NCBI RefSeq assembly: GCF_000826685.1
Contig: NZ_JROO01000062.1
Span: forward strand, 1-50,006
Source: Streptomonospora alba
Lineage (GTDB): Bacteria > Actinomycetota > Actinomycetes > Streptosporangiales > Streptosporangiaceae
Direction of reading: 5' to 3'
Length of the DNA stretch: 50,006 nt
Shown here: positions 1 through 50,006 of the stretch, piece by piece
Position numbering within the stretch: the first letter of the stretch is position 1
Layout of the letters: the number at the start of each line of letters is the position of its first letter
Translations under genes and position numbers: made by a program
Notes under the pieces: generated by a model
Databases searched by the model: none
Told to the model about the DNA's origin: nothing
What the model saw: the letters and a program-made list of their open reading frames with translations, nothing else

Positions 1-229
1 CGGTCGGGGGCCGCGCATGTCTGGCCTTAGGAGGGAGGAGGGGTCAGGACCGGGGGAACGCTTTCGCGGGCATCGTGGGCATACCCCTGCGCGTTCTGCG
101 TCCCTGGCTGAGCAGCATCCCACCCGCTCCGACGACCCGGAAACCCCACCAGCCCATGGTCGGACCCGGCTACCGGTTCAGCGCCGGCGAGTTCTAGCCT
201 GCCTGGTCAAGAACCCGTATCGTCGTGGT

Positions 230-847
230 ATGCCACGACCCCGGAAGTTCGACGAGGACGGTGTCGTCGAGGCCATCCGCCAGGAGTTTTGGGACAAGGG
301 CTACGCGGCGACGTCGGTCGACGATCTCATGCGTGTCAGCGGGCTGGGCAAGGGCAGCCTGTACGGAGCTTTCGGTGACAAGCATGACTTGTTCCTGCGG
401 GTGCTGCGCGAATACGACGACGCCAACGATCGAATGCTCCGCGAGCGGCTGGCGTCCGTGCCGCGGGGCATCGACCTCGTGCGCGAGTTCGTGCGAGGTC
501 CGAGCTGTGACCCCACCGGGGCATCCGCCCGGCGCGGATGCCTCCTGGCCAACAGCACGGCCGAGCTGGCAGCGAGCATGCCGGATGTTGCGGCCGAGGC
601 CCGACGCAGCTACGACGCGACCACCAAGGTCCTGACGGAGGCGATCGAGCGGGCCCAGCACGAAGGCGACGTGGATCCCGATGCGGATGCCGACCAGATC
701 GCCTATGCGGTTCTTGCCGCCCAGCTTGGCGTGGTCGCGCTCGGACGGACGGGTATGGGTGTCGACGCGCTCGCCTCTGTAGCCGAGTCCGCTCTGGCTC
801 GGCTGCTGCCGTCGCGGGCTGGTGCGCGATCTCACGCCGGCCAGTAG
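230..847 (+). CDS. TetR/AcrR family transcriptional regulator
   Basis: A 205-residue one-domain repressor of the TetR type. The N-terminal helix-turn-helix ends in GLGKGSLYGAFGDKHDLF, the family's recognition-helix signature. The C-terminal two thirds is all-helical and would bind the ligand; its sequence gives no hint of the inducer. The frame stays open upstream to base 17, but that part is Arg/Pro/His-rich and unlike a TetR leader, so I chose the ATG at 230 (MPRPRKFDEDG), which places the HTH at the usual distance from the start. It converges on a short-chain dehydrogenase gene whose promoter carries a perfect palindrome (1816-1837) of the kind TetR proteins bind. Control of that gene is therefore likely but inferred. 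Confidence 0.9.
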   Translation: MPRPRKFDEDGVVEAIRQEFWDKGYAATSVDDLMRVSGLGKGSLYGAFGDKHDLFLRVLREYDDANDRMLRERLASVPRGIDLVREFVRGPSCDPTGASARRGCLLANSTAELAASMPDVAAEARRSYDATTKVLTEAIERAQHEGDVDPDADADQIAYAVLAAQLGVVALGRTGMGVDALASVAESALARLLPSRAGARSHAGQ

Positions 848-1062
848 CCACCAGCGCGGATGACCAGGTCCTCGATCCCAGCGGCTGCGAGCGCACCGGC
901 CCGCGCTTCGCCGCGCTCACGGCTCGGCGAACCAAAGCGTGGGCTGGTGCGCACGAGCGAGGCCCTGCCACACCAGCCCGACTTTGGCGCGGTTCACCGG
1001 GAAGCCGCCTTGGGTGGGCCTACCCCGACGGAATCAGGCGCCTTGGATGCGGATTGAGGGCA
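848..1062. other. intergenic, possible coding remnant on minus strand
   Basis: Between the convergent TetR and SDR stop codons. On the minus strand, from about 960 down to a stop near 834 (overlapping the 3' end of the TetR gene), a short open frame reads GALAAAGIEDLVIRAGGYWPA at its end, which looks more like a protein C-terminus than chance high-GC sequence. It has no start and an in-frame stop lies just upstream. Family not recognised. Confidence 0.25.
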
Positions 1063-1806
1063 TCAGACCTGCGCGGCGCCGCCGTCGGCGGCGAGGTCGG
1101 AGCCGTTGAGGTAGCTGGAGGCGTCCGAGGCCAGGAAGGTGGCGGCCGCGGCGATCTCCTCCGGTGCGCCGTGCCGACCCAGAGGAATGATCTCCTTGGC
1201 CTGTTCCCGGACTTCCGCGGGGACGAGATCGTGCAGGCCCGGAGTCGAAACCATGCCCGGCGAGAGCACGTTGATCCGGAAGCCGTACTGCCGCGAGCTG
1301 TGGGCCCAGCCGCGGGCCAGGTTACGCACCGCGGCCTTCGTCGCCGCGTAGATCTCGAGACCGTAGGAAGGGCGTCTCGCGGCGCTCGATCCGGTCAAGA
1401 TGATGGATGCACCTGAGCGAAGCAGCGGCAATGCCTTCTGGACAGTGAAGACGGCACCCTTGACGTTGGTGGCGAACAGGGCGTCGACCTGATCCTCGGT
1501 GACCTCGCCCAAGGGGGTCTCGATGCCGATACCGGCATTGGCGACCACGATGTCGACGTGCCCAGCCTGCTCGCGGACAGTCTCGTAGAGAGCGTCGAGA
1601 TCGGCGGGCACGGCGGAGTCGCAGACCACGGCGGTCACATTCTCGCCGAGCTCGGCGGTTGCCATGTCGAGCGCTTCCTTGCGACGGCCGGTGATGAACA
1701 CCTTCGCGCCTTCGTCGCGGTATGCCCGCGCGATCGCGAGCCCGATGCCGCTGCTTCCGCCGGTAACCACCGCGGTCTTGCCCTTCAGGACGGCCACGCC
1801 ACCCAC
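1063..1806 (-). CDS. short-chain dehydrogenase/reductase (classical SDR)
   Basis: A 247-residue classical SDR, the normal length. Residues 14-22 hold the cofactor-binding TGGSSGIG motif after a beta strand. Residues 88-92 read NAGIG, Ser140 lies in the catalytic strand, and Tyr153/Lys157 form the YxxxK pair in IYAATKAAV. The C-terminus (PEEIAAAATFLASDASSYLNG) is typical of FabG-like family members. It reduces or oxidises an alcohol/carbonyl with NAD(P)(H); the substrate cannot be read from sequence. The GTG at 1806 is used here, but the GTG three codons on (1797) has an equally good spacing from GAGGTGG. Expression is probably controlled by a TetR protein through the operator at 1816-1837. 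Confidence 0.9.
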   Translation of the reverse strand: MGGVAVLKGKTAVVTGGSSGIGLAIARAYRDEGAKVFITGRRKEALDMATAELGENVTAVVCDSAVPADLDALYETVREQAGHVDIVVANAGIGIETPLGEVTEDQVDALFATNVKGAVFTVQKALPLLRSGASIILTGSSAARRPSYGLEIYAATKAAVRNLARGWAHSSRQYGFRINVLSPGMVSTPGLHDLVPAEVREQAKEIIPLGRHGAPEEIAAAATFLASDASSYLNGSDLAADGGAAQV

Positions 1807-1815
1807 CTCTTCAGA

Positions 1816-1837
1816 TTATGGACTTTTTCGTCCATAA
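1816..1837. promoter_or_regulatory. palindromic operator upstream of the SDR gene
   Basis: Perfect inverted repeat TTATGGAC-N6-GTCCATAA with a TTTTTC centre, 9 bases upstream of the SDR start. Arm length and total length fit a TetR-family operator. It lies between the probable -10 element and the start codon, where a bound repressor would block transcription. The TetR protein encoded at 230-847 is the obvious candidate. Confidence 0.7.
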
Positions 1838-1865
1838 CTCTGCCTGATTTGGACTACTCAGTCAA
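1836..1865 (-). promoter_or_regulatory. probable SDR promoter
   Basis: On the minus strand TTGACT (1865-1860) is followed after 18 bases by AGAGTT (1841-1836). The -35 element is near consensus and the -10 is weak. The palindrome starts immediately downstream, overlapping the presumed transcription start. Confidence 0.4.
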
Positions 1866-2270
1866 TAAAGGTGGCGCGCGTCTCCGAGGTCGCGCCGAGG
1901 CGCGGTTCGCTGGGACGGCGGCAAGACCGTGATCTCCGTCGGCTTCGCCCACGGCGCTGCGGAAGCCCGCTCCGGGCACTCCTTCCGCACCCGCCGGCCC
2001 GGTCGCCGCGGCAGCCGGCGAAGCGGCACTCGCGGGCCGCCCGAGCCCCTGCGGGCGGTCGAACGACTCACCGAGCCCCGAGCAGAGGCGCCCGGGCATG
2101 CCGATACCGGTGCGGAGGTGAGCTCCGCACGCGTGGGCGTCATACTCGCCGGTTCACGAGTCGGCTGACGCACGGGGTTCACAACCGGTACCGGCTACTT
2201 CGGTGACGAGGCGCACCTGCTCGTCGTCGCACATGGTCGAGCCCGCGGCGGGTGGAGGCTTGGAACGCCC
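1866..2270. other. intergenic, nothing recognised
   Basis: About 400 bases between the SDR promoter and the stop of the GntR gene. Short open frames exist on both strands but they are Arg/Pro/Ala-rich, overlap one another and lack ribosome-binding sites. I see no gene and no strong hairpin here. Confidence 0.5.
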
Positions 2271-3272
2271 CTACGGCTCCTCCGCCGCCAGTCGGTCCAG
2301 CTCAGTACGCAGCTCGTGCGCCAGTTCCCGCGCACGATGCAGCCGGTCACAGCGGGACGGGTCGGGCGCCTCTGCTTCCCCCGATTCCGCTGTCTCCGCC
2401 GCATCTCCCGCTCGTGCACTCGCACCACCGGGTTCCGCAAGTGCCGTACTCTTCGCACGCGCACCGGCGCCCGCGTCAGCGCCGCCGCCCGCGGCCTCCG
2501 CGAACGCCGTACCCGGTTGCAGGCGCACCTGCTCGGTGGACTCGTCGGCCTCGATGTCGAACACCACCCGGTCCGAGCGGTGCCAGCTCTCGAACCACTC
2601 CAGCGGGGCGCCCTCCTGGTCGAAGGTGCTGCCCTCCAGTAGCAGCAGCGGCGCGTCGGCCGGAACTCCCAGCGCCTCCGCGATCACGGGGTCGGCCGGA
2701 ACCGCGCGCACCTGGCGCCGACCGCTCCGCGGCTGGGCGCCGAAGTGCGACTCCAGCAGCCGGTGCAGCGAGGCGTCGGCGAGCATGTCCGCGCTGAGGC
2801 CCGGCACCCGGTCCGCGGGCAGCCAGGTGCGCACGTAGGAGAGCGGGTCGCCGTCCACCGAGCGCACCCGCTCCAGCCGCAGCACAGTGCGGGTGCCCAG
2901 GTGCCGGGCGACGTGCGCGGGCGGGGAGGGGGCCTCCTCCAATCGGACGACCCGGGTCGCCAGGCGCAGCCCGCTGCGCGAGAACTGGTCGAACAGCCCG
3001 GTCACCCGCTGCACCAGCCGCCGGTGCTCGATCCCGGCCGTGGCCACCGCCGCGCGCCCCGGGTCGCGCCGGATCGCCCCATCGGCCTCCAGCGTGGACA
3101 GCGCCTGGCGGACCACGCTGCGCGAGACGCCGAAGCGCTCCTGCAGCGCCGCCTCGCTGGGCAGCGTGTCGCCGGGCGCGATCGCCCGGTCGCGGATCTC
3201 GGCGCGCAGCGCCGTCGCGATCTGCGCGTGCAGCGGGCGGGGGTCGGACCGGTCCACGGGCATGGTCGGCAT
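2271..3272 (-). CDS. GntR family regulator, HutC/UTRA subfamily, with C-terminal extension
   Basis: A 333-residue regulator. Residues about 10-75 form the GntR winged helix (LPSEAALQERFGVSRSVVRQ). Residues about 95-240 form the UTRA effector domain, ending at LEWFESWHRSDRVVFDIE. HutC-type proteins normally stop near residue 250. This one continues for some 85 residues: an Ala/Gly/Glu-rich low-complexity stretch, then a charged segment that could form a coiled coil (RARELAHELRTELDRLAAEE). The start at 3272 (MPTMPVDRSD) lies 8 bases after the stop of the pdxA-like gene, so it is the last gene of the sugar-acid operon and probably its local repressor. The effector is likely a sugar acid or a phosphorylated intermediate (inference). 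Confidence 0.88.
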   Translation of the reverse strand: MPTMPVDRSDPRPLHAQIATALRAEIRDRAIAPGDTLPSEAALQERFGVSRSVVRQALSTLEADGAIRRDPGRAAVATAGIEHRRLVQRVTGLFDQFSRSGLRLATRVVRLEEAPSPPAHVARHLGTRTVLRLERVRSVDGDPLSYVRTWLPADRVPGLSADMLADASLHRLLESHFGAQPRSGRRQVRAVPADPVIAEALGVPADAPLLLLEGSTFDQEGAPLEWFESWHRSDRVVFDIEADESTEQVRLQPGTAFAEAAGGGADAGAGARAKSTALAEPGGASARAGDAAETAESGEAEAPDPSRCDRLHRARELAHELRTELDRLAAEEP

Positions 3273-3280
3273 TGTAGGGC

Positions 3281-4309
3281 TCAGACGGCGGTCTGCGCGC
3301 TTTGCCGGACGTGCGCCCACCCGGGCGCCAGCTCGGCCGCGCGGCGGATGGCCAGCACCAGGCTGGCCTCGCGCGCGATCCCCTGCCCCGCGATGTCGAA
3401 CGCGGTGCCGTGGTCGACGGAGACCCGCACCACCGGCAGCCCCACGGTGATGTTGACGCCGTCGTCGCCGTAGACCGCCTTGAAGGGCGCGTGCCCCTGG
3501 TCGTGGTAGCAGACGGTGATCAGCTTCCATTTGCCCTGCACCGCGGCCGGGATCAGTGCGTCGGCCGGCAGCGGCCCCGAGGCGTTGACGCCTGCCGCGC
3601 GCGCCCGCTGCACGGCGGGCTCCAGCACGTCGGCGTCCTCGTCGCCGAACAGCCGGTTCTCCCCGGCGTGCGGGTTGAGCCCTGCCACGCCGATGGGCTC
3701 CTCCGGCGTGCCCAGAGCCGCGGCGAATGCGCCTGCCAGCCGCAGCACCGCGTCGGTGCGCTCCGGGGTGACCAGCCGGATCGCGTCGGCCAGCGACACG
3801 TGGGTGGTCAGGTGGAAGAAGTACAGATCGCCTGCCGACAGCACCAGGCTGAAGTCCTCGACGCCGAACTCGTGCGCCAGCAGTTCGGTGTGCCCGGGCC
3901 AGGAGTGCCCGCCGAGGTGCATGGCGGCCTTGTTCAGCGGCGGGGTGACGATCCCGTCCACGAACCCGCGGCGGGCGAGGTCGCAGGCCGCCATGACGAA
4001 GCGCGCGGCACCGTCGCCGGCCTCCGCGCTCAGCTCGCCGTAGGGCACGTGCGCCAGCGACGGGCCGACCTGGACGACGTCGATGGTCCCGGGCCGGTCT
4101 TCGGCCTGGTCGGGCGAGTCGACCACGTGCACCCGCTCCGGGTCGCCTCCGGCCAGGCCGACCCCGGCGCGCAGCGCGTCGGCGTCGCCCACGACCAAGG
4201 GGCGGCACACCTCGCGCAGCTCGGGGTGGTTCAGCAGCGACTTGGCGGTGATCTCCGGGCCGATTCCGGCGGCGTCGCCGAGGGTGATGGCCAGGGTGGG
4301 TCGGGTCAT
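3281..4309 (-). CDS. PdxA-family 4-phosphotetronate dehydrogenase
   Basis: A 342-residue member of the PdxA family (4-hydroxythreonine-4-phosphate dehydrogenase fold). The N-terminus reads ITLGDAAGIGPEI. Metal-ligand histidines sit in GHTELL, NPHAGENRLFG and YHDQGHAPFK, and the NAD-site signature SVDHGTAFDIAG is intact. The neighbouring DUF1537 kinase and permease argue against pyridoxine synthesis. Paralogues of this type (PdxA2) act in acid-sugar catabolism, oxidising 4-phospho-D-threonate or 4-phospho-D-erythronate with loss of CO2 to give dihydroxyacetone phosphate. Its ATG overlaps the kinase stop by 4 bases (ATGA), indicating coupled translation. Which tetronate isomer is used cannot be told from sequence. 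Confidence 0.9.
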   Translation of the reverse strand: MTRPTLAITLGDAAGIGPEITAKSLLNHPELREVCRPLVVGDADALRAGVGLAGGDPERVHVVDSPDQAEDRPGTIDVVQVGPSLAHVPYGELSAEAGDGAARFVMAACDLARRGFVDGIVTPPLNKAAMHLGGHSWPGHTELLAHEFGVEDFSLVLSAGDLYFFHLTTHVSLADAIRLVTPERTDAVLRLAGAFAAALGTPEEPIGVAGLNPHAGENRLFGDEDADVLEPAVQRARAAGVNASGPLPADALIPAAVQGKWKLITVCYHDQGHAPFKAVYGDDGVNITVGLPVVRVSVDHGTAFDIAGQGIAREASLVLAIRRAAELAPGWAHVRQSAQTAV

Positions 4310-5472
4310 GACCGGTACCTCCTGTTCCGGACCGCCTCAACGGCGGTGAGCAGTGCGTCGGGGGTGCCGAACCCCCCGGCCTTGGTGACGATGGGCCGCC
4401 CGTGCAGGCCTCCGCCCGAGAGCGTTCCGGCGGGGATGCCCGGCGCGACCTCGCCGGTGAGCGCGATCCCGGTGGCGCCGAGCGCGTCGGCGAGCGCGCG
4501 GGCGCCGTCGCCGCCGGTGACCACGAACCCGGCGACGGGGTGCCGCTCGGCGAGGCCGGCGGCCAGCGCGCCGAAGCGCCGGGCGACCTCGGTGGGCTCA
4601 AGCCGCGGAGTGCGCTCCTGCGGGGCGACGAGGGCGAGGGCGTCGCCGGCGTCGGCCAGGCGTCGGTCGGCTTCGGCGCACCACGCCTTCCACGCCGTGT
4701 CGTCGGAGAGGGCCGCGGCGTCGCAGCACTGGACCGGCAGCTCACGGGCGAGCCGGTCGACCTGCTCGCGGGTGGTGGCGTGCAGCGAGGTCACGACGAC
4801 CAGCGCGGGCGGGGCCGCGGGGGCCCACGCCTCGGCCATCGGCGCCGCCAGCCCGGCCGATCCGACGGGGACGGCGCGGGGCCCCAGGTGCGCGATGGCC
4901 GCTGCCAGGCGCTCCAGGTCCTCGGGTGTGCGGGCGTCGGCGACCACGACCGGACCCGCGTCGGCGAGCCGGGCGGCGTCGGCCGCCGTGTCCGCGCTCC
5001 CGAGGACCACCTGCGCCGCGCCGAGCAGAGTGGGGATGTGGCTTTCGCGCACCGGCGTCACGGGGTCGGCGCCCACTGGCGTGCGGTGCACGGGTGTGCC
5101 CTCCACGAGCAGGACGCCGTCCTCGACGGTGCGCCCTGCCTCGGGGAACGCCGGGCACACGACGGCGACCGCGTCCGCCGCCCAGCTCCGCCGGGCGGCC
5201 TCGATCTCGGCCGCGACCTGCCCGCGCAGGGTGGAGTCGACCTTCTTGTACAGGTGGCGGGTGCCGCGCAGGGCGCGCACGCGCTCGGTGACGGCAGCGG
5301 CGGCCGCGTCGGGGCCCAGCGCCCGCGAGTCGGTGCTCAGGGCGACCACGTGGGCGCCGCCGCCGGCGCCCGCCAGGCGCAGCTCGGTCGACCAGCCGGC
5401 GCGCAGGAAGCGCACCGCGGTGTCGTTGGCGCCGGTGAGGTCGTCGGCGACCACGGCGATCTCGGGTGTCAC
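4306..5472 (-). CDS. four-carbon acid sugar kinase, DUF1537 family
   Basis: A 388-residue kinase of the two-domain DUF1537 family (SBD_N plus NBD_C). The N-terminal substrate domain begins VVADDLTGANDTAVRF, the hallmark of the family, and continues with STDSRAL and KKVDSTLRG. The C-terminal nucleotide domain carries FVVTGGDGARALADALG and a final KAGGFG. These kinases phosphorylate C4 acids such as D-threonate, L-threonate or D-erythronate at O4, giving the substrate for the PdxA-type enzyme encoded next. It overlaps the permease stop by 4 bases (GTGA) and the pdxA-like start by 4 bases, so the three genes form one coupled unit. I see no defect in the motifs. Confidence 0.93.
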   Translation of the reverse strand: MTPEIAVVADDLTGANDTAVRFLRAGWSTELRLAGAGGGAHVVALSTDSRALGPDAAAAAVTERVRALRGTRHLYKKVDSTLRGQVAAEIEAARRSWAADAVAVVCPAFPEAGRTVEDGVLLVEGTPVHRTPVGADPVTPVRESHIPTLLGAAQVVLGSADTAADAARLADAGPVVVADARTPEDLERLAAAIAHLGPRAVPVGSAGLAAPMAEAWAPAAPPALVVVTSLHATTREQVDRLARELPVQCCDAAALSDDTAWKAWCAEADRRLADAGDALALVAPQERTPRLEPTEVARRFGALAAGLAERHPVAGFVVTGGDGARALADALGATGIALTGEVAPGIPAGTLSGGGLHGRPIVTKAGGFGTPDALLTAVEAVRNRRYRS

Positions 5473-6509
5473 GGCTTCGCCTCCTCCGGGGATGCGGCAT
5501 CCTCCCGCTCACCGGCCTGTTCGGCGTCCTCCTCGGCGCGGGCGCCGGTGGCCCCGCTGCGCTTGAGGGCCCAGGAGGCCAGCATCGGCGCGAGTACCGC
5601 GGTGACCAGCACACACGCGGCCACCTGCGAGGTCGCGGCGCCCACGTAGGACTGGAAGGAGGGGTCGGCGGCGGCGACGATCGCCGGGGTGGCGATGGAG
5701 TTGCCCGAGGTGGTTCCGGCGGCGAACCCGATGCCGCTCTCGCCGCCGCGGCGCAGGATCAGCCGGTAGCCCAGGTAGACCAGTCCGCCGGTGATGGGGG
5801 TGATGAGCACGCCCAGGACGATGCCGCTGAGCCCGCCGGAGGCGACGTCGGCGAGGTCGATCCCGGTGCCGAGGGCGAAGGAGAAGAAGGGGATGACGAT
5901 GGCGGGCACCGGCGCCAGGGTCTCGCGCCACTGGGAGTCGAGGTTGCCGACGACCACGCCCAGGATGAACGGGATGATGGCCGCGAGCAGCGCCGTGAAG
6001 GGGATCTGGCCGAGCCCGGAGGCGCCGATGAACAGCAGCGCGAAGAACGGCCCGTCGTTGACCGCGCCCGCGATGTAGGCGCCGCGGTCGCGGGCACGCC
6101 CATACTGGCCGGTCAGCGCCAGCCACAGCCCGCCGTTGGAGTTGGTCCCGGCGGCGAGCAGCGCGAGGATCGATACGCCGAACAGGCCGTCGGGCCCGGT
6201 CACCGCGCCGAGTGCGACGATGATCAGGCCCGGAACAATGCTCTTGCCGAGTAGTACGACGCCGGTGGTGGCGAGGACGGGCCCGCCGGTGCGCAGTGTG
6301 ACCTGGGTGCCGGTGGCGAAGATGAGCAGCGCGATGAGCGGTAGCGCGCTGTCCTTGAAAAGCGCCGTGGTGAACCCGCCGATGTCCAGTGCGGCGGGGG
6401 CGAAGGTGCCCATCAGTGATCCCAGCAGCAGCGGGATGAGCATGAGCCCGCCGGGCAGGCGGTTCATCGTCCCGAACAGTGGGACCAGGCTGCCATGGCC
6501 TCGGCTCAT
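5469..6509 (-). CDS. 2-keto-3-deoxygluconate permease family transporter
   Basis: A 346-residue integral membrane protein resembling the KdgT (2-keto-3-deoxygluconate permease) family. About ten hydrophobic segments are separated by short loops. A central GTNSNGGLWLALTGQYG segment and a later AGTTSGNSIATPAIVAAADP segment are the conserved family regions. The last 35 residues are charged, hydrophilic and probably cytoplasmic. The frame is open to 6560, but the ATG at 6509 (MSRGHGSLVP) has a strong AGAGGAG site 6 bases upstream and is chosen. As first gene of the operon with a DUF1537 kinase and a PdxA-type enzyme, it probably imports a tetronate rather than ketodeoxygluconate (inference from context). 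Confidence 0.88.
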   Translation of the reverse strand: MSRGHGSLVPLFGTMNRLPGGLMLIPLLLGSLMGTFAPAALDIGGFTTALFKDSALPLIALLIFATGTQVTLRTGGPVLATTGVVLLGKSIVPGLIIVALGAVTGPDGLFGVSILALLAAGTNSNGGLWLALTGQYGRARDRGAYIAGAVNDGPFFALLFIGASGLGQIPFTALLAAIIPFILGVVVGNLDSQWRETLAPVPAIVIPFFSFALGTGIDLADVASGGLSGIVLGVLITPITGGLVYLGYRLILRRGGESGIGFAAGTTSGNSIATPAIVAAADPSFQSYVGAATSQVAACVLVTAVLAPMLASWALKRSGATGARAEEDAEQAGEREDAASPEEAKP

Positions 6510-6563
6510 GGCTGCTCCTCTCCGGGGCGGGATCGCGTCCGTCCCCACAGGTCTCGTCATGAT

Positions 6564-6586
6564 TGTACGGACAGAGTGTACGTACA
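6564..6586. promoter_or_regulatory. candidate operator upstream of the sugar-acid operon
   Basis: TGTACGTACA at 6577-6586 is a perfect 10-base palindrome, and a TGTACGGACA-like copy begins at 6564. They lie 55-77 bases upstream of the permease start, a plausible position for the operon promoter. The GntR/UTRA protein encoded at the operon's end would be the natural ligand. Weak evidence beyond symmetry and place. Confidence 0.4.
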
Positions 6587-6812
6587 GCGAGTGGCGTGCG
6601 CCACCTCGCCTCGCGTGGCGTGTGCCGGCTTGCCGCTGAGCGGTACCGCGCCGTCGAGGGAGGGGATGCTGTGCGTTCGGCGCCGAGTCGGCGGGCGGCG
6701 CTTCGCGGTCGCGGCCCCCGTGCCGCAGCCTCCGGTGTGCGGGGCCCGGGCGGTTTCCGGGAAGTTCCTCGCCTTCCAGAAGAGGGCTCTCGTGCGCTCG
6801 CCTTCACACGAG
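6587..6812. other. intergenic, nothing further recognised
   Basis: Lies between the operator region of the permease operon and the terminator of the upstream regulator gene. I see no credible open frame with a ribosome-binding site and no additional repeat. Confidence 0.5.
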
Positions 6813-6855
6813 ACGACCCGCGGCGCCCACTCGGGAGAGGGGCGCCGCGGGTCGT
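6813..6855 (-). terminator. strong hairpin terminator of the FCD-regulator operon
   Basis: Perfect 16-base-pair stem (6813-6828 with 6840-6855; arm ACGACCCGCGGCGCCC) around an 11-base loop, 42 bases past the regulator stop codon. It separates the operon at 6.9-9.9 kb from the permease operon. There is no T-run, as usual in actinomycetes. Confidence 0.75.
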
Positions 6856-6897
6856 GGTGTGGTCGGGCGGACGGTCACCGGTCCGTACCGCCCCGGC

Positions 6898-7605
6898 TCA
6901 GTTCCGCCCGGTCGAGGAGTGCTCCGCCGCCGACGGGCCGGTGGCGCCGGTGGCGTTGATGCGCTCGACGGTGTCGAGCATGTGGGACTCGATGAGGGAG
7001 AGCAGGTGCGCCTCGTCGCCCTCCGTTATGGCGTCCAGCAGCTTCTGGTGCTCGTCGACGAGCTCTGCCGCCTCGGGGTAGACGTCCTGCATCACGGTCA
7101 GGCACATGCGGGTCTCCACCAGCAGGGTCTGCGCCATGCGCTCCAGCCGCCGATTGCCCGAGCAGCTCACCAGGGTCTGGTGGAAGGCCTGGTCGGCATC
7201 GCTCATCTCGGTGCGGTCCCCGGTCTCGGCGGCATCGACGAGGCGGTCCAGCGAGGCCGTCAGGCGTGCCAGCGCCTCGCCCCTGTTGCCGCGCATGACC
7301 AGTTCACACGCGGCGCGCTCGACCGCCAGGCGCGCCACGTAGATGTCGCGTACATCCTCGGCTTGGAGCTCGCGGACGAACAGGCCGCGGTGCCGCTCGC
7401 TGCGCAGCAGCCCTTCCTGGACCAGCCGCTGCATCGCTTCGCGCAGGGGGCCGCGGCTCACCCCCAGTCGAGCCGCGAGGTCGGTCTCGCCCAGCTGGTC
7501 GCCGGGCGCCAGGTGGCCGTACATGATCGCCGACCGGAGCTGGTCGGCGATCAACGCTGCGGTGGACCTTCGCGGCACGGGTTCGAGTCCGCCGTGGGAG
7601 CTCAT
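6898..7605 (-). CDS. GntR family regulator, FadR/FCD subfamily
   Basis: A 235-residue regulator. Residues about 15-80 form the GntR winged helix (ARLGVSRGPLREAMQRL, then GLLRSERHRGLFV). Residues about 90-225 form the FCD all-helical domain with its metal-site pattern: Asp and His in DQAFHQTLVSCSGN, His in DEHQKLLDAI and His in LIESHM. Such regulators usually sense a carboxylate. The ATG at 7605 (MSSHGGLEP) is chosen because the upstream in-frame part is Arg/His-rich; GAGAGGAG lies 10 bases before it. It is the last gene of the operon with two racemase-superfamily enzymes and a DUF3830 protein. The ATTGT-N2-ACAAT sites at 10233 and 10441 are of the type many FCD regulators bind, so it likely controls both divergent units. 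Confidence 0.92.
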   Translation of the reverse strand: MSSHGGLEPVPRRSTAALIADQLRSAIMYGHLAPGDQLGETDLAARLGVSRGPLREAMQRLVQEGLLRSERHRGLFVRELQAEDVRDIYVARLAVERAACELVMRGNRGEALARLTASLDRLVDAAETGDRTEMSDADQAFHQTLVSCSGNRRLERMAQTLLVETRMCLTVMQDVYPEAAELVDEHQKLLDAITEGDEAHLLSLIESHMLDTVERINATGATGPSAAEHSSTGRN

Positions 7606-7682
7606 GGCATCCGTTCTCCTCTCGTCCTCGTGCGCGTGCCGTGGTCGGTGCCCGCCGCGCGCCGCAGCGGGCACTCATGGTG

Positions 7683-8426
7683 TCAGTGCTCGGTCGAGGC
7701 GGGCACCCGAGCCCCCGAGCGGAACAGAGTGCCCAGACCCTCGCGGGGAGCGGCGGCGCCCGCCAGGCGCAGTCCCTCCCACACGCTGACCTGGTTCGCG
7801 GTCAGCACGGTCTTGCCCAGCCGCTCCTCCAGGGCGTCCAGGATGGCCGCGCTGTGCAGGGCGGTGTCGGGCACCAGGACGGCCTCGGCGTCGGGGTGGT
7901 CGCCGGCGGCCACCCAGTCGAGCACGTCCTCGCCGGACAGGGTGCCGACCTCGGCCGCGGTGACGATGCCGCGCCCGGCCCAGGCGACCACCTCGATGCC
8001 GGCTGCGCCGAGGAACTCCACGAAGCGTTCGGCGACGTCCTCCGGGTAGCTGGCGGCGATGGCCACGCGTTCGATCCCCAGTGCACGCAGCGCGTTGACG
8101 AACGCGAACGAGGTGCTGGAGGCCGCTGCGCCCGTCTCGTCCTCGACCGCCTGGGCCTGGGCGCGAGCGCCGTCCCAGCCGAAGACGAAACTGCCGCTGG
8201 TGCAGGCCCACACGGCGGCGTCGACGCCGTGCTCCCGCAGTTCGCGCGCGCCCTCGCCCAGGACGTCGGAGCCGCCGACGTCCAGCAGGGCGTCGACCCG
8301 GTGGGCGTCCTCGCGCATCAGGGTGTGTACGAGGTGCAGCCGGACGTCGCCGCCCAGCTTCTCCTCGAACACCGGGTAGTCGTCCTCGGCGCTGTAGCCG
8401 GGGTAGAGGAATCCGACACTGGGCAT
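7683..8426 (-). CDS. maleate isomerase/arylmalonate decarboxylase-like protein, second cysteine missing
   Basis: A 247-residue member of the Asp/Glu racemase superfamily, maleate isomerase/arylmalonate decarboxylase branch. The fold is a duplicated half-domain with one active-site residue from each half. The first site is intact: Cys75 in WACTSGSFVFG. The position of the second catalytic Cys (SCTN in the neighbour encoded at 8474-9352) reads VPDTALHS, with Asp187 in place of Cys. A one-thiol arrangement occurs in arylmalonate decarboxylases, though there it is the second Cys that remains. The start at 8426 (MPSVGFLYPG) has GGGAGG 9 bases upstream. It lies 47 bases downstream of its intact paralogue, so the pair probably acts on related substrates or one partner has changed function. 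Confidence 0.85.
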   Translation of the reverse strand: MPSVGFLYPGYSAEDDYPVFEEKLGGDVRLHLVHTLMREDAHRVDALLDVGGSDVLGEGARELREHGVDAAVWACTSGSFVFGWDGARAQAQAVEDETGAAASSTSFAFVNALRALGIERVAIAASYPEDVAERFVEFLGAAGIEVVAWAGRGIVTAAEVGTLSGEDVLDWVAAGDHPDAEAVLVPDTALHSAAILDALEERLGKTVLTANQVSVWEGLRLAGAAAPREGLGTLFRSGARVPASTEH

Positions 8427-8473
8427 CTGCGTATACCTCCCCATCTGGGAGCCGCTGCGGTCCGGGGCGGCCG

Positions 8474-9352
8474 TCATGCGGCGGTGGTGCGGGCGGTGGC
8501 GTCGATGAGGTGCTGGCCGTGGGCGACGGGCCGGCGGCCCATCGACTGCATCGCGGCCCACATGGTGACCTGGTTGGCGGCGATCACCGGCTTGCCGAGC
8601 ATGCGCTCCAGCGGCGCGATGATGTCGTAGGTGAGCACGTTGGTGCAGCTGATGAACACGGCCTCGGCGTCGGGCCGGTCGGCCTCGCGCACCGCCTGGA
8701 CGACCTCGGAGTAGGTGGTCTTCCAGATGTGGCCGAGCAGGCCCAGGCCGACGCTGGAGGCCGACTCCACGCCGTGCTCCGCCAGGTACTCCAGCAGCCG
8801 GTCGGTGACGCTGTCGACATAGGGCGTGACCACAGCGATGCGGCGTACGTCCAGCGCCTCCAGCGCCTGGATCGTGGCCCCGGAGGTGGTGACCGCCGCG
8901 GGGGCGCCGGCGTCGAGGATGCTCTGGCGCAGTCGGAGCTGGCCCTCGGCCCCGTGGACGAAGCTGCCCGAAGCGCACGCGTAGCCCACCACCAGGGGCT
9001 CGGGGGCCAGCAGGTCGCGGGTCGCGCGGGCGACGTCGTCGCCGTTGCTCAGCGCCGAGGCCTGGTCCACGGTCACCGGTACCGGGACGAACGGCAGCCG
9101 CGTGACATAGAGCGAGACGTCGTCAGGTGCCCAGCGCCACAGCTCGCGGTCGAGCGCGAAGTCGTAGGGCGCCACGATGCCCACGCCGGACTGCCACGGG
9201 GTCTCGGCCAGGGCGGAGATCTCCACCACCTCGGCGGAGGCCGCGGGTGCGTCCTCAGCCGGGTCGGGGGCGGTTTCGAGGTGCTCGAGGAGGACCCGCT
9301 CTTCCTGGTCGCCACCGCTCACCGGTTCTCCGGCGGTCCGATCGGTCCGCAT
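8474..9352 (-). CDS. maleate isomerase/arylmalonate decarboxylase family enzyme
   Basis: A 292-residue Asp/Glu racemase-superfamily enzyme with both half-site thiols: Cys126 in GYACASGSFVHG and Cys236 in ISCTNVLTYD, followed by LERMLGKPVIAANQ. Two thiols fit a cis-trans isomerase or racemase acting on a small dicarboxylate; decarboxylation of a malonate derivative is the alternative. The first 45 residues are a hydrophilic Glu/Ala-rich extension that family members usually lack. A shorter start is possible, but ACCTCCTT-type complementarity just upstream of 9352 supports the long form. It is the second gene of an operon after a DUF3830 protein. An amidase and a hydroxyacid dehydrogenase are transcribed divergently, which suggests breakdown of an amide or imide to a dicarboxylate (inference). 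Confidence 0.88.
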   Translation of the reverse strand: MRTDRTAGEPVSGGDQEERVLLEHLETAPDPAEDAPAASAEVVEISALAETPWQSGVGIVAPYDFALDRELWRWAPDDVSLYVTRLPFVPVPVTVDQASALSNGDDVARATRDLLAPEPLVVGYACASGSFVHGAEGQLRLRQSILDAGAPAAVTTSGATIQALEALDVRRIAVVTPYVDSVTDRLLEYLAEHGVESASSVGLGLLGHIWKTTYSEVVQAVREADRPDAEAVFISCTNVLTYDIIAPLERMLGKPVIAANQVTMWAAMQSMGRRPVAHGQHLIDATARTTAA

Positions 9353-9428
9353 TGGTCACTCACCTCCTTCTCTGCGTGTTATCGGTTTCGGGGCAGCGGG
9401 AACCGCGGCCCCCGGGGCACAGCGGTCG

Positions 9429-9923
9429 CTATTCCTCAAGCCGCCGGTAGAGGAGGCGCTCGCCGATCGCGCCGGAGCGCCAGACGTCGTTGCAGGCCTC
9501 GGCCATGGGGCCCAGGCCCTCGACGATGGTGGCGTAGACGTTGCCGGGCACCCAGCCGACGTCGCCGTTGAGCAGCAGGTTGTTGCGGCCGTAGAAGATG
9601 GCGAGGTCGATGACGCCGGGGAGGTGGTCGATGCCCTTCTCCTCCTTGAACCGGCGATCGAGCATGCCGCCGGGGAAGGAGAAGTAGACGACGTCGCCGG
9701 GGATGGGCGTGACCGTGGGGTTCTCCTGGCCGGGCTCCTCGGCGGCGAACCGGGGGACCATGGCGTAGACCTCGTTGCGGGCGTACTTGGCGTGGTAGAC
9801 GTCGCCGCCCTGGGGGAGCGCCTCCCAAACCGTGTCGCAGGTGCGGGGGGCGTCCTTGTCGAGGAGTTCGGCCACACAGGAGACGCCGCGCTTCTCCAGG
9901 CCGATGGTCATGTACCGGGGCAT
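9429..9923 (-). CDS. DUF3830 family protein
   Basis: A 164-residue soluble protein that I place in the DUF3830 family, thought to have a cyclophilin-like fold. Recognisable segments are the opening ITIGLEKRG-like strand (here MTIGLEKRGVSCVAELL), CDTVWEALP, YHAKYARNEVYAMVP, TPIPGDVVYFSFPGG and FYGRNNLLLNGDVGWVPGN. Function is unknown. As I recall, relatives commonly sit beside amidases, hydantoinases and racemase-superfamily enzymes, as here. It is the first gene of the minus-strand operon ending at the FCD regulator. The ATG at 9923 has only a weak AAAGG site 12 bases away; an internal Met (residue 5) is an alternative. Confidence 0.8.
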   Translation of the reverse strand: MPRYMTIGLEKRGVSCVAELLDKDAPRTCDTVWEALPQGGDVYHAKYARNEVYAMVPRFAAEEPGQENPTVTPIPGDVVYFSFPGGMLDRRFKEEKGIDHLPGVIDLAIFYGRNNLLLNGDVGWVPGNVYATIVEGLGPMAEACNDVWRSGAIGERLLYRRLEE

Positions 9924-10232
9924 CGTCGAGTTGGGCCTTTCTAACTGGGCACCGTGATACGCCGCCGCAGGGCACGGGTCGTGCGTCTCCCGGGCGGTGG
10001 TGGGATGAGACTGGGTCGGCCGGCGCGGATTCGGGGCGCTGGGCCTCCCGAGTGGGAGGCGGCTGGGCCGATGATGGGACTTATGGTGCTAGCGGGTGGT
10101 AGTGAGCTGGGCGGCAGCCGCTTCGCGGCGGGCGCTGCCGGTATGTGGATCTCTTGAAGCGTGTGGTCGTCAACGCTCAGCCCCTGGTCCCCGGTGCAGC
10201 AGAGCCGGATGGCACCAGGATCAACGATGCTG

Positions 10233-10244
10233 ATTGTCAACAAC
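10233..10244. promoter_or_regulatory. operator copy 1 (minus-strand facing)
   Basis: ATTGTCAACAAC; read on the minus strand this is GTTGTTGACAAT, 11 of 12 bases matching the perfect site at 10441. It faces the DUF3830 operon. It contains TTGACA on the minus strand, but I see no convincing -10 element after it. Confidence 0.6.
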
Positions 10245-10440
10245 CATACGATCGCGAAGCCCGACACAGCAACGTGTGGAGGCGCTGACGCGTGGCGTCG
10301 CGGCGCCCGTGCTCACCGCCGCGTCGCCACCACCCTTGGCGACAGCGGCAGCGGCCGGGTGGAAATTCCATCGGGCCGCTCAGAGGATGGGAGTGCCGCA
10401 GGTCGGCCCTGCTCACCCCCGCAGTACAGACTCTCCGCAT

Positions 10441-10452
10441 ATTGTTGACAAT
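10441..10452. promoter_or_regulatory. operator copy 2 overlapping the plus-strand -35
   Basis: ATTGTTGACAAT, a perfect ATTGT-N2-ACAAT palindrome typical of FCD-type GntR regulators. It covers the TTGACA -35 element of the promoter at 10445-10473, so binding would repress the dehydrogenase/amidase unit. Confidence 0.7.
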
Positions 10453-10473
10453 CCTACGGACTCTGCCTAGCGT
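10445..10473 (+). promoter_or_regulatory. promoter of the dehydrogenase/amidase operon
   Basis: TTGACA (10445-10450), 17-base spacer, TAGCGT (10468-10473). The -35 is consensus and the spacing ideal. Transcription would start near 10480, leaving a leader of about 77 bases. Confidence 0.6.
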
Positions 10474-10556
10474 TTCAACCGCTTCGCGGTACCCCGCCAT
10501 TGGACGGCAGTGATCGGGGGTAGGCAGAGCAGCGACACCATCGGCCGCCCACGTCA

Positions 10557-11585
10557 GTGAACCCGGAGCCGCACGAAGTGACATCCGAAAACCCGCCGCA
10601 GACCCGCCTCGCCGTTCTGCACGGAGGCGACCTGCCGCCCGGTAGTGAGCGCATCGAGGCCGACCCGAGGCTGGCCTCCGTCCGCTACGCTACCGCCGAC
10701 CGGCTGCACGAGGTGCTGCCCGGCGCCCACGCGCTGTTCGTCTGGGATCTGTTCTCCGAGGCGGTGGAGGACGCCTGGCCCAAGGCCGACAGCCTGCGCT
10801 GGGTGCACGCCGCCACCGCCGGCGTCGACAACCTCATGTTCGACAGGCTGGTCGGCAGCGACGTGACCGTCACCAACTCCCGCGGCGTCTTCGACGAGCC
10901 CATGGCCGAGTACGTCCTGGGCCTGGTCGTCGCCTTCGCCAAGGATCTGCCGGCCACCCTCGACAACCAGCGGCGCCGCGAATGGCGCCACCGCGAGACC
11001 GAGCGCGTCGGGGGCAAGCACGCCCTGGTGATCGGCACCGGCCCCATCGGCCGCGCCATCGCCCGCCAACTGCGCGCCGTCGGCATGACCGTCGAAGGCG
11101 CCGGCCGCACCGCGCGCACCGAAGACCCCGACTTCGGCACCGTGGTCGAGTCCTCCCTGCAGACGGCGGCCCCCGGCCTCGCCGAGGCGCTGCCGCGCGC
11201 CGACTACGTCGTGCTGGCCGCACCCCTGACCGACGCCACACGCGACCTCGCCGACGCCGCCTTCCTCGCCCGCATGCGGCCCCACGCCCGGCTGATCAAC
11301 GTCGGCCGCGGCCAACTGGTCGACGAGGACGCGCTCGGGCGCGCCCTGCGCGCCGAAGAACTCGCCGGCGCGGCGCTCGACGTCACCCGCACCGAGCCGC
11401 TGCCCGAGGACTCCCCGCTGTGGAGCGCGCCCGGCGCCCTCATCTCCCCGCACATGTCCGGCGACGTCGTCGGCTGGCGCGATGAGCTGGTCGAGCTGTT
11501 CGCCGACAACCTGGAGCGCTTCCTCGGCGGGAGCCCGCTGCGCAACGTCGTCGACAAGCGCCGCGGCTACGTGTCCGGTCCCTGA
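10557..11585 (+). CDS. D-2-hydroxyacid dehydrogenase (NAD-dependent)
   Basis: A 342-residue member of the D-isomer specific 2-hydroxyacid dehydrogenase family. The Rossmann motif GTGPIGRAIARQLRAVGM lies near residue 160. The catalytic Arg is in INVGRGQLVDEDAL, Glu in DVTRTEPLPEDSPLW and His in SPHMSG, so the active site is complete. It interconverts a 2-oxo acid and a D-2-hydroxy acid. The GTG at 10557 is assumed; a GTG at 10578 is an alternative, and neither has a strong ribosome-binding site. It precedes an amidase gene by 72 bases, across a GC-rich palindrome, and is divergent from the racemase-superfamily operon. This suggests it handles a hydroxy- or oxo-dicarboxylate from that pathway (inference). 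Confidence 0.9.
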   Translation: MNPEPHEVTSENPPQTRLAVLHGGDLPPGSERIEADPRLASVRYATADRLHEVLPGAHALFVWDLFSEAVEDAWPKADSLRWVHAATAGVDNLMFDRLVGSDVTVTNSRGVFDEPMAEYVLGLVVAFAKDLPATLDNQRRREWRHRETERVGGKHALVIGTGPIGRAIARQLRAVGMTVEGAGRTARTEDPDFGTVVESSLQTAAPGLAEALPRADYVVLAAPLTDATRDLADAAFLARMRPHARLINVGRGQLVDEDALGRALRAEELAGAALDVTRTEPLPEDSPLWSAPGALISPHMSGDVVGWRDELVELFADNLERFLGGSPLRNVVDKRRGYVSGP

Positions 11586-11591
11586 CACCCG

Positions 11592-11613
11592 CCCCCGGCC
11601 GCGCGGCCGGGGG
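11592..11613. terminator. GC palindrome between dehydrogenase and amidase genes
   Basis: Fully self-complementary 22-base sequence (CCCCCGGCCGC and its complement) starting 7 bases after the dehydrogenase stop. It could be a partial terminator or an mRNA-stabilising hairpin that sets the ratio of the two gene products; the amidase has no obvious promoter of its own in the gap. Confidence 0.5.
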
Positions 11614-11657
11614 CCTGCGCTCCGCCCACCCCGTGCCGACGCGAGGAAGGACAGAGA

Positions 11658-13121
11658 TTGAGTACCAAGTACGAGGGGCTGGACCAGGGAGACACCCGGC
11701 AGCCGCGGGACGCGGACGCCCCCGCGCAGGCCGACTCCCCGGCCTGGATGTCGGCCACCGAGCTGCTCGGCTCCTACGCCCGCGGCGAGCTCTCGCCGGT
11801 CGAGGCCACCGACGCCGTACTGGAGCGCATCGAGCGCGACAACCCCGCCCTGAACGCCTTCTGCCTGGTCGAACCGGACGAGGCGCGCGCCGCCGCGCGC
11901 GAGTCCGAGGGACGCTGGAGCCGCGGCGAGCCCGCCGGCCGGCTCGACGGGGTACCCACCTCGATCAAGGACATCATGCTCACTCGCGGGTGGCCCACCC
12001 TGCGCGGCTCCCTCAACGTCGACCCGGACCAGCCCTGGACCGAGGACTCCCCGGTGGTGGCGCGGCTGCGTGAGGAAGGCGCGCTGTTCGTCGGCAAGAC
12101 CACAACGCCCGAGATCGCCTGGAAGGGCGTCACCGACAGCCCGCTGTACGGCGTCACCCGCAACCCCTGGGACCTCAGCAAGACGCCCGGCGGCTCCAGC
12201 GGCGGCGCCGCGGCGGCCGTGGCCGCGGGCATGGGCCCGCTGTCCACCGGTACCGACGGGGGCGGGTCCGTGCGCATCCCCGCCAGCTTCACCGGCGTCT
12301 TCGCCATCAAGCCCACATGGGGACTGGTGCCGCATTATCCGGCGAGCGCCTTCGGCAGCCTCGCCCACTCCGGTCCCATAACGCGCACCGTCGCCGACGC
12401 CGCGCTCATGCTCGACGTCATCACCCGACCCGACCCCCGCGACTGGGGCCGGCTGGACACGCCCGCCTACTCCTTCACCGAGTCCTTGGACACCCCCATG
12501 CGCGGGCTGCGCATCGCCTACAGCCCGGCGCTGGGCCATCTGTCGGTCGATCCCGAGGTCGCGCGCATCGTCGCCGAGGCCGTCCAGGCCTTCGAGGAGT
12601 CGGGCGCCGTCGTGGAGGAGGCCGACCCTCCGATTCCGGAGTCGCGCGAGCACTTCCAGATCCTCTGGTACGCGGGAGCCGCCAAGGCGACCGAGGCCCT
12701 CACTGAGGCCCAGCGCGACAGGCTGGACCCCGGTCTGCGGGAGATCGTCGACGAGGGTCTGACCTACTCCGCGCAGGACTACCTGACGGCCATGGCCACC
12801 CGGATGTCGATGGGCGAGGCGATGGGGCGCTTCCACGAGGACTACGACCTGCTGCTGACCCCGGCCATGCCCATCACCGCTTTCGAGGCGGGCCTGGAGG
12901 TTCCGCCCGATTCCGGCGATCGGCGCTGGACCGGCTGGGCGGGCTTCTCCTACCCCTTCAACATGACCCAGCAGCCCGCTGCGAGCGTCCCCTGCGGCTT
13001 CACCGAGGCCGGCCTGCCGGTGGGCCTGCAGGTCGTCGGCCCGCGCCACGGCGACGCCCTGGTCATGGCGGCCTGCCACGCCTTCGAGAGCGCGCGGCCC
13101 TGGGCCGGCCGGCTCGCCTGA
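11658..13121 (+). CDS. amidase, amidase-signature family
   Basis: A 487-residue amidase-signature hydrolase. The Ser-cisSer-Lys triad is complete: Lys104 in TSIKDIML, cis-Ser180 in PGGSSGGAAAAVAAG and nucleophile Ser204 in TDGGGSVRIPAS, with the usual 24-residue gap between the serines. The enzyme hydrolyses a carboxylic amide to acid and ammonia in the cytoplasm. The start is a TTG at 11658 with AGGAAGG 7 bases upstream; no ATG or GTG nearby is as well placed. About 30 residues precede the first conserved helix. It does not look like GatA, since no gatC or gatB is adjacent. Its neighbours suggest release of ammonia from a small amide whose acid product is then isomerised or reduced. Confidence 0.92.
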   Translation: MSTKYEGLDQGDTRQPRDADAPAQADSPAWMSATELLGSYARGELSPVEATDAVLERIERDNPALNAFCLVEPDEARAAARESEGRWSRGEPAGRLDGVPTSIKDIMLTRGWPTLRGSLNVDPDQPWTEDSPVVARLREEGALFVGKTTTPEIAWKGVTDSPLYGVTRNPWDLSKTPGGSSGGAAAAVAAGMGPLSTGTDGGGSVRIPASFTGVFAIKPTWGLVPHYPASAFGSLAHSGPITRTVADAALMLDVITRPDPRDWGRLDTPAYSFTESLDTPMRGLRIAYSPALGHLSVDPEVARIVAEAVQAFEESGAVVEEADPPIPESREHFQILWYAGAAKATEALTEAQRDRLDPGLREIVDEGLTYSAQDYLTAMATRMSMGEAMGRFHEDYDLLLTPAMPITAFEAGLEVPPDSGDRRWTGWAGFSYPFNMTQQPAASVPCGFTEAGLPVGLQVVGPRHGDALVMAACHAFESARPWAGRLA

Positions 13122-13156
13122 CGGGACGCCCGGGGAGACGCACCCGGGAGGCGCAC

Positions 13157-13199
13157 AGCCGGGTCGTAGTGGGGCTCTCAGTCCGAATACGACCCGGCT
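13157..13199 (+). terminator. terminator after the amidase gene
   Basis: Perfect 12-base-pair stem (AGCCGGGTCGTA at 13157-13168 with its complement at 13188-13199) around a 19-base loop, 36 bases past the amidase stop. Confidence 0.6.
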
Positions 13200-13207
13200 C
13201 GGCTCAC

Positions 13208-13227
13208 TTCCGGGACTTTGGGCCTAT
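13208..13227. promoter_or_regulatory. DosR/DevR-like box
   Basis: TTCCGGGACTTTGGGCCTAT resembles the mycobacterial dormancy box TTSGGGACTWWAGTCCCSAA: GGGACTTT is exact in the left half, and GGCC replaces GTCC in the right. It lies about 90 bases upstream of a DevR-type response regulator gene, so autoregulation is plausible. Confidence 0.5.
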
Positions 13228-13314
13228 GCGATTCGTGGCTTTCGGCGGTGCTTGTACCGGCGCGGGCCGCTACGGTCGTACCCGGGCAGGTGTCGCTAGC
13301 GAAACGAGGCGTCG

Positions 13315-13992
13315 ATGACCACCGCACGTGCGGACGCAGGGTCGGGGTCCGAGTCCATCCGCGTCTTCCTGGTCGACGACCACGAGGTCGTCCGGCGGGG
13401 TGTGGCCGCGATGCTGGAGAGCGAGCCGGACATGGAGGTCGTGGGCGAGGCGGGCACCGCCGAGCAGACCCTGGCCCGCATTCCGCTCGCGGCGCCCGAC
13501 GTGGCCATCCTGGACGTGCGGCTGCCCGGGGGGTCCGGGGTGAGCGTGTGCCGCGAGATCCGCTCCGACCATCCCGGCATCGCCTGCCTGATGCTGACGT
13601 CCTTCGCCGACGACGACGCCCTCTACGACGCGGTGATGGCCGGGGCGGCGGGCTACGTCCTCAAGCAGATCCACGGGGCCGACCTGGTCGGCGCGGTGCG
13701 CACCGTGGCCGCCGGCGGCTCCCTGCTGGATCCCGCCAGCGCCGGCCGCATGCTGGAGCGGCTGCGCGAGGGCACGCCCGAACCCGACCCGCTGGCCGAG
13801 CTGAGCCCGCAGGAGCGCCAGATCCTCGACCTGATCGGCGAAGGGCTGACCAACCGGCAGATCGGCGAGCGGCTCTACCTGGCCGAGAAGACGGTGAAGA
13901 ACTACGTGTCCAGTCTGCTGTCCAAGCTCGACCTCAAGCGCCGCACCCAGGCCGCCATCCTCGTCGCGGAGCTGCGCAGCAAGCGGCGCTGA
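13315..13992 (+). CDS. NarL/FixJ response regulator, DevR/DosR type
   Basis: A 225-residue two-domain regulator. Residues about 15-130 form the receiver: acidic pocket VDDHE, phospho-acceptor Asp67 in AILDVRLPGG, Thr in MLTSFADD, and Lys in YVLKQIHG. Residues about 158-222 form the LuxR-type HTH (LTNRQIGERLYLAEKTVKNY, then SSLLSKLDLKRRTQAA). The SLLSKLDLKRRTQA end is characteristic of the DevR/DosR group, which responds to hypoxia, NO or CO in mycobacteria. A GAF-domain histidine kinase is encoded convergently just downstream, as its likely partner, and a DosR-like box lies upstream. ATG at 13315 follows AACGAGG. The signal is inferred from family only. Confidence 0.93.
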   Translation: MTTARADAGSGSESIRVFLVDDHEVVRRGVAAMLESEPDMEVVGEAGTAEQTLARIPLAAPDVAILDVRLPGGSGVSVCREIRSDHPGIACLMLTSFADDDALYDAVMAGAAGYVLKQIHGADLVGAVRTVAAGGSLLDPASAGRMLERLREGTPEPDPLAELSPQERQILDLIGEGLTNRQIGERLYLAEKTVKNYVSSLLSKLDLKRRTQAAILVAELRSKRR

Positions 13993-14030
13993 GGACCGCG
14001 GGCTCGGCCTCCGGGGCGGGCCCCGTCCGC

Positions 14031-15755
14031 TCAGGCGGGCACCTGCGTGCCGCCCTCCTGGCGGCTGCGCAGCGGCACGCTCCAGCGCAGCGCTGTGCCG
14101 CCGGTGGGAATCGGGTCCACACCGAACTCGCCGCCCAGCGACACCGCCCGCTCGGCCAGATTGCGCAGCCCGCTGCGGCGGCCGTTGTGGGGAATGCCGC
14201 GGCCGTTGTCGTCGACCTGCAGGGTGAGTCGGTCGTCGGCCTGCACCGAGACGTGCACTTCCGATGCGTCGGCGTGGCGGGCGACGTTGGACAGCGCCTC
14301 GCCCAGCACGGTCAGCAACTGCTCGCCGACGTCCTCGGGCACCGAGGTGTCGATGGCCCCCTCCAGCCGAACGCCGGGCTGGCAGCCCAGCGAGCGCGCC
14401 GCGCCCTCGGCCGCGGTCAGGATGCGGTCGCGCAGCGAGGTGTGCTGGGGCTTCGGGGGCAGTTGGAGCGCGAACACGGTCGAGCGGATCTCGCGGATGG
14501 TCTCGTCCAGGTCGTCGATGGTGCGCTGCACCCGGTCGCCCGCCTCGGCGTTGCCGATCAGGCGCACCGTGCTCATCAGCGTCATGGCCGAGGCGAACAG
14601 CCGTTGGATCACCACGTCGTGCAGATCCTTGGCGATGCGGTCGCGCTCCTCCAGCACCACCAGCCGCTCGGCGTCGCGGCGCGCCTCCGCCAACTCCAGG
14701 GCCACCGCGGCCTGCGCGGAGAAGGCGTCGATCATCCGCCGCGTGGCCTCGTTGAACGGGGACCGGGCGTTCATCTTGCCCAGCAGCAGCACGCCGCGGG
14801 TCTGGTCGGGCGTGCCGATCGGCACCAGCAGCCCCGGGCCGAAGCCGCGGTGGGTGAGCATCGGGCAGTTGGCCTGGCGCAGGTCGGCGATGGTGGCGGG
14901 CTCGCCGTTGCGGTAGACCCAGCCGCACTTGGTGTCGGACATGCCGATCGGCGTGCCGATGACCTGGTCTGCGACCGGTCCGTCGGCGATCTCGGCGATG
15001 AGGTCGCGTTCGCGGGAGTCGGGCAGCAGCACGACCGCCACGTCGGCGTCGGACATCTCGCGTGACTGCTGGGCGAGGTAGCCGAGCACCTCGTCGCTGT
15101 CGGCGCCGGAGAGCAGCCGCGTGGTGATCTCGGTGGAGGAGGACAGCCAGCGCTCCCGCAGCCGAGTCTCCTCGTAGAGCCGCGCGTTCTCGATGGCCAC
15201 GCCCGCCGCAGTGGCCAGCGCGGTGACGATGGCCTCGTCCTCCTCGTCGAACTCCCCGGCGTTGCGCTTCTCGGCGAGGTAGAGGTTGCCGAAGACCTCG
15301 TCGCGCACCTGGATCGGCACGCCCAGGAACGACCGCATCTGCGGATGGCCCTCGGGCATCCCGTGGAACTCCGGGTGCTGGGAGGCGTCGCGCAGCCGCA
15401 GCGCGGCGCGGTCGCGGGTGGGTACGGAGAGGATGCCCTTGCCGAGGGGGAAGACGTGGATGCCGGCGGCCTGCTCGGAGCTGAGCCCGACCGGGATGAA
15501 CTCGGCGAAGTGCCCGTGCTCGTCCAGCACTCCGAGCCCGGCGTAGCGCGCGTCGACGAGCGTCGCGGCGGCCTCGGTCAGGCGGCGCAGCACGGTGGCG
15601 AGGTCGAGGTCGCTGCCGATGGACAGGACGGCTTCCAGCAGGGAGTGCACGCGGTCGCGGGTCGACAATGCGGACTCCAGCCGGACATGCAGTTCGGAGA
15701 TGAGCTCGTCGAGCCGCATCTTGGGGAGCAGCGAGCGTTCCGGGATGTCGGACAT
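14031..15755 (-). CDS. GAF-GAF histidine kinase, DevS/DosT type
   Basis: A 574-residue sensor kinase without membrane segments. Two GAF domains (about 55-195 and 215-360) are followed by a HisKA_3 helix with phospho-acceptor His379 in RDRIAKDLHDVVIQRLF and a HATPase domain (GEALSNVARHADAS, DDNGRGIP, SGLRNLAERA). In the first GAF, HPQMRSFLGVPIQVRDEVFG matches the DevS/DosT region that carries the haem-ligating histidine; here that would be His137. A haem-based oxygen or NO sensor is thus likely though unproven. The start at 15755 (MSDIPERSLL) has GGAGG 10 bases upstream; the frame stays open far upstream but that part is Arg/Pro/Ser-rich. It is convergent with its presumed regulator partner, 38 bases apart. 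Confidence 0.92.
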   Translation of the reverse strand: MSDIPERSLLPKMRLDELISELHVRLESALSTRDRVHSLLEAVLSIGSDLDLATVLRRLTEAAATLVDARYAGLGVLDEHGHFAEFIPVGLSSEQAAGIHVFPLGKGILSVPTRDRAALRLRDASQHPEFHGMPEGHPQMRSFLGVPIQVRDEVFGNLYLAEKRNAGEFDEEDEAIVTALATAAGVAIENARLYEETRLRERWLSSSTEITTRLLSGADSDEVLGYLAQQSREMSDADVAVVLLPDSRERDLIAEIADGPVADQVIGTPIGMSDTKCGWVYRNGEPATIADLRQANCPMLTHRGFGPGLLVPIGTPDQTRGVLLLGKMNARSPFNEATRRMIDAFSAQAAVALELAEARRDAERLVVLEERDRIAKDLHDVVIQRLFASAMTLMSTVRLIGNAEAGDRVQRTIDDLDETIREIRSTVFALQLPPKPQHTSLRDRILTAAEGAARSLGCQPGVRLEGAIDTSVPEDVGEQLLTVLGEALSNVARHADASEVHVSVQADDRLTLQVDDNGRGIPHNGRRSGLRNLAERAVSLGGEFGVDPIPTGGTALRWSVPLRSRQEGGTQVPA

Positions 15756-16149
15756 CGGATGCGCACCTCCGGGTGCATACGTTATCGCGGAGGGCGATCG
15801 CCGTACCCCGAATCGGTGGAACCGGGGGATATACGGGGCCGGGGCGTTCCCCGCCGCCGCACGGGGGCAGTGCGATCGACCGGCGCCCCCGGGGCCGGGG
15901 CGCGGAAGCCCGTCCTCGGCAGGATACGGCACCGGCAACGGAGAATCATGCCCAAACGGACGGAAACCGGTAGCTGTCAGGCGGAGTGGACGCTGGGAAG
16001 CCGAGCGCGGGGGACGGGGTGGAGGGGGCGTGAGCGCGTCCGCAACCGGCTCGGACAGGGCGGAATGAGGTGTTCCGGGTGCCCGGGGATCGCGATGCGG
16101 CGGTGGGGACGATGCGCGGCGGATGGTGGGGGGCGGCGGCGCTCGGAGC

Positions 16150-16245
16150 TGCGGTCGTCGGGCCGGGGCATGCGACGAGGGCGGCGACGACAGCGGGTGG
16201 CTCGGACAGCGGCCATCGGTACGGCCGGCGTCGGGCTGGGCATCC
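16150..16245 (+). repeat. inverted repeat copy A of an intergenic element
   Basis: Contains the 23-base block at 16174-16196 (GACGAGGGCGGCGACGACAG plus CGG), then GGCTCGGACAGCGGCC, then GCCATCGGTACGGCCGGCGT. The same three blocks in the same order occur on the minus strand in copy B. Confidence 0.6.
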
Positions 16246-16704
16246 GGCGGTCGGCGGCAAACGGACCCAGCCCCTGGCGGCGGGCGCTCGACGAGGGACG
16301 GCTCGCCGGCGGGCCGGAACGGGGGCGATCCGAGGACGACCGGTGCAGGGCCGCGCGACGACACCGGCGCTACGCCGATTCGGGTCTTCCGGCGCGCCGC
16401 AGCAGCGTGAACACCTGGGAAACCGCTCCTGGAATGCCCGGATCGCATCCCGCTCCGGCCTCCCGCACCGCCACGGAGGCGACGATCTCGGCGAAGCCGC
16501 TCCCCGGGCCTCCGCGGCGTGCTTTGCGCGCACCTCGGCGCGGCGCGACGGTTGGAATCGGCTGCGCATGCGAGCAGAACGGATGAATCGCCACTTCCTT
16601 TTCGCATAGCGAAATCCGAAGGCGTGCGGCGCCGCAGAAGGGCGTGCTGCGTCGAACGTGTCCGGGCAGCACACGTTCCCCGATTAGAGCGGCGGATCCT
16701 CCCG

Positions 16705-16875
16705 CCGCGATCGGGGCGCCCGGTCCGACGACGGCGGTACCGATGGCGCCCACCCGAATCCTCAGACGCCATTCCCGCCCTCGGCAGGTGACCGGCGCGG
16801 CGCCGACAGGGCCGTTGGCCGAGCCCCGGGCCTCCGCTGTCGTCGCCGCCCTCGTCGTACGCCCGACCCGAAGCG
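16705..16875 (-). repeat. inverted repeat copy B of the same element
   Basis: Reading the minus strand from 16875: the identical 23-base block (16856-16834), then GGCTCGGCCAACGGCC, about 75 extra bases, then GCCATCGGTACCGCCGTCGT near 16755. Blocks two and three are roughly 80-85 percent identical to copy A by eye. Confidence 0.6.
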
Positions 16876-17022
16876 CGCAGCATCGGTGAATCCGAGCCCG
16901 ATCCGCCCTCGCCCGCACTCCGCCGTTATCGCGTGGCGCCGACAGCGGAATTCACCTCCGGCGAACACGCTGATATGCGGATATCGGGGACCGCCGGGCG
17001 CGCGGATTATGCGGTTGGACGG

Positions 17023-17050
17023 TTGCTTCCTGTAGTGATCGTGCTACGGT
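17023..17050 (+). promoter_or_regulatory. possible promoter of the secreted acidic protein gene
   Basis: TTGCTT (17023-17028), 16-base spacer, TACGGT (17045-17050) on the plus strand, in a locally less GC-rich stretch. This would give a leader of about 160 bases. Confidence 0.35.
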
Positions 17051-17173
17051 CGCTTCCAATCGAACCGAACCCGGGTTTCGGGTTATCGGTCGGTGCGGGG
17101 CGCCGCATCCGGAATTGCCGGAGCGGTGGTGTGGGCTTCGGCCCCGGACACCCGCATCCTGAAGACTCCTGAG

Positions 17174-17207
17174 AGAGCCTTCCTCGAACTGTAGAGCCTT
17201 CCTCGAA
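17174..17207 (+). repeat. 15-bp tandem direct repeat in the leader
   Basis: AGAGCCTTCCTCGAA occurs at 17174-17188 and again at 17193-17207, 4 bases apart, ending just before the AAAGGG ribosome-binding site of the gene at 17219. The place suggests a protein-binding or translational control site; it could also be a replication-slippage duplication. Confidence 0.6.
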
Positions 17208-17218
17208 AGGGAACCTCC

Positions 17219-18373
17219 ATGCAGGGCACAGACCGTTCGCGACGCGGAGCACGCGTCGCATCGGCTGTGCGTGCGGACCGGCGCTCGCCGGGGGTGTGGC
17301 CCTCGGCGCGCCGGTGGCTCGTGGTCGCCGGACTGCTCTCGGGTGCCTGGTTCGCAGGGGCGGCCTACGCCGCTGCGGACGAGGTCGCCGTTCCCGGGCT
17401 CGCCGACTCCGCGGAAGCGGGCCAGAGCGCCGTTCAGGAGGGTCCGGACCAGCTCGAGGAAACCGCGGAAGACACCGGCGCGGCCGAGGGCTCCGGCGCG
17501 TCCGCGAACACCGACTCCGCCGAGTCGGCGGGACCCTCCGACTCGGCCGGCTCCGGCAGCCGGGACCAGGGCACGCGGCCCGACACGCCAGAGGGCGGTG
17601 TGGGCACAGCGGTCCAGGACGGTGTGGACACAGTCGCGACCGAGGCCGTCGGCTCCAAGGACGGCGCCGAAGCCGCCTCCAAGAAGTCCTCCGGCTCCTC
17701 CGCGGCTTCCTCTTCTTCCGAGTCTTCCGAGTCCGACCGGCGCAAGCCGGCGGCCGAGCGGATCAGCGGCACGGTCGCGGCCGTCAGCAAGGTCGGCACG
17801 TCCGTGCCCGCCTCCGTGACCTCCCCGGGTACGCCCGCCTCGGCCGCGGCGGTGTCCGAAGCCGCGGCGGAGAACGCCGCGCACGGTCTCCCGGCCTTCA
17901 GCATGACCGGGTTCGACCCGTCCGGTCTCGACGGCGCCGAGGTCCTTCCGGGCCTGGGCGCCGATGACGAGTCCGACGCCGACACCGTCCCCGGTGCGGG
18001 CCGTGTGCAGGACCCCGCCGGACCGGCGGGGCGTGGGACCGGCTCCGCGCCGGGTCTCGGGGAAAGCGCTCAGGCGTTCTCCGCCGCCGCGCCCGTAGCC
18101 GACCACGCGGGCTTCGCGCCCTACGGCGGCCCCGCCGCCGAGGCCGTCGGCGACGACGACTCCGGGCCGCGTGACAGCGGCGTCGACCGCCCCGAGGCGG
18201 CCGCCGCGGTCGGCTCCGGCGTGAACACCGCTCAGCCCGGCGGCATGTGCGCCGGGTACCTCCCGGCGGCGGCAACGGCCGCCCCGGCTGCGGGCATGCT
18301 CCAGTGCGCCCGCCAGGCCCTCGCCGACGTCCCTCAGGACCTCGGCGAGAAGCCGACCTTCTCTCCCGACTAG
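17219..18373 (+). CDS. secreted Ala/Ser/Asp-rich protein of unknown function
   Basis: A 384-residue protein I cannot place in a family. It starts with an Arg-rich n-region, one hydrophobic segment (about 33-51, WLVVAGLLSGAWFAGAAYAA) and a likely signal peptidase site after AYAA. The rest is low complexity and acidic: Ser-rich (SSGSSAASSSSESSESD), then Ala/Pro/Gly-rich, probably disordered. Only two cysteines follow the signal region (MCAGYLP and MLQCARQ, near the C-terminus), well placed for a disulfide. There is no LPXTG motif and no second membrane segment. The leader carries a tandem repeat and a good AAAGGG site. The next gene also encodes a secreted low-complexity protein, and wall enzymes follow, so a cell-surface or spore-surface role is a reasonable guess. 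Confidence 0.75.
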   Translation: MQGTDRSRRGARVASAVRADRRSPGVWPSARRWLVVAGLLSGAWFAGAAYAAADEVAVPGLADSAEAGQSAVQEGPDQLEETAEDTGAAEGSGASANTDSAESAGPSDSAGSGSRDQGTRPDTPEGGVGTAVQDGVDTVATEAVGSKDGAEAASKKSSGSSAASSSSESSESDRRKPAAERISGTVAAVSKVGTSVPASVTSPGTPASAAAVSEAAAENAAHGLPAFSMTGFDPSGLDGAEVLPGLGADDESDADTVPGAGRVQDPAGPAGRGTGSAPGLGESAQAFSAAAPVADHAGFAPYGGPAAEAVGDDDSGPRDSGVDRPEAAAAVGSGVNTAQPGGMCAGYLPAAATAAPAAGMLQCARQALADVPQDLGEKPTFSPD

Positions 18374-18752
18374 GACCGCACGCCCGGGACGCGGCGATCG
18401 CCCCGCATTGCGCGGCGCGCCTTCGCGCACCCCCTGACTGGCGCCCGGCCCATCGGTCCAGCGGCATCCGCCCACTGGGGGCTGACGTGAGCCCCGTGTC
18501 CGTGATCGGCAGCGAGTCCGCTCGCCTCCGCCACGAGGCTCTCGTCAGCCCGAGGTCCGCCAGATCCTCAGGTTGGTCCCGGCATCCACCGTCCCTGCCC
18601 GCCACGCACGGACGCGGAGCGCCGGGAGAAGTCCCCTAACTCATCCCAGAACCGCAGAGGGCCTCTGGCCAGGGCTCTCCAGCGGGAAATACGGACACAT
18701 CAGAGTCCATCCCCAAAGCAACCGAAATTCACATGATCCGGAAGGACGTTCC
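18374..18752. other. intergenic region before the repeat-containing secreted protein
   Basis: 379 bases between two same-direction genes. I see a small perfect hairpin CAGAGG-G-CCTCTG at 18655-18667 and a less GC-rich leader from about 18690, with GGAAGG before the ATG at 18753. No credible gene. Confidence 0.5.
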
Positions 18753-20072
18753 ATGTTCCAGTTCGCTCGCCAGTCCGCCAAGGCCGTTCTCGTGGCGGCC
18801 AGTGCCGCAGGAGTCGCCGCTCTCGGCGCGGGTTCCGCCGGAGCCGACGACCTCGGCGCGCTGAGCGCAACTGACTCCCTGCCGACATCCGCCCCGGCCA
18901 CCGCGGGCCTGCCCGCGGGTCTCGGGGGAGGCGCGAACTCGCTGGTCTCCGGGCTGAAGGACGTCGACCTGCGCACCGTCCAGCCCGCGCCCAACACCGC
19001 CAACCTGGGGACCCCGGTCGGCGACATGTCCGGTGTGAGCTCCCAGGCCCAGTCCGGGCTCGGCACCGTCCACGACGCCGTCGGCGGTGCGCGCAACACC
19101 GTCGGCCTGAGCCACGCGGTCCACCAGGCGAACCCTGTCGACGGCGCCGCCTCGATGCTGCCTGCCGGCGACCTGCTGTCCGGCCAGGGCCTGCCGGTGT
19201 CGACCGGCGCAGTGCAGAGCCTGCTGGGCGGGGCGAGCGGCACCCTGCCGCTGCGCGGCAGCGACCTGCCCGGCCAGGTCGGCCCCGCCAGTGTCCTGCC
19301 GACCGGCGCAGTGCAGAGCCTGCTGGGCGGGGCGAGCGGCACCCTGCCGCTGCGCGGCAGCGACCTGCCCGGCCAGGTCGGCCCCGCGAGCGTCCTGCCG
19401 ACCGGCGCAGTGCAGAGCCTGCTGGGCGGGGCGAGCGGCACCCTGCCGCTGAGCAACGGCACCGTGCCGCAGGCCGAGCCGGTCGACGGCGTCGCGACGA
19501 CGCTGCCGGCCTACGACACCGTTCCCCAGCAGGGCGACCCCCTGGGCATGCTGCCGACCGGCGACGCGCTCGGCCTGGTCGGCGGCGACCTCTTCTCCAT
19601 GGTGCCCATCGGCGGCGCCACCGAGACCCTGCCGCTGAGCAACGAGGTGCCCGCCCCGGCCCCCGCCGTGCAGGACCGGCCCGCCGAGGCCGCCGGAGAG
19701 GCCGGGGAGGCCGTCGGCGCAGTGGCCGAGGGCGCTGCGGGCGCGGTGCTGCCCAACACCACCGAGCAGGTCGGCCGGGTGGCCGAGGAGCTGCCCGCGC
19801 CGTCCACGGAGGGCGTCGAGGAGCAGCTGCCGGAGACCCCGGTCTCCGTCGAGGGCGCCGACACCGAGGCCCTCGAGTCCGCCGTCCCCGGTAGCGAGAA
19901 GGTCGGCGACGCCGTGGAGAGCGTCGACGAGCAGGCCCCCTCCGTGAACGAGGTGACCGAGCAGGTCGACGTCAGCGAGACGACGGGCGACGTCGCCGAG
20001 GCCGCGGCCGGCGGTGCGGGCGCCACCGGCGCCGTGGACGTCGCCGAGGGCGTCAACACGCCGGTGCTCTAA
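18753..20072 (+). CDS. secreted protein with near-identical 33-residue repeats
   Basis: A 439-residue protein with a clean signal peptide (FARQSAKAVLVAASAAGVAA, cleavage near GSAGADD). The middle holds two full and one partial copy of a 33-residue unit beginning TGAVQSLLGGASGTLPLRGS, encoded by 99-base DNA repeats at 19203, 19302 and 19401. Related but diverged TLPLSN and LPTGDALGLVGGD segments follow. The C-terminal third is Glu/Val/Ala-rich and acidic. There are no cysteines, no LPXTG and no C-terminal membrane segment. I do not recognise the family; it is not a chaplin. The repeats look like exposed surface repeats that can expand or contract. The start at 18753 has GGAAGG 6 bases upstream. 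Confidence 0.82.
   Translation: MFQFARQSAKAVLVAASAAGVAALGAGSAGADDLGALSATDSLPTSAPATAGLPAGLGGGANSLVSGLKDVDLRTVQPAPNTANLGTPVGDMSGVSSQAQSGLGTVHDAVGGARNTVGLSHAVHQANPVDGAASMLPAGDLLSGQGLPVSTGAVQSLLGGASGTLPLRGSDLPGQVGPASVLPTGAVQSLLGGASGTLPLRGSDLPGQVGPASVLPTGAVQSLLGGASGTLPLSNGTVPQAEPVDGVATTLPAYDTVPQQGDPLGMLPTGDALGLVGGDLFSMVPIGGATETLPLSNEVPAPAPAVQDRPAEAAGEAGEAVGAVAEGAAGAVLPNTTEQVGRVAEELPAPSTEGVEEQLPETPVSVEGADTEALESAVPGSEKVGDAVESVDEQAPSVNEVTEQVDVSETTGDVAEAAAGGAGATGAVDVAEGVNTPVL
19203..19451 (+). repeat. 99-bp coding tandem repeats (2.5 copies)
   Basis: Copies start at 19203, 19302 and 19401; the third breaks off after about 51 bases. Copies one and two differ at only about two of 99 positions by eye. 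Such near-identity, including synonymous sites, indicates recent duplication or ongoing homogenisation. Confidence 0.9.
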
Positions 20073-20129
20073 GCCGGCCTCCGGCGGAGCGCTCGGCGAA
20101 CCGGGCGCTCCGCACCGAGCCGCCAGACC

Positions 20130-20165
20130 GTGCACCGCGGCTGATCCGTCGGAGCCGCGGTGCAC
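20130..20165 (+). terminator. terminator after the repeat-protein gene
   Basis: Perfect 13-base-pair stem GTGCACCGCGGCT (20130-20142) with its complement (20153-20165) and a 10-base loop, 57 bases past the stop. Confidence 0.65.
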
Positions 20166-20201
20166 GTCGGCCCCGGGACGCCGGGAAGCCGATCGGAAGC
20201 G

Positions 20202-20234
20202 CCGCCCTGGGAACTGTGGGGGTTCCCAGGGCGG
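20202..20234. terminator. second hairpin, terminator-like
   Basis: Perfect 13-base-pair stem CCGCCCTGGGAAC with complement at 20222-20234 and a 7-base loop. Possibly a back-up terminator. Confidence 0.5.
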
Positions 20235-20386
20235 ATTCCCCGGTCGGCTCCCGCTCCCGGGGCCTCTTCGCACCCTGTTCCGCGCCTCCGCACCGTCCCG
20301 CCGTCGACCCAGAAGACGGCGGCGGAGCGCGCGGGGCCGGCGACCGTGCAGCGTATTCGCGCCGGGTCGGCCGGGTGCGTCGTCGC

Positions 20387-20424
20387 GGGGCGTCCCCGGG
20401 AAGGAGGGGGCCTGGGGACGCCCC
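20387..20424. repeat. inverted repeat, hairpin
   Basis: GGGGCGTCCCC (20387-20397) with its perfect complement GGGGACGCCCC (20414-20424), 16-base loop. Not adjacent to any gene end. Confidence 0.5.
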
Positions 20425-20804
20425 CGTAAGCGGCGGAGCCACCCCGGGAAGGGGAAGGGCCCTCCGCGAAGCATCCGGGACGGGCCACTCCCGAGGTTGC
20501 GGCGATGGGGCGCAGCTCGAACAACGAGCGAGCCGGCTTGCCGCCGAACGCACGCAGCACCTTCCTGCGGGGCCTTGGCGCCCCGGAGACGCTTCACATC
20601 GCGTCTCTTCTCGTGCCGTCGAGCGGTGGTGCACCGTGCGAGGTCCGGGTCGCCCACTGCTCGGCGGCAAGCCGGCTCACGGCGTTGCGCGCACGCATGC
20701 CCCGTTGCCGCAACCTCTGCGGTCGCCGGCGCCAGGGGATCGCGGAGGGTCCCTTCTGCTGTGGCCGGAAACCTCAGAGGTGCCGCCGCCACCCTCCGCA
20801 CACG

Positions 20805-20852
20805 ACGCGGGGCCCGCCTCCACCGGAGATGCGGTGGAGGCGGGCCCCGCGT
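20805..20852 (-). terminator. strong terminator of the L,D-transpeptidase gene
   Basis: Perfect 20-base-pair stem (20805-20824 with 20833-20852) around an 8-base loop, 73 bases past the transpeptidase stop. It is among the strongest hairpins in the window and probably acts in both directions. Confidence 0.75.
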
Positions 20853-20924
20853 TTCGTATCGGCTCCGGCGCCCGGTCGCCCGCCCGTCCAGGCGGAGGCG
20901 CGGCTCATCGGAGGCTCGGCGGCC

Positions 20925-22187
20925 TCACTTCTCGTGGTGCGGGGAGCCCGGGGTGCCGGGCTCGGAGGTGTCGTCGGCCTCGCCGGTGGCACTGTTGGAG
21001 ATCCACTCCTCGGCGGAGCGCTGCCAGTAGCCCCACCCGTTGGTGACCTCCAGCTCGCGGTCGGTGCCGGTGATGTCGACGGGGTCGCCGCGCAGGCTCT
21101 CCTCGTAGAACCACCGCGAGTCGGCGCGGCTCATGTTCACGCAGCCGTGGCTGGTGTTGGCCTCACCCAGCATCGGGTTCGACTCCAGCTCGTGGAGGAA
21201 CTCGCCGGAGTTGGAGATGCGGATCGCGTAGTCGACGAACACCTCGTAGTACTCCGGGGAGTCCTCGTCGACCCCGAGCGTGTCGTTGCTCATCCGGTAG
21301 TCGGTGTGGAAGGCCATGGTCAGGTGGGTTCCCGAGGTGGTGGTGTACTTCCGCTGGGTGGCGTCGCCCAGGCTGACCGGGAACTCCTTGATCACCTCGC
21401 CGTCGCGCTCGACGGTCATGTGGTGCTTGTCCTCGTCGATCTCGGTCATCTGCGAGCGCCCGACCTCGAACTCGAAGCTGCGGTTCTTGATGCCCCACAC
21501 GCCCTCGGAGGCGGCGACGCCGGCGAGGTTCAGGTCGACCCCGACCTTCTGGTGCGGCTCCCAGTACTCCTCGGTGCGGAAAACCGCCTGCTTGTCGCCG
21601 AACCAGTTCCATGCGCCCTTGGCCGGCTTCTCGGAGGTGACCTCCATCGCGGCCTCGACCTGGGCCTTGTTCTCGACCGGCATGTCGAAATCGACGACGA
21701 TCGGCATGCCGACCCCGACGGTGCTGTCGGGCTCGACGCTGATCGACTTGATCTCCAGGCGCTGCCCCTCGACCGGCGGGACGGTGGAGAACTCGCTGAT
21801 GGACTCGATGGACTCGCCCTCGTCGTTCTCGGCCACAGCGGTGACGGTGACGTCGCTGCCGGGGTGCAGCGTCCAGTCGCTGACCCACTCGGACTTGTCG
21901 TCGTTGTAGCTGCCGGTCATGCTCGTGTCGGGCTCGCCCTCGGAGGGTTTCTGCTCGACCTGCACGTCGGTGATCTTGCCGTTGTTCGCACTCACGACGA
22001 TGGGGGAGTCGGGTCGGACCTCGCTGCCGCCGTCCTCGGGAGTGATGGAGACCTCGGCGGGGGCGACGGTCGGTTCCTCGTTGGCCAGGTCGCCCTCGCC
22101 CGTGCTGCAGGCCGACGCCGCCATCATGACGGCGGCGGCCGCGGCGCCAAGCGCGGCCGCGGGCCGGCGTGGAAAGCGGAAAGTCAC
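20925..22187 (-). CDS. L,D-transpeptidase lipoprotein (Ig-like domains plus YkuD)
   Basis: A 420-residue peptidoglycan cross-linking enzyme. A lipoprotein-type leader ends at Cys27 (MMAASACSTG). Two Ig-like beta domains occupy about 43-140 and 141-245, as in the mycobacterial LdtMt2 architecture. The YkuD domain (about 245-370) has His294, then the catalytic segment NTSHGCVNMSRADSRWFYE with nucleophile Cys349. It makes 3-3 meso-diaminopimelate cross-links and could also attach proteins to the wall. The start is the GTG at 22187, with GGAGG 9 bases upstream, which puts the signal sequence at the N-terminus; the longer frame is not protein-like. Next to an LCP gene and two secreted proteins it belongs to an envelope cluster. 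Confidence 0.93.
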   Translation of the reverse strand: MTFRFPRRPAAALGAAAAAVMMAASACSTGEGDLANEEPTVAPAEVSITPEDGGSEVRPDSPIVVSANNGKITDVQVEQKPSEGEPDTSMTGSYNDDKSEWVSDWTLHPGSDVTVTAVAENDEGESIESISEFSTVPPVEGQRLEIKSISVEPDSTVGVGMPIVVDFDMPVENKAQVEAAMEVTSEKPAKGAWNWFGDKQAVFRTEEYWEPHQKVGVDLNLAGVAASEGVWGIKNRSFEFEVGRSQMTEIDEDKHHMTVERDGEVIKEFPVSLGDATQRKYTTTSGTHLTMAFHTDYRMSNDTLGVDEDSPEYYEVFVDYAIRISNSGEFLHELESNPMLGEANTSHGCVNMSRADSRWFYEESLRGDPVDITGTDRELEVTNGWGYWQRSAEEWISNSATGEADDTSEPGTPGSPHHEK

Positions 22188-22466
22188 TTCGGGGGTCCTC
22201 CAGGTCGTCGGTTCGTGGGCACGACCCCGGGTGTGGCAGGAGGGATGCCACCGCGGCTCGGCTGCGGGGGCGGGTCGGCCACAGTGCGATGTGGGGGTTT
22301 GGTACCCGATGACTGTGACGCGCGAACTCGGAGGTTGGTTCGCACAAATCACAGATTTTCCTGCGGAACCCATCGCTGACCACCGGTGCCCCGCCTCCGG
22401 AGGCGGCTGGTCGGCGGGCTTCCGGGCGGCCGGAACCGGTGAGCGGCGCCCGCGCGGGCGCCGCTG

Positions 22467-24044
22467 TCACATCTGCGGCTCTGCGCTCTCCTCGGTGTCC
22501 TGCGTACCCCGGCCCAGGCCGTTGGCGCAGGGGTTGGAGGTCGCGTCCCGCCCCGTGATCGGCTCGTCGGCCGACGGCTCTCCGCCGCCGGGCGAGACGC
22601 TCGGTTCGGCGGCGTCCTCGGTACCGGCGACGGGGTCGGAGGCATCGTCGGTCTGCGGCGAAGCGGCGTCCGCGCCCTCGGCGTCCCCGGTCCCGCTCGC
22701 GTCGGCATCGCCCTCGGAGCCGTCGGCTTCCTGCTCTCCGGTGATCAACAGGCGGTCCTCCACCGGCCGATCGTGCCGGACGGCGGAGAACAGCCGCGCT
22801 GCGGCGTCGGCGTCCCAGACCACGCGGTTGGCGTCGAACGGCGCGCGCTGCCAGGGCACCGTGTAGAACGCGATGTCGGACGGGTCGGTCCCGGCCAGCG
22901 TCGAGGCGATCGAGACCATCGTCGGCAGGGTGAACGCGCCGTCGGTGCCGGTGTGCTCGGACAGTGCGCGGAGCATGCCGGTGGCCTGGCTCGGATGGGT
23001 CAGCAGGTCGCTGTCGGCGGCCTCGTCGGCCAGCGCGCCCAGGAACATCTGCTGGCGGTCGATGCGCCCGATGTCGCCGCCGTTGCCGATCTCGTAGCGC
23101 GCCCGGACGAACGACAGCGCCTCCTCTCCGTCCAGCCGCTGCCGGCCGGCGTCGAGGTCGAGCTTGGCCCGCTCGTCGTGCATGGGGCGCGGTATGCACA
23201 TCTCCACGCCGCCGATCGCGTCGACCATCTCGCGGAATCCGACGAAGGTCAGGTGCGCGAAGTGGTCGACGCGGATGCCCGTGAGCGACTCGACGGTCTT
23301 GACGACGCACGGCGGCCCGCCGTGGAAGAGCGCCGCGTTGATCATGCCGTGGTAAGCGGGGGTGCCCTCGGTCTCGCCGTAGGGGGCGCACTCGGGCAGA
23401 TCGACCAGGGAGTCGCGCGGGACGTTGATCACGGTGACCCGCCCGTCGGTGGAGATGTGGGCCAGCATCAGGGCGTCGGACCGCTCGCCGACGAAGTCGC
23501 GCCCGCCGTAGGCGGCGTTGCCGCCCTCGCGGCCGTCGGAGCCGATGAACAGGATGTTGAGGTCGTCGCCGATCTTCTCGGGCCGGTCCGCCTCGTCGAG
23601 TGCGGTGTCGAGGTCGTGGCGGATGATGTCGCCCTGCAGCGACCGGTAGTACCCGTAGGCGGTGGCGACGCCGGCGGTGAGCACGAGTACGAGGGCGACG
23701 GCGGTCCACGCGGCCGCGCGCGGCAGCCTCCGGCCCCGCCCGGCAGCGGCGGTACCGGCCGGCTTCGCGGGCGCGCTGCCGGGGACGCCGTCCTGTTCCG
23801 CCCCGGCGCCGGCCTCGCTCGCCGCGCCGTCCGCTCCGGTACCGGTCGGCGCGTCCGCCGTATCGGTCGCAGCGGCCTCCTCTGTCTCACCGGCATCGGC
23901 GCCGCCGCGCCCGGCATCGTCGGCCTCCGCCGCCCCGTCCGGCGGGGAGGGGGTGTCCGCCGTATCTGCGCCGGGAGAGCCGGGTCGCTCCGGCCGGTCG
24001 GATCCTGCGGCGCCGGAATCGGAGCCGGGGGCGTCGTCGGGCAT
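22467..24044 (-). CDS. LytR-CpsA-Psr (LCP) family glycopolymer ligase
   Basis: A 525-residue membrane-anchored LCP protein. The first 105 residues are an acidic, Ala/Gly/Asp-rich cytoplasmic tail, followed by one transmembrane helix (about 111-131). The LCP domain (about 155-335) shows NILFIGSDGREGG, RSDALMLAHI, VINVPRDSLVDLP and GRIDRQQMFLGAL with the conserved Asp and Arg residues that bind polyprenyl pyrophosphate. The last 100 residues are again acidic and low complexity. LCP enzymes transfer wall glycopolymers such as teichoic acid or arabinogalactan from the lipid carrier to peptidoglycan. The long acidic tails at both ends are unusual in length. The gene has its own upstream region of about 600 bases. 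Confidence 0.93.
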   Translation of the reverse strand: MPDDAPGSDSGAAGSDRPERPGSPGADTADTPSPPDGAAEADDAGRGGADAGETEEAAATDTADAPTGTGADGAASEAGAGAEQDGVPGSAPAKPAGTAAAGRGRRLPRAAAWTAVALVLVLTAGVATAYGYYRSLQGDIIRHDLDTALDEADRPEKIGDDLNILFIGSDGREGGNAAYGGRDFVGERSDALMLAHISTDGRVTVINVPRDSLVDLPECAPYGETEGTPAYHGMINAALFHGGPPCVVKTVESLTGIRVDHFAHLTFVGFREMVDAIGGVEMCIPRPMHDERAKLDLDAGRQRLDGEEALSFVRARYEIGNGGDIGRIDRQQMFLGALADEAADSDLLTHPSQATGMLRALSEHTGTDGAFTLPTMVSIASTLAGTDPSDIAFYTVPWQRAPFDANRVVWDADAAARLFSAVRHDRPVEDRLLITGEQEADGSEGDADASGTGDAEGADAASPQTDDASDPVAGTEDAAEPSVSPGGGEPSADEPITGRDATSNPCANGLGRGTQDTEESAEPQM

Positions 24045-24662
24045 GCGGAATCTCTTCGTGCAGAGGGGTGGGCTGCGCCGGTTCCGGGCAGGCGGAATCG
24101 CTGGATCGCGGGCGGGGAGGGGATTCGGCCGGGGTGCACCGGGTGACCGCAGCGGTAGGGGGATCGTACGAGATCGTCGGCTCCGGCGCGCGAGAAGGTT
24201 GCGGCTGTTCGTCCGTATATGCCGGGAAATTCAACGGAGATTTCTGCCCCATTGATGACCGCGCAATCTGCGACCGGAACTCGGGGAGGGCCGGGGCCTC
24301 CCACGTAGCGGCCGGTCCCGGCGCCGCATCCGGCGGTGGGGACGCTTCGGCGAGTTCGGGCACACGTGGCCCCATCGCGCGGCTTGATCGAGGGCACGGG
24401 CGGCTCCGAGAGCCCCGTGCCCCGGCCGTCAGCCTCCGCGGCCGACGCTCCAGGCGCTCCACATCCCAGGCGCTCCACATCCGCAGGATCCGGTTGCGCG
24501 ACGGATCGCGGTGGAGCGGTCCGGAAAGGGGGAGCGGGGATCTCCTCTGCGGCGCGTGGCCGATCCCTGTTCAGGCGCGCGGAGCACGGCCGGGCGGCCC
24601 GCTCCGCGCCGCCCGGCGGGCCGGGGGGGCGCGAGTCGCGCCCCCGGGCGCTCTGAGGCCGA
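24045..24662. other. intergenic region between LCP and GlsB-like genes
   Basis: 618 bases. Contains a perfect 16-base tandem duplication (CAGGCGCTCCACATCC at 24451-24466 and 24467-24482), a loose GGGCACGGG hairpin near 24390-24423, and two hairpins at 24577-24645 that probably terminate the GlsB-like gene. The AT-richer stretch around 24215-24275 may hold the LCP promoter. No gene seen. Confidence 0.5.
24625..24645 (-). terminator. terminator of the GlsB-like gene
   Basis: GGGGGCGCG-AGT-CGCGCCCCC, a perfect 9-base-pair stem 17 bases past the stop. A second 9-base-pair stem (24577-24585 with 24601-24609) lies just beyond. Confidence 0.65.
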
Positions 24663-24932
24663 TCAGGAACGCTTGCCGCTGCGCATGGCCGAGACCGCGC
24701 CGACGCCGGCGACCGCCAGCACGAGCTGGGTGATCAGCTCCCACCAGTCGATACCGGGCGTGTCCGCGTACCCGGCGAAGCCGGCGATCGCCGTGCCGAC
24801 CAGTGCGGCCGCGATGCCGACGACGATCGTCAGCCAGATCTGGATGTTCTGCTTGCCGGGCAGGATGACGCGGGCCAGTACGCCGATGATCAGCCCGATG
24901 ATGATCGCGGTGAAGATACCGGTGACCTCCAT
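24663..24932 (-). CDS. GlsB/YeaQ/YmgE family stress-associated membrane protein
   Basis: An 89-residue very hydrophobic protein with three transmembrane segments, typical of the GlsB/YeaQ/YmgE (transglycosylase-associated) family. It opens with FTAIIIGLIIGVLARVILPG, continues with a second helix rich in Gly and Ala (GIAAALVGTAIAGFAG) and a third ending before a basic RSGKRS tail. Family members are induced by general stress, with no firm molecular function. The ATG at 24932 has AAGGGGG 6 bases upstream. It stands alone, with its own terminator. Confidence 0.9.
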   Translation of the reverse strand: MEVTGIFTAIIIGLIIGVLARVILPGKQNIQIWLTIVVGIAAALVGTAIAGFAGYADTPGIDWWELITQLVLAVAGVGAVSAMRSGKRS

Positions 24933-25542
24933 GACGGTCCCCCTTCGAATCGGTAGTCCGTCACTGGTACCTGTTTCCCGAACGCGCGATGGGATGCGTG
25001 CAGCCCGTAATCGACTGGGTGGCGGCCGCCACCCGGCACCGCATCCCGCCGCGCGGCAGCCCGGACACCTGCGCCGCCCCCTAAACGGCGGGGATGCCGG
25101 CCCTCCCGCCGTACCCGCATATGCAAGTCCCTGCGTCCAGCACAAGCCCGGGCACCGTGCGGGACCGTCTCGCGCATCGGGTCATTCGTCCTCCTCTGTC
25201 TCGATAGCCCGGTGAAAAATGGCCGAATCCGGCCAAGATCGTCCCTTGCGTCCGCGATCGTGAGTGTTCTGGCAGTCATTTCGTATTTGTGAATCCCGAC
25301 GTCAGGAGAGCCGCACGGGGTTACCGGTCTGGTCGCCGGTCCGCCGCGGTCGTCCCGCTAGGGAAAACCACCTCACCGTGTCAAGACTGTTGCACGCCGT
25401 GATCTTCACTTATCGTTTCGTCTCATTCACCGAACGTTCGGTGGATCGGTGGGACGGGCTCACAAGGTCCGGACCGCCAGGGATTCGCGTCCGGTCCCGA
25501 GCCGGGCGCAGCGCCCTTTCGTTCCCGCTCAAGGAGAGGCAC
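24933..25542. other. divergent promoter region, GlsB-like and protease genes
   Basis: 610 bases between divergent genes. The notable element is a perfect 16-base palindrome CACCGAACGTTCGGTG at 25428-25443, 100 bases before the protease start. No open frame here has a good start site. Confidence 0.5.
25428..25443. promoter_or_regulatory. palindrome upstream of the secreted protease gene
   Basis: CACCGAACGTTCGGTG, fully symmetric. It is not a LexA box, which needs a 4-base spacer between CGAAC and GTTCG. Position suggests an operator for protease expression; the binding protein is unknown. Confidence 0.45.
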
Positions 25543-26664
25543 GTGCGAAAATCCCCCCAGTTCAAGGCACTCGGCGGCATCGCCCTGTCCGTCGGGCTGA
25601 TCGCAGCCGCCACCAGCGGCGTGGCGGCTGACACCGCACCGGCCGCGGCGCCGGAACAGCTCGACGCCATGCAGCGCGACCTCGGACTTACCGAGTCTCA
25701 GGCCAACAAGCTGCTCAAGGACGAGAGCAAGGCCCGTTCCCTCGAGAACGAGCTGCGCGGCGACCTCGGCTCCGACTTCGGCGGCGCCGTGTTCGACGCG
25801 AAATCCGGCGAACTGACCGTCTCGGTCACCGACGCCGAGGCGGCCGAGACCGTCGAGGACGCCGGTGCCGAAGCAGAGGTCGTCACCCACGGCGAGGACG
25901 CCCTCGACAAGGTCGTCAAGAAGCTCAACGCCGACGCCGAGGAGGCCGGATCCGGCGTGACCGGCTGGTACGCCGACGTCGAGGCCGACAATGTGGTCAT
26001 GACCGTCGAGAAGGGCTCGGCGAAGGCCGGCAAGGCGTTCCTCGCCGACGCCGGGGTCGACAAGGCCGCGGTCAAGGTGAAGGAGAGCTCCGAGAAGCCG
26101 AAGACCTTCGCCGACATCGTCGGCGGCGACGCCTACTACATCAACGGAAGTTCCCGGTGCTCCGTCGGCTTCGCCGTCACCACAGGGTTCGTCACCGCAG
26201 GCCACTGCGGTAGCAGCGGCGCCTCGGCCAGCGGCGCCAACGGCGGCAGCGGAACCTTCCAGGGCTCGGAGTTCCCCGGTAGCGACATGGGCTACGTCGG
26301 CGCCACCAGCAACTGGAACCCCACCCCGCGCGTCAACAACTACTCCGGTGGCACTGTGGCCGTAAACGGCTCCAGCCAGGCCGCTGTGGGCTCGTCGATC
26401 TGCCGGTCGGGCTCGACCACCGGTTGGCACTGCGGCACCATCGAGGCCCGCAACCAGACGGTGCGCTACCCCCAGGGCACCGTCTACGGGCTCACTCGCA
26501 CCAGCGTCTGCGCCGAGCCCGGCGACTCCGGCGGCTCGTTCATCAGCGGCAACCAGGCCCAGGGCGTCACCTCCGGCGGCTCGGGCAACTGCAGCTCGGG
26601 CGGCACCACCTACTACCAGGAGGTCAACCCGATCCTCCAGCGGTGGAACCTGAGCCTGGTCTGA
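25543..26664 (+). CDS. secreted chymotrypsin-like serine protease (S1, streptogrisin/alpha-lytic type) preproenzyme
   Basis: A 373-residue preproprotease. Signal peptide about 1-29, pro-region about 30-188 of the alpha-lytic type needed for folding, and mature enzyme of about 183 residues starting near ADIVGG. The triad is complete: His221 in FVTAGHCG, Asp248 in FPGSDMGYVG and Ser329 in AEPGDSGGSF. Six cysteines in the mature part (206, 222, 287, 297, 323 and one in SGNCSSGG) allow the family's three disulfides. SICRSGSTTGWHCGTIEAR is nearly the same as in the Nocardiopsis alkaline protease from memory, supporting the proposed taxonomy. The GTG at 25543 follows AAGGAG by 7 bases. It is exported by Sec and degrades extracellular protein. 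Confidence 0.96.
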   Translation: MRKSPQFKALGGIALSVGLIAAATSGVAADTAPAAAPEQLDAMQRDLGLTESQANKLLKDESKARSLENELRGDLGSDFGGAVFDAKSGELTVSVTDAEAAETVEDAGAEAEVVTHGEDALDKVVKKLNADAEEAGSGVTGWYADVEADNVVMTVEKGSAKAGKAFLADAGVDKAAVKVKESSEKPKTFADIVGGDAYYINGSSRCSVGFAVTTGFVTAGHCGSSGASASGANGGSGTFQGSEFPGSDMGYVGATSNWNPTPRVNNYSGGTVAVNGSSQAAVGSSICRSGSTTGWHCGTIEARNQTVRYPQGTVYGLTRTSVCAEPGDSGGSFISGNQAQGVTSGGSGNCSSGGTTYYQEVNPILQRWNLSLV

Positions 26665-26713
26665 CCTGCTGACAAACCCCGGCGGCCGCTAGCCGCTACC
26701 CCGACACAAGAAA

Positions 26714-26752
26714 CGGGCGGCCCCGGTGCACCATCTGCACCGGGGCCGCCCG
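26714..26752. terminator. bidirectional terminator
   Basis: Perfect 17-base-pair stem (26714-26730 with 26736-26752) and a 5-base loop CCATC, between the convergent protease gene and the gene ending at 26772. Confidence 0.85.
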
Positions 26753-26771
26753 CCTGTGTGGGAGGGGCGTT

Positions 26772-27587
26772 CTAGGAGTCTTCGTCGTCCTTCCAGAAGG
26801 CGGTGTGCTCCTCGACGTCCTTGTCGGTGCCCTTGCCTGTCTTGGAGCGGCGCGCCGAGGTGTCGGACTCCTCGGCCGCCCCCTGCTTGCGGCGGATGCG
26901 GCCGCGCGGGGCCGGTGCCTCGCCGCCCTCCGCGGAGGGCGCGGCGGGGGCGGACTTGGCCGCCGAGGAGGACCCGGATCCCTTGGCCGAAGACGACTTG
27001 CCCGAGGAGCCCGCGTCCTGGGCCGGGCCCGAGGCCTTGTTCGCCGCCTTCCCCGCGGGCTTGTCCGCGGATTTGTCCGCGGTCCTGATCGCGGAGGCGA
27101 CGTTGCGCGGCGAGCCGCCGGCGTGGATGTTCAGCGCCTCGTCCTCGACGTCGAGCATCTTCTGGACACTCTGCGGCAGGGCGGGCAGCCGCTCGTTGCG
27201 GAAGTGGGAGCCCAGCACCTCCAGCGCGTGGTCGCACAGCAGCGGCCGCATGACCGCGGGGTTGGCGTCGGCGAGCTCCCGCAGCTCGGGCAGCCGCAGT
27301 TCGCGCAGGAGGCGGATGATCGCCCGCATCCGCTCGCGGGTGCGGCGGTCGGAAATCGCCACCGACATCATCTCGGCCTCGGCCAGAGCCGGCGTCGGTT
27401 CGGTTCCGCCGTTCTCCGCGGCGCCCTCGCGTTCGGCGATGAACAGTCCGGTCAGTTCGCGAGTCGACTCGCGAGCGGCGACGCGGTTATCGCCCTTGCG
27501 GACCTGCCGGCCCTGGACCCAGGTCACGACGACGCTGGTCACCAGGCTGATGGATGCGCCCGTTAGGACGAGCAGCATGTCGTACAC
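26772..27587 (-). CDS. membrane-anchored protein of unknown function
   Basis: A 271-residue protein with one N-terminal transmembrane helix (about 3-24, MLLVLTGASISLVTSVVVTW), then a mostly helical cytoplasmic part (about 30-165) and a Lys/Ala/Ser-rich disordered tail ending in an acidic FWKDDEDS. It is not recognised as a known family. The helical part carries RRTRERMRAIIRLLRELRLP and LRELADANPAVMRPLLCDHA, suggesting a protein-interaction domain. The GTG at 27587 has GGAGG 6 bases upstream. A TTGACA element and a 28-base perfect palindrome lie upstream. It is monocistronic, convergent with the protease gene. Confidence 0.75.
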   Translation of the reverse strand: MYDMLLVLTGASISLVTSVVVTWVQGRQVRKGDNRVAARESTRELTGLFIAEREGAAENGGTEPTPALAEAEMMSVAISDRRTRERMRAIIRLLRELRLPELRELADANPAVMRPLLCDHALEVLGSHFRNERLPALPQSVQKMLDVEDEALNIHAGGSPRNVASAIRTADKSADKPAGKAANKASGPAQDAGSSGKSSSAKGSGSSSAAKSAPAAPSAEGGEAPAPRGRIRRKQGAAEESDTSARRSKTGKGTDKDVEEHTAFWKDDEDS

Positions 27588-27691
27588 GGAAGACCTCCGA
27601 GGGGGAAGCGGGGAGCGTGCCGTTATGGACGGCTTCGCGTGATCCGTGAGGATTCGCGAACGCGATGCGTGTTGTCAAGTTCGTGCACCGT

Positions 27692-27719
27692 CGTTTCGGA
27701 GCCGGCCGGCTCCGAAACG
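27692..27719. repeat. 28-bp perfect palindrome
   Basis: CGTTTCGGAGCCGG followed directly by its complement, no loop bases. It sits 14 bases upstream of the TTGACA element of the membrane-protein gene, so it could be a large regulator site; alternatively a cruciform or back-up terminator of the ligase gene. Confidence 0.7.
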
Positions 27720-27921
27720 GCCGCCCGCTCCGCCGCGCTTCGATGCGTGATCGCAGCCGGAAGCGCCCTTGACACATCGACGGCCGCGAATATGGACTTG
27801 CTCGGACGGATCTTGCCGAAGAGTCCCGCGCCTCGGTGCGAGGAGCGATGGACTGCGAGGTGCGGACGGACCGGCGGCGGCCGCCGATGAGGGGAGGGCG
27901 CGCCGCACACCGGTCGCGTGG

Positions 27922-27952
27922 CCGGTCCCGGGCCGTCGAGGTCCGGGACCGG
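27922..27952 (-). terminator. terminator of the acyl-CoA ligase gene
   Basis: CCGGTCCCGG (27922-27931) with perfect complement (27943-27952), 11-base loop, about 75 bases past the ligase stop. Confidence 0.55.
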
Positions 27953-28024
27953 TTCTCGGCTCCCGCTTCCTGTTCCTGCCGCGCCTGACGAGCGCCCCGG
28001 CGCAGTCTGCGGGGCGGCGGCGCG

Positions 28025-29566
28025 CTACCGCAGCTCGCGCTTGAGGATCTTGCCTGTGGCGTTCATCGGCAGGGCGTCGCGGAACTCCACCGAACGCGGG
28101 TACTTGAACGCGGCGAGCTGCTCGCGGCAGTAGTCGATCAGCTCCGCCTCGGTGGGCTCGGTGCCTTCCTCGGGCACGACGAACGCCTTGACCTCCTCGC
28201 CGTGGGTGTCGTGCGGAACGCCCACCACGGCGGCCAGCGAGACCGACTTGTGCGCGATGAGCACCTCCTCGACCTCCCGCGGGTAGACGTTGAACCCGCC
28301 GCGGATGATCAGGTCCTTCGCCCGGTCGACGATGAAGTAGTAGCCGTCCTCGTCGCGGCGGGCGATGTCGCCGGTGCGGAACCACCCGTCGCGCATCACC
28401 TCTGCCGTGGCCTCGGGGCGCCTGTAGTAGCCCTTCATGACGTTGTGGCCGCGCACGGCGATCTCTCCGGGCCCCTCGCCCTCGACCGTGTTCCAGTCGC
28501 CGTCGACGAGCTTCATCTGCACACCCCAGACGGGGAACCCGATCGAACCCGGTTTGGTGGGGCGGTGCATCTGGTTGAAGCTGGCCGTCGGCGCGGTCTC
28601 GGAGAGCCCGTAACCCTCCAGGATGTCCACGCCGAAGACCTCGCGGAACTCCTTGAGGACCTCCAGCGGTGCCGGCGAACCGCCCGAGACCGCCGACCGC
28701 AGGCTCGCGGGCACCTCCAGGCTGCCGGCGCGCACCGCCGACAGCAGCGCCCAGTACATGGTGGGCACCCCCGCGAAGAGGGTGACCTCTTCGTCGCGCA
28801 TCAGCTTCAGCGCCTCGACCGGCTCGAATCGGGGCATCAGCACGAGCTTGGCGCCGCGGCGCAGGCCCGCGTTCATGATGGAGGACTGCCCGAAGGAGTG
28901 GAACAGCGGCAGGACCGCCATCGTGGAGTCCTCGCCCCCGTAGCTGGGCACGAGCTCGTCGTTGACCATCGCGTTCAGCAGCATGTTCTGGTGGGTCAGC
29001 TCGGCGCCCTTGGGCCGGCCGGTGGTGCCGCTGGTGTAGAGGATTACGGCGGTGTCGTCGGCGGCGGTCTGCACCGACTCGAACCGGTCGGAGGCGCCCT
29101 CCAGCGCTCCCCACAGCGTCTGGGCCCCTTCGATGGAGGACTCGGTGGCCAGGGCGGCGCCGGGCAGCACGAAGAAGTGCTCGGTGCCGGGCGTGGCGTC
29201 GAAGGCCTCCTTGCCGCGCTCGCCCAGGGGGAGCTCGGGCGTGCCCTCGAAGCAGAAGAACGCCTTGGCCTCGGCGTCTTCCAGGTAGTAGGCGAGCTCC
29301 TGGGACTGCGAGAGCACGTTCACCGGTACCACGACCGCGCCCGCCTTGAGCGCGCCGAAGTAGACCATCGGGAAGTAAGGCAGGTTCGGGCACGCCAGGG
29401 CGACCTTGTCCCCGGGGCGGACGCCGCGTGCCACCAGCAGGTTGGCCACCTGGTTGGCGAGCCCGTCGACCATGGAGTAGGGCATGCGGATGTCGCCGTA
29501 GACCAGGGCCGTGCGGTCCGGGTTCTTCTGGGCGCTGTCCTCCAGCACGATCGCCAGGTTCAGCAT
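28025..29566 (-). CDS. long-chain fatty acid--CoA ligase, AMP-binding family
   Basis: A 513-residue acyl-CoA synthetase of the ANL superfamily, standard length for the bacterial FadD type. Core motifs are present: ILYTSGTTGRPKGAEL (phosphate-binding loop), GYGLSETAPT, GWFRTGDIARRDEDGYY (ATP ribose site), VDRAKDLIIRGGFNVYP (hinge) and the catalytic Lys in NATGKILKREL. It activates a fatty or aromatic carboxylic acid to its CoA thioester via an acyl-adenylate; the chain length cannot be read. The ATG at 29566 has AGGAGGA 7 bases upstream. A TetR-type operator at 29634-29651 resembles those of the TetR/MFS pair at 41 kb. Confidence 0.95.
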   Translation of the reverse strand: MLNLAIVLEDSAQKNPDRTALVYGDIRMPYSMVDGLANQVANLLVARGVRPGDKVALACPNLPYFPMVYFGALKAGAVVVPVNVLSQSQELAYYLEDAEAKAFFCFEGTPELPLGERGKEAFDATPGTEHFFVLPGAALATESSIEGAQTLWGALEGASDRFESVQTAADDTAVILYTSGTTGRPKGAELTHQNMLLNAMVNDELVPSYGGEDSTMAVLPLFHSFGQSSIMNAGLRRGAKLVLMPRFEPVEALKLMRDEEVTLFAGVPTMYWALLSAVRAGSLEVPASLRSAVSGGSPAPLEVLKEFREVFGVDILEGYGLSETAPTASFNQMHRPTKPGSIGFPVWGVQMKLVDGDWNTVEGEGPGEIAVRGHNVMKGYYRRPEATAEVMRDGWFRTGDIARRDEDGYYFIVDRAKDLIIRGGFNVYPREVEEVLIAHKSVSLAAVVGVPHDTHGEEVKAFVVPEEGTEPTEAELIDYCREQLAAFKYPRSVEFRDALPMNATGKILKRELR

Positions 29567-29633
29567 GGGGGCTCCTCCTACGTGCGGGGCACCGGGGTGT
29601 GGGGTGTGTCGGGTGCCATACTCCCAGAGAAGA

Positions 29634-29651
29634 ATACCGACTGGTAGGTAT
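29634..29651. promoter_or_regulatory. TetR-type operator upstream of the acyl-CoA ligase
   Basis: ATACCGACTGGTAGGTAT, an 18-base imperfect palindrome (7 of 9 pairs), 68 bases before the ligase start. It matches the sites at 41005 and 41054 closely, pointing to the same or a sister TetR regulator. Confidence 0.6.
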
Positions 29652-29729
29652 GACCGCGACGCACATCACAGGAGGAGTGCGCGGCCGCCCCGGGCGGCGG
29701 GCGGCCGCGCACCCAGCGGGGTGCGGGTG

Positions 29730-30563
29730 TCAGCCGATGTCGGGCATCCCCGTCAGCTCCAGGCTGCGCCGCCACAGCTCGGCGCGCGCAGCGGGGTCGT
29801 ACGCCTGCTCGTGGGCGCGTGCGGGACGGGTGCGGTCGAAGAACGCGCCGGTCGTCCCCTCGACGTCGGGGGAGGCCACGAGCCGGTGGACGGATTCGAC
29901 ACCGGTTTCGAGGCTGTCGTCGTGCCGGCCCACCTCGGACAACACCATCTTGGTCGGCATGAAGGTGGCCGGGTGCAGGCTGTTCACCGTCACCTCCTCC
30001 GCCGGAACGCGCTCGGCCAGCGCGAATCCGGACATGATCTGGGCGAGCTTGCTCTGGCCGTAGGCGCGCCAGCCGTCGTAGCCGCGCTCCAGCATCAGGT
30101 CGTCGAAGTCGATGGGGTGCTGGCCCGCGGAGGCCACATGCACGATCCGCGCCGGTGCGGACGAGCGCAGCAGCGGCAGCAGGTGGAGCGTCAGCGCGAA
30201 CCCGGCCAGGTGGTTGACGGCGAACCGCAGTTCGTAGCCGTCGGCGCCGGTCCGGCGTTCGCGGCCGTCGGGCTCGCCGGCGCCGACGCCGGCGTTGCTG
30301 ACGAACACGTCGAGCCGGTCGGTGCGTTCGCGCACCTCCTCGCCCAGGCGGTGCACTTGGGACAGGTCGGCGAGATCGGCGGTGACGGTGAGGGGCCGTT
30401 CGGCGGAGCCCGCGTCGACGACCTCGTCGGCGGTACGTGCGAGTTTCTCGGGATCGCGTCCGTGCAGGATCAGCGTGGCGCCGTCGCCGGCGAGGCGCTT
30501 GGCCAGGCCCTGGCCGAGGCCGTCGGTGGCGCCGGTGATGAAGACGGTCGGTGCATCGCTCAT
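29730..30563 (-). CDS. short-chain dehydrogenase/reductase
   Basis: A 277-residue SDR of the retinol-dehydrogenase/WW-domain-oxidoreductase-like kind. Residues 9-17 carry the cofactor motif ITGATDGLG. SNAGVGAGE lies at 89-97, the catalytic Ser is near 145 (VHVASAGQ), and Tyr168/Lys172 form the YxxxK pair in AYGQSKLAQ. Following the pair, VNSLHPATFMPTKM is typical of the subgroup. The substrate is unknown. The ATG at 30563 (MSDAPTVFITG) follows AGGGAA by 6 bases; the upstream open frame is Pro/Arg-rich and rejected. It lies about 160 bases downstream of the acyl-CoA ligase start on the same strand but is separate from it. Confidence 0.9.
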   Translation of the reverse strand: MSDAPTVFITGATDGLGQGLAKRLAGDGATLILHGRDPEKLARTADEVVDAGSAERPLTVTADLADLSQVHRLGEEVRERTDRLDVFVSNAGVGAGEPDGRERRTGADGYELRFAVNHLAGFALTLHLLPLLRSSAPARIVHVASAGQHPIDFDDLMLERGYDGWRAYGQSKLAQIMSGFALAERVPAEEVTVNSLHPATFMPTKMVLSEVGRHDDSLETGVESVHRLVASPDVEGTTGAFFDRTRPARAHEQAYDPAARAELWRRSLELTGMPDIG

Positions 30564-30897
30564 GGGGTTTCCCTCGACTCGTCGGGTCCGATGACTGAAG
30601 GCCGGAGCGCCCTCCCTCGCGGCGCGGCGGCCATGGTGCCGCACAACGGCCGGAAGACCGCGGCGCGGCGCGCGGGCCGCCCGAGGCCGGATGCGGCCGC
30701 ATGCGCACAGCCTCCCCCTGACCGGCTGTCCGTGAGCGATGCCCGACGAGTGCCGGGCGCCGCGGGGTGTGCGCAGCCGCGGCCGAGGGCCGGGCTCCCC
30801 GCACGTGAGGCGCTGAGGGGCGGCACGGCCCCGCCGTCCTGGGGCGTGGGGGCGGCCGTACGGCCGGTACCCCGTGGGAGGAGGGTAGGAAGTGGGC
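30564..30897. other. intergenic, divergent SDR and glutaredoxin genes
   Basis: 334 bases. One 12-base palindrome GGCCGTACGGCC at 30854-30865 lies 32 bases before the glutaredoxin-like start and may be an operator. Nothing else recognised. Confidence 0.45.
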
Positions 30898-31191
30898 ATG
30901 AGCGAACACGACCTTGCCGGCGTCGAGTTCCATTGGCGCCCGGGATGCATCTTCTGCTTCATGCTGCGCCTGCGGCTGCGTCGGCGAGGTGTCCCCATGG
31001 TTGAGACCGACATCTGGAAGACCCCCGGCGCCGCTGCCCGGGTGCGTGCCGCCACCGGCGGGGACGAGACGGTGCCGACGGTCTTCATCGGACCCGCCGC
31101 CCTGGTCAACCCGCACCCCGACGAGGTCGTGGAAGCGGTGCGCACTCACGCACCGCACCTGCTCGGTTCCGAGGGAGAAGGCGGGAGCTGA
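30898..31191 (+). CDS. glutaredoxin-like (mycoredoxin-type) protein
   Basis: A 97-residue thioredoxin-fold protein. Residues 11-20 read FHWRPGCIFC with the redox pair Cys17/Cys20. The downstream half keeps the family's cis-Pro strand (ETVPTVFIG) and the closing NPHPDEVVEAV helix. The order W-R-P-x-C-x-x-C is that of actinobacterial mycoredoxins, which reduce mycothiol mixed disulfides; mycothiol use is therefore inferred. The ATG at 30898 is chosen over the GTG two codons earlier because AGGA lies 7 bases before it. The gene stands alone. Confidence 0.85.
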   Translation: MSEHDLAGVEFHWRPGCIFCFMLRLRLRRRGVPMVETDIWKTPGAAARVRAATGGDETVPTVFIGPAALVNPHPDEVVEAVRTHAPHLLGSEGEGGS

Positions 31192-31371
31192 CCCGTGGTG
31201 GCGGTGTGCCGGGGGGCGGCGGGGCGCTGCGAAAACCGATTGACCTCGACTGCGCTTGAGGGATCAGAGTGGTGATCGGGACGGGAGCGCGGCGGCCGCA
31301 CGCGAGCGATGCGGCGGCGCGCCGCGTCCGTCCCGTCCACGAGCCCGCTCGACCTGCACAAGGGGCACACG

Positions 31372-32004
31372 ATGACGCCACTGCCGGAGACCTTCTTCGA
31401 CTCCATCTACGAGAACCGCACAGCGCCCTGGGTGATCGGGGAGCCGCAGCCGCAGGTCGTGGCCCTGGAGCGGGACGGCTGGATCAGCGGGGCGGTGCTC
31501 GATCCCGGCTGCGGTACGGGTGAGAACGCCATCCACCTCGCGCGCCGGGGCCATGACGTGCGCGGGGTCGACTTCTCCCCGCGTGCCGTGGAGGCTGCGC
31601 GCGCCAACGCGGCTGAGCAGGGAGCGGACGCGGAGTTCGAGGTCGCCGACGCCTTCGCCCTCGGGGAGGAGGGCCGCCGATACGACACCGTGGTCGACAG
31701 CGCGCTCTTCCACGTCTTCGAGGACGATGACCGCACGGCCTACGTCGCATCCCTCCACGCGGCCTGCCGCCCCGGCGGTCTGGTGCACGTGCTCGCCCTC
31801 TCCGACGCCGAACCGGGCATCGGCCCGCGGATCAGCGACAGCGCCATCCGGGACGCGTTCGGCGCGGGCTGGGAGCTGGAGGACCTGCGTTCGGCGCACT
31901 ACCGCACCGTGGCCCTCGGCGACGGCGACGCGGCGGCGATGGGAGTCGAGCCGGGCGACAAGGCCGACCAGGCGGCGTGGCTGGCCCGCATCCGGCGCCT
32001 TTGA
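31372..32004 (+). CDS. class I SAM-dependent methyltransferase
   Basis: A 210-residue methyltransferase of the Methyltransf_25/thiopurine-like type. Motif I is VLDPGCGTGENAIHLARRG near residue 43, followed by GVDFSPRAVEAARANA (acidic ribose-binding end) and a motif IV-like YDTVVDSALFHVF. The first 40 residues (FFDSIYENRTAPWVIGEPQP) match a common actinobacterial group annotated only as class I methyltransferase. Target unknown. The ATG at 31372 has AAGGGG 8 bases upstream. It follows the glutaredoxin-like gene by 180 bases and converges on the flippase-like gene. Confidence 0.9.
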   Translation: MTPLPETFFDSIYENRTAPWVIGEPQPQVVALERDGWISGAVLDPGCGTGENAIHLARRGHDVRGVDFSPRAVEAARANAAEQGADAEFEVADAFALGEEGRRYDTVVDSALFHVFEDDDRTAYVASLHAACRPGGLVHVLALSDAEPGIGPRISDSAIRDAFGAGWELEDLRSAHYRTVALGDGDAAAMGVEPGDKADQAAWLARIRRL

Positions 32005-32011
32005 GCCGGAG

Positions 32012-32038
32012 GGGCGCCGTGCGCCGGTGGCGGCGCCC
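32012..32038. terminator. hairpin between convergent genes
   Basis: GGGCGCC (32012-32018) with complement at 32032-32038, just after the methyltransferase stop. Modest stem, right place. Confidence 0.4.
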
Positions 32039-32077
32039 ATGTGACGGGCAGTCGCGGACTCGGGAGCGGTGCGCTGC

Positions 32078-33145
32078 TCAGCGAAGGCGGCCCGCGGCCG
32101 CGCGGCCGTTCTTCGGCAGCGCCCCGACCGGGGATCGGCGCTCGGGTTCCGGCGCCTCCGTGACCGCGGGGTCCTGCGGCCGGTCCCCGGTGCGGCGACG
32201 CTCGGCCCCTCCCAGCGGCAGCAGCGCGAATACGCCCGGCAGAGCAGCGACCAGGGCGAGCACCCCGTAGACCACCGCGGCGCTCAATCCGGTCCCGGCT
32301 CCGAGGCCGACGGCGGCGAAGCCGAGCGCGGCAGCGGACTCCCGCGGTCCCCAACCGCCGACGCCTACGGGGACGCTCATCGCCACCAGCGCCAGCAGCA
32401 GCGGAGGCAGCAGCACGACCACGGGAGCGTCGGTGCCCGCGACCCGCGTCGCCACGACGAACAGGGAGAGGTGCCCGGCGAGCCCGGCCGCTGACAGCAG
32501 CGCGACGGCCGGCCATCGCCTGCGCGTCAGGACGGCCGAACGCGCTTCGGCCGCCCACGCCCGCGCTCGGTGCAGCCGGCGCCGACCGCCCGCCGAGCGC
32601 AGCAGCCACACCGTCGACGCGCCGATCGCCGCCATGAGCAGGGCGGACGCCACGGCCGCCGCCTCGGCTGAGGGCAGCGCCCGTGCGGCGGCGGTGAGCA
32701 GTTCGGGCCGGAGAATCAGCACGGCCACGGCGGCGGCGATCAGCACCGCCTGCCCGGCGGCGCGTTCGAGCACCACAGCGCGTACCGCCCGCCCGGCGGA
32801 CCCGGGGGGTTCCTCCACGTGGACACGGCGACCGTGCTCGAACGCACGGTGCACGTCGCCGAGGACGCCCGCCGGCAGCACCGCGTTGAGCAGCAGCGCT
32901 CGATAGTAGTCGGCGACGGCCCGCGGCAATCCCAGCCGCAGCCCCATACCGCGGGCCACGACGACCCACCGCCCGGCCGAGGCGAGCGTCGTCGCCATCC
33001 CGATCCCCACCGCGGCGAGCAGGGCGGGACCGTCGATCATCCCCAGCCCGCGCACGAACGGCTCGGCGCCCAGGGTCCGTGCCAGCAGCCCCAGCACGGC
33101 GACGCCCAGCAGCACCCGCACCCAGGGCCCGATCGCGCGCATCAT
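32078..33145 (-). CDS. LPG synthetase TM-region/UPF0104-like membrane protein (flippase-type)
   Basis: A 355-residue protein with seven to eight hydrophobic helices, of the lysylphosphatidylglycerol-synthetase transmembrane family (UPF0104/AglD-like). Conserved features: ADYYRALLLNAVLPAGVLGD in the second quarter, a conserved VLERAAGQ segment, and SVPVGVGGWGPRESAAALGF near the end of the membrane part, all marks of this family. The last 45 residues are hydrophilic. Such proteins are membrane partners in lipid-linked or glycan pathways, some proposed to move lipids across the membrane. Tandem ATGs follow GGGGGGAGG directly, so the second (33142) may be the true start. It is the last gene on the minus strand of the glycosyltransferase/methyltransferase set. 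Confidence 0.88.
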   Translation of the reverse strand: MMRAIGPWVRVLLGVAVLGLLARTLGAEPFVRGLGMIDGPALLAAVGIGMATTLASAGRWVVVARGMGLRLGLPRAVADYYRALLLNAVLPAGVLGDVHRAFEHGRRVHVEEPPGSAGRAVRAVVLERAAGQAVLIAAAVAVLILRPELLTAAARALPSAEAAAVASALLMAAIGASTVWLLRSAGGRRRLHRARAWAAEARSAVLTRRRWPAVALLSAAGLAGHLSLFVVATRVAGTDAPVVVLLPPLLLALVAMSVPVGVGGWGPRESAAALGFAAVGLGAGTGLSAAVVYGVLALVAALPGVFALLPLGGAERRRTGDRPQDPAVTEAPEPERRSPVGALPKNGRAAAGRLR

Positions 33146-33484
33146 CCTCCCCCCTGCGGAAGATCCGCCTGCCGGTGTGCCGGTGTGCCGGTGCGTCTGC
33201 GCCCAGTCGGCAGCCGGTGACGATTCACTGCCTTCCTACCCGTATTACTCGCCGAGGCGCAGTAGGCACCAGCGGCCCACGCCGTCGAGCGGGGGCGGAG
33301 CCCCTGCGTGCGTCGGTCGGTGCGGTGGGCGGACGGCCACCCCATGAGGCGGCGAGGACGGCGGGAGCCGCGGCCCTTTGATATCGGTTCCGGCGGCGTG
33401 GGCGGGGGCGTGCGACAGGGACGCACGGGTGTTCCGCAGCGCGCACCGCTACATCTGGGCGCCCTCACGGTGCGGGGTGACGCG
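33146..33484. other. intergenic region within the glycan-type cluster
   Basis: 339 bases. Contains an 8-base tandem triplet GCCGGTGT-GCCGGTGT-GCCGGTGC at 33171-33194, 26 bases upstream of the flippase-like gene. The AT-richer stretch near 33235 may hold a promoter for that gene. No gene seen. Confidence 0.5.
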
Positions 33485-34372
33485 TCAGGGCGCCGCCGGC
33501 TGCTGCGGATCGGGAGCCGGTGGTGGGTCGCCCGGTCGAGCGGGGACCGCGAGGAGGTCGCGGTGGCCGATCCGGGCATGCAGGCGTCCCGCCGCGCACT
33601 GCTCCAGGCGTTGGTCCAGGTAGGCGGAAGCCGCGTCGGCCAGATCGGGGCGTTGCTCGACAGCGGCAGAGACCCGGCCGCGCAGCCACTCGGCCGTGAG
33701 CGCGGCGTCGTCGGCGCCCAGGCGCCACGGGCTGGGACGGTCGTGCACGCGCGCGCCGGAGCGCTCGAACGCGGCGGCGGTGACTGCGGGCGCGTCCGGG
33801 CCGAGGAGGCGCCCGCCCGCCGTGCCGCGGCGCTGGTGGGCGTCGAACGCGGTGGCGACCGCGCGGTCGAGCGGGTGTGCGGGCTCCAGCTCCACCCTGC
33901 CCTCCACGGACAGGGTCAGCAGGGCCGGGCATCCGGCTTCCGCGCACGCCCGCGCCAGGTCTGCCGCCTGTTCGGCGGTCAGCAGGTCCAGCAGCGCCGA
34001 TGCGGTGACCAGCGAAGCACCTGCCAGGTCGGCGGCGCTTAGCTGCGCCAGGTCGCCGATGCGGGGCTCCGCGGTGGTCGGGCCGCCGTCGGCGCTGTGC
34101 TCGGGCAGCCCCTCGCGGGCGTGGGCGAGCAGCCCGGGGTCCCGGTCGTACAGGACCCAGTGCTGAGGGCCTGCCAAGCGCGGTGCGAGCCAGCGCCCCA
34201 TCGCGCCGGTGCCGCAGCCGAGATCGACGACCACCAGCGGGCCGTCGGCCGCCGGCATGCGCAGGGCGGTCTTCAGCGGTTCGAGGAGTTCGGTGGAACG
34301 TGCTGCGGCGTCGGCGCCTTCCCGCAGTGCCAGCCAGTCCGGCGCGAACGCGCCGTTCTCGTGCGCGCTCAT
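33485..34372 (-). CDS. SAM-dependent methyltransferase in a glycosyltransferase operon
   Basis: A 295-residue methyltransferase. Motif I is VVVDLGCGTGAMGRWLAPRL near residue 47, then VLYDRDPGLLAHA with the acidic ribose ligand, then ASLVTASALLDLLTAEQ. The C-terminal 130 residues are helical and less conserved. It belongs to an actinobacterial group that I remember next to GT4 and pterin-synthase-like genes. The ATG at 34372 overlaps the stop of the glycosyltransferase gene by 4 bases (ATGA), so the two proteins are made together. Its substrate may be the glycosyltransferase product or acceptor (inference). Confidence 0.88.
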   Translation of the reverse strand: MSAHENGAFAPDWLALREGADAAARSTELLEPLKTALRMPAADGPLVVVDLGCGTGAMGRWLAPRLAGPQHWVLYDRDPGLLAHAREGLPEHSADGGPTTAEPRIGDLAQLSAADLAGASLVTASALLDLLTAEQAADLARACAEAGCPALLTLSVEGRVELEPAHPLDRAVATAFDAHQRRGTAGGRLLGPDAPAVTAAAFERSGARVHDRPSPWRLGADDAALTAEWLRGRVSAAVEQRPDLADAASAYLDQRLEQCAAGRLHARIGHRDLLAVPARPGDPPPAPDPQQPAAP

Positions 34373-35511
34373 CGCCGCTCCCGTTCCAGTCCTTGCAGTA
34401 CGGAGTCCATGCGCGCGGCCGCCTCCGTCCAGGATCGCAGGGACCTGCGGCGACGCCGCGCCGCGCTGCGCAACCGATCGCGCAGCGCGGCGGATCCGAG
34501 CCAGTCGTGCAGCGCCGACGCGAGCGCGGCCGCGTCGCCTGCGGGCACCACCATGCCCGGTATTTCCCTGCCAGGAGCCTCCCCGCCCGGTGCCTCCCCT
34601 CCCGCGGGCGTGCCCAGCGTGGACGGCAGTGCGCCCGCGTCGGTGGCCAGCACCGGGATGCCGCGTGCCAGGGCCTCGGTGACGACCATGCCGTAGGTCT
34701 CCCAGCGCGACGGCAGCACGGCCAGGTCGGCCGCCGCGTACGCGGCCTCCAGCGCCGCGCCGTCGAGCGGCCCGGCCAGGTGCACGCGGTCGGCGATGCC
34801 GTGCCGGGCGAGTGAGCGCCGTACCTCGGCGGCGTGCTCGGGTGCGCGGTCGGCGGGTCCGGCGCACTCGCAGGTCCAGTCCAGGTCGGTGATCGACGCC
34901 AGTGCCTCCACCAGCACGTCGTGACCCTTGCGCGGTGTCAGCGACGCGACGCACAGCAGCCGCGCGGCGCCGTCGGTTCCCGGCGCGAGCGGGGCGTGAT
35001 CGACGCCGGGCTCGACGGTGTGTGTCCGTGTGCCTTCGAGGCCGTGGTGGTCGGCCAGCCACCGTGCCGCCCACGGGCTTGTGGCGACGACCGCGTCGGC
35101 GGACCGCACAGCGGCGCGCTCCCGGGCGTCGAGGTCGGCCGCCTCCGGGCCGCTCAATCCCGTCTCGGCCGCCAGCGGGAGGTGGACGAGGACGGCGATG
35201 CGCAGGCGGCGGGCCTGTGCTGCGGTGATCTCGGGGACTCCGCAGCACACCAGGCCGTCGGCGAGTACGAGGGAGCCGTCGGGCAGCGCCGCGAGGGACT
35301 CGGCCAGCCGGGCGCGGGCGGAGGGGGCGGGACGGGGCCAGGTGCCCGGCACGGTGATCTCGGCGACCGGCCGCCCCGCCGCCGTGAGCCCGCGGCACAT
35401 GCGGCGGTCGTAGACGTCGCCGCCGCTGGGGGAGGCGGTGGCGCCGATCCCGCCGGGCAGCACGACGTGGACCGTGGAGGGGCGGTCGGCGTGCTCCCTC
35501 GTGGCGGTCAC
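34369..35511 (-). CDS. GT4-type glycosyltransferase
   Basis: A 380-residue GT-B glycosyltransferase of family 4. The N-terminal acceptor domain starts with a glycine-rich loop ([20 protein letters not shown]). The donor domain shows [20 protein letters not shown], then [20 protein letters not shown] with the family's E-x7-E nucleotide-sugar motif, then IPVLATDAG. An insertion of two APGGE-type repeats ([16 protein letters not shown]) sits in the loop before the last conserved segment and is probably disordered. The GTG at 35511 overlaps the upstream gene's stop (GTGA). Retaining transfer from a nucleotide sugar to an unknown acceptor is expected, at the inner membrane face. Confidence 0.9.
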
Positions 35512-35906
35512 AGTGCGCGCTCGTAGGAGGCCCAGGCGACGTGCGACTCGTGCAGCGTGACCGAGATCCGCTCCAGGCCGCGGGCGCCCTCGCCGAGGCC
35601 GCCGCCGGCGACGCGCTCGGCCAGCCGGTCGGCGACGACCTTGGCGAGGAACTCCGTTGTGGTGTTGACCCCCGCGAAGGCGTGCTCGTCGTCGAGGTTG
35701 CGGTAGTTCAGCTCGCTGAGGACGGCGCCCAGCTCGCCGGCGGCCAGGCCGATGTCGACGACGACGTTGTCGGCGTCCAGCTCGGCCCGGTGGAAGGAGG
35801 CGTCGACGGTGAACGTGGCGCCGTGCAGCCCTTGCGCCGGCCCGAACATCTCGCCGTGGAAACTGTGGGCGACCATGAAGTGGTCGCGGACGGTGACCCT
35901 GAACAT
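35508..35906 (-). CDS. 6-pyruvoyltetrahydropterin synthase/QueD-like protein lacking canonical active site
   Basis: A 132-residue T-fold protein of the PTPS/QueD family by overall pattern: N-terminal [25 protein letters not shown] and a final [11 protein letters not shown]. Yet the key residues differ. The catalytic Cys of CxxLHGH is Ala24, the LHGH zinc His is Ala30 (LHGA), and the catalytic Asp-His of LDH is Asn67-Tyr68. Only His14, His28 and Glu120 remain. It is therefore not a standard 6-carboxytetrahydropterin or 6-pyruvoyl synthase; it may bind or convert a related pterin or a different compound. The ATG at 35906 has GGAAGG 8 bases upstream. It is first in a coupled operon with GT4 and a methyltransferase. 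Confidence 0.87.
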
Positions 35907-36045
35907 GCCTGCATCCTTCCCCGCGCAGCCGCCCGCTGCGCTCGCCGAGAGGGCCTTCGTGCGCCGAGGCCGCACCGGAGGCGCCGACACCGAGGGCGGC
36001 CGCACGCCCTCGACGCCGGAGTCCGTTCAGCCCCGCACACCCGGC

Positions 36046-36432
36046 CTAACGGAGCTCACCGCTGATCACCCACAGGTGTCCGAACGGGTCTTTCACCCTG
36101 CCCTGGCGCTTGCCGTACGGGCGGTTCTCGATCGGGACGACAAGCTCCGCCCCCAGTCGGACCATGCGGTCGGCCGTCGAATCCGGGTCGGCGACGTGGG
36201 CCGTGATGAGGACGGGCGATCCGCCCACCGAACGGGGATCGTGCCATCCCCACTCGGGGACGCTCTGCGCCAGCGCGAAGACGGCCGATCCCAGCGTGAG
36301 TTCCGCGTGGTTCACGACGTCCCGGTCGTCGGCCGTTCGGAAGCTCAGTGCGGCTCCGAGAGCCCGGGTGTAGAAGTCGATGGCCGCGTCGGCGTCGGAC
36401 ACGAGCAGTTTCGGGTGGAATTCGCTGTTCAT
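36046..36432 (-). CDS. glyoxalase/VOC family protein, PhnB-like
   Basis: A 128-residue vicinal-oxygen-chelate protein with the two beta-alpha-beta-beta-beta repeats expected. The first opens KLLVSDADAAIDFYTRALGA; the second holds HVADPDSTADRMVRLGAELVVPIENRPYGKRQG and ends KDPFGHLWVISG, a form found in PhnB/YdeP-type proteins. Function in this group is uncertain (resistance or metal-dependent conversion of a small molecule). The ATG at 36432 (MNSEFHPKL) is used. The next gene upstream encodes an AraC regulator in the same direction 10 bases away, so the two form a small operon inserted between genes of the glycan-type cluster. Confidence 0.87.
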   Translation of the reverse strand: MNSEFHPKLLVSDADAAIDFYTRALGAALSFRTADDRDVVNHAELTLGSAVFALAQSVPEWGWHDPRSVGGSPVLITAHVADPDSTADRMVRLGAELVVPIENRPYGKRQGRVKDPFGHLWVISGELR

Positions 36433-36442
36433 ACCTCGATGA

Positions 36443-37243
36443 TCACGGGAGCGGGCGCCCCCGGCCTTGTAGATTTCGGCCTTCTTCCGCCAGCCATGCG
36501 GTCGGCGTCGTCCGCATGAGGTCGGCGAAGTCCCGCACGAGGTGGCTCTGGTCGTGGTAGGCGCTCTCGGCGGCGATCCGGGCCCAGGATCCGGCCCCGT
36601 GGTCGGCCCGGCTGATCGCCGCCGACAAGCGCGCGACGCGTGACGCGAACTTCGGGCCGATCCCCAGCGCACGCCGCATCACGTAGCGCAGGCGGCGCGG
36701 GCTGAGATGTGTCCGGCGCGCCAGTTCCTCCACGGACATCCGCCCGCGATGCACTCCGATGATCTCCAGCGCTGCGAGGGCGTCTTCGGACACGGCAGCG
36801 TGCTCGGCCCGTTCCAGGTGTTCGAGGAGGCGGCCGCGCATGAGCGCCTCGCGCAGGCCGAGCGGGTGGTCGGCCAACTCCGCGCTCAACCGGCCGACCC
36901 ACGGCAGGAGGGCGTCGGCGCTGACCCCGCCGGCGTCCACTTCGCCGGGTGGTACACCGGTGAGACGCTGCATCGCCGCGGGGGAGAGGTCGACGTACAC
37001 CGTCGGCTGGTCGGACCGCAGCGTGAGGGACGGCGTAGCCACTCCGGGCCGCATCAGCCCGGCGACCACCGCCTGCATGTTCCGCACGCGCCCGTCGTAG
37101 CGCATTTCGATCGGAGCGCCCAGGCTGACGACGAGCCGCGCGGACAGGGCCGGGACGGCCCGGTGCACGCGCGGTGGACCGACGTGCTCACTGGCGGCGA
37201 CCACGCCGACGCCTGCCGCATGCGATGCCTTGCGCAGGTCCAC
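36443..37243 (-). CDS. AraC family transcriptional regulator
   Basis: A 266-residue regulator. The first 165 residues are a beta-rich sensing domain. The C-terminal 90 residues hold the two AraC HTH motifs: SVEELARRTHLSPRRLRYVM and, after ALGIGPKFASRVARLSAAI, the second ending AAESAYHDQSHLVRDF. The terminal LMRTTPTAWLAEE is typical. The GTG at 37243 is a choice by length; upstream codons are Arg-rich and the ribosome-binding site is weak. It is followed 10 bases on by the VOC gene, which it likely controls. Confidence 0.87.
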   Translation of the reverse strand: MDLRKASHAAGVGVVAASEHVGPPRVHRAVPALSARLVVSLGAPIEMRYDGRVRNMQAVVAGLMRPGVATPSLTLRSDQPTVYVDLSPAAMQRLTGVPPGEVDAGGVSADALLPWVGRLSAELADHPLGLREALMRGRLLEHLERAEHAAVSEDALAALEIIGVHRGRMSVEELARRTHLSPRRLRYVMRRALGIGPKFASRVARLSAAISRADHGAGSWARIAAESAYHDQSHLVRDFADLMRTTPTAWLAEEGRNLQGRGRPLP

Positions 37244-37299
37244 ACCTGCATTGTCCCACCGCCTGGTGACGTACCCTCGCCGCGGCCGTCGCCGTGGCT

Positions 37300-38286
37300 T
37301 CATCCCTCGGCGCCCGGGTAGGCGATGCGGTGGCACAGCGCGGCGAGTTCGCCCTCGGCGAGGCGGGGGAGCACCTCGGGCAGCTCGGCGAACGCGCTCT
37401 CGCCGGTGATCAGCGCGTCGAACCTGGCGTCGGCGAGGAGGCGCAGGGCCAGTCGCATGCGCCGGGCGAACCCGCCTCTGCCGCGTGTCGCGGGCGAGAC
37501 GGTGCCGACCTGGCTGGCGCGCACCGTCAGGCGGCGCGAGTGGAAGTCCTCGCCCAGCGGGAGGCTGACGCGGCGGTCGCCGTACCAGCTCAGCTCCACC
37601 ACGGTGCCCTCCGGGGCCAGCAGTTCCAGCGACCGGGCCAGCCCTGCCTCGGTCGCGCTCGCGTGCACCACGACGTCGCAGTCCGCGGCGGCCTCCTCGG
37701 GGGCGGCGAATCCGACGCCGAGCGCCGCGGCGGTGGCGGAACGGGCGGGATCGGTGTCGACCAGCTGCACCCGCGCGCCGGGCAGTCCGGCCAGCACCCC
37801 GGCCGCCGCGCAGCCCACCATCCCGCCGCCCACGACGGCGACCCGGTCGCCGACCAGCGGCGCGGCGTCCCAGGCCGCGTTGACGGCGGTCTCCAGCGTG
37901 CCGGCCAGCACCGCGCGCCGGGCCGGCACGTCCTCGGGCACCGGGGTGACCGCGTCGGCGGGGATCGTATAGCGCGTCTGGTGCGGGTAGAGGCAGAAGA
38001 CGGTGCGTCCGAGCAGCTCCGGCGGCCCTTCCTCGACGCGGCCGACGTTGAGGTAGCCGTACTTGACCGGGCCGGGGAACCCGCCGTCCTGGAAGGGCGC
38101 CCGCATGGCCTGGTACTGGCTCTGGGGGACGCCGCCGCGCCAGACCAGCGCCTCGGTGCCGCGGCTGACCGCCGAGTAGCGGGTGCGCACCACGACGTCG
38201 CCGGCGCCGGGCGGTGGGAGTTCGGCGTCCCGGATCGCGCCGGTGCCGGGTTCGGTGATCCAGAAGGCCGATGCCGAGCGCGCCAC
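37300..38286 (-). CDS. MDR-family (zinc alcohol dehydrogenase-like) oxidoreductase
   Basis: A 328-residue medium-chain dehydrogenase. The N-terminal half has the GroES-like fold with RYSAVSRGTEALVWRGGVP in place of the usual Cys-containing zinc loop; I find no catalytic-zinc ligands in the standard positions, so zinc dependence is doubtful. The Rossmann part holds VAVVGGGMVGCAAAGVLAGL and VQLVDTDPARSATA. Relatives often sit with PTPS-like and CDP-alcohol phosphatidyltransferase genes, from memory. GTG at 38286 with GGGAGG 4-5 bases upstream is chosen; the frame before it is not protein-like. It is divergent from the phosphatidyltransferase gene by 103 bases, so they share a promoter region. 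Confidence 0.87.
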   Translation of the reverse strand: MARSASAFWITEPGTGAIRDAELPPPGAGDVVVRTRYSAVSRGTEALVWRGGVPQSQYQAMRAPFQDGGFPGPVKYGYLNVGRVEEGPPELLGRTVFCLYPHQTRYTIPADAVTPVPEDVPARRAVLAGTLETAVNAAWDAAPLVGDRVAVVGGGMVGCAAAGVLAGLPGARVQLVDTDPARSATAAALGVGFAAPEEAAADCDVVVHASATEAGLARSLELLAPEGTVVELSWYGDRRVSLPLGEDFHSRRLTVRASQVGTVSPATRGRGGFARRMRLALRLLADARFDALITGESAFAELPEVLPRLAEGELAALCHRIAYPGAEG

Positions 38287-38389
38287 GTTTCCTCCCGGCC
38301 GGTGTCGGGCGACGCTGGGTACGATACCCGGTACGTGGGGCCTCGGCCCGGCGACGGGGCGCGGGTGTTCAGCGGGGAAGGCTGCACTG

Positions 38390-39280
38390 ATGCGGGCTGT
38401 AGGGGAGAGCGACCGGCGACGCGGTGCCGGCGGTGCGGCGGGTGCCGGTCCGCGTATCCGCGAGGCGGCGGTATCGGTCGGACCCGCGCTGGCGCAGATC
38501 GCGGCCGGACCGCTGCGGCGCTGCCGACGCGCCCAGACCACCGCGGCTCTGGCGTCGTTCGCGCTGCTGGCCGTGCTGTCCGCGGCGACGGGGATGACGT
38601 CGGCGGGGCTGCTGGCGGGGACGGTCTGCATCGTCGGCACCTGGAGCCTCTACACCGCCGCCCAGCGGCGCCGCAGCCGGGGACCCGCGGGCCCGGCGGA
38701 CGCGGTGACGCTGGCGCGCAGCGGACTGATCGCGGGTGTGGCCGCGCTGGTGGCCGAAGGGCTGGTCTCGCCCGGTGCGGCGCCGAACTGGCTGCCGGCC
38801 GCCCTCGCCGCGGTGGCGCTGGTACTGGACGCCGTGGACGGGGCGGTCGCCCGGCGCACCGATACGGCGTCGGCGCTGGGCGCGAGGTTCGACATGGAGG
38901 CCGACGCGCTGCTCCTGCTGGTGCTGAGCGTGCACGTGGCGGCGGCGGTGCTGGGCTGGTGGGTGCTGGCGATCGGCCTGCTGCGCTACCTCTTCGCCGG
39001 TGCGGGGCTGCTGGTTCCGCGCTTGCGCGCCCCGCTCCCGCCCTCCGACGCACGCAGGGCCGTCGCCGCGCTGCAGGGGATCGCGCTGGTCGCGGTCACC
39101 CCGGCGGTGCTGCCGTACGGGGTGGCGACGGCGGTGGCCGGGGGTGCGCTGGCGCTGCTGCTGTGGTCGTTCGGACGCGACACCGTGCGGCTGCTGCGGG
39201 CGGGGAGAACCGGTGGCAGAGGCGGAAACATGCGCGCGGGCGCCGTACCCTGCGGCCCCTCAGACTCCGCCCGCCTGTGA
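38390..39280 (+). CDS. CDP-alcohol phosphatidyltransferase family protein
   Basis: A 296-residue integral membrane enzyme with an intact CDP-alcohol phosphotransferase signature: DAVDGAVARRTDTASALG followed by ARFDMEAD, fitting D-x2-DG-x2-AR-x8-G-x3-D-x3-D exactly. Six or more transmembrane helices surround it. It condenses a CDP-linked alcohol (usually CDP-diacylglycerol) with a second alcohol to form a phosphodiester; the acceptor is unknown. About 50 hydrophilic residues precede the membrane part. The ATG at 38390 has GGGGAAGG 8 bases upstream. Its divergent neighbour is the MDR dehydrogenase, and the GT4/methyltransferase/pterin-like genes lie beyond, suggesting a joint product. Confidence 0.92.
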   Translation: MRAVGESDRRRGAGGAAGAGPRIREAAVSVGPALAQIAAGPLRRCRRAQTTAALASFALLAVLSAATGMTSAGLLAGTVCIVGTWSLYTAAQRRRSRGPAGPADAVTLARSGLIAGVAALVAEGLVSPGAAPNWLPAALAAVALVLDAVDGAVARRTDTASALGARFDMEADALLLLVLSVHVAAAVLGWWVLAIGLLRYLFAGAGLLVPRLRAPLPPSDARRAVAALQGIALVAVTPAVLPYGVATAVAGGALALLLWSFGRDTVRLLRAGRTGGRGGNMRAGAVPCGPSDSARL

Positions 39281-39361
39281 CGGCGGCCGATCGAACGCCC
39301 GGCCCCACGTGCCGGGAGCGTCCCCGTGGCCGGTCGGCACGGACCGTGCGCTCCGGCCGTC

Positions 39362-39592
39362 TCAGGGGCCCTTGTCCGCGCCCGACTCGGGCTCCTCCAG
39401 CTCGGAGCGCGTCTCGGTTTCGTCCTCCGCGCCGCTGTCCGCCTCGAAGGAGGTCGGGACTCCGGTCCCGGTCACCCTGCGCCCCTCGGTACGGGCCTGC
39501 TCCCGACTCTGTGCCTCCTCGTCCTCGCGCAGCACCGGAGCGTACTCGCGATCATGGGGCTCTTCCGGCTCGTGGCCGAGCGGTTCCGACAC
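39362..39592 (-). CDS. small acidic protein of unknown function
   Basis: A 76-residue very hydrophilic protein, rich in Glu, Asp, Arg and Ser (it starts MSEPLGHEPEEPHDREYAPV and ends EEPESGADKGP). It has no membrane segment, no cysteine, and is likely disordered. The GTG at 39592 follows GAAGGGGGAACC, a good ribosome-binding site, which is the main reason to call it a gene. I do not recognise it. Confidence 0.55.
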   Translation of the reverse strand: MSEPLGHEPEEPHDREYAPVLREDEEAQSREQARTEGRRVTGTGVPTSFEADSGAEDETETRSELEEPESGADKGP

Positions 39593-39680
39593 GGTTCCCC
39601 CTTCCCTCCACACCGCTGTGGATGCAGAACACCGACGACACACCGCTACCCGCGGGCGGGCGCGGAATGCGGAACCCCGC

Positions 39681-40988
39681 TCACCTGCCGCAGGGCGCCG
39701 GCTCCTCCTCCGAGGCGCGCGGTCGGCCCTCCCGCACCGGTTCACCGCTCGGGCGCCGGGTGCGGCGCGGACCCAGCGCGGCGCCGGCGAGGGACAGAGC
39801 AGCGGCGGCCGCGAAGGCGATCGCGGGTCCGAAGGCGTCGCTGAGCAGGCCCACGACCGGCGACGCCGCGGCCTGGCCCACCGCGATCGCCAGGAACGCG
39901 GCGCCGACGCCGAACGCGGGCGCGGTCCGGTAGACCTGCGTGCCCCACAGCAGCAGCACACCGGTCAGCGCGATGTAGACGGCGCCGAAGAGGCCGCCGG
40001 CGACGTGGATGCCCGGCGTGGTCCCCGACACCAGCACCAGCCCGGCCGTGGCGGCGGCCAGTCCGAGCATCCCGCCGGTCCACGCGCGGCCGAGTCCCGC
40101 ACGCGCGGCCACGTCGCCGGTCAGAGCCCCCAGCAGGCCGGCGGCGCCCAGGACGATCCACATGACTGTGGACGCGGTGGCGCTCGCGCCCTGGGCGACG
40201 GCCACGTCGCGGCCGAAGGTCCACACCGCGGAGCTGGCCGCGCCCATGGCACCCGCGGCGGCGAGCAGACGCAGGGCCCCGGCGGGCAGCGGTGCGCCCA
40301 GCGGCGTCGGCCGCGCCGCGCCCCGTCGCCTCGGAGCGCGGCGGGGGCCGGTGCGATCGGCGCCGCGGGGGCGGTGCGCCGGTATCACCGCGGCGGCCCA
40401 CAGCGTCGCGGCGGCTGCGGCGCAGGCGAAGGCCGCCCACGAAAGCCGCCACTCCTGGACGAAGAGCAGGGCGACCGGGCCGGAGACCATGACTCCGAGC
40501 CCGGTGCCGGAGTTGACCACGCTCTGCACGCGGTCGGACCGTTCGGGCGCCACCCAGCGCGCCACAGCCCCGGCCAGCGGCGGCGACGCCGCGCCGCTGC
40601 TGACGCCGGTGAGCACCACGCCGACGGCGAGAACCGGGGCGGCGGGCGCCGCGGCGATCAGGCCGGTGCCCGCGGTCGCGGCGCCGCCCGCCGCGACGGC
40701 CACCGCGCGCGGGCCCCAACGGGGCGTGGCGGCCGAGGCGGCGAGGACCGCGGCGCAGTAGCCGGCATAGCTCGCCGACGCGATGGCGCCGGCCGCGGCG
40801 GCGCTCAGTCCGAATTCGGCGCTGAGAACCGGTACGAACAGGCCGTAGGCGAAGCGCGCGAGCCCGTAGCAGGCCGCGATGAGCGAGATCCCGGCGGCGG
40901 CCAACCGCACGGCGGGCACTGCGGCGCCCGCACCGCTCGACGGGGGTGCGGCTGCGGGACCGGCGCCGTCTGCGTGATGCCGCGTCAT
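39681..40988 (-). CDS. MFS transporter (efflux type)
   Basis: A 435-residue major-facilitator protein with twelve predicted helices in two halves joined by an Arg/Pro-rich loop (about 205-230, ADRTGPRRAPRRRGAARPT). LARFAYGLFVPVLSAEFGLS in helix 1 and the following loop, SASYAGYCAAVLAAS in helix 2, and GTGLGVMVSGPVALLF in helix 5 are usual for CynX/YbfB-like members. The substrate is unknown; export of a small toxic compound fits its control. The ATG at 40988 has AGGAAGG 8 bases upstream. Its promoter carries a perfect TetR palindrome, and the TetR gene lies divergently 92 bases away. Confidence 0.9.
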   Translation of the reverse strand: MTRHHADGAGPAAAPPSSGAGAAVPAVRLAAAGISLIAACYGLARFAYGLFVPVLSAEFGLSAAAAGAIASASYAGYCAAVLAASAATPRWGPRAVAVAAGGAATAGTGLIAAAPAAPVLAVGVVLTGVSSGAASPPLAGAVARWVAPERSDRVQSVVNSGTGLGVMVSGPVALLFVQEWRLSWAAFACAAAAATLWAAAVIPAHRPRGADRTGPRRAPRRRGAARPTPLGAPLPAGALRLLAAAGAMGAASSAVWTFGRDVAVAQGASATASTVMWIVLGAAGLLGALTGDVAARAGLGRAWTGGMLGLAAATAGLVLVSGTTPGIHVAGGLFGAVYIALTGVLLLWGTQVYRTAPAFGVGAAFLAIAVGQAAASPVVGLLSDAFGPAIAFAAAAALSLAGAALGPRRTRRPSGEPVREGRPRASEEEPAPCGR

Positions 40989-41004
40989 GAGTGTCCTTCC
41001 TGAG

Positions 41005-41022
41005 GTATACCGATCGGTATAC
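41005..41022. promoter_or_regulatory. TetR operator, perfect palindrome
   Basis: GTATACCGATCGGTATAC, 18 bases, fully symmetric, 16 bases upstream of the MFS start. Typical TetR site of the ATACCGAYYGGTNGGTAT kind. Confidence 0.8.
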
Positions 41023-41053
41023 ATTCCAGGATGGGAGCCGTTTCGCGTGAGGT

Positions 41054-41071
41054 CAACCCACCGGTAGGTAT
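41054..41071. promoter_or_regulatory. second, degenerate TetR operator
   Basis: CAACCCACCGGTAGGTAT, right half identical to the site at 29634, ending 9 bases before the TetR start codon, so the regulator probably represses itself as well as the MFS gene. Confidence 0.6.
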
Positions 41072-41080
41072 AGTCGAGGT

Positions 41081-41653
41081 ATGCAGACACGAGCGGACAT
41101 GACACCGGCCGGGCGCCGGATCCTCGACGCGGCGGGCGGTCTGTTCTACCGCGAGGGCATCAACGCGGTGGGTGTGGCACTGGTGTCAGACACGGCAGGG
41201 GTGACGAAGAAGACCCTCTACGACCGCTTCGGCTCGAAGGACGAACTGGTCGTGCACTACCTGCGGCGGCGCCACGAGAACTGGTGGGCACACCTCGACG
41301 AGCGCCTGGCCGCGGCAGCGGCGCCCCGCACGCTCGCGCTCATGGACGCCTACCTCTCCCACCCGGAGTTGGACGTCGCACGCGGATGCGCCTTCATCAA
41401 CGCAGCCGCGGAACTGCCGCCCGGCCATGCGGGGTGGAGGGTGATCCGCGAGCACAAGGAGGCGGTCCGCGCCCGCCTCGCCGAGCTGATCGCCGAGGAC
41501 GCGCCCGGCGCCGATGCCGGGGATCTGGCCGAGCACGTCTTCCTGCTGCTTGAGGGCGCCATCGCCCACCGCGGTATCGACGGCGGCGACGCACGTGTCC
41601 ACAAGGCCCACGACCTGGTGGCCCGCCTACTGCGCGAAGCCGCACCCCGATAG
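41081..41653 (+). CDS. TetR/AcrR family repressor
   Basis: A 190-residue TetR protein. The N-terminal DNA-binding domain covers about 10-58 with recognition helix VSDTAGVTKKTLYDRFGSKD. The rest is the helical ligand and dimer domain, including RRRHENWWAHLDERL and the end AHDLVARLLREAAP. The group resembles regulators annotated for drug efflux. It is divergent from the MFS gene with two operator copies in between, so it almost certainly represses both. A third, similar site precedes the acyl-CoA ligase gene at 29.6 kb, so the regulon may reach further. The ATG at 41081 has a CGAGG site close upstream. Confidence 0.93.
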   Translation: MQTRADMTPAGRRILDAAGGLFYREGINAVGVALVSDTAGVTKKTLYDRFGSKDELVVHYLRRRHENWWAHLDERLAAAAAPRTLALMDAYLSHPELDVARGCAFINAAAELPPGHAGWRVIREHKEAVRARLAELIAEDAPGADAGDLAEHVFLLLEGAIAHRGIDGGDARVHKAHDLVARLLREAAPR

Positions 41654-41791
41654 CACCGTTCCGCCCGGCACGCCCGCCGCGCCGCTCCACCGCACGGCGC
41701 CCTGCTGAGCGGCTGCGCGGGACGGGCAACCCGGCAAGCGCCGTACGCGTCTTTCGGGAACAGAGCACAGGAGCGGCCGTTGGGGGGCGCC

Positions 41792-42130
41792 ATGCGATTC
41801 GCCGCACGTGCCGTCGGCCCCGGCCTCGCCCTCGTCGTCGCCCTCGCCGCGGGGTGTTCGCAGGGAGAGTACGTACTGCCGGAGGCGGAGACGTCGTCGC
41901 TGTCCGAGCGCACGCAGGCTCCGTCGAGAAAGCCCGCGGTCTCGCCGCCGTCCGGGTCTCCGAGCGCGGTCGCTACGGTGTCGGAGCCGCGGCTCGAACC
42001 TTCGCCCGAGCCCGCGCCCACCCGAGAGACGGGCGAGGTCCCGCCGTTGGACGAGCAGATCGAGCAGTGCACCCGCCAGACGGGGATGCCGCAGGCCTGC
42101 GAGGTCAAGATCCGCCACGGCATCCCGTGA
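41792..42130 (+). CDS. small lipoprotein of unknown function
   Basis: A 112-residue predicted lipoprotein. A short n-region with Arg is followed by a hydrophobic stretch and a lipobox ending LVVALAAGC, so cleavage before the Cys is expected. The mature part is Ser/Pro/Glu-rich and probably extended, then a short tail with two cysteines (EQIEQCTRQTGMPQACEVKI) that can pair. Not recognised as a family. The ATG at 41792 is preceded by a G-rich site. Confidence 0.7.
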   Translation: MRFAARAVGPGLALVVALAAGCSQGEYVLPEAETSSLSERTQAPSRKPAVSPPSGSPSAVATVSEPRLEPSPEPAPTRETGEVPPLDEQIEQCTRQTGMPQACEVKIRHGIP

Positions 42131-42311
42131 GAAAGGCGGTTCCGGTCGTTCGGGCTCGCCCACCGGGTCGCTGCGCAGGAACGGCTGCGCAGGACGGGCA
42201 CGTTGTGCCGGGGGAGCGGCTATGGTCGTGCCACGACTGATCGAGCCCGCTTCCGCGGCAGCACGAGCACATGTCGTAGGAGCCGTGGCGCGACGCCCGA
42301 AGGAGTGACCA

Positions 42312-42608
42312 GTGACGCACCTGGCAGTGGGCGAGCACGCCGCCCGCGTCATGCAGCGTGAAGCCGATCGGCGCGGCATCGCGCTGGAGGCCGGCTCCGC
42401 TCCGCCCGAGGACATGCCCGCGGAGTTGGCGCCGTGGGCGTGCACGGTCGCGGGCAAGGGGTGGTGCGTCTTCGCGGCGTTCGACTCCGACAGCGAGATC
42501 ACGACCCCGGCCGAGCGCGAGTTCGTGCCGCTCGCCCAAGTGCTGGCCAACTCCTGGCACGTCATGGAGGGCACCGGCTCCGTCCGGGTATGCACGGTCC
42601 CCGGATGA
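42312..42608 (+). CDS. small protein of unknown function
   Basis: A 98-residue soluble protein. The start is a GTG with an excellent AAGGAG site 6 bases upstream. Visible features: an N-terminal helix (GEHAARVMQREADRRG), two Trp-containing strands (PWACTVAGKGWCVFAAF) and three cysteines. Not recognised. It lies between the small lipoprotein and a tiny membrane protein gene, all on the plus strand. Confidence 0.65.
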   Translation: MTHLAVGEHAARVMQREADRRGIALEAGSAPPEDMPAELAPWACTVAGKGWCVFAAFDSDSEITTPAEREFVPLAQVLANSWHVMEGTGSVRVCTVPG

Positions 42609-42709
42609 CCGCCGCCTCCGCTCCTCGGCTCGACGGAGCCGTGTGTACCGGGGACGCGGGCCCGCCCCTCACGGGTGTCGGGCGGGTCATGCGGGGGTAA
42701 AACAGCGGC

Positions 42710-42877
42710 GTGATCGTCATAGGGCCGGCCGCTGCCATCCTTCTTCTGATCGTCCTCGGCTGGCTCTTCCGCGACAGCGGCTGCCTGGAGTTCCTCGGGT
42801 GCTACGCGCTGGCGCTCCTGGTCGTCGGAGCGGCGGTCCTGGGCGAATACCTCGGCTGGTGGGGCCCTCTGTTCTGA
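42710..42877 (+). CDS. tiny two-helix membrane protein (putative)
   Basis: A 55-codon frame from a GTG: MIVIGPAAAILLLIVLGWLF, a polar Cys-containing loop (RDSGCLEFLGC), then a second hydrophobic segment and a GWWGPLF end. Two transmembrane helices of near-ideal length, with polar residues only in the loop, are unlikely by chance. The ribosome-binding site (GGGGG, 12 bases away) is poor. Function unknown. Confidence 0.45.
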   Translation: MIVIGPAAAILLLIVLGWLFRDSGCLEFLGCYALALLVVGAAVLGEYLGWWGPLF

Positions 42878-42957
42878 GCCCGGGTGCGCCCGCGGCACCT
42901 GTCCGAGTCCGGAGCCGGCATCCGCATCCGCAGCCGCGCGCAACCCCCGACATGAGC

Positions 42958-42990
42958 GAAGGGGCCTGCCGCTGTGCGACAGACCCCTTC
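42958..42990 (-). terminator. hairpin downstream of tRNA-Ser
   Basis: GAAGGGG and CCCCTTC arms (about 42958-42990), with an inner CTGT-CGC-ACAG stem, beginning 8 bases after the tRNA 3' end on the minus strand. Confidence 0.55.
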
Positions 42991-42997
42991 TGACCTG

Positions 42998-43086
42998 CGG
43001 AGGCTCGGGGATTTGAACCCCGGAAGGGCGTGAACCCTAACCGCATTAGCAGTGCGGCGCCATAGACCGGACTAGGCGAAGCCTCC
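42998..43086 (-). tRNA. tRNA-Ser (anticodon GCT)
   Basis: Minus-strand cloverleaf of 89 bases. The acceptor stem is GGAGGCT/AGCCTCC with discriminator G. The anticodon arm is CCGCA-CTGCTAA-TGCGG with anticodon GCT, reading AGC/AGT serine codons. A long variable arm (class II) and a T arm CGGGG-TTCAAAT-CCCCG follow. CCA is not encoded. Confidence 0.95.
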
Positions 43087-43173
43087 TGGCTGAGACAACA
43101 CTACCGAGCGCGTGGTCCGCCCGCAAAACGAATGCCAGGTGGCGCGGTGGCCGGCGGCGGGAGCGAGGCGGGA

Positions 43174-43692
43174 TCAGGTGGTCGCGCGGTCGATGGTGAG
43201 GTCGGCGTCCTGGCGCAGCTTGTTCACGGCGCGGGAGAGGGTGCTCTTGACGGTGCCGAGGGTGACGCCCAGGCGGTCGGCGATCTGGGCCTCGGTCATG
43301 TCCTCGTAGTAGCGCAGCACCACCATGGTGCGCTGCCGCTCGGGAAGGCGGGCGATGGCGCGGTGGACGGTGTCGGTGAGGTCGGTCTTCCAGGTGGGGT
43401 CGTCGATGCGCTGGTCGGGGATGTCGGCGGTGGGGTAGACGGTCATGCGCTGGCGGCGCCACTCGGAGATCTGGGTGTTGACCATGGCGCGGCGCACGTA
43501 GCCGTCGCGGGCGTTGGGGCTGGCGATCCGGTCCCAGGCGAAGAAGGTCTTGATCAGGGCGGCCTGCAGGAGGTCCTCGGCGTCGGAGCTGTTGTTGGCC
43601 AAAGACCTGGCCATCCGCAGCAGTGCGGGACCGCGGCTGCTGACGTAGTCGGAGAACTCCTCGTACCTGGACCTGTGTGCTGTTCCCGTCAC
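43174..43692 (-). CDS. SigE-family RNA polymerase sigma factor (ECF type)
   Basis: A 172-residue group IV sigma factor. Region 2 runs about 12-80 (ALLRMARSLANNSSDAEDLL, then AALIKTFFAWDRI). Region 4 runs about 115-165 (ARLPERQRTMVVLRYYEDM, MTEAQIADRLGVTLGTVKS). This is the actinobacterial group usually named SigE family. No anti-sigma factor gene is adjacent. The GTG at 43692 (MTGTAHRSRYEEF) gives the normal length; the frame is open to 43725 with another GTG, but neither has a clear ribosome-binding site. It lies beyond the tRNA on the same strand. Confidence 0.9.
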   Translation of the reverse strand: MTGTAHRSRYEEFSDYVSSRGPALLRMARSLANNSSDAEDLLQAALIKTFFAWDRIASPNARDGYVRRAMVNTQISEWRRQRMTVYPTADIPDQRIDDPTWKTDLTDTVHRAIARLPERQRTMVVLRYYEDMTEAQIADRLGVTLGTVKSTLSRAVNKLRQDADLTIDRATT

Positions 43693-44043
43693 GCGATCAC
43701 CGACCCGGGCTCGCTGGGTACGCACGGGACGGCCGCCCGGGCGCGCATCGTGCGTTTCACCTCGTCATCGTGGTTTCACTGTGACACGGCAGGAGTAATC
43801 GCCAGCTCTCATGAGTCTTATCTCTGTACAAATGGGGGCGTTCGGTGCCCGCCTGGCAGGGCGCTCCAGAACGGTGAAATCCACGCGGCCGACCGGGCGT
43901 TTCGCGAGCCGGCGCTCCGAGCTCGCCGCCGCGCGGCCCAGGCTTCGCGCGAACGGCCCCGGCATGCGGCGGCATCGGCGTGTGGCGCCCTCGCGCGGCC
44001 GCGGGCGGCCACAATGGAGCCAGGACGCCTGGGAGGAGGGCAG
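43693..44043. other. divergent intergenic region, sigma factor and Cys-rich protein genes
   Basis: 351 bases. An AT-richer patch at 43790-43840 includes a CTCATGAG palindrome (43808-43815) and could hold promoters for either side. No gene seen. Confidence 0.45.
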
Positions 44044-44991
44044 ATGCCGGCCGACTTACGTGCGCGGAGGCGCTACACAGCGGCTGTGCTGGGAGAACGC
44101 GCGGCACCGGAGCCGACCGCCGCTGAGGACCCCGACCCCGTCGTGCGCGGGGTGATCACCGACGTCTCCCGCCACGTGGTCTGCGTGGCGACCTCACAGG
44201 GCGAGGAGCGGTTCCTCCTCGATGCGGCGACGACGCTGTGGTGCGGCCGCGAGGCGGATCGGTCCGCGCTGCGGGTCGGCGACGACGCGCTCGTGCGGTG
44301 CCGCGCCGGCCGGTGGGTCGCCGAGCGGATCTGGCTCCGCATCGCGCGGGTGACCGGCGTGATCGCCGCGCGGTCCGGCGACACGCTGGAGGTCGACACC
44401 GGCCACACGGGCGGGCGCCGCCCTGTGGTGATTCCGTACCGCTCCTCCGGCCGGATCGGCGTGCGCCACCCCGTGCTGGAACCCGGCTACCTCTTCGACG
44501 CGATCGGCGTCTGGGAGGACGGTGTCGTGGAGGCGGCGGTCCCTGCGACCACCCAGCCGCCCCTCGCCGTGTGGGACGCGGCGCCTCGGGAGGTGCCGGC
44601 GCAGGCGGGAAACCGGGTCCAGGGCGCTGTGTCCTGGTACGACCCGGCTGCGGACGCCCCGGAGCAGGCCGGGTTGCGTGGCGCCGCCTACCCGGCGCTC
44701 GACCGCGATGGCGACTGCGGCCCCGAGTGCGACCGCGTGCGCAGCTGCCTGCCGCTGCCGCTGCTTTCGCTCGGTACGACCGTGGCGCTGCGCAACGAGT
44801 GCGCCGAGGCTGCGGCCGTGCTCCCGGTACTCGCCTGCGCCTCGGCCGCCGCGCACTTCTGCGACAGCTGTGCCGACTGCGGCCCCGGTGAGCAGGGCCG
44901 AGTCGCGCAGTTGACGCTGCCGAGCTTCGTCGCGCTCGGCGGTCGGCCGGAGGCCGGCTGCTTCAACGCGACGCTGACCGTGGGCTGGTGA
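44044..44991 (+). CDS. Cys-rich protein with possible RlpA/expansin-like C-terminal domain
   Basis: A 315-residue protein not placed in a named family. The N-terminal half holds two tandem beta-rich units (about 33-100 and 103-168; compare VVRGVITDVSRHVVCVAT with RVTGVIAARSGDTLEVDTG). The C-terminal 125 residues carry nine cysteines (225, 229, 235, 253, 265, 273, 276, 279, 306). This part, GAVSWYD, then LLSLGTTVALRNE, then GRVAQLTLPSFVALGG and TVGW, follows the pattern of a double-psi beta-barrel as in RlpA and expansin-like proteins. Such domains are usually extracytoplasmic, but I see no signal peptide. The ATG at 44044 has GGAGGAGGG upstream. It is coupled to a MauE-like redox membrane protein, which suggests disulfide chemistry. 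Confidence 0.7.
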   Translation: MPADLRARRRYTAAVLGERAAPEPTAAEDPDPVVRGVITDVSRHVVCVATSQGEERFLLDAATTLWCGREADRSALRVGDDALVRCRAGRWVAERIWLRIARVTGVIAARSGDTLEVDTGHTGGRRPVVIPYRSSGRIGVRHPVLEPGYLFDAIGVWEDGVVEAAVPATTQPPLAVWDAAPREVPAQAGNRVQGAVSWYDPAADAPEQAGLRGAAYPALDRDGDCGPECDRVRSCLPLPLLSLGTTVALRNECAEAAAVLPVLACASAAAHFCDSCADCGPGEQGRVAQLTLPSFVALGGRPEAGCFNATLTVGW

Positions 44992-45929
44992 TGGGTTCCG
45001 TGCTCGACGTCGTCCGCGAGACGCAGTTGCCCGTGCTGGCGGTGGTGCTGCTCTTGGGCGCGGTGGCCAAATTCGCCGACCGCTCGCAGCGCGGCCAGGG
45101 CCCGGCGGTGCTGCTGCCCGTCGGGTGGCGGCGGGCGGCCACGCTCGCCCACGGGGTGGCGGAGGGGACGGTCGCTTTCGCGCTGCTCGGCGCTTCCGGA
45201 GCCGCGGGCGGCGCCGCCGCCCGGATCGCGGCCGCCGCGCTCTTCGCCTGCGGGGTCGCAGCCCTGGTCGTCCTGCGGCGCACCGCGCCGGAGACCGGGT
45301 GCGGCTGCTTCGGCGGGCTCAGCACGGCACCGGTGGACTGGCGCAGCATCGCGCGCAGCGCTCTGCTGGCCGTGTCCGCCCTCGCCGCGGTCGGCGTCCC
45401 CGCCACAGCCGCGGGGGTGGTGGTCGGCGCATCGACCGGCCACGCGGCGGTCGTGGCGATCGAAACGGTGCTGCTGGGTGTGCTCTCGCCGGAATCGGCC
45501 GAACTCGCGCGCCGGGCCACCCGCCGGGTGCCCTGCGCGGTACGGGAGGTTCCGTTGAAACGCACGCTCGCCCGGTTGCGCGCCAGCGACCTTTGGCGCA
45601 TCAACGCGGCGCTGCTGGAGGACACCGAGCCGAAGGACGTCTGGCGTCACGGCTGCTGGAGGTTCGTGCTGTTCACCGGGCGCCGCACCGGCAGGTGCGT
45701 CGACGTGGTGTTCGGCGTCCCGGTGGAGGGCCGCCGCCCCGGCGTCCGCGCGGTGATCGCCGACCGTGAGACGGGCACGCTCCTGTCGGTACTGGGCGGC
45801 CCGGCCGACGGCGGCCGCGCCGATCCGGTTCCGGCGACTGCGAGCGCGGCTGCCGACGACCACCGGGCGGTGGGACGGCCCCGGGCGCCGCGGCGCCCGA
45901 CCTCGGCGCGGCAGCGCGATCTCCTGTAG
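44991..45929 (+). CDS. MauE/DoxX-like redox-associated membrane protein with extra C-terminal domain
   Basis: A 312-residue protein. The first 150 residues form four helices of the MauE kind with the diagnostic ETGCGCFGG redox motif between helices. Unlike plain MauE proteins, which stop near 150-180 residues, it continues with about 140 soluble residues containing three more cysteines (RRVPCAVREV, RHGCWRFVLF, TGRCVDVVFG) and a Pro/Arg-rich end. MauE-like proteins help form disulfides in partner proteins. The ATG overlaps the upstream stop (TGATG); a GTG three bases earlier gives a 4-base overlap. Coupling to a Cys-rich protein makes a dedicated oxidation partner plausible. Confidence 0.8.
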   Translation: MGSVLDVVRETQLPVLAVVLLLGAVAKFADRSQRGQGPAVLLPVGWRRAATLAHGVAEGTVAFALLGASGAAGGAAARIAAAALFACGVAALVVLRRTAPETGCGCFGGLSTAPVDWRSIARSALLAVSALAAVGVPATAAGVVVGASTGHAAVVAIETVLLGVLSPESAELARRATRRVPCAVREVPLKRTLARLRASDLWRINAALLEDTEPKDVWRHGCWRFVLFTGRRTGRCVDVVFGVPVEGRRPGVRAVIADRETGTLLSVLGGPADGGRADPVPATASAAADDHRAVGRPRAPRRPTSARQRDLL

Positions 45930-45938
45930 AGGGTCGCC

Positions 45939-45970
45939 GCCGACGAACCGGCGGCCGCCGGTTCGTCGGC
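45939..45970. terminator. 32-base perfect palindromic terminator
   Basis: GCCGACGAACCGGCGG followed directly by its full complement, starting 10 bases after the MauE-like stop. Strong hairpin; homology of the methyltransferase remnant on the other strand ends exactly at its right edge. Confidence 0.8.
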
Positions 45971-46275
45971 GCGGCGGTGATGCGCTCCAGGGCGCGGCGT
46001 CCCGCCTCGGCGCGGCGGCCGTCGAGGGCTCCGACGCGTACCGCGAAGGCGACGTCGAAGGCCGCCTCGCCGGGTACGAGGTCCTCCACCGTGACGCGCC
46101 GGAGGCTCATGCGTCCTGAGGCGGTCTCGCCGACGGAACCGACCTCGGCCTGCGCGATGGCCTTGGCGGAACGGTCGATCGCGAGGCTGTGCCCGGAGTC
46201 CGACCGTGCTGCGACCGCCCGCGCTGCGGCGCCCGGTCCGCATCCGAGCGAGACGCGGTGCGCGGTTCCCTGCCA
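45970..46275 (-). pseudogene. truncated SAM-dependent methyltransferase remnant
   Basis: Reading the minus strand from 46275 gives about 100 protein-like residues in one frame: RVSLGCGPGAAARAVAARS (methyltransferase motif I), SLAIDRSAKAIAQAE (acidic ribose-binding segment), then VTVEDLVPGEAAFDVAFAVR and a final RRALERITAA. Both ends are missing: there is no start codon with ribosome-binding site before motif I, and the frame runs straight into the palindrome at 45970, beyond which it is Arg/Pro-rich noise. The normal catalytic and C-terminal half is absent. It is a decayed gene fragment, perhaps cut by whatever brought in the Cys-rich/MauE-like pair. Confidence 0.7.
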
Positions 46276-46325
46276 TGAACAGAGCTGAGGCCGTGGTCAG
46301 GCGCGCGGATAGAAGACTATGCGTC

Positions 46326-46367
46326 CCTCTATTCCAATCTAGGATTTTTCCTAGACAGGAATAGAGG
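46326..46367. repeat. CTAG-containing two-part hairpin
   Basis: Outer arms CCTCTATTCC (46326-46335) and GGAATAGAGG (46358-46367), inner arms TCTAGGA (46338-46344) and TCCTAGA (46349-46355), separated by 2-base bulges and a TTTT loop. It is AT-rich compared with all surroundings and lies about 95 bases past the ATPase stop. Confidence 0.8.
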
Positions 46368-46394
46368 ACACTAGCGTCCGGCCGTCTCCATCTT

Positions 46395-46422
46395 TCTAGG
46401 CCGATCTAGCGGAAACCCTAGA
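46395..46422. repeat. second TCTAGG/CCTAGA inverted pair
   Basis: TCTAGG at 46395-46400 and CCTAGA at 46417-46422, with another CTAG between. Together with the previous hairpin, six CTAG tetramers fall within about 85 bases. Confidence 0.65.
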
Positions 46423-46460
46423 CACCCGGATACTTTCCGACAGAGTCCGCCCGGCCCTCC

Positions 46461-47855
46461 TCAGTCCGGTTGGCGGCGGAGGAAGCGGCCGAAGTGGGGG
46501 ACGGTGAACGCGATCGTGCCGCGTTCGGCGCTGTAGATGAGGCCCTTTTTGATCAGGCTGTCGCGGGCGGGGGAGAGGCTGGAGGGACGGCGGCCCAGGG
46601 AGGTGGCGACCTCGGTGGTCTGCACCGGCTCGTCGCCCAGGGACGCCATGGCGCGCATGTAGTCGCGCTCGGCCGGGGTGGCGCGCTCGTAGCGGCTGCC
46701 GAAGAAGCCGACCGCCAACTCCTCCTCGGCCTCGGGCGCCGCTATGTCGACGTCCTCGGCGGTGATGGGGGTGTCCAGGGCGTGGTCCCAGGTGACCTTT
46801 CCGTAGGCCTGCACGAAGAACGGGTACCCGTCGGACACGCGGTAGAGCGCCTCAAGGGCCTCGGGAGCGAAGGAGACCTCCTCGCTCTCGGCCGGCGCGG
46901 TGAGCGCGTAGTCGGCCGCCCCGCGGCTCAGCCGGTCGATGCGGGTATAGCGGAACAGGCGCTCGGAGTAGCTCTTGCTCGCCGACAGCACCGCCGGAAC
47001 GTGCGGCAGCCCGGCGCCGACCACGACCAGGGGCCCGCCGTTCTGCGCGAGCTCGTGGCAGGCGGTGCAGAGGGCGGAGACGTCGTCGGGGGTGATGTCC
47101 TGCATCTCGTCGATGAACAGGGCGATGCCCACACCGAGGTCGGTGGCGATCGAGGCCGCGTCGACGAACAACTCCATCAAGTCGATCTCGAGGTCGCCGG
47201 AGTCGGCCCTGCCGCGCACGGCCGGTACGTCGATCCCCGGCTGCCAGCGCGGACCCTGCTTGGCCGCCTTGGCGCCGGACTTCCCAGTGGCGGTGTCCTC
47301 GGACTTGGCCTGGGCGAACGCCTTCAGTACGCCCAGGACGTACTCGATGCGGTCGGGCGCGCGGTGGCGCGGCGCGAGCTCGCGCAGGGCCATGTGCAGC
47401 GCGGCCGCCACCGGTCGGCGGATGGACTGGTCCGGACGCGCCTCGATCTTGCCGGTACCCCACAGGCGCTGGATGGCCATCGACCGGAACGTGTTGAGCA
47501 GGACGGTCTTGCCGACGCCGCGCAGTCCGGTCAGTACCGTGCTGCGCTCCGGCCGCCCGCGCGCCACACGCTCCAGAACGACCTCGAACTGGCGGAGTTC
47601 GCGCTCGCGCCCGGCGAGCTCGGGGGGACGCTGGCCGGCGCCCGGGGCGTAGGGGTTCCGCACGGGGTCCATGCCATCGGACTCTATACGCGGCTCTAGT
47701 GCGGCTTCTAGAGAGCGGTAGAAAGCCGCAGACGATCGCGCGTCCCAGTCGACGCGGCGCAGCGCGCGGCGGTCGTCGAATGGGGAGTGGGGGGCGCGCC
47801 CGAGCCCAGGGGGCCGTGGCGCGGTCCGACCTGGGACGTGCGCTGCCGTGGTCAT
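46461..47855 (-). CDS. AAA ATPase with C-terminal winged helix, LexA-box controlled
   Basis: A 464-residue cytoplasmic ATPase of the archaeal-type/AAA_16 group. An unusual leader of about 60 residues comes before MDPVRNPYAPGAGQRPPELA, where many relatives seem to begin. Walker A is TGLRGVGKTVLLN, Walker B IALFIDEMQDI. A long Lys/Gly-rich insertion (SEDTATGKSGAKAAKQG) splits the domain. The last 80 residues form a winged helix (VATSLGRRPSSLSPARDSLI, then GLIYSAERGTIAFTVPHFG). The start at 47855 has AAAGGAG 8 bases upstream, and a perfect LexA box abuts it, so the gene is probably induced by DNA damage. Its molecular role is unknown; ATP-driven DNA binding is likely. Confidence 0.88.
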   Translation of the reverse strand: MTTAAHVPGRTAPRPPGLGRAPHSPFDDRRALRRVDWDARSSAAFYRSLEAALEPRIESDGMDPVRNPYAPGAGQRPPELAGRERELRQFEVVLERVARGRPERSTVLTGLRGVGKTVLLNTFRSMAIQRLWGTGKIEARPDQSIRRPVAAALHMALRELAPRHRAPDRIEYVLGVLKAFAQAKSEDTATGKSGAKAAKQGPRWQPGIDVPAVRGRADSGDLEIDLMELFVDAASIATDLGVGIALFIDEMQDITPDDVSALCTACHELAQNGGPLVVVGAGLPHVPAVLSASKSYSERLFRYTRIDRLSRGAADYALTAPAESEEVSFAPEALEALYRVSDGYPFFVQAYGKVTWDHALDTPITAEDVDIAAPEAEEELAVGFFGSRYERATPAERDYMRAMASLGDEPVQTTEVATSLGRRPSSLSPARDSLIKKGLIYSAERGTIAFTVPHFGRFLRRQPD

Positions 47856-47871
47856 GCCCCCCACTCCTTTC

Positions 47872-47887
47872 TCGAACGCGTGTTCGA
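47872..47887. promoter_or_regulatory. LexA (SOS) box
   Basis: TCGAACGCGTGTTCGA, a perfect 16-base palindrome matching the actinobacterial LexA site TCGAAC-N4-GTTCGA at every defined position. It lies 16 bases upstream of the ATPase start codon, next to the ribosome-binding site, where LexA would block transcription. Confidence 0.75.
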
Positions 47888-48055
47888 TGAGTGTGACTCT
47901 AGTGGATGAAGGGCCGACGACGCCACCCGTGCGGCGGCGGGTTGTGCACGCGTGTCCACGCGCCGCCGCCGACCTGCGCATCCACTCGCGCTTCAGCCTG
48001 GATCGCGCGCCCGCGGCTCACGCCCGACCGCTCCCGCCGCCTGCCGGGCACCGCC

Positions 48056-48781
48056 CTACGCCAGCACCGACTGCTCGCGCTCCAGCGCCTTCTCGGTGAA
48101 GGCGACCACCGTCTCCCGGTAGTCCTCCTTCGCGTTGGGCCCGAGCATGGTGGTGGTGCCCAGGTACCCGCCGTTGCGGTAGACGAGGCTGTAGAGCCAT
48201 ACCGTGTCGCCGCCGATCTCGGTCTCGACCGCGAAGGCGCGCGAGTCGTCGGCGACCTGCTCGATGTCGATCTCCTTGAGCCGGTAGGAGGTGGTCGACC
48301 CGTCCTTCATGGTCGCCTCGTAGCGTGAGCACTCTTCGGGCGGTTCGGCGGCCACCGCCTTCTCGGCGATCTCCTCGGGAAGCTCGACCAGCGTGTGGGT
48401 GATCGTGTCGTCTCCGCGTGCGAACGTGGCCAGCGACGTCGGGGCGTCGCGGACCTCGGGCAGCTCCCCCCACTGGTTGGCCGCGTCCATGCACTGGGGC
48501 TTGTCCAGCTCGGTGGCCTTGCGCATCTGGTCGGTGCGCTGCGTGGTGCTCAGCTCGGAGTAGGCGCCCAGCTCACTGCGGTCGGGCACGACGTTGGCCT
48601 CGCCGAACTGCGCCATCTGGGCTTCGTGCAGCCGCTTGGCGGCAGCGGCGCCGGCCTCGGCGCCGGACGCCTTGTCACCGTCCTCCTCGCCTTGTGCGCC
48701 GCCGCAGGCGGCCGCGGCGGCGACGGCGAGCACGGCCAGTGCCGTCGTCGTCGCCCTGCGTGCTGTAAGGGGGTGCTCCAT
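48056..48781 (-). CDS. sensor-domain-like lipoprotein
   Basis: A 241-residue predicted lipoprotein. A leader of about 25 residues (Arg-containing, then LAVLAVAAAAACGG) ends at Cys26. The mature part has a charged linker and then a domain of about 170 residues with two conserved-looking Cys (KPQCMDAANQWGEL and PPEECSRYEATM) that could form a disulfide. This layout resembles the extracellular PknH-like sensor-domain lipoproteins of actinomycetes; I am moderately sure. The ATG at 48781 follows GAGGA by 9 bases. It is divergent from the aminotransferase gene, 114 bases apart. Confidence 0.75.
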   Translation of the reverse strand: MEHPLTARRATTTALAVLAVAAAAACGGAQGEEDGDKASGAEAGAAAAKRLHEAQMAQFGEANVVPDRSELGAYSELSTTQRTDQMRKATELDKPQCMDAANQWGELPEVRDAPTSLATFARGDDTITHTLVELPEEIAEKAVAAEPPEECSRYEATMKDGSTTSYRLKEIDIEQVADDSRAFAVETEIGGDTVWLYSLVYRNGGYLGTTTMLGPNAKEDYRETVVAFTEKALEREQSVLA

Positions 48782-48895
48782 GGTGCTGTTTCCTCTTCTA
48801 TGCGATATTGCCGCTGAGCTCCGCAGGGGCTGCTCCCGAGCGAAGATCGCCGAAAGTAGCCTGGATATTGCACAGAGTATCGAGGAAGGACAACG

Positions 48896-49981
48896 GTGGC
48901 TGAGCCGAATTCGCCATATCTCCGGGACGTGCTGGGAACGATCCCCGCCTACAAGCCCGGACGGAAGGTGGTCTCGCCGAGCGGCCGCTCGGTCAAGCTC
49001 TCCTCGAACGAAAGCCCGTACGGCCCGCTGCCCTCCGTGGTAGAGGCCGTGGCCGCGGCGGCGGCGGACCTCAACCGCTATCCGGACACCGCCGCCACCG
49101 AGCTCACCGGTGCGCTGGCGAGCCGCTTCGGCGTCGACGAGGACCGCATCGCCCTGGGCGCCGGGTCGGTGGGACTGCTGCAGCAGATCCTGGAGGCCGT
49201 GGCCGAGCCCGGTACCGAGGTCGTCTACGCGTGGCGCTCCTTCGAGGCCTATCCGTCGCTGGTGGGCTTGTCCGGGGCCGTCCCGGTGACCGTCCCGCTG
49301 CGCGGCGAGACCCACGACCTCGACGCCATGGCCGCGGCCATCACCGACCGCACCCGCGCCGTCTTCGTGTGCAACCCGAACAACCCCACCGGCACCGCCG
49401 TGCGCGAGTCCGAGCTGGCCGCGTTCCTGGACCGGGTACCCGAGCACGTGCTGGTGGTGCTGGACGAGGCCTACCGCGAGTACGTACGCGACCCGCAGGT
49501 CCCCGACGGCATCACGGCCTTCGGCGATCGCCCCAACGTCGCGGTGCTGCGCACGTTCTCCAAGGCCTACGGGCTCGCCGCGCTGCGCGTGGGCTTCCTG
49601 GTGGCCCGGCCCCACATCGCAACGGCCGTGCGCAAGACGATGGTGCCCTTCGCGGTCAACCACGTCGCCCAGGCCGCCGCCGTGGCATCGTTGGCCGCCG
49701 AGGACGAGCTGCTGGAGCGCGTGGCCGCCACCGTCAAGGAGCGCGAGCGGGTGCGCGACGCGCTGCTGGCCGACGGCTGGGAGCTGCCCTCGACCGAGGC
49801 CAACTTCGTGTGGCTGCGGCTGGGCGAGCACACCGCGGCCTTCGCCGCCGCCGCCGAGGCCGCGGGTGTGGCCGTGCGCGCGTTCCCCGGCGAGGGCCTG
49901 CGGGTCAGCATCGGCACCGCCGAGGAGAACGACGCCTTCCTCGACGTCGCCCGCGAGTTCCCGCACCGCAACCGCGACTGA
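48896..49981 (+). CDS. hisC: histidinol-phosphate aminotransferase (or aromatic aminotransferase)
   Basis: A 361-residue fold-type I PLP aminotransferase of the HisC/Pat group. Landmarks: [14 protein letters not shown] near the start, [20 protein letters not shown] (Asp to the PLP ring nitrogen), [15 protein letters not shown] with the Schiff-base Lys, and a C-terminal [15 protein letters not shown] with the substrate-binding Arg. The usual reaction transfers an amino group between glutamate and imidazole acetol phosphate in histidine synthesis. No other his gene is near, so an aromatic (phenylalanine) aminotransferase role is a real alternative. The GTG at 48896 has GAGGAAGG 6 bases upstream. 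Full length within the window. Confidence 0.92.
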
Positions 49982-50006
49982 CACCGCGAGTGGATCCGAC
50001 CGGCCC

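Follow-up and report, generated by a model that had tools for sequence, protein, structure and literature searches.

A PTPS-IV protein with altered zinc and catalytic residues, and its gene cluster in actinomycetes

QueD, PTPS-I and PTPS-II are T-fold proteins of the PF01242 family whose active site combines three zinc-binding His residues with a Cys, an Asp-His pair and a Glu that anchors the substrate. SCO6650 of Streptomyces coelicolor, of which a solved structure is available (3D7J), departs from this scheme: its structure paper of 2008 reportedly described both the zinc and the catalytic triad as missing. The wider group COG0720 is said to have been the subject of a study by Phillips in 2012. 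A related case concerns the supply of substrates, as the GTP cyclohydrolase II (GCH II) variant SCO6655 reportedly yields the formylated product FAPy, according to a paper from 2006.

The subfamily itself has also been named. In the parts covered here, PMC5445326 describes a cluster of 561 sequences that preferentially carry the PTPS-IV signature FGPAQ and lists PF00925 and PF01872 as neighbours of this subfamily. PF00925 is called GTP cyclohydrolase I (FolE2) in that paper and GTP cyclohydrolase II in Pfam. The string 'creatinin' occurs 0 times, and in the covered passages of the paper neither a loss of the RibA Tyr nor a creatininase partner was found. For Sinorhizobium, the covered part of PMC9478397 describes the creatininase-family protein SMc02977 as a formamidase acting on a FAPy-type compound (AFRPP).

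How does a locus from Streptomonospora alba compare with these systems? We analysed a stretch of 50,006 nucleotides from this actinomycete (contig NZ_JROO01000062.1), hereafter the window, and followed its PTPS-like gene through related genomes.

The protein and its closest relatives

The gene at 35508–35906 on the minus strand encodes a protein of 132 residues, P0002, which profile, alignment and structure match identify as SCO6650-like PTPS-IV with the motifs FGPAQ and LHGAT. Its reading frame opens with an ATG preceded by GGAAGG, and its stop overlaps the GTG start of the following glycosyltransferase gene by 4 bp. The Pfam PTPS model PF01242 matches at 79.9 bits (cut-off 22.4) and the QueD equivalog TIGR03367 at 30.4 bits, below its cut-off of 89.25. 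Because the QueD model falls so far short, and because a search of the source genome for other PTPS proteins returned none, leaving P0002 as the sole match, a QueD role is disfavoured.

In an alignment of solved PTPS/QueD chains with a profile of 19 homologues, HGH lies opposite HGA and L-D-H opposite L-N-Y. The PTPS-like pattern with replaced residues that an earlier note had read from the DNA is thereby confirmed: Ala24 takes the place of the QueD/PTPS Cys, Ala30 that of the third zinc His, and Asn67-Tyr68 that of the Asp-His pair. The CxxxHGH motif of QueD and PTPS-I is thus absent, with Ala24 and LHGA in its stead, and the set of three His ligands is incomplete. P0002 still shares with QueD, PTPS-I and PTPS-II the T-fold, the first two His of the metal site (His14 and His28) and the anchoring Glu, but it differs from them in the Cys, the third His and the Asp-His pair. 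Judged from these residues, it retains the Glu that would hold a 2-amino-4-oxo-pyrimidine or pterin but has lost the Cys/Asp-His machinery together with one of three zinc ligands, from which we infer that it lacks metal.

At the structural level, SCO6650 (3D7J) is the only PDB entry matched by the single sequence at E <= 0.001 (E 1.3e-62), and the match spans residues 1–132 with FGPAQ and LHGAT included. The predicted model (pLDDT 92.9) adopts the PTPS fold and resembles 3D7J best, with a TM-score of 0.96, an rmsd of 1.0 and 76% identity over 131 columns; ranks 3–30 are PTPS/QueD chains at TM 0.67–0.77 and rmsd 2.5–4.9. The two proteins have both motifs in common, and P0002, a PF01242 protein with FGPAQ, is a PTPS-IV protein of a kind already named, with the structure of a close relative solved. 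The suggestion of a new family was therefore not borne out.

The gene is also maintained. Its dN/dS against a genus-mate (L039) is 0.38. Values for four further genes of the cluster span 0.26–0.39, so that this gene falls inside their range and is under purifying, though not strict, selection.

Residue changes in two lineages

Are the unusual residues a property of this protein or of its family? We counted them at 102 actinomycete loci (the window, L033–L132 and L172), drawn from a set of at least 560 relatives, of which the 80 best were taken, and from regions chosen for diversity, so that close relatives weigh heavily and same-species repeats are kept. Ala24 occurs in 102/102, Ala30 in 101/102 (with Val in L036) and Tyr68 in 101/102. 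Position 67 varies: Asn is found in 87 loci, Thr in 7, Ser in 3, Asp in 2, Ala in 1, His in 1 and one further residue in the last. His14, His28 and Glu120, which had been noted as kept in P0002, are present at every locus, as are Asp51, Thr84 and Glu85. Ala24, Ala30 and Tyr68 are hence family traits, and Asn67 is not fixed. The earlier idea of an old, selected change common to actinomycete homologues holds for these three positions; the expected constancy of Asn67 does not.

The family is common: P0002 matches 46 of the 296 sampled genomes of its class, 43 strongly (1.1e-25 or better), while the three weak matches (G051, G263, G276) could be PTPS proteins of a different kind. When the phylum was searched with a profile, which also picks up further PTPS kinds, 77 of 296 genomes gave a match, and from these 17 rows outside the class were counted. 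All 17 carry HGH. Two of them have Cys at the position of Ala24, and the other 15, all of one family (f56), have Ala. The refutation that the earlier note had named, homologues with the normal residues in the same operon, is thus seen in part: LHGH is kept in 15/15 of the f56 rows and mostly in a similar operon, but Ala24 is found there too.

The f56 cluster mostly reads RibD_C, dehydrogenase, PTPS, GT4 and methyltransferase. Pfam searches on the genes of two of its loci (L161 and L163) found these together, with RibA once, and RibD_C was found in the remaining cases checked. The dehydrogenase gene adjoins PTPS in 14/15 loci and GT4 is present in 12/15 (L168 and L169 are without it, and L171 ends there). 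RibA is linked in a single locus, L163, and a linked creatininase is absent from this lineage. A gene of the FolB cluster, identified by Pfam in L161, is divergent from the PTPS-IV cluster in all 15 loci (L157–L171).

A protein tree of 66 of the 114 loci, obtained by thinning at 86% identity and drawn with a midpoint root, sets 14 f56 rows apart from 52 HGA/HGV rows with a support of 100. As f56 combines Ala24 with HGH, the simplest order, given a root placed at the midpoint, would have the catalytic triad lost first and the zinc ligand only afterwards, within the actinomycetes.

The gene cluster and its linked RibA and creatininase

In the window, a CDP-alcohol phosphatidyltransferase gene on the plus strand (38573–39280; PF01066, 49.4 bits) is divergent from a series of genes that all lie on the minus strand. 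It begins with an MDR-type dehydrogenase (37300–38286), which scores 25.5 bits against ADH_zinc_N (cut-off 31.8) and 44 bits against TIGR01202 (BchC), both below cut-off. An AraC-type regulator (36443–37243; HTH_18, 48.3 bits) and a glyoxalase-fold protein (36046–36432; Glyoxalase, 64 bits) lie between it and P0002. Downstream of P0002 follow a GT4-family glycosyltransferase (34369–35511; Glycos_transf_1, 88.4 bits), a SAM-dependent methyltransferase (33485–34372; Methyltransf_25, 33.8 bits), whose called start overlaps the end of GT4 by 4 bp, and an LPG_synthase_TM membrane protein (32078–33145; PF03706, 85.6 bits). The regulator and glyoxalase genes (36046–37243) are found at that spot only in the window and in the genus-mate L039 among 101 layouts.

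Most of this arrangement is widespread. With a six-frame HMM search at scores above 60 over 101 loci, contig-cut ones included, the dehydrogenase was found in 100, GT4 in 99, the CDP-alcohol transferase in 97, LPG_synthase_TM in 93 and the methyltransferase in 91, along with RibA in 82, a creatininase-family gene in 73 (57 by gene calls alone) and RibD_C in 17. The dehydrogenase gene lies within 2.4 kb of PTPS in 100/101 loci, upstream of it in the layouts. The start of RibA lies within 5.9 kb of PTPS in 82/101, and whether it is upstream or downstream depends on the family; creatininase and RibA are frequently in opposite orientation. The 4-bp overlaps and these counts uphold the claim that P0002 is coupled to GT4 and methyltransferase genes, but it does not head the unit in its relatives, where the dehydrogenase is upstream.

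Some loci show further rearrangements. Both L036 and L037 carry a RibA-RibD_C fusion, and L037 also a GT4-methyltransferase fusion, as read from sequence. The CDP-alcohol transferase of L049 (10086–12182; cluster c17, 14 loci) has a long C-terminal part for which the one copy scanned gave no Pfam match. Streptomyces tendae holds a second PTPS-IV locus (L126, 10001–10396) besides its first (L073), and there the dehydrogenase, GT4 and methyltransferase are not nearby.

The Streptomyces loci compared here mostly have a RibA and a creatininase gene too, whereas the window's cluster holds no linked GCH II or RibD_C and no creatininase. Its genome has a single GCH II, a RibBA that carries the Tyr and is encoded in a rib operon, next to genes resembling ribE and ribH. 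A creatininase match was not found in this assembly, although at 97.5% completeness and in 110 contigs the absence from the genome is not certain. The same genome yields 11 RibD_C-family matches; on contig C27 (L206, 7663–8855) a deaminase gene and a RibD_C reductase gene adjoin, in effect a split RibD, and this RibD_C is about 56% identical to cluster copies. Streptomonospora mangrovi (L127) likewise lacks the linked RibA and creatininase while keeping the remaining cluster; its genome has one GCH II and gave no creatininase match. The genus-mate G250 has one unlinked creatininase.

Where RibA is linked, its type goes along with the creatininase. The variable position is the catalytic Tyr of housekeeping RibA, Tyr105 in E. 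coli. Across 119 loci, 73 have a RibA without this Tyr (63 with Met, 7 His, 2 Gln, 1 Leu), and a creatininase-family gene is linked in 73/73; the 11 loci with Tyr-type RibA have creatininase in 0/11 and RibD_C in 11/11. The other 35, some of them contig-cut, are without linked RibA, and one of these (L097) has a creatininase. RibD_C also matches in six of the 73 non-Tyr loci and is a real gene where examined (L064, L069 and L106 by sequence, L069 also by Pfam). In 18 genomes examined as a control, the top GCH II copy invariably has the Tyr; the RibA of L042 (locus L199) is of the Tyr type, and three weaker GCH II matches (L197, L204, L205) have no readable motif. Of the 18 genomes searched, 10 have a creatininase match, including some in which none is linked to the cluster.

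How many evolutionary events stand behind these counts? In the 53 of 66 tree rows with long flanks, creatininase accompanies 22/22 non-Tyr loci. A single change between Tyr and non-Tyr suffices among 31 RibA holders, and there is one independent pair on supported branches and five on all branches, too few for a sign test to reach significance. Among loci with a linked RibA, the coupling with creatininase has no exception, yet it goes back to few independent events.

The pair recalls SCO6655 and the formamidases ArfB and BrbF, an analogy for the supply step that is based on the replacement of Tyr by Met in the Streptomyces-type linked RibA and on a creatininase-family partner. Of the models compared, MftE comes closest to the linked creatininase (135 bits, cut-off 172), with ArfB far weaker (36.9 bits, cut-off 180). 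As every match stays below cut-off, the putative role of this protein as FAPy deformylase is a guess by analogy.

A possible pathway and competing readings

The gene neighbours of PTPS-IV point to GTP cyclohydrolase II. On balance we favour, with a probability of roughly 0.55, the reading that P0002 works in a dedicated pathway and does so without the usual zinc chemistry, the opening enzyme being GTP cyclohydrolase II and not GTP cyclohydrolase I. Like riboflavin (vitamin B2) synthesis, such a pathway would start from GTP.

Taking the family, residue states, gene linkage and RibA-creatininase coupling as observed, we infer each enzymatic step as follows. As known for the family, a GTP cyclohydrolase II, be it the linked enzyme or the housekeeping copy, would open GTP. 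Going by their families, a linked RibA without the Tyr would halt at the formylated FAPy, and the linked creatininase-family protein would finish the reaction as a deformylase; in the genus of the window, which lacks this linked pair, the intermediate would come from the one RibBA, which is of Tyr type. A RibD_C reductase may come next, and where its reduction of the ribose comes first, a ring closure like that of GTP cyclohydrolase I would be blocked. PTPS-IV and the dehydrogenase would then act on the diaminopyrimidine, our best guess being the formation of a pteridine-like ring. As their families imply, GT4 and the methyltransferase would glycosylate and methylate the product, which LPG_synthase_TM and the CDP-alcohol transferase might handle at the membrane. 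The weakest step is the ring closure or rearrangement of a diaminopyrimidine by PTPS-IV, which we propose only tentatively. More speculative still is the full picture of PTPS-IV as a T-fold synthase free of zinc: it would take a GCH II product, reached in many actinomycetes by way of a Tyr-less RibA and a separate deformylase, and close a pteridine-like ring, and the end product would be glycosylated, methylated, possibly membrane-bound and not yet described. Several findings weigh against the favoured reading: the RibA-creatininase coupling has few events behind it, the linked creatininase is only weakly ArfB-like, 35 of 119 loci are without linked RibA, L097 has a creatininase but no linked RibA, L126 holds PTPS-IV away from the cluster, and several genomes without a linked creatininase carry one at another place.

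One can also imagine that PTPS-IV catalyses nothing and binds a pterin or pyrimidine, serving the same operon as a carrier, a sensor or a partner of the dehydrogenase or glycosyltransferase, whose genes are close by at nearly every locus. The catalytic residues are gone, yet Glu120, Asp51, Thr84 and Glu85 are invariant. We regard this as a possible, if minority, interpretation: Met11 (102/102), Thr84 and His122 (97/102) of the HGA class differ from the HGH lineage and fit a rebuilt pocket at least equally well, and the scan of the cluster genes revealed no further candidate for ring formation. The linked RibA and creatininase might, on the other hand, be a neighbouring unit for riboflavin supply, with the PTPS cluster making no use of GCH II products. 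Their frequently opposite orientation would suit such a unit, and so would the window's cluster and S. mangrovi, where both are missing and the other genes are kept. This is doubtful in view of the closeness of RibA to PTPS on either side, depending on the family, and of the RibD_C linked in the f56 lineage, which is without linked creatininase.

A link to cofactor F420 stems from a sentence based on unpublished work in a 2016 review (PMC5041015, in the part covered), which ties PTPS-IV to archaeal F420; neighbours of the RibD_C and creatininase types would agree with a shared precursor. CofH, however, is above cut-off in 190 of 296 genomes compared with 46 for P0002 matches, and among the 43 genomes with a strong P0002 match, at least six (G002, G033, G120, G158, G221, G281) are without CofH above cut-off. 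P0002 thus does not co-occur with CofH in the way expected of F420 synthesis, so that work in this pathway is highly improbable and a general role as F420 enzyme in this class unlikely. Least credible of all is an ordinary QueD/PTPS whose odd residues reflect local decay. It has the Pfam family and the fold on its side, but the same changes recur in 101–102 of 102 loci in a gene with a dN/dS of 0.38, which rules it out in practice, and the QueD model is far from reached.

If the favoured pathway with its ring-forming step were true, actinomycetes would have a second route from GTP to a pteridine. The analysis contributes two points: a sequence of residue losses that comparison of the two lineages suggests, and the coupling of RibA with creatininase. 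Through its RibA without Tyr and the accompanying creatininase, the cluster seems to need the deformylated product of GTP cyclohydrolase II. The HGH and HGA forms in similar operons, in turn, hint at how a zinc-enzyme fold may lose its metal while the pathway around it stays.
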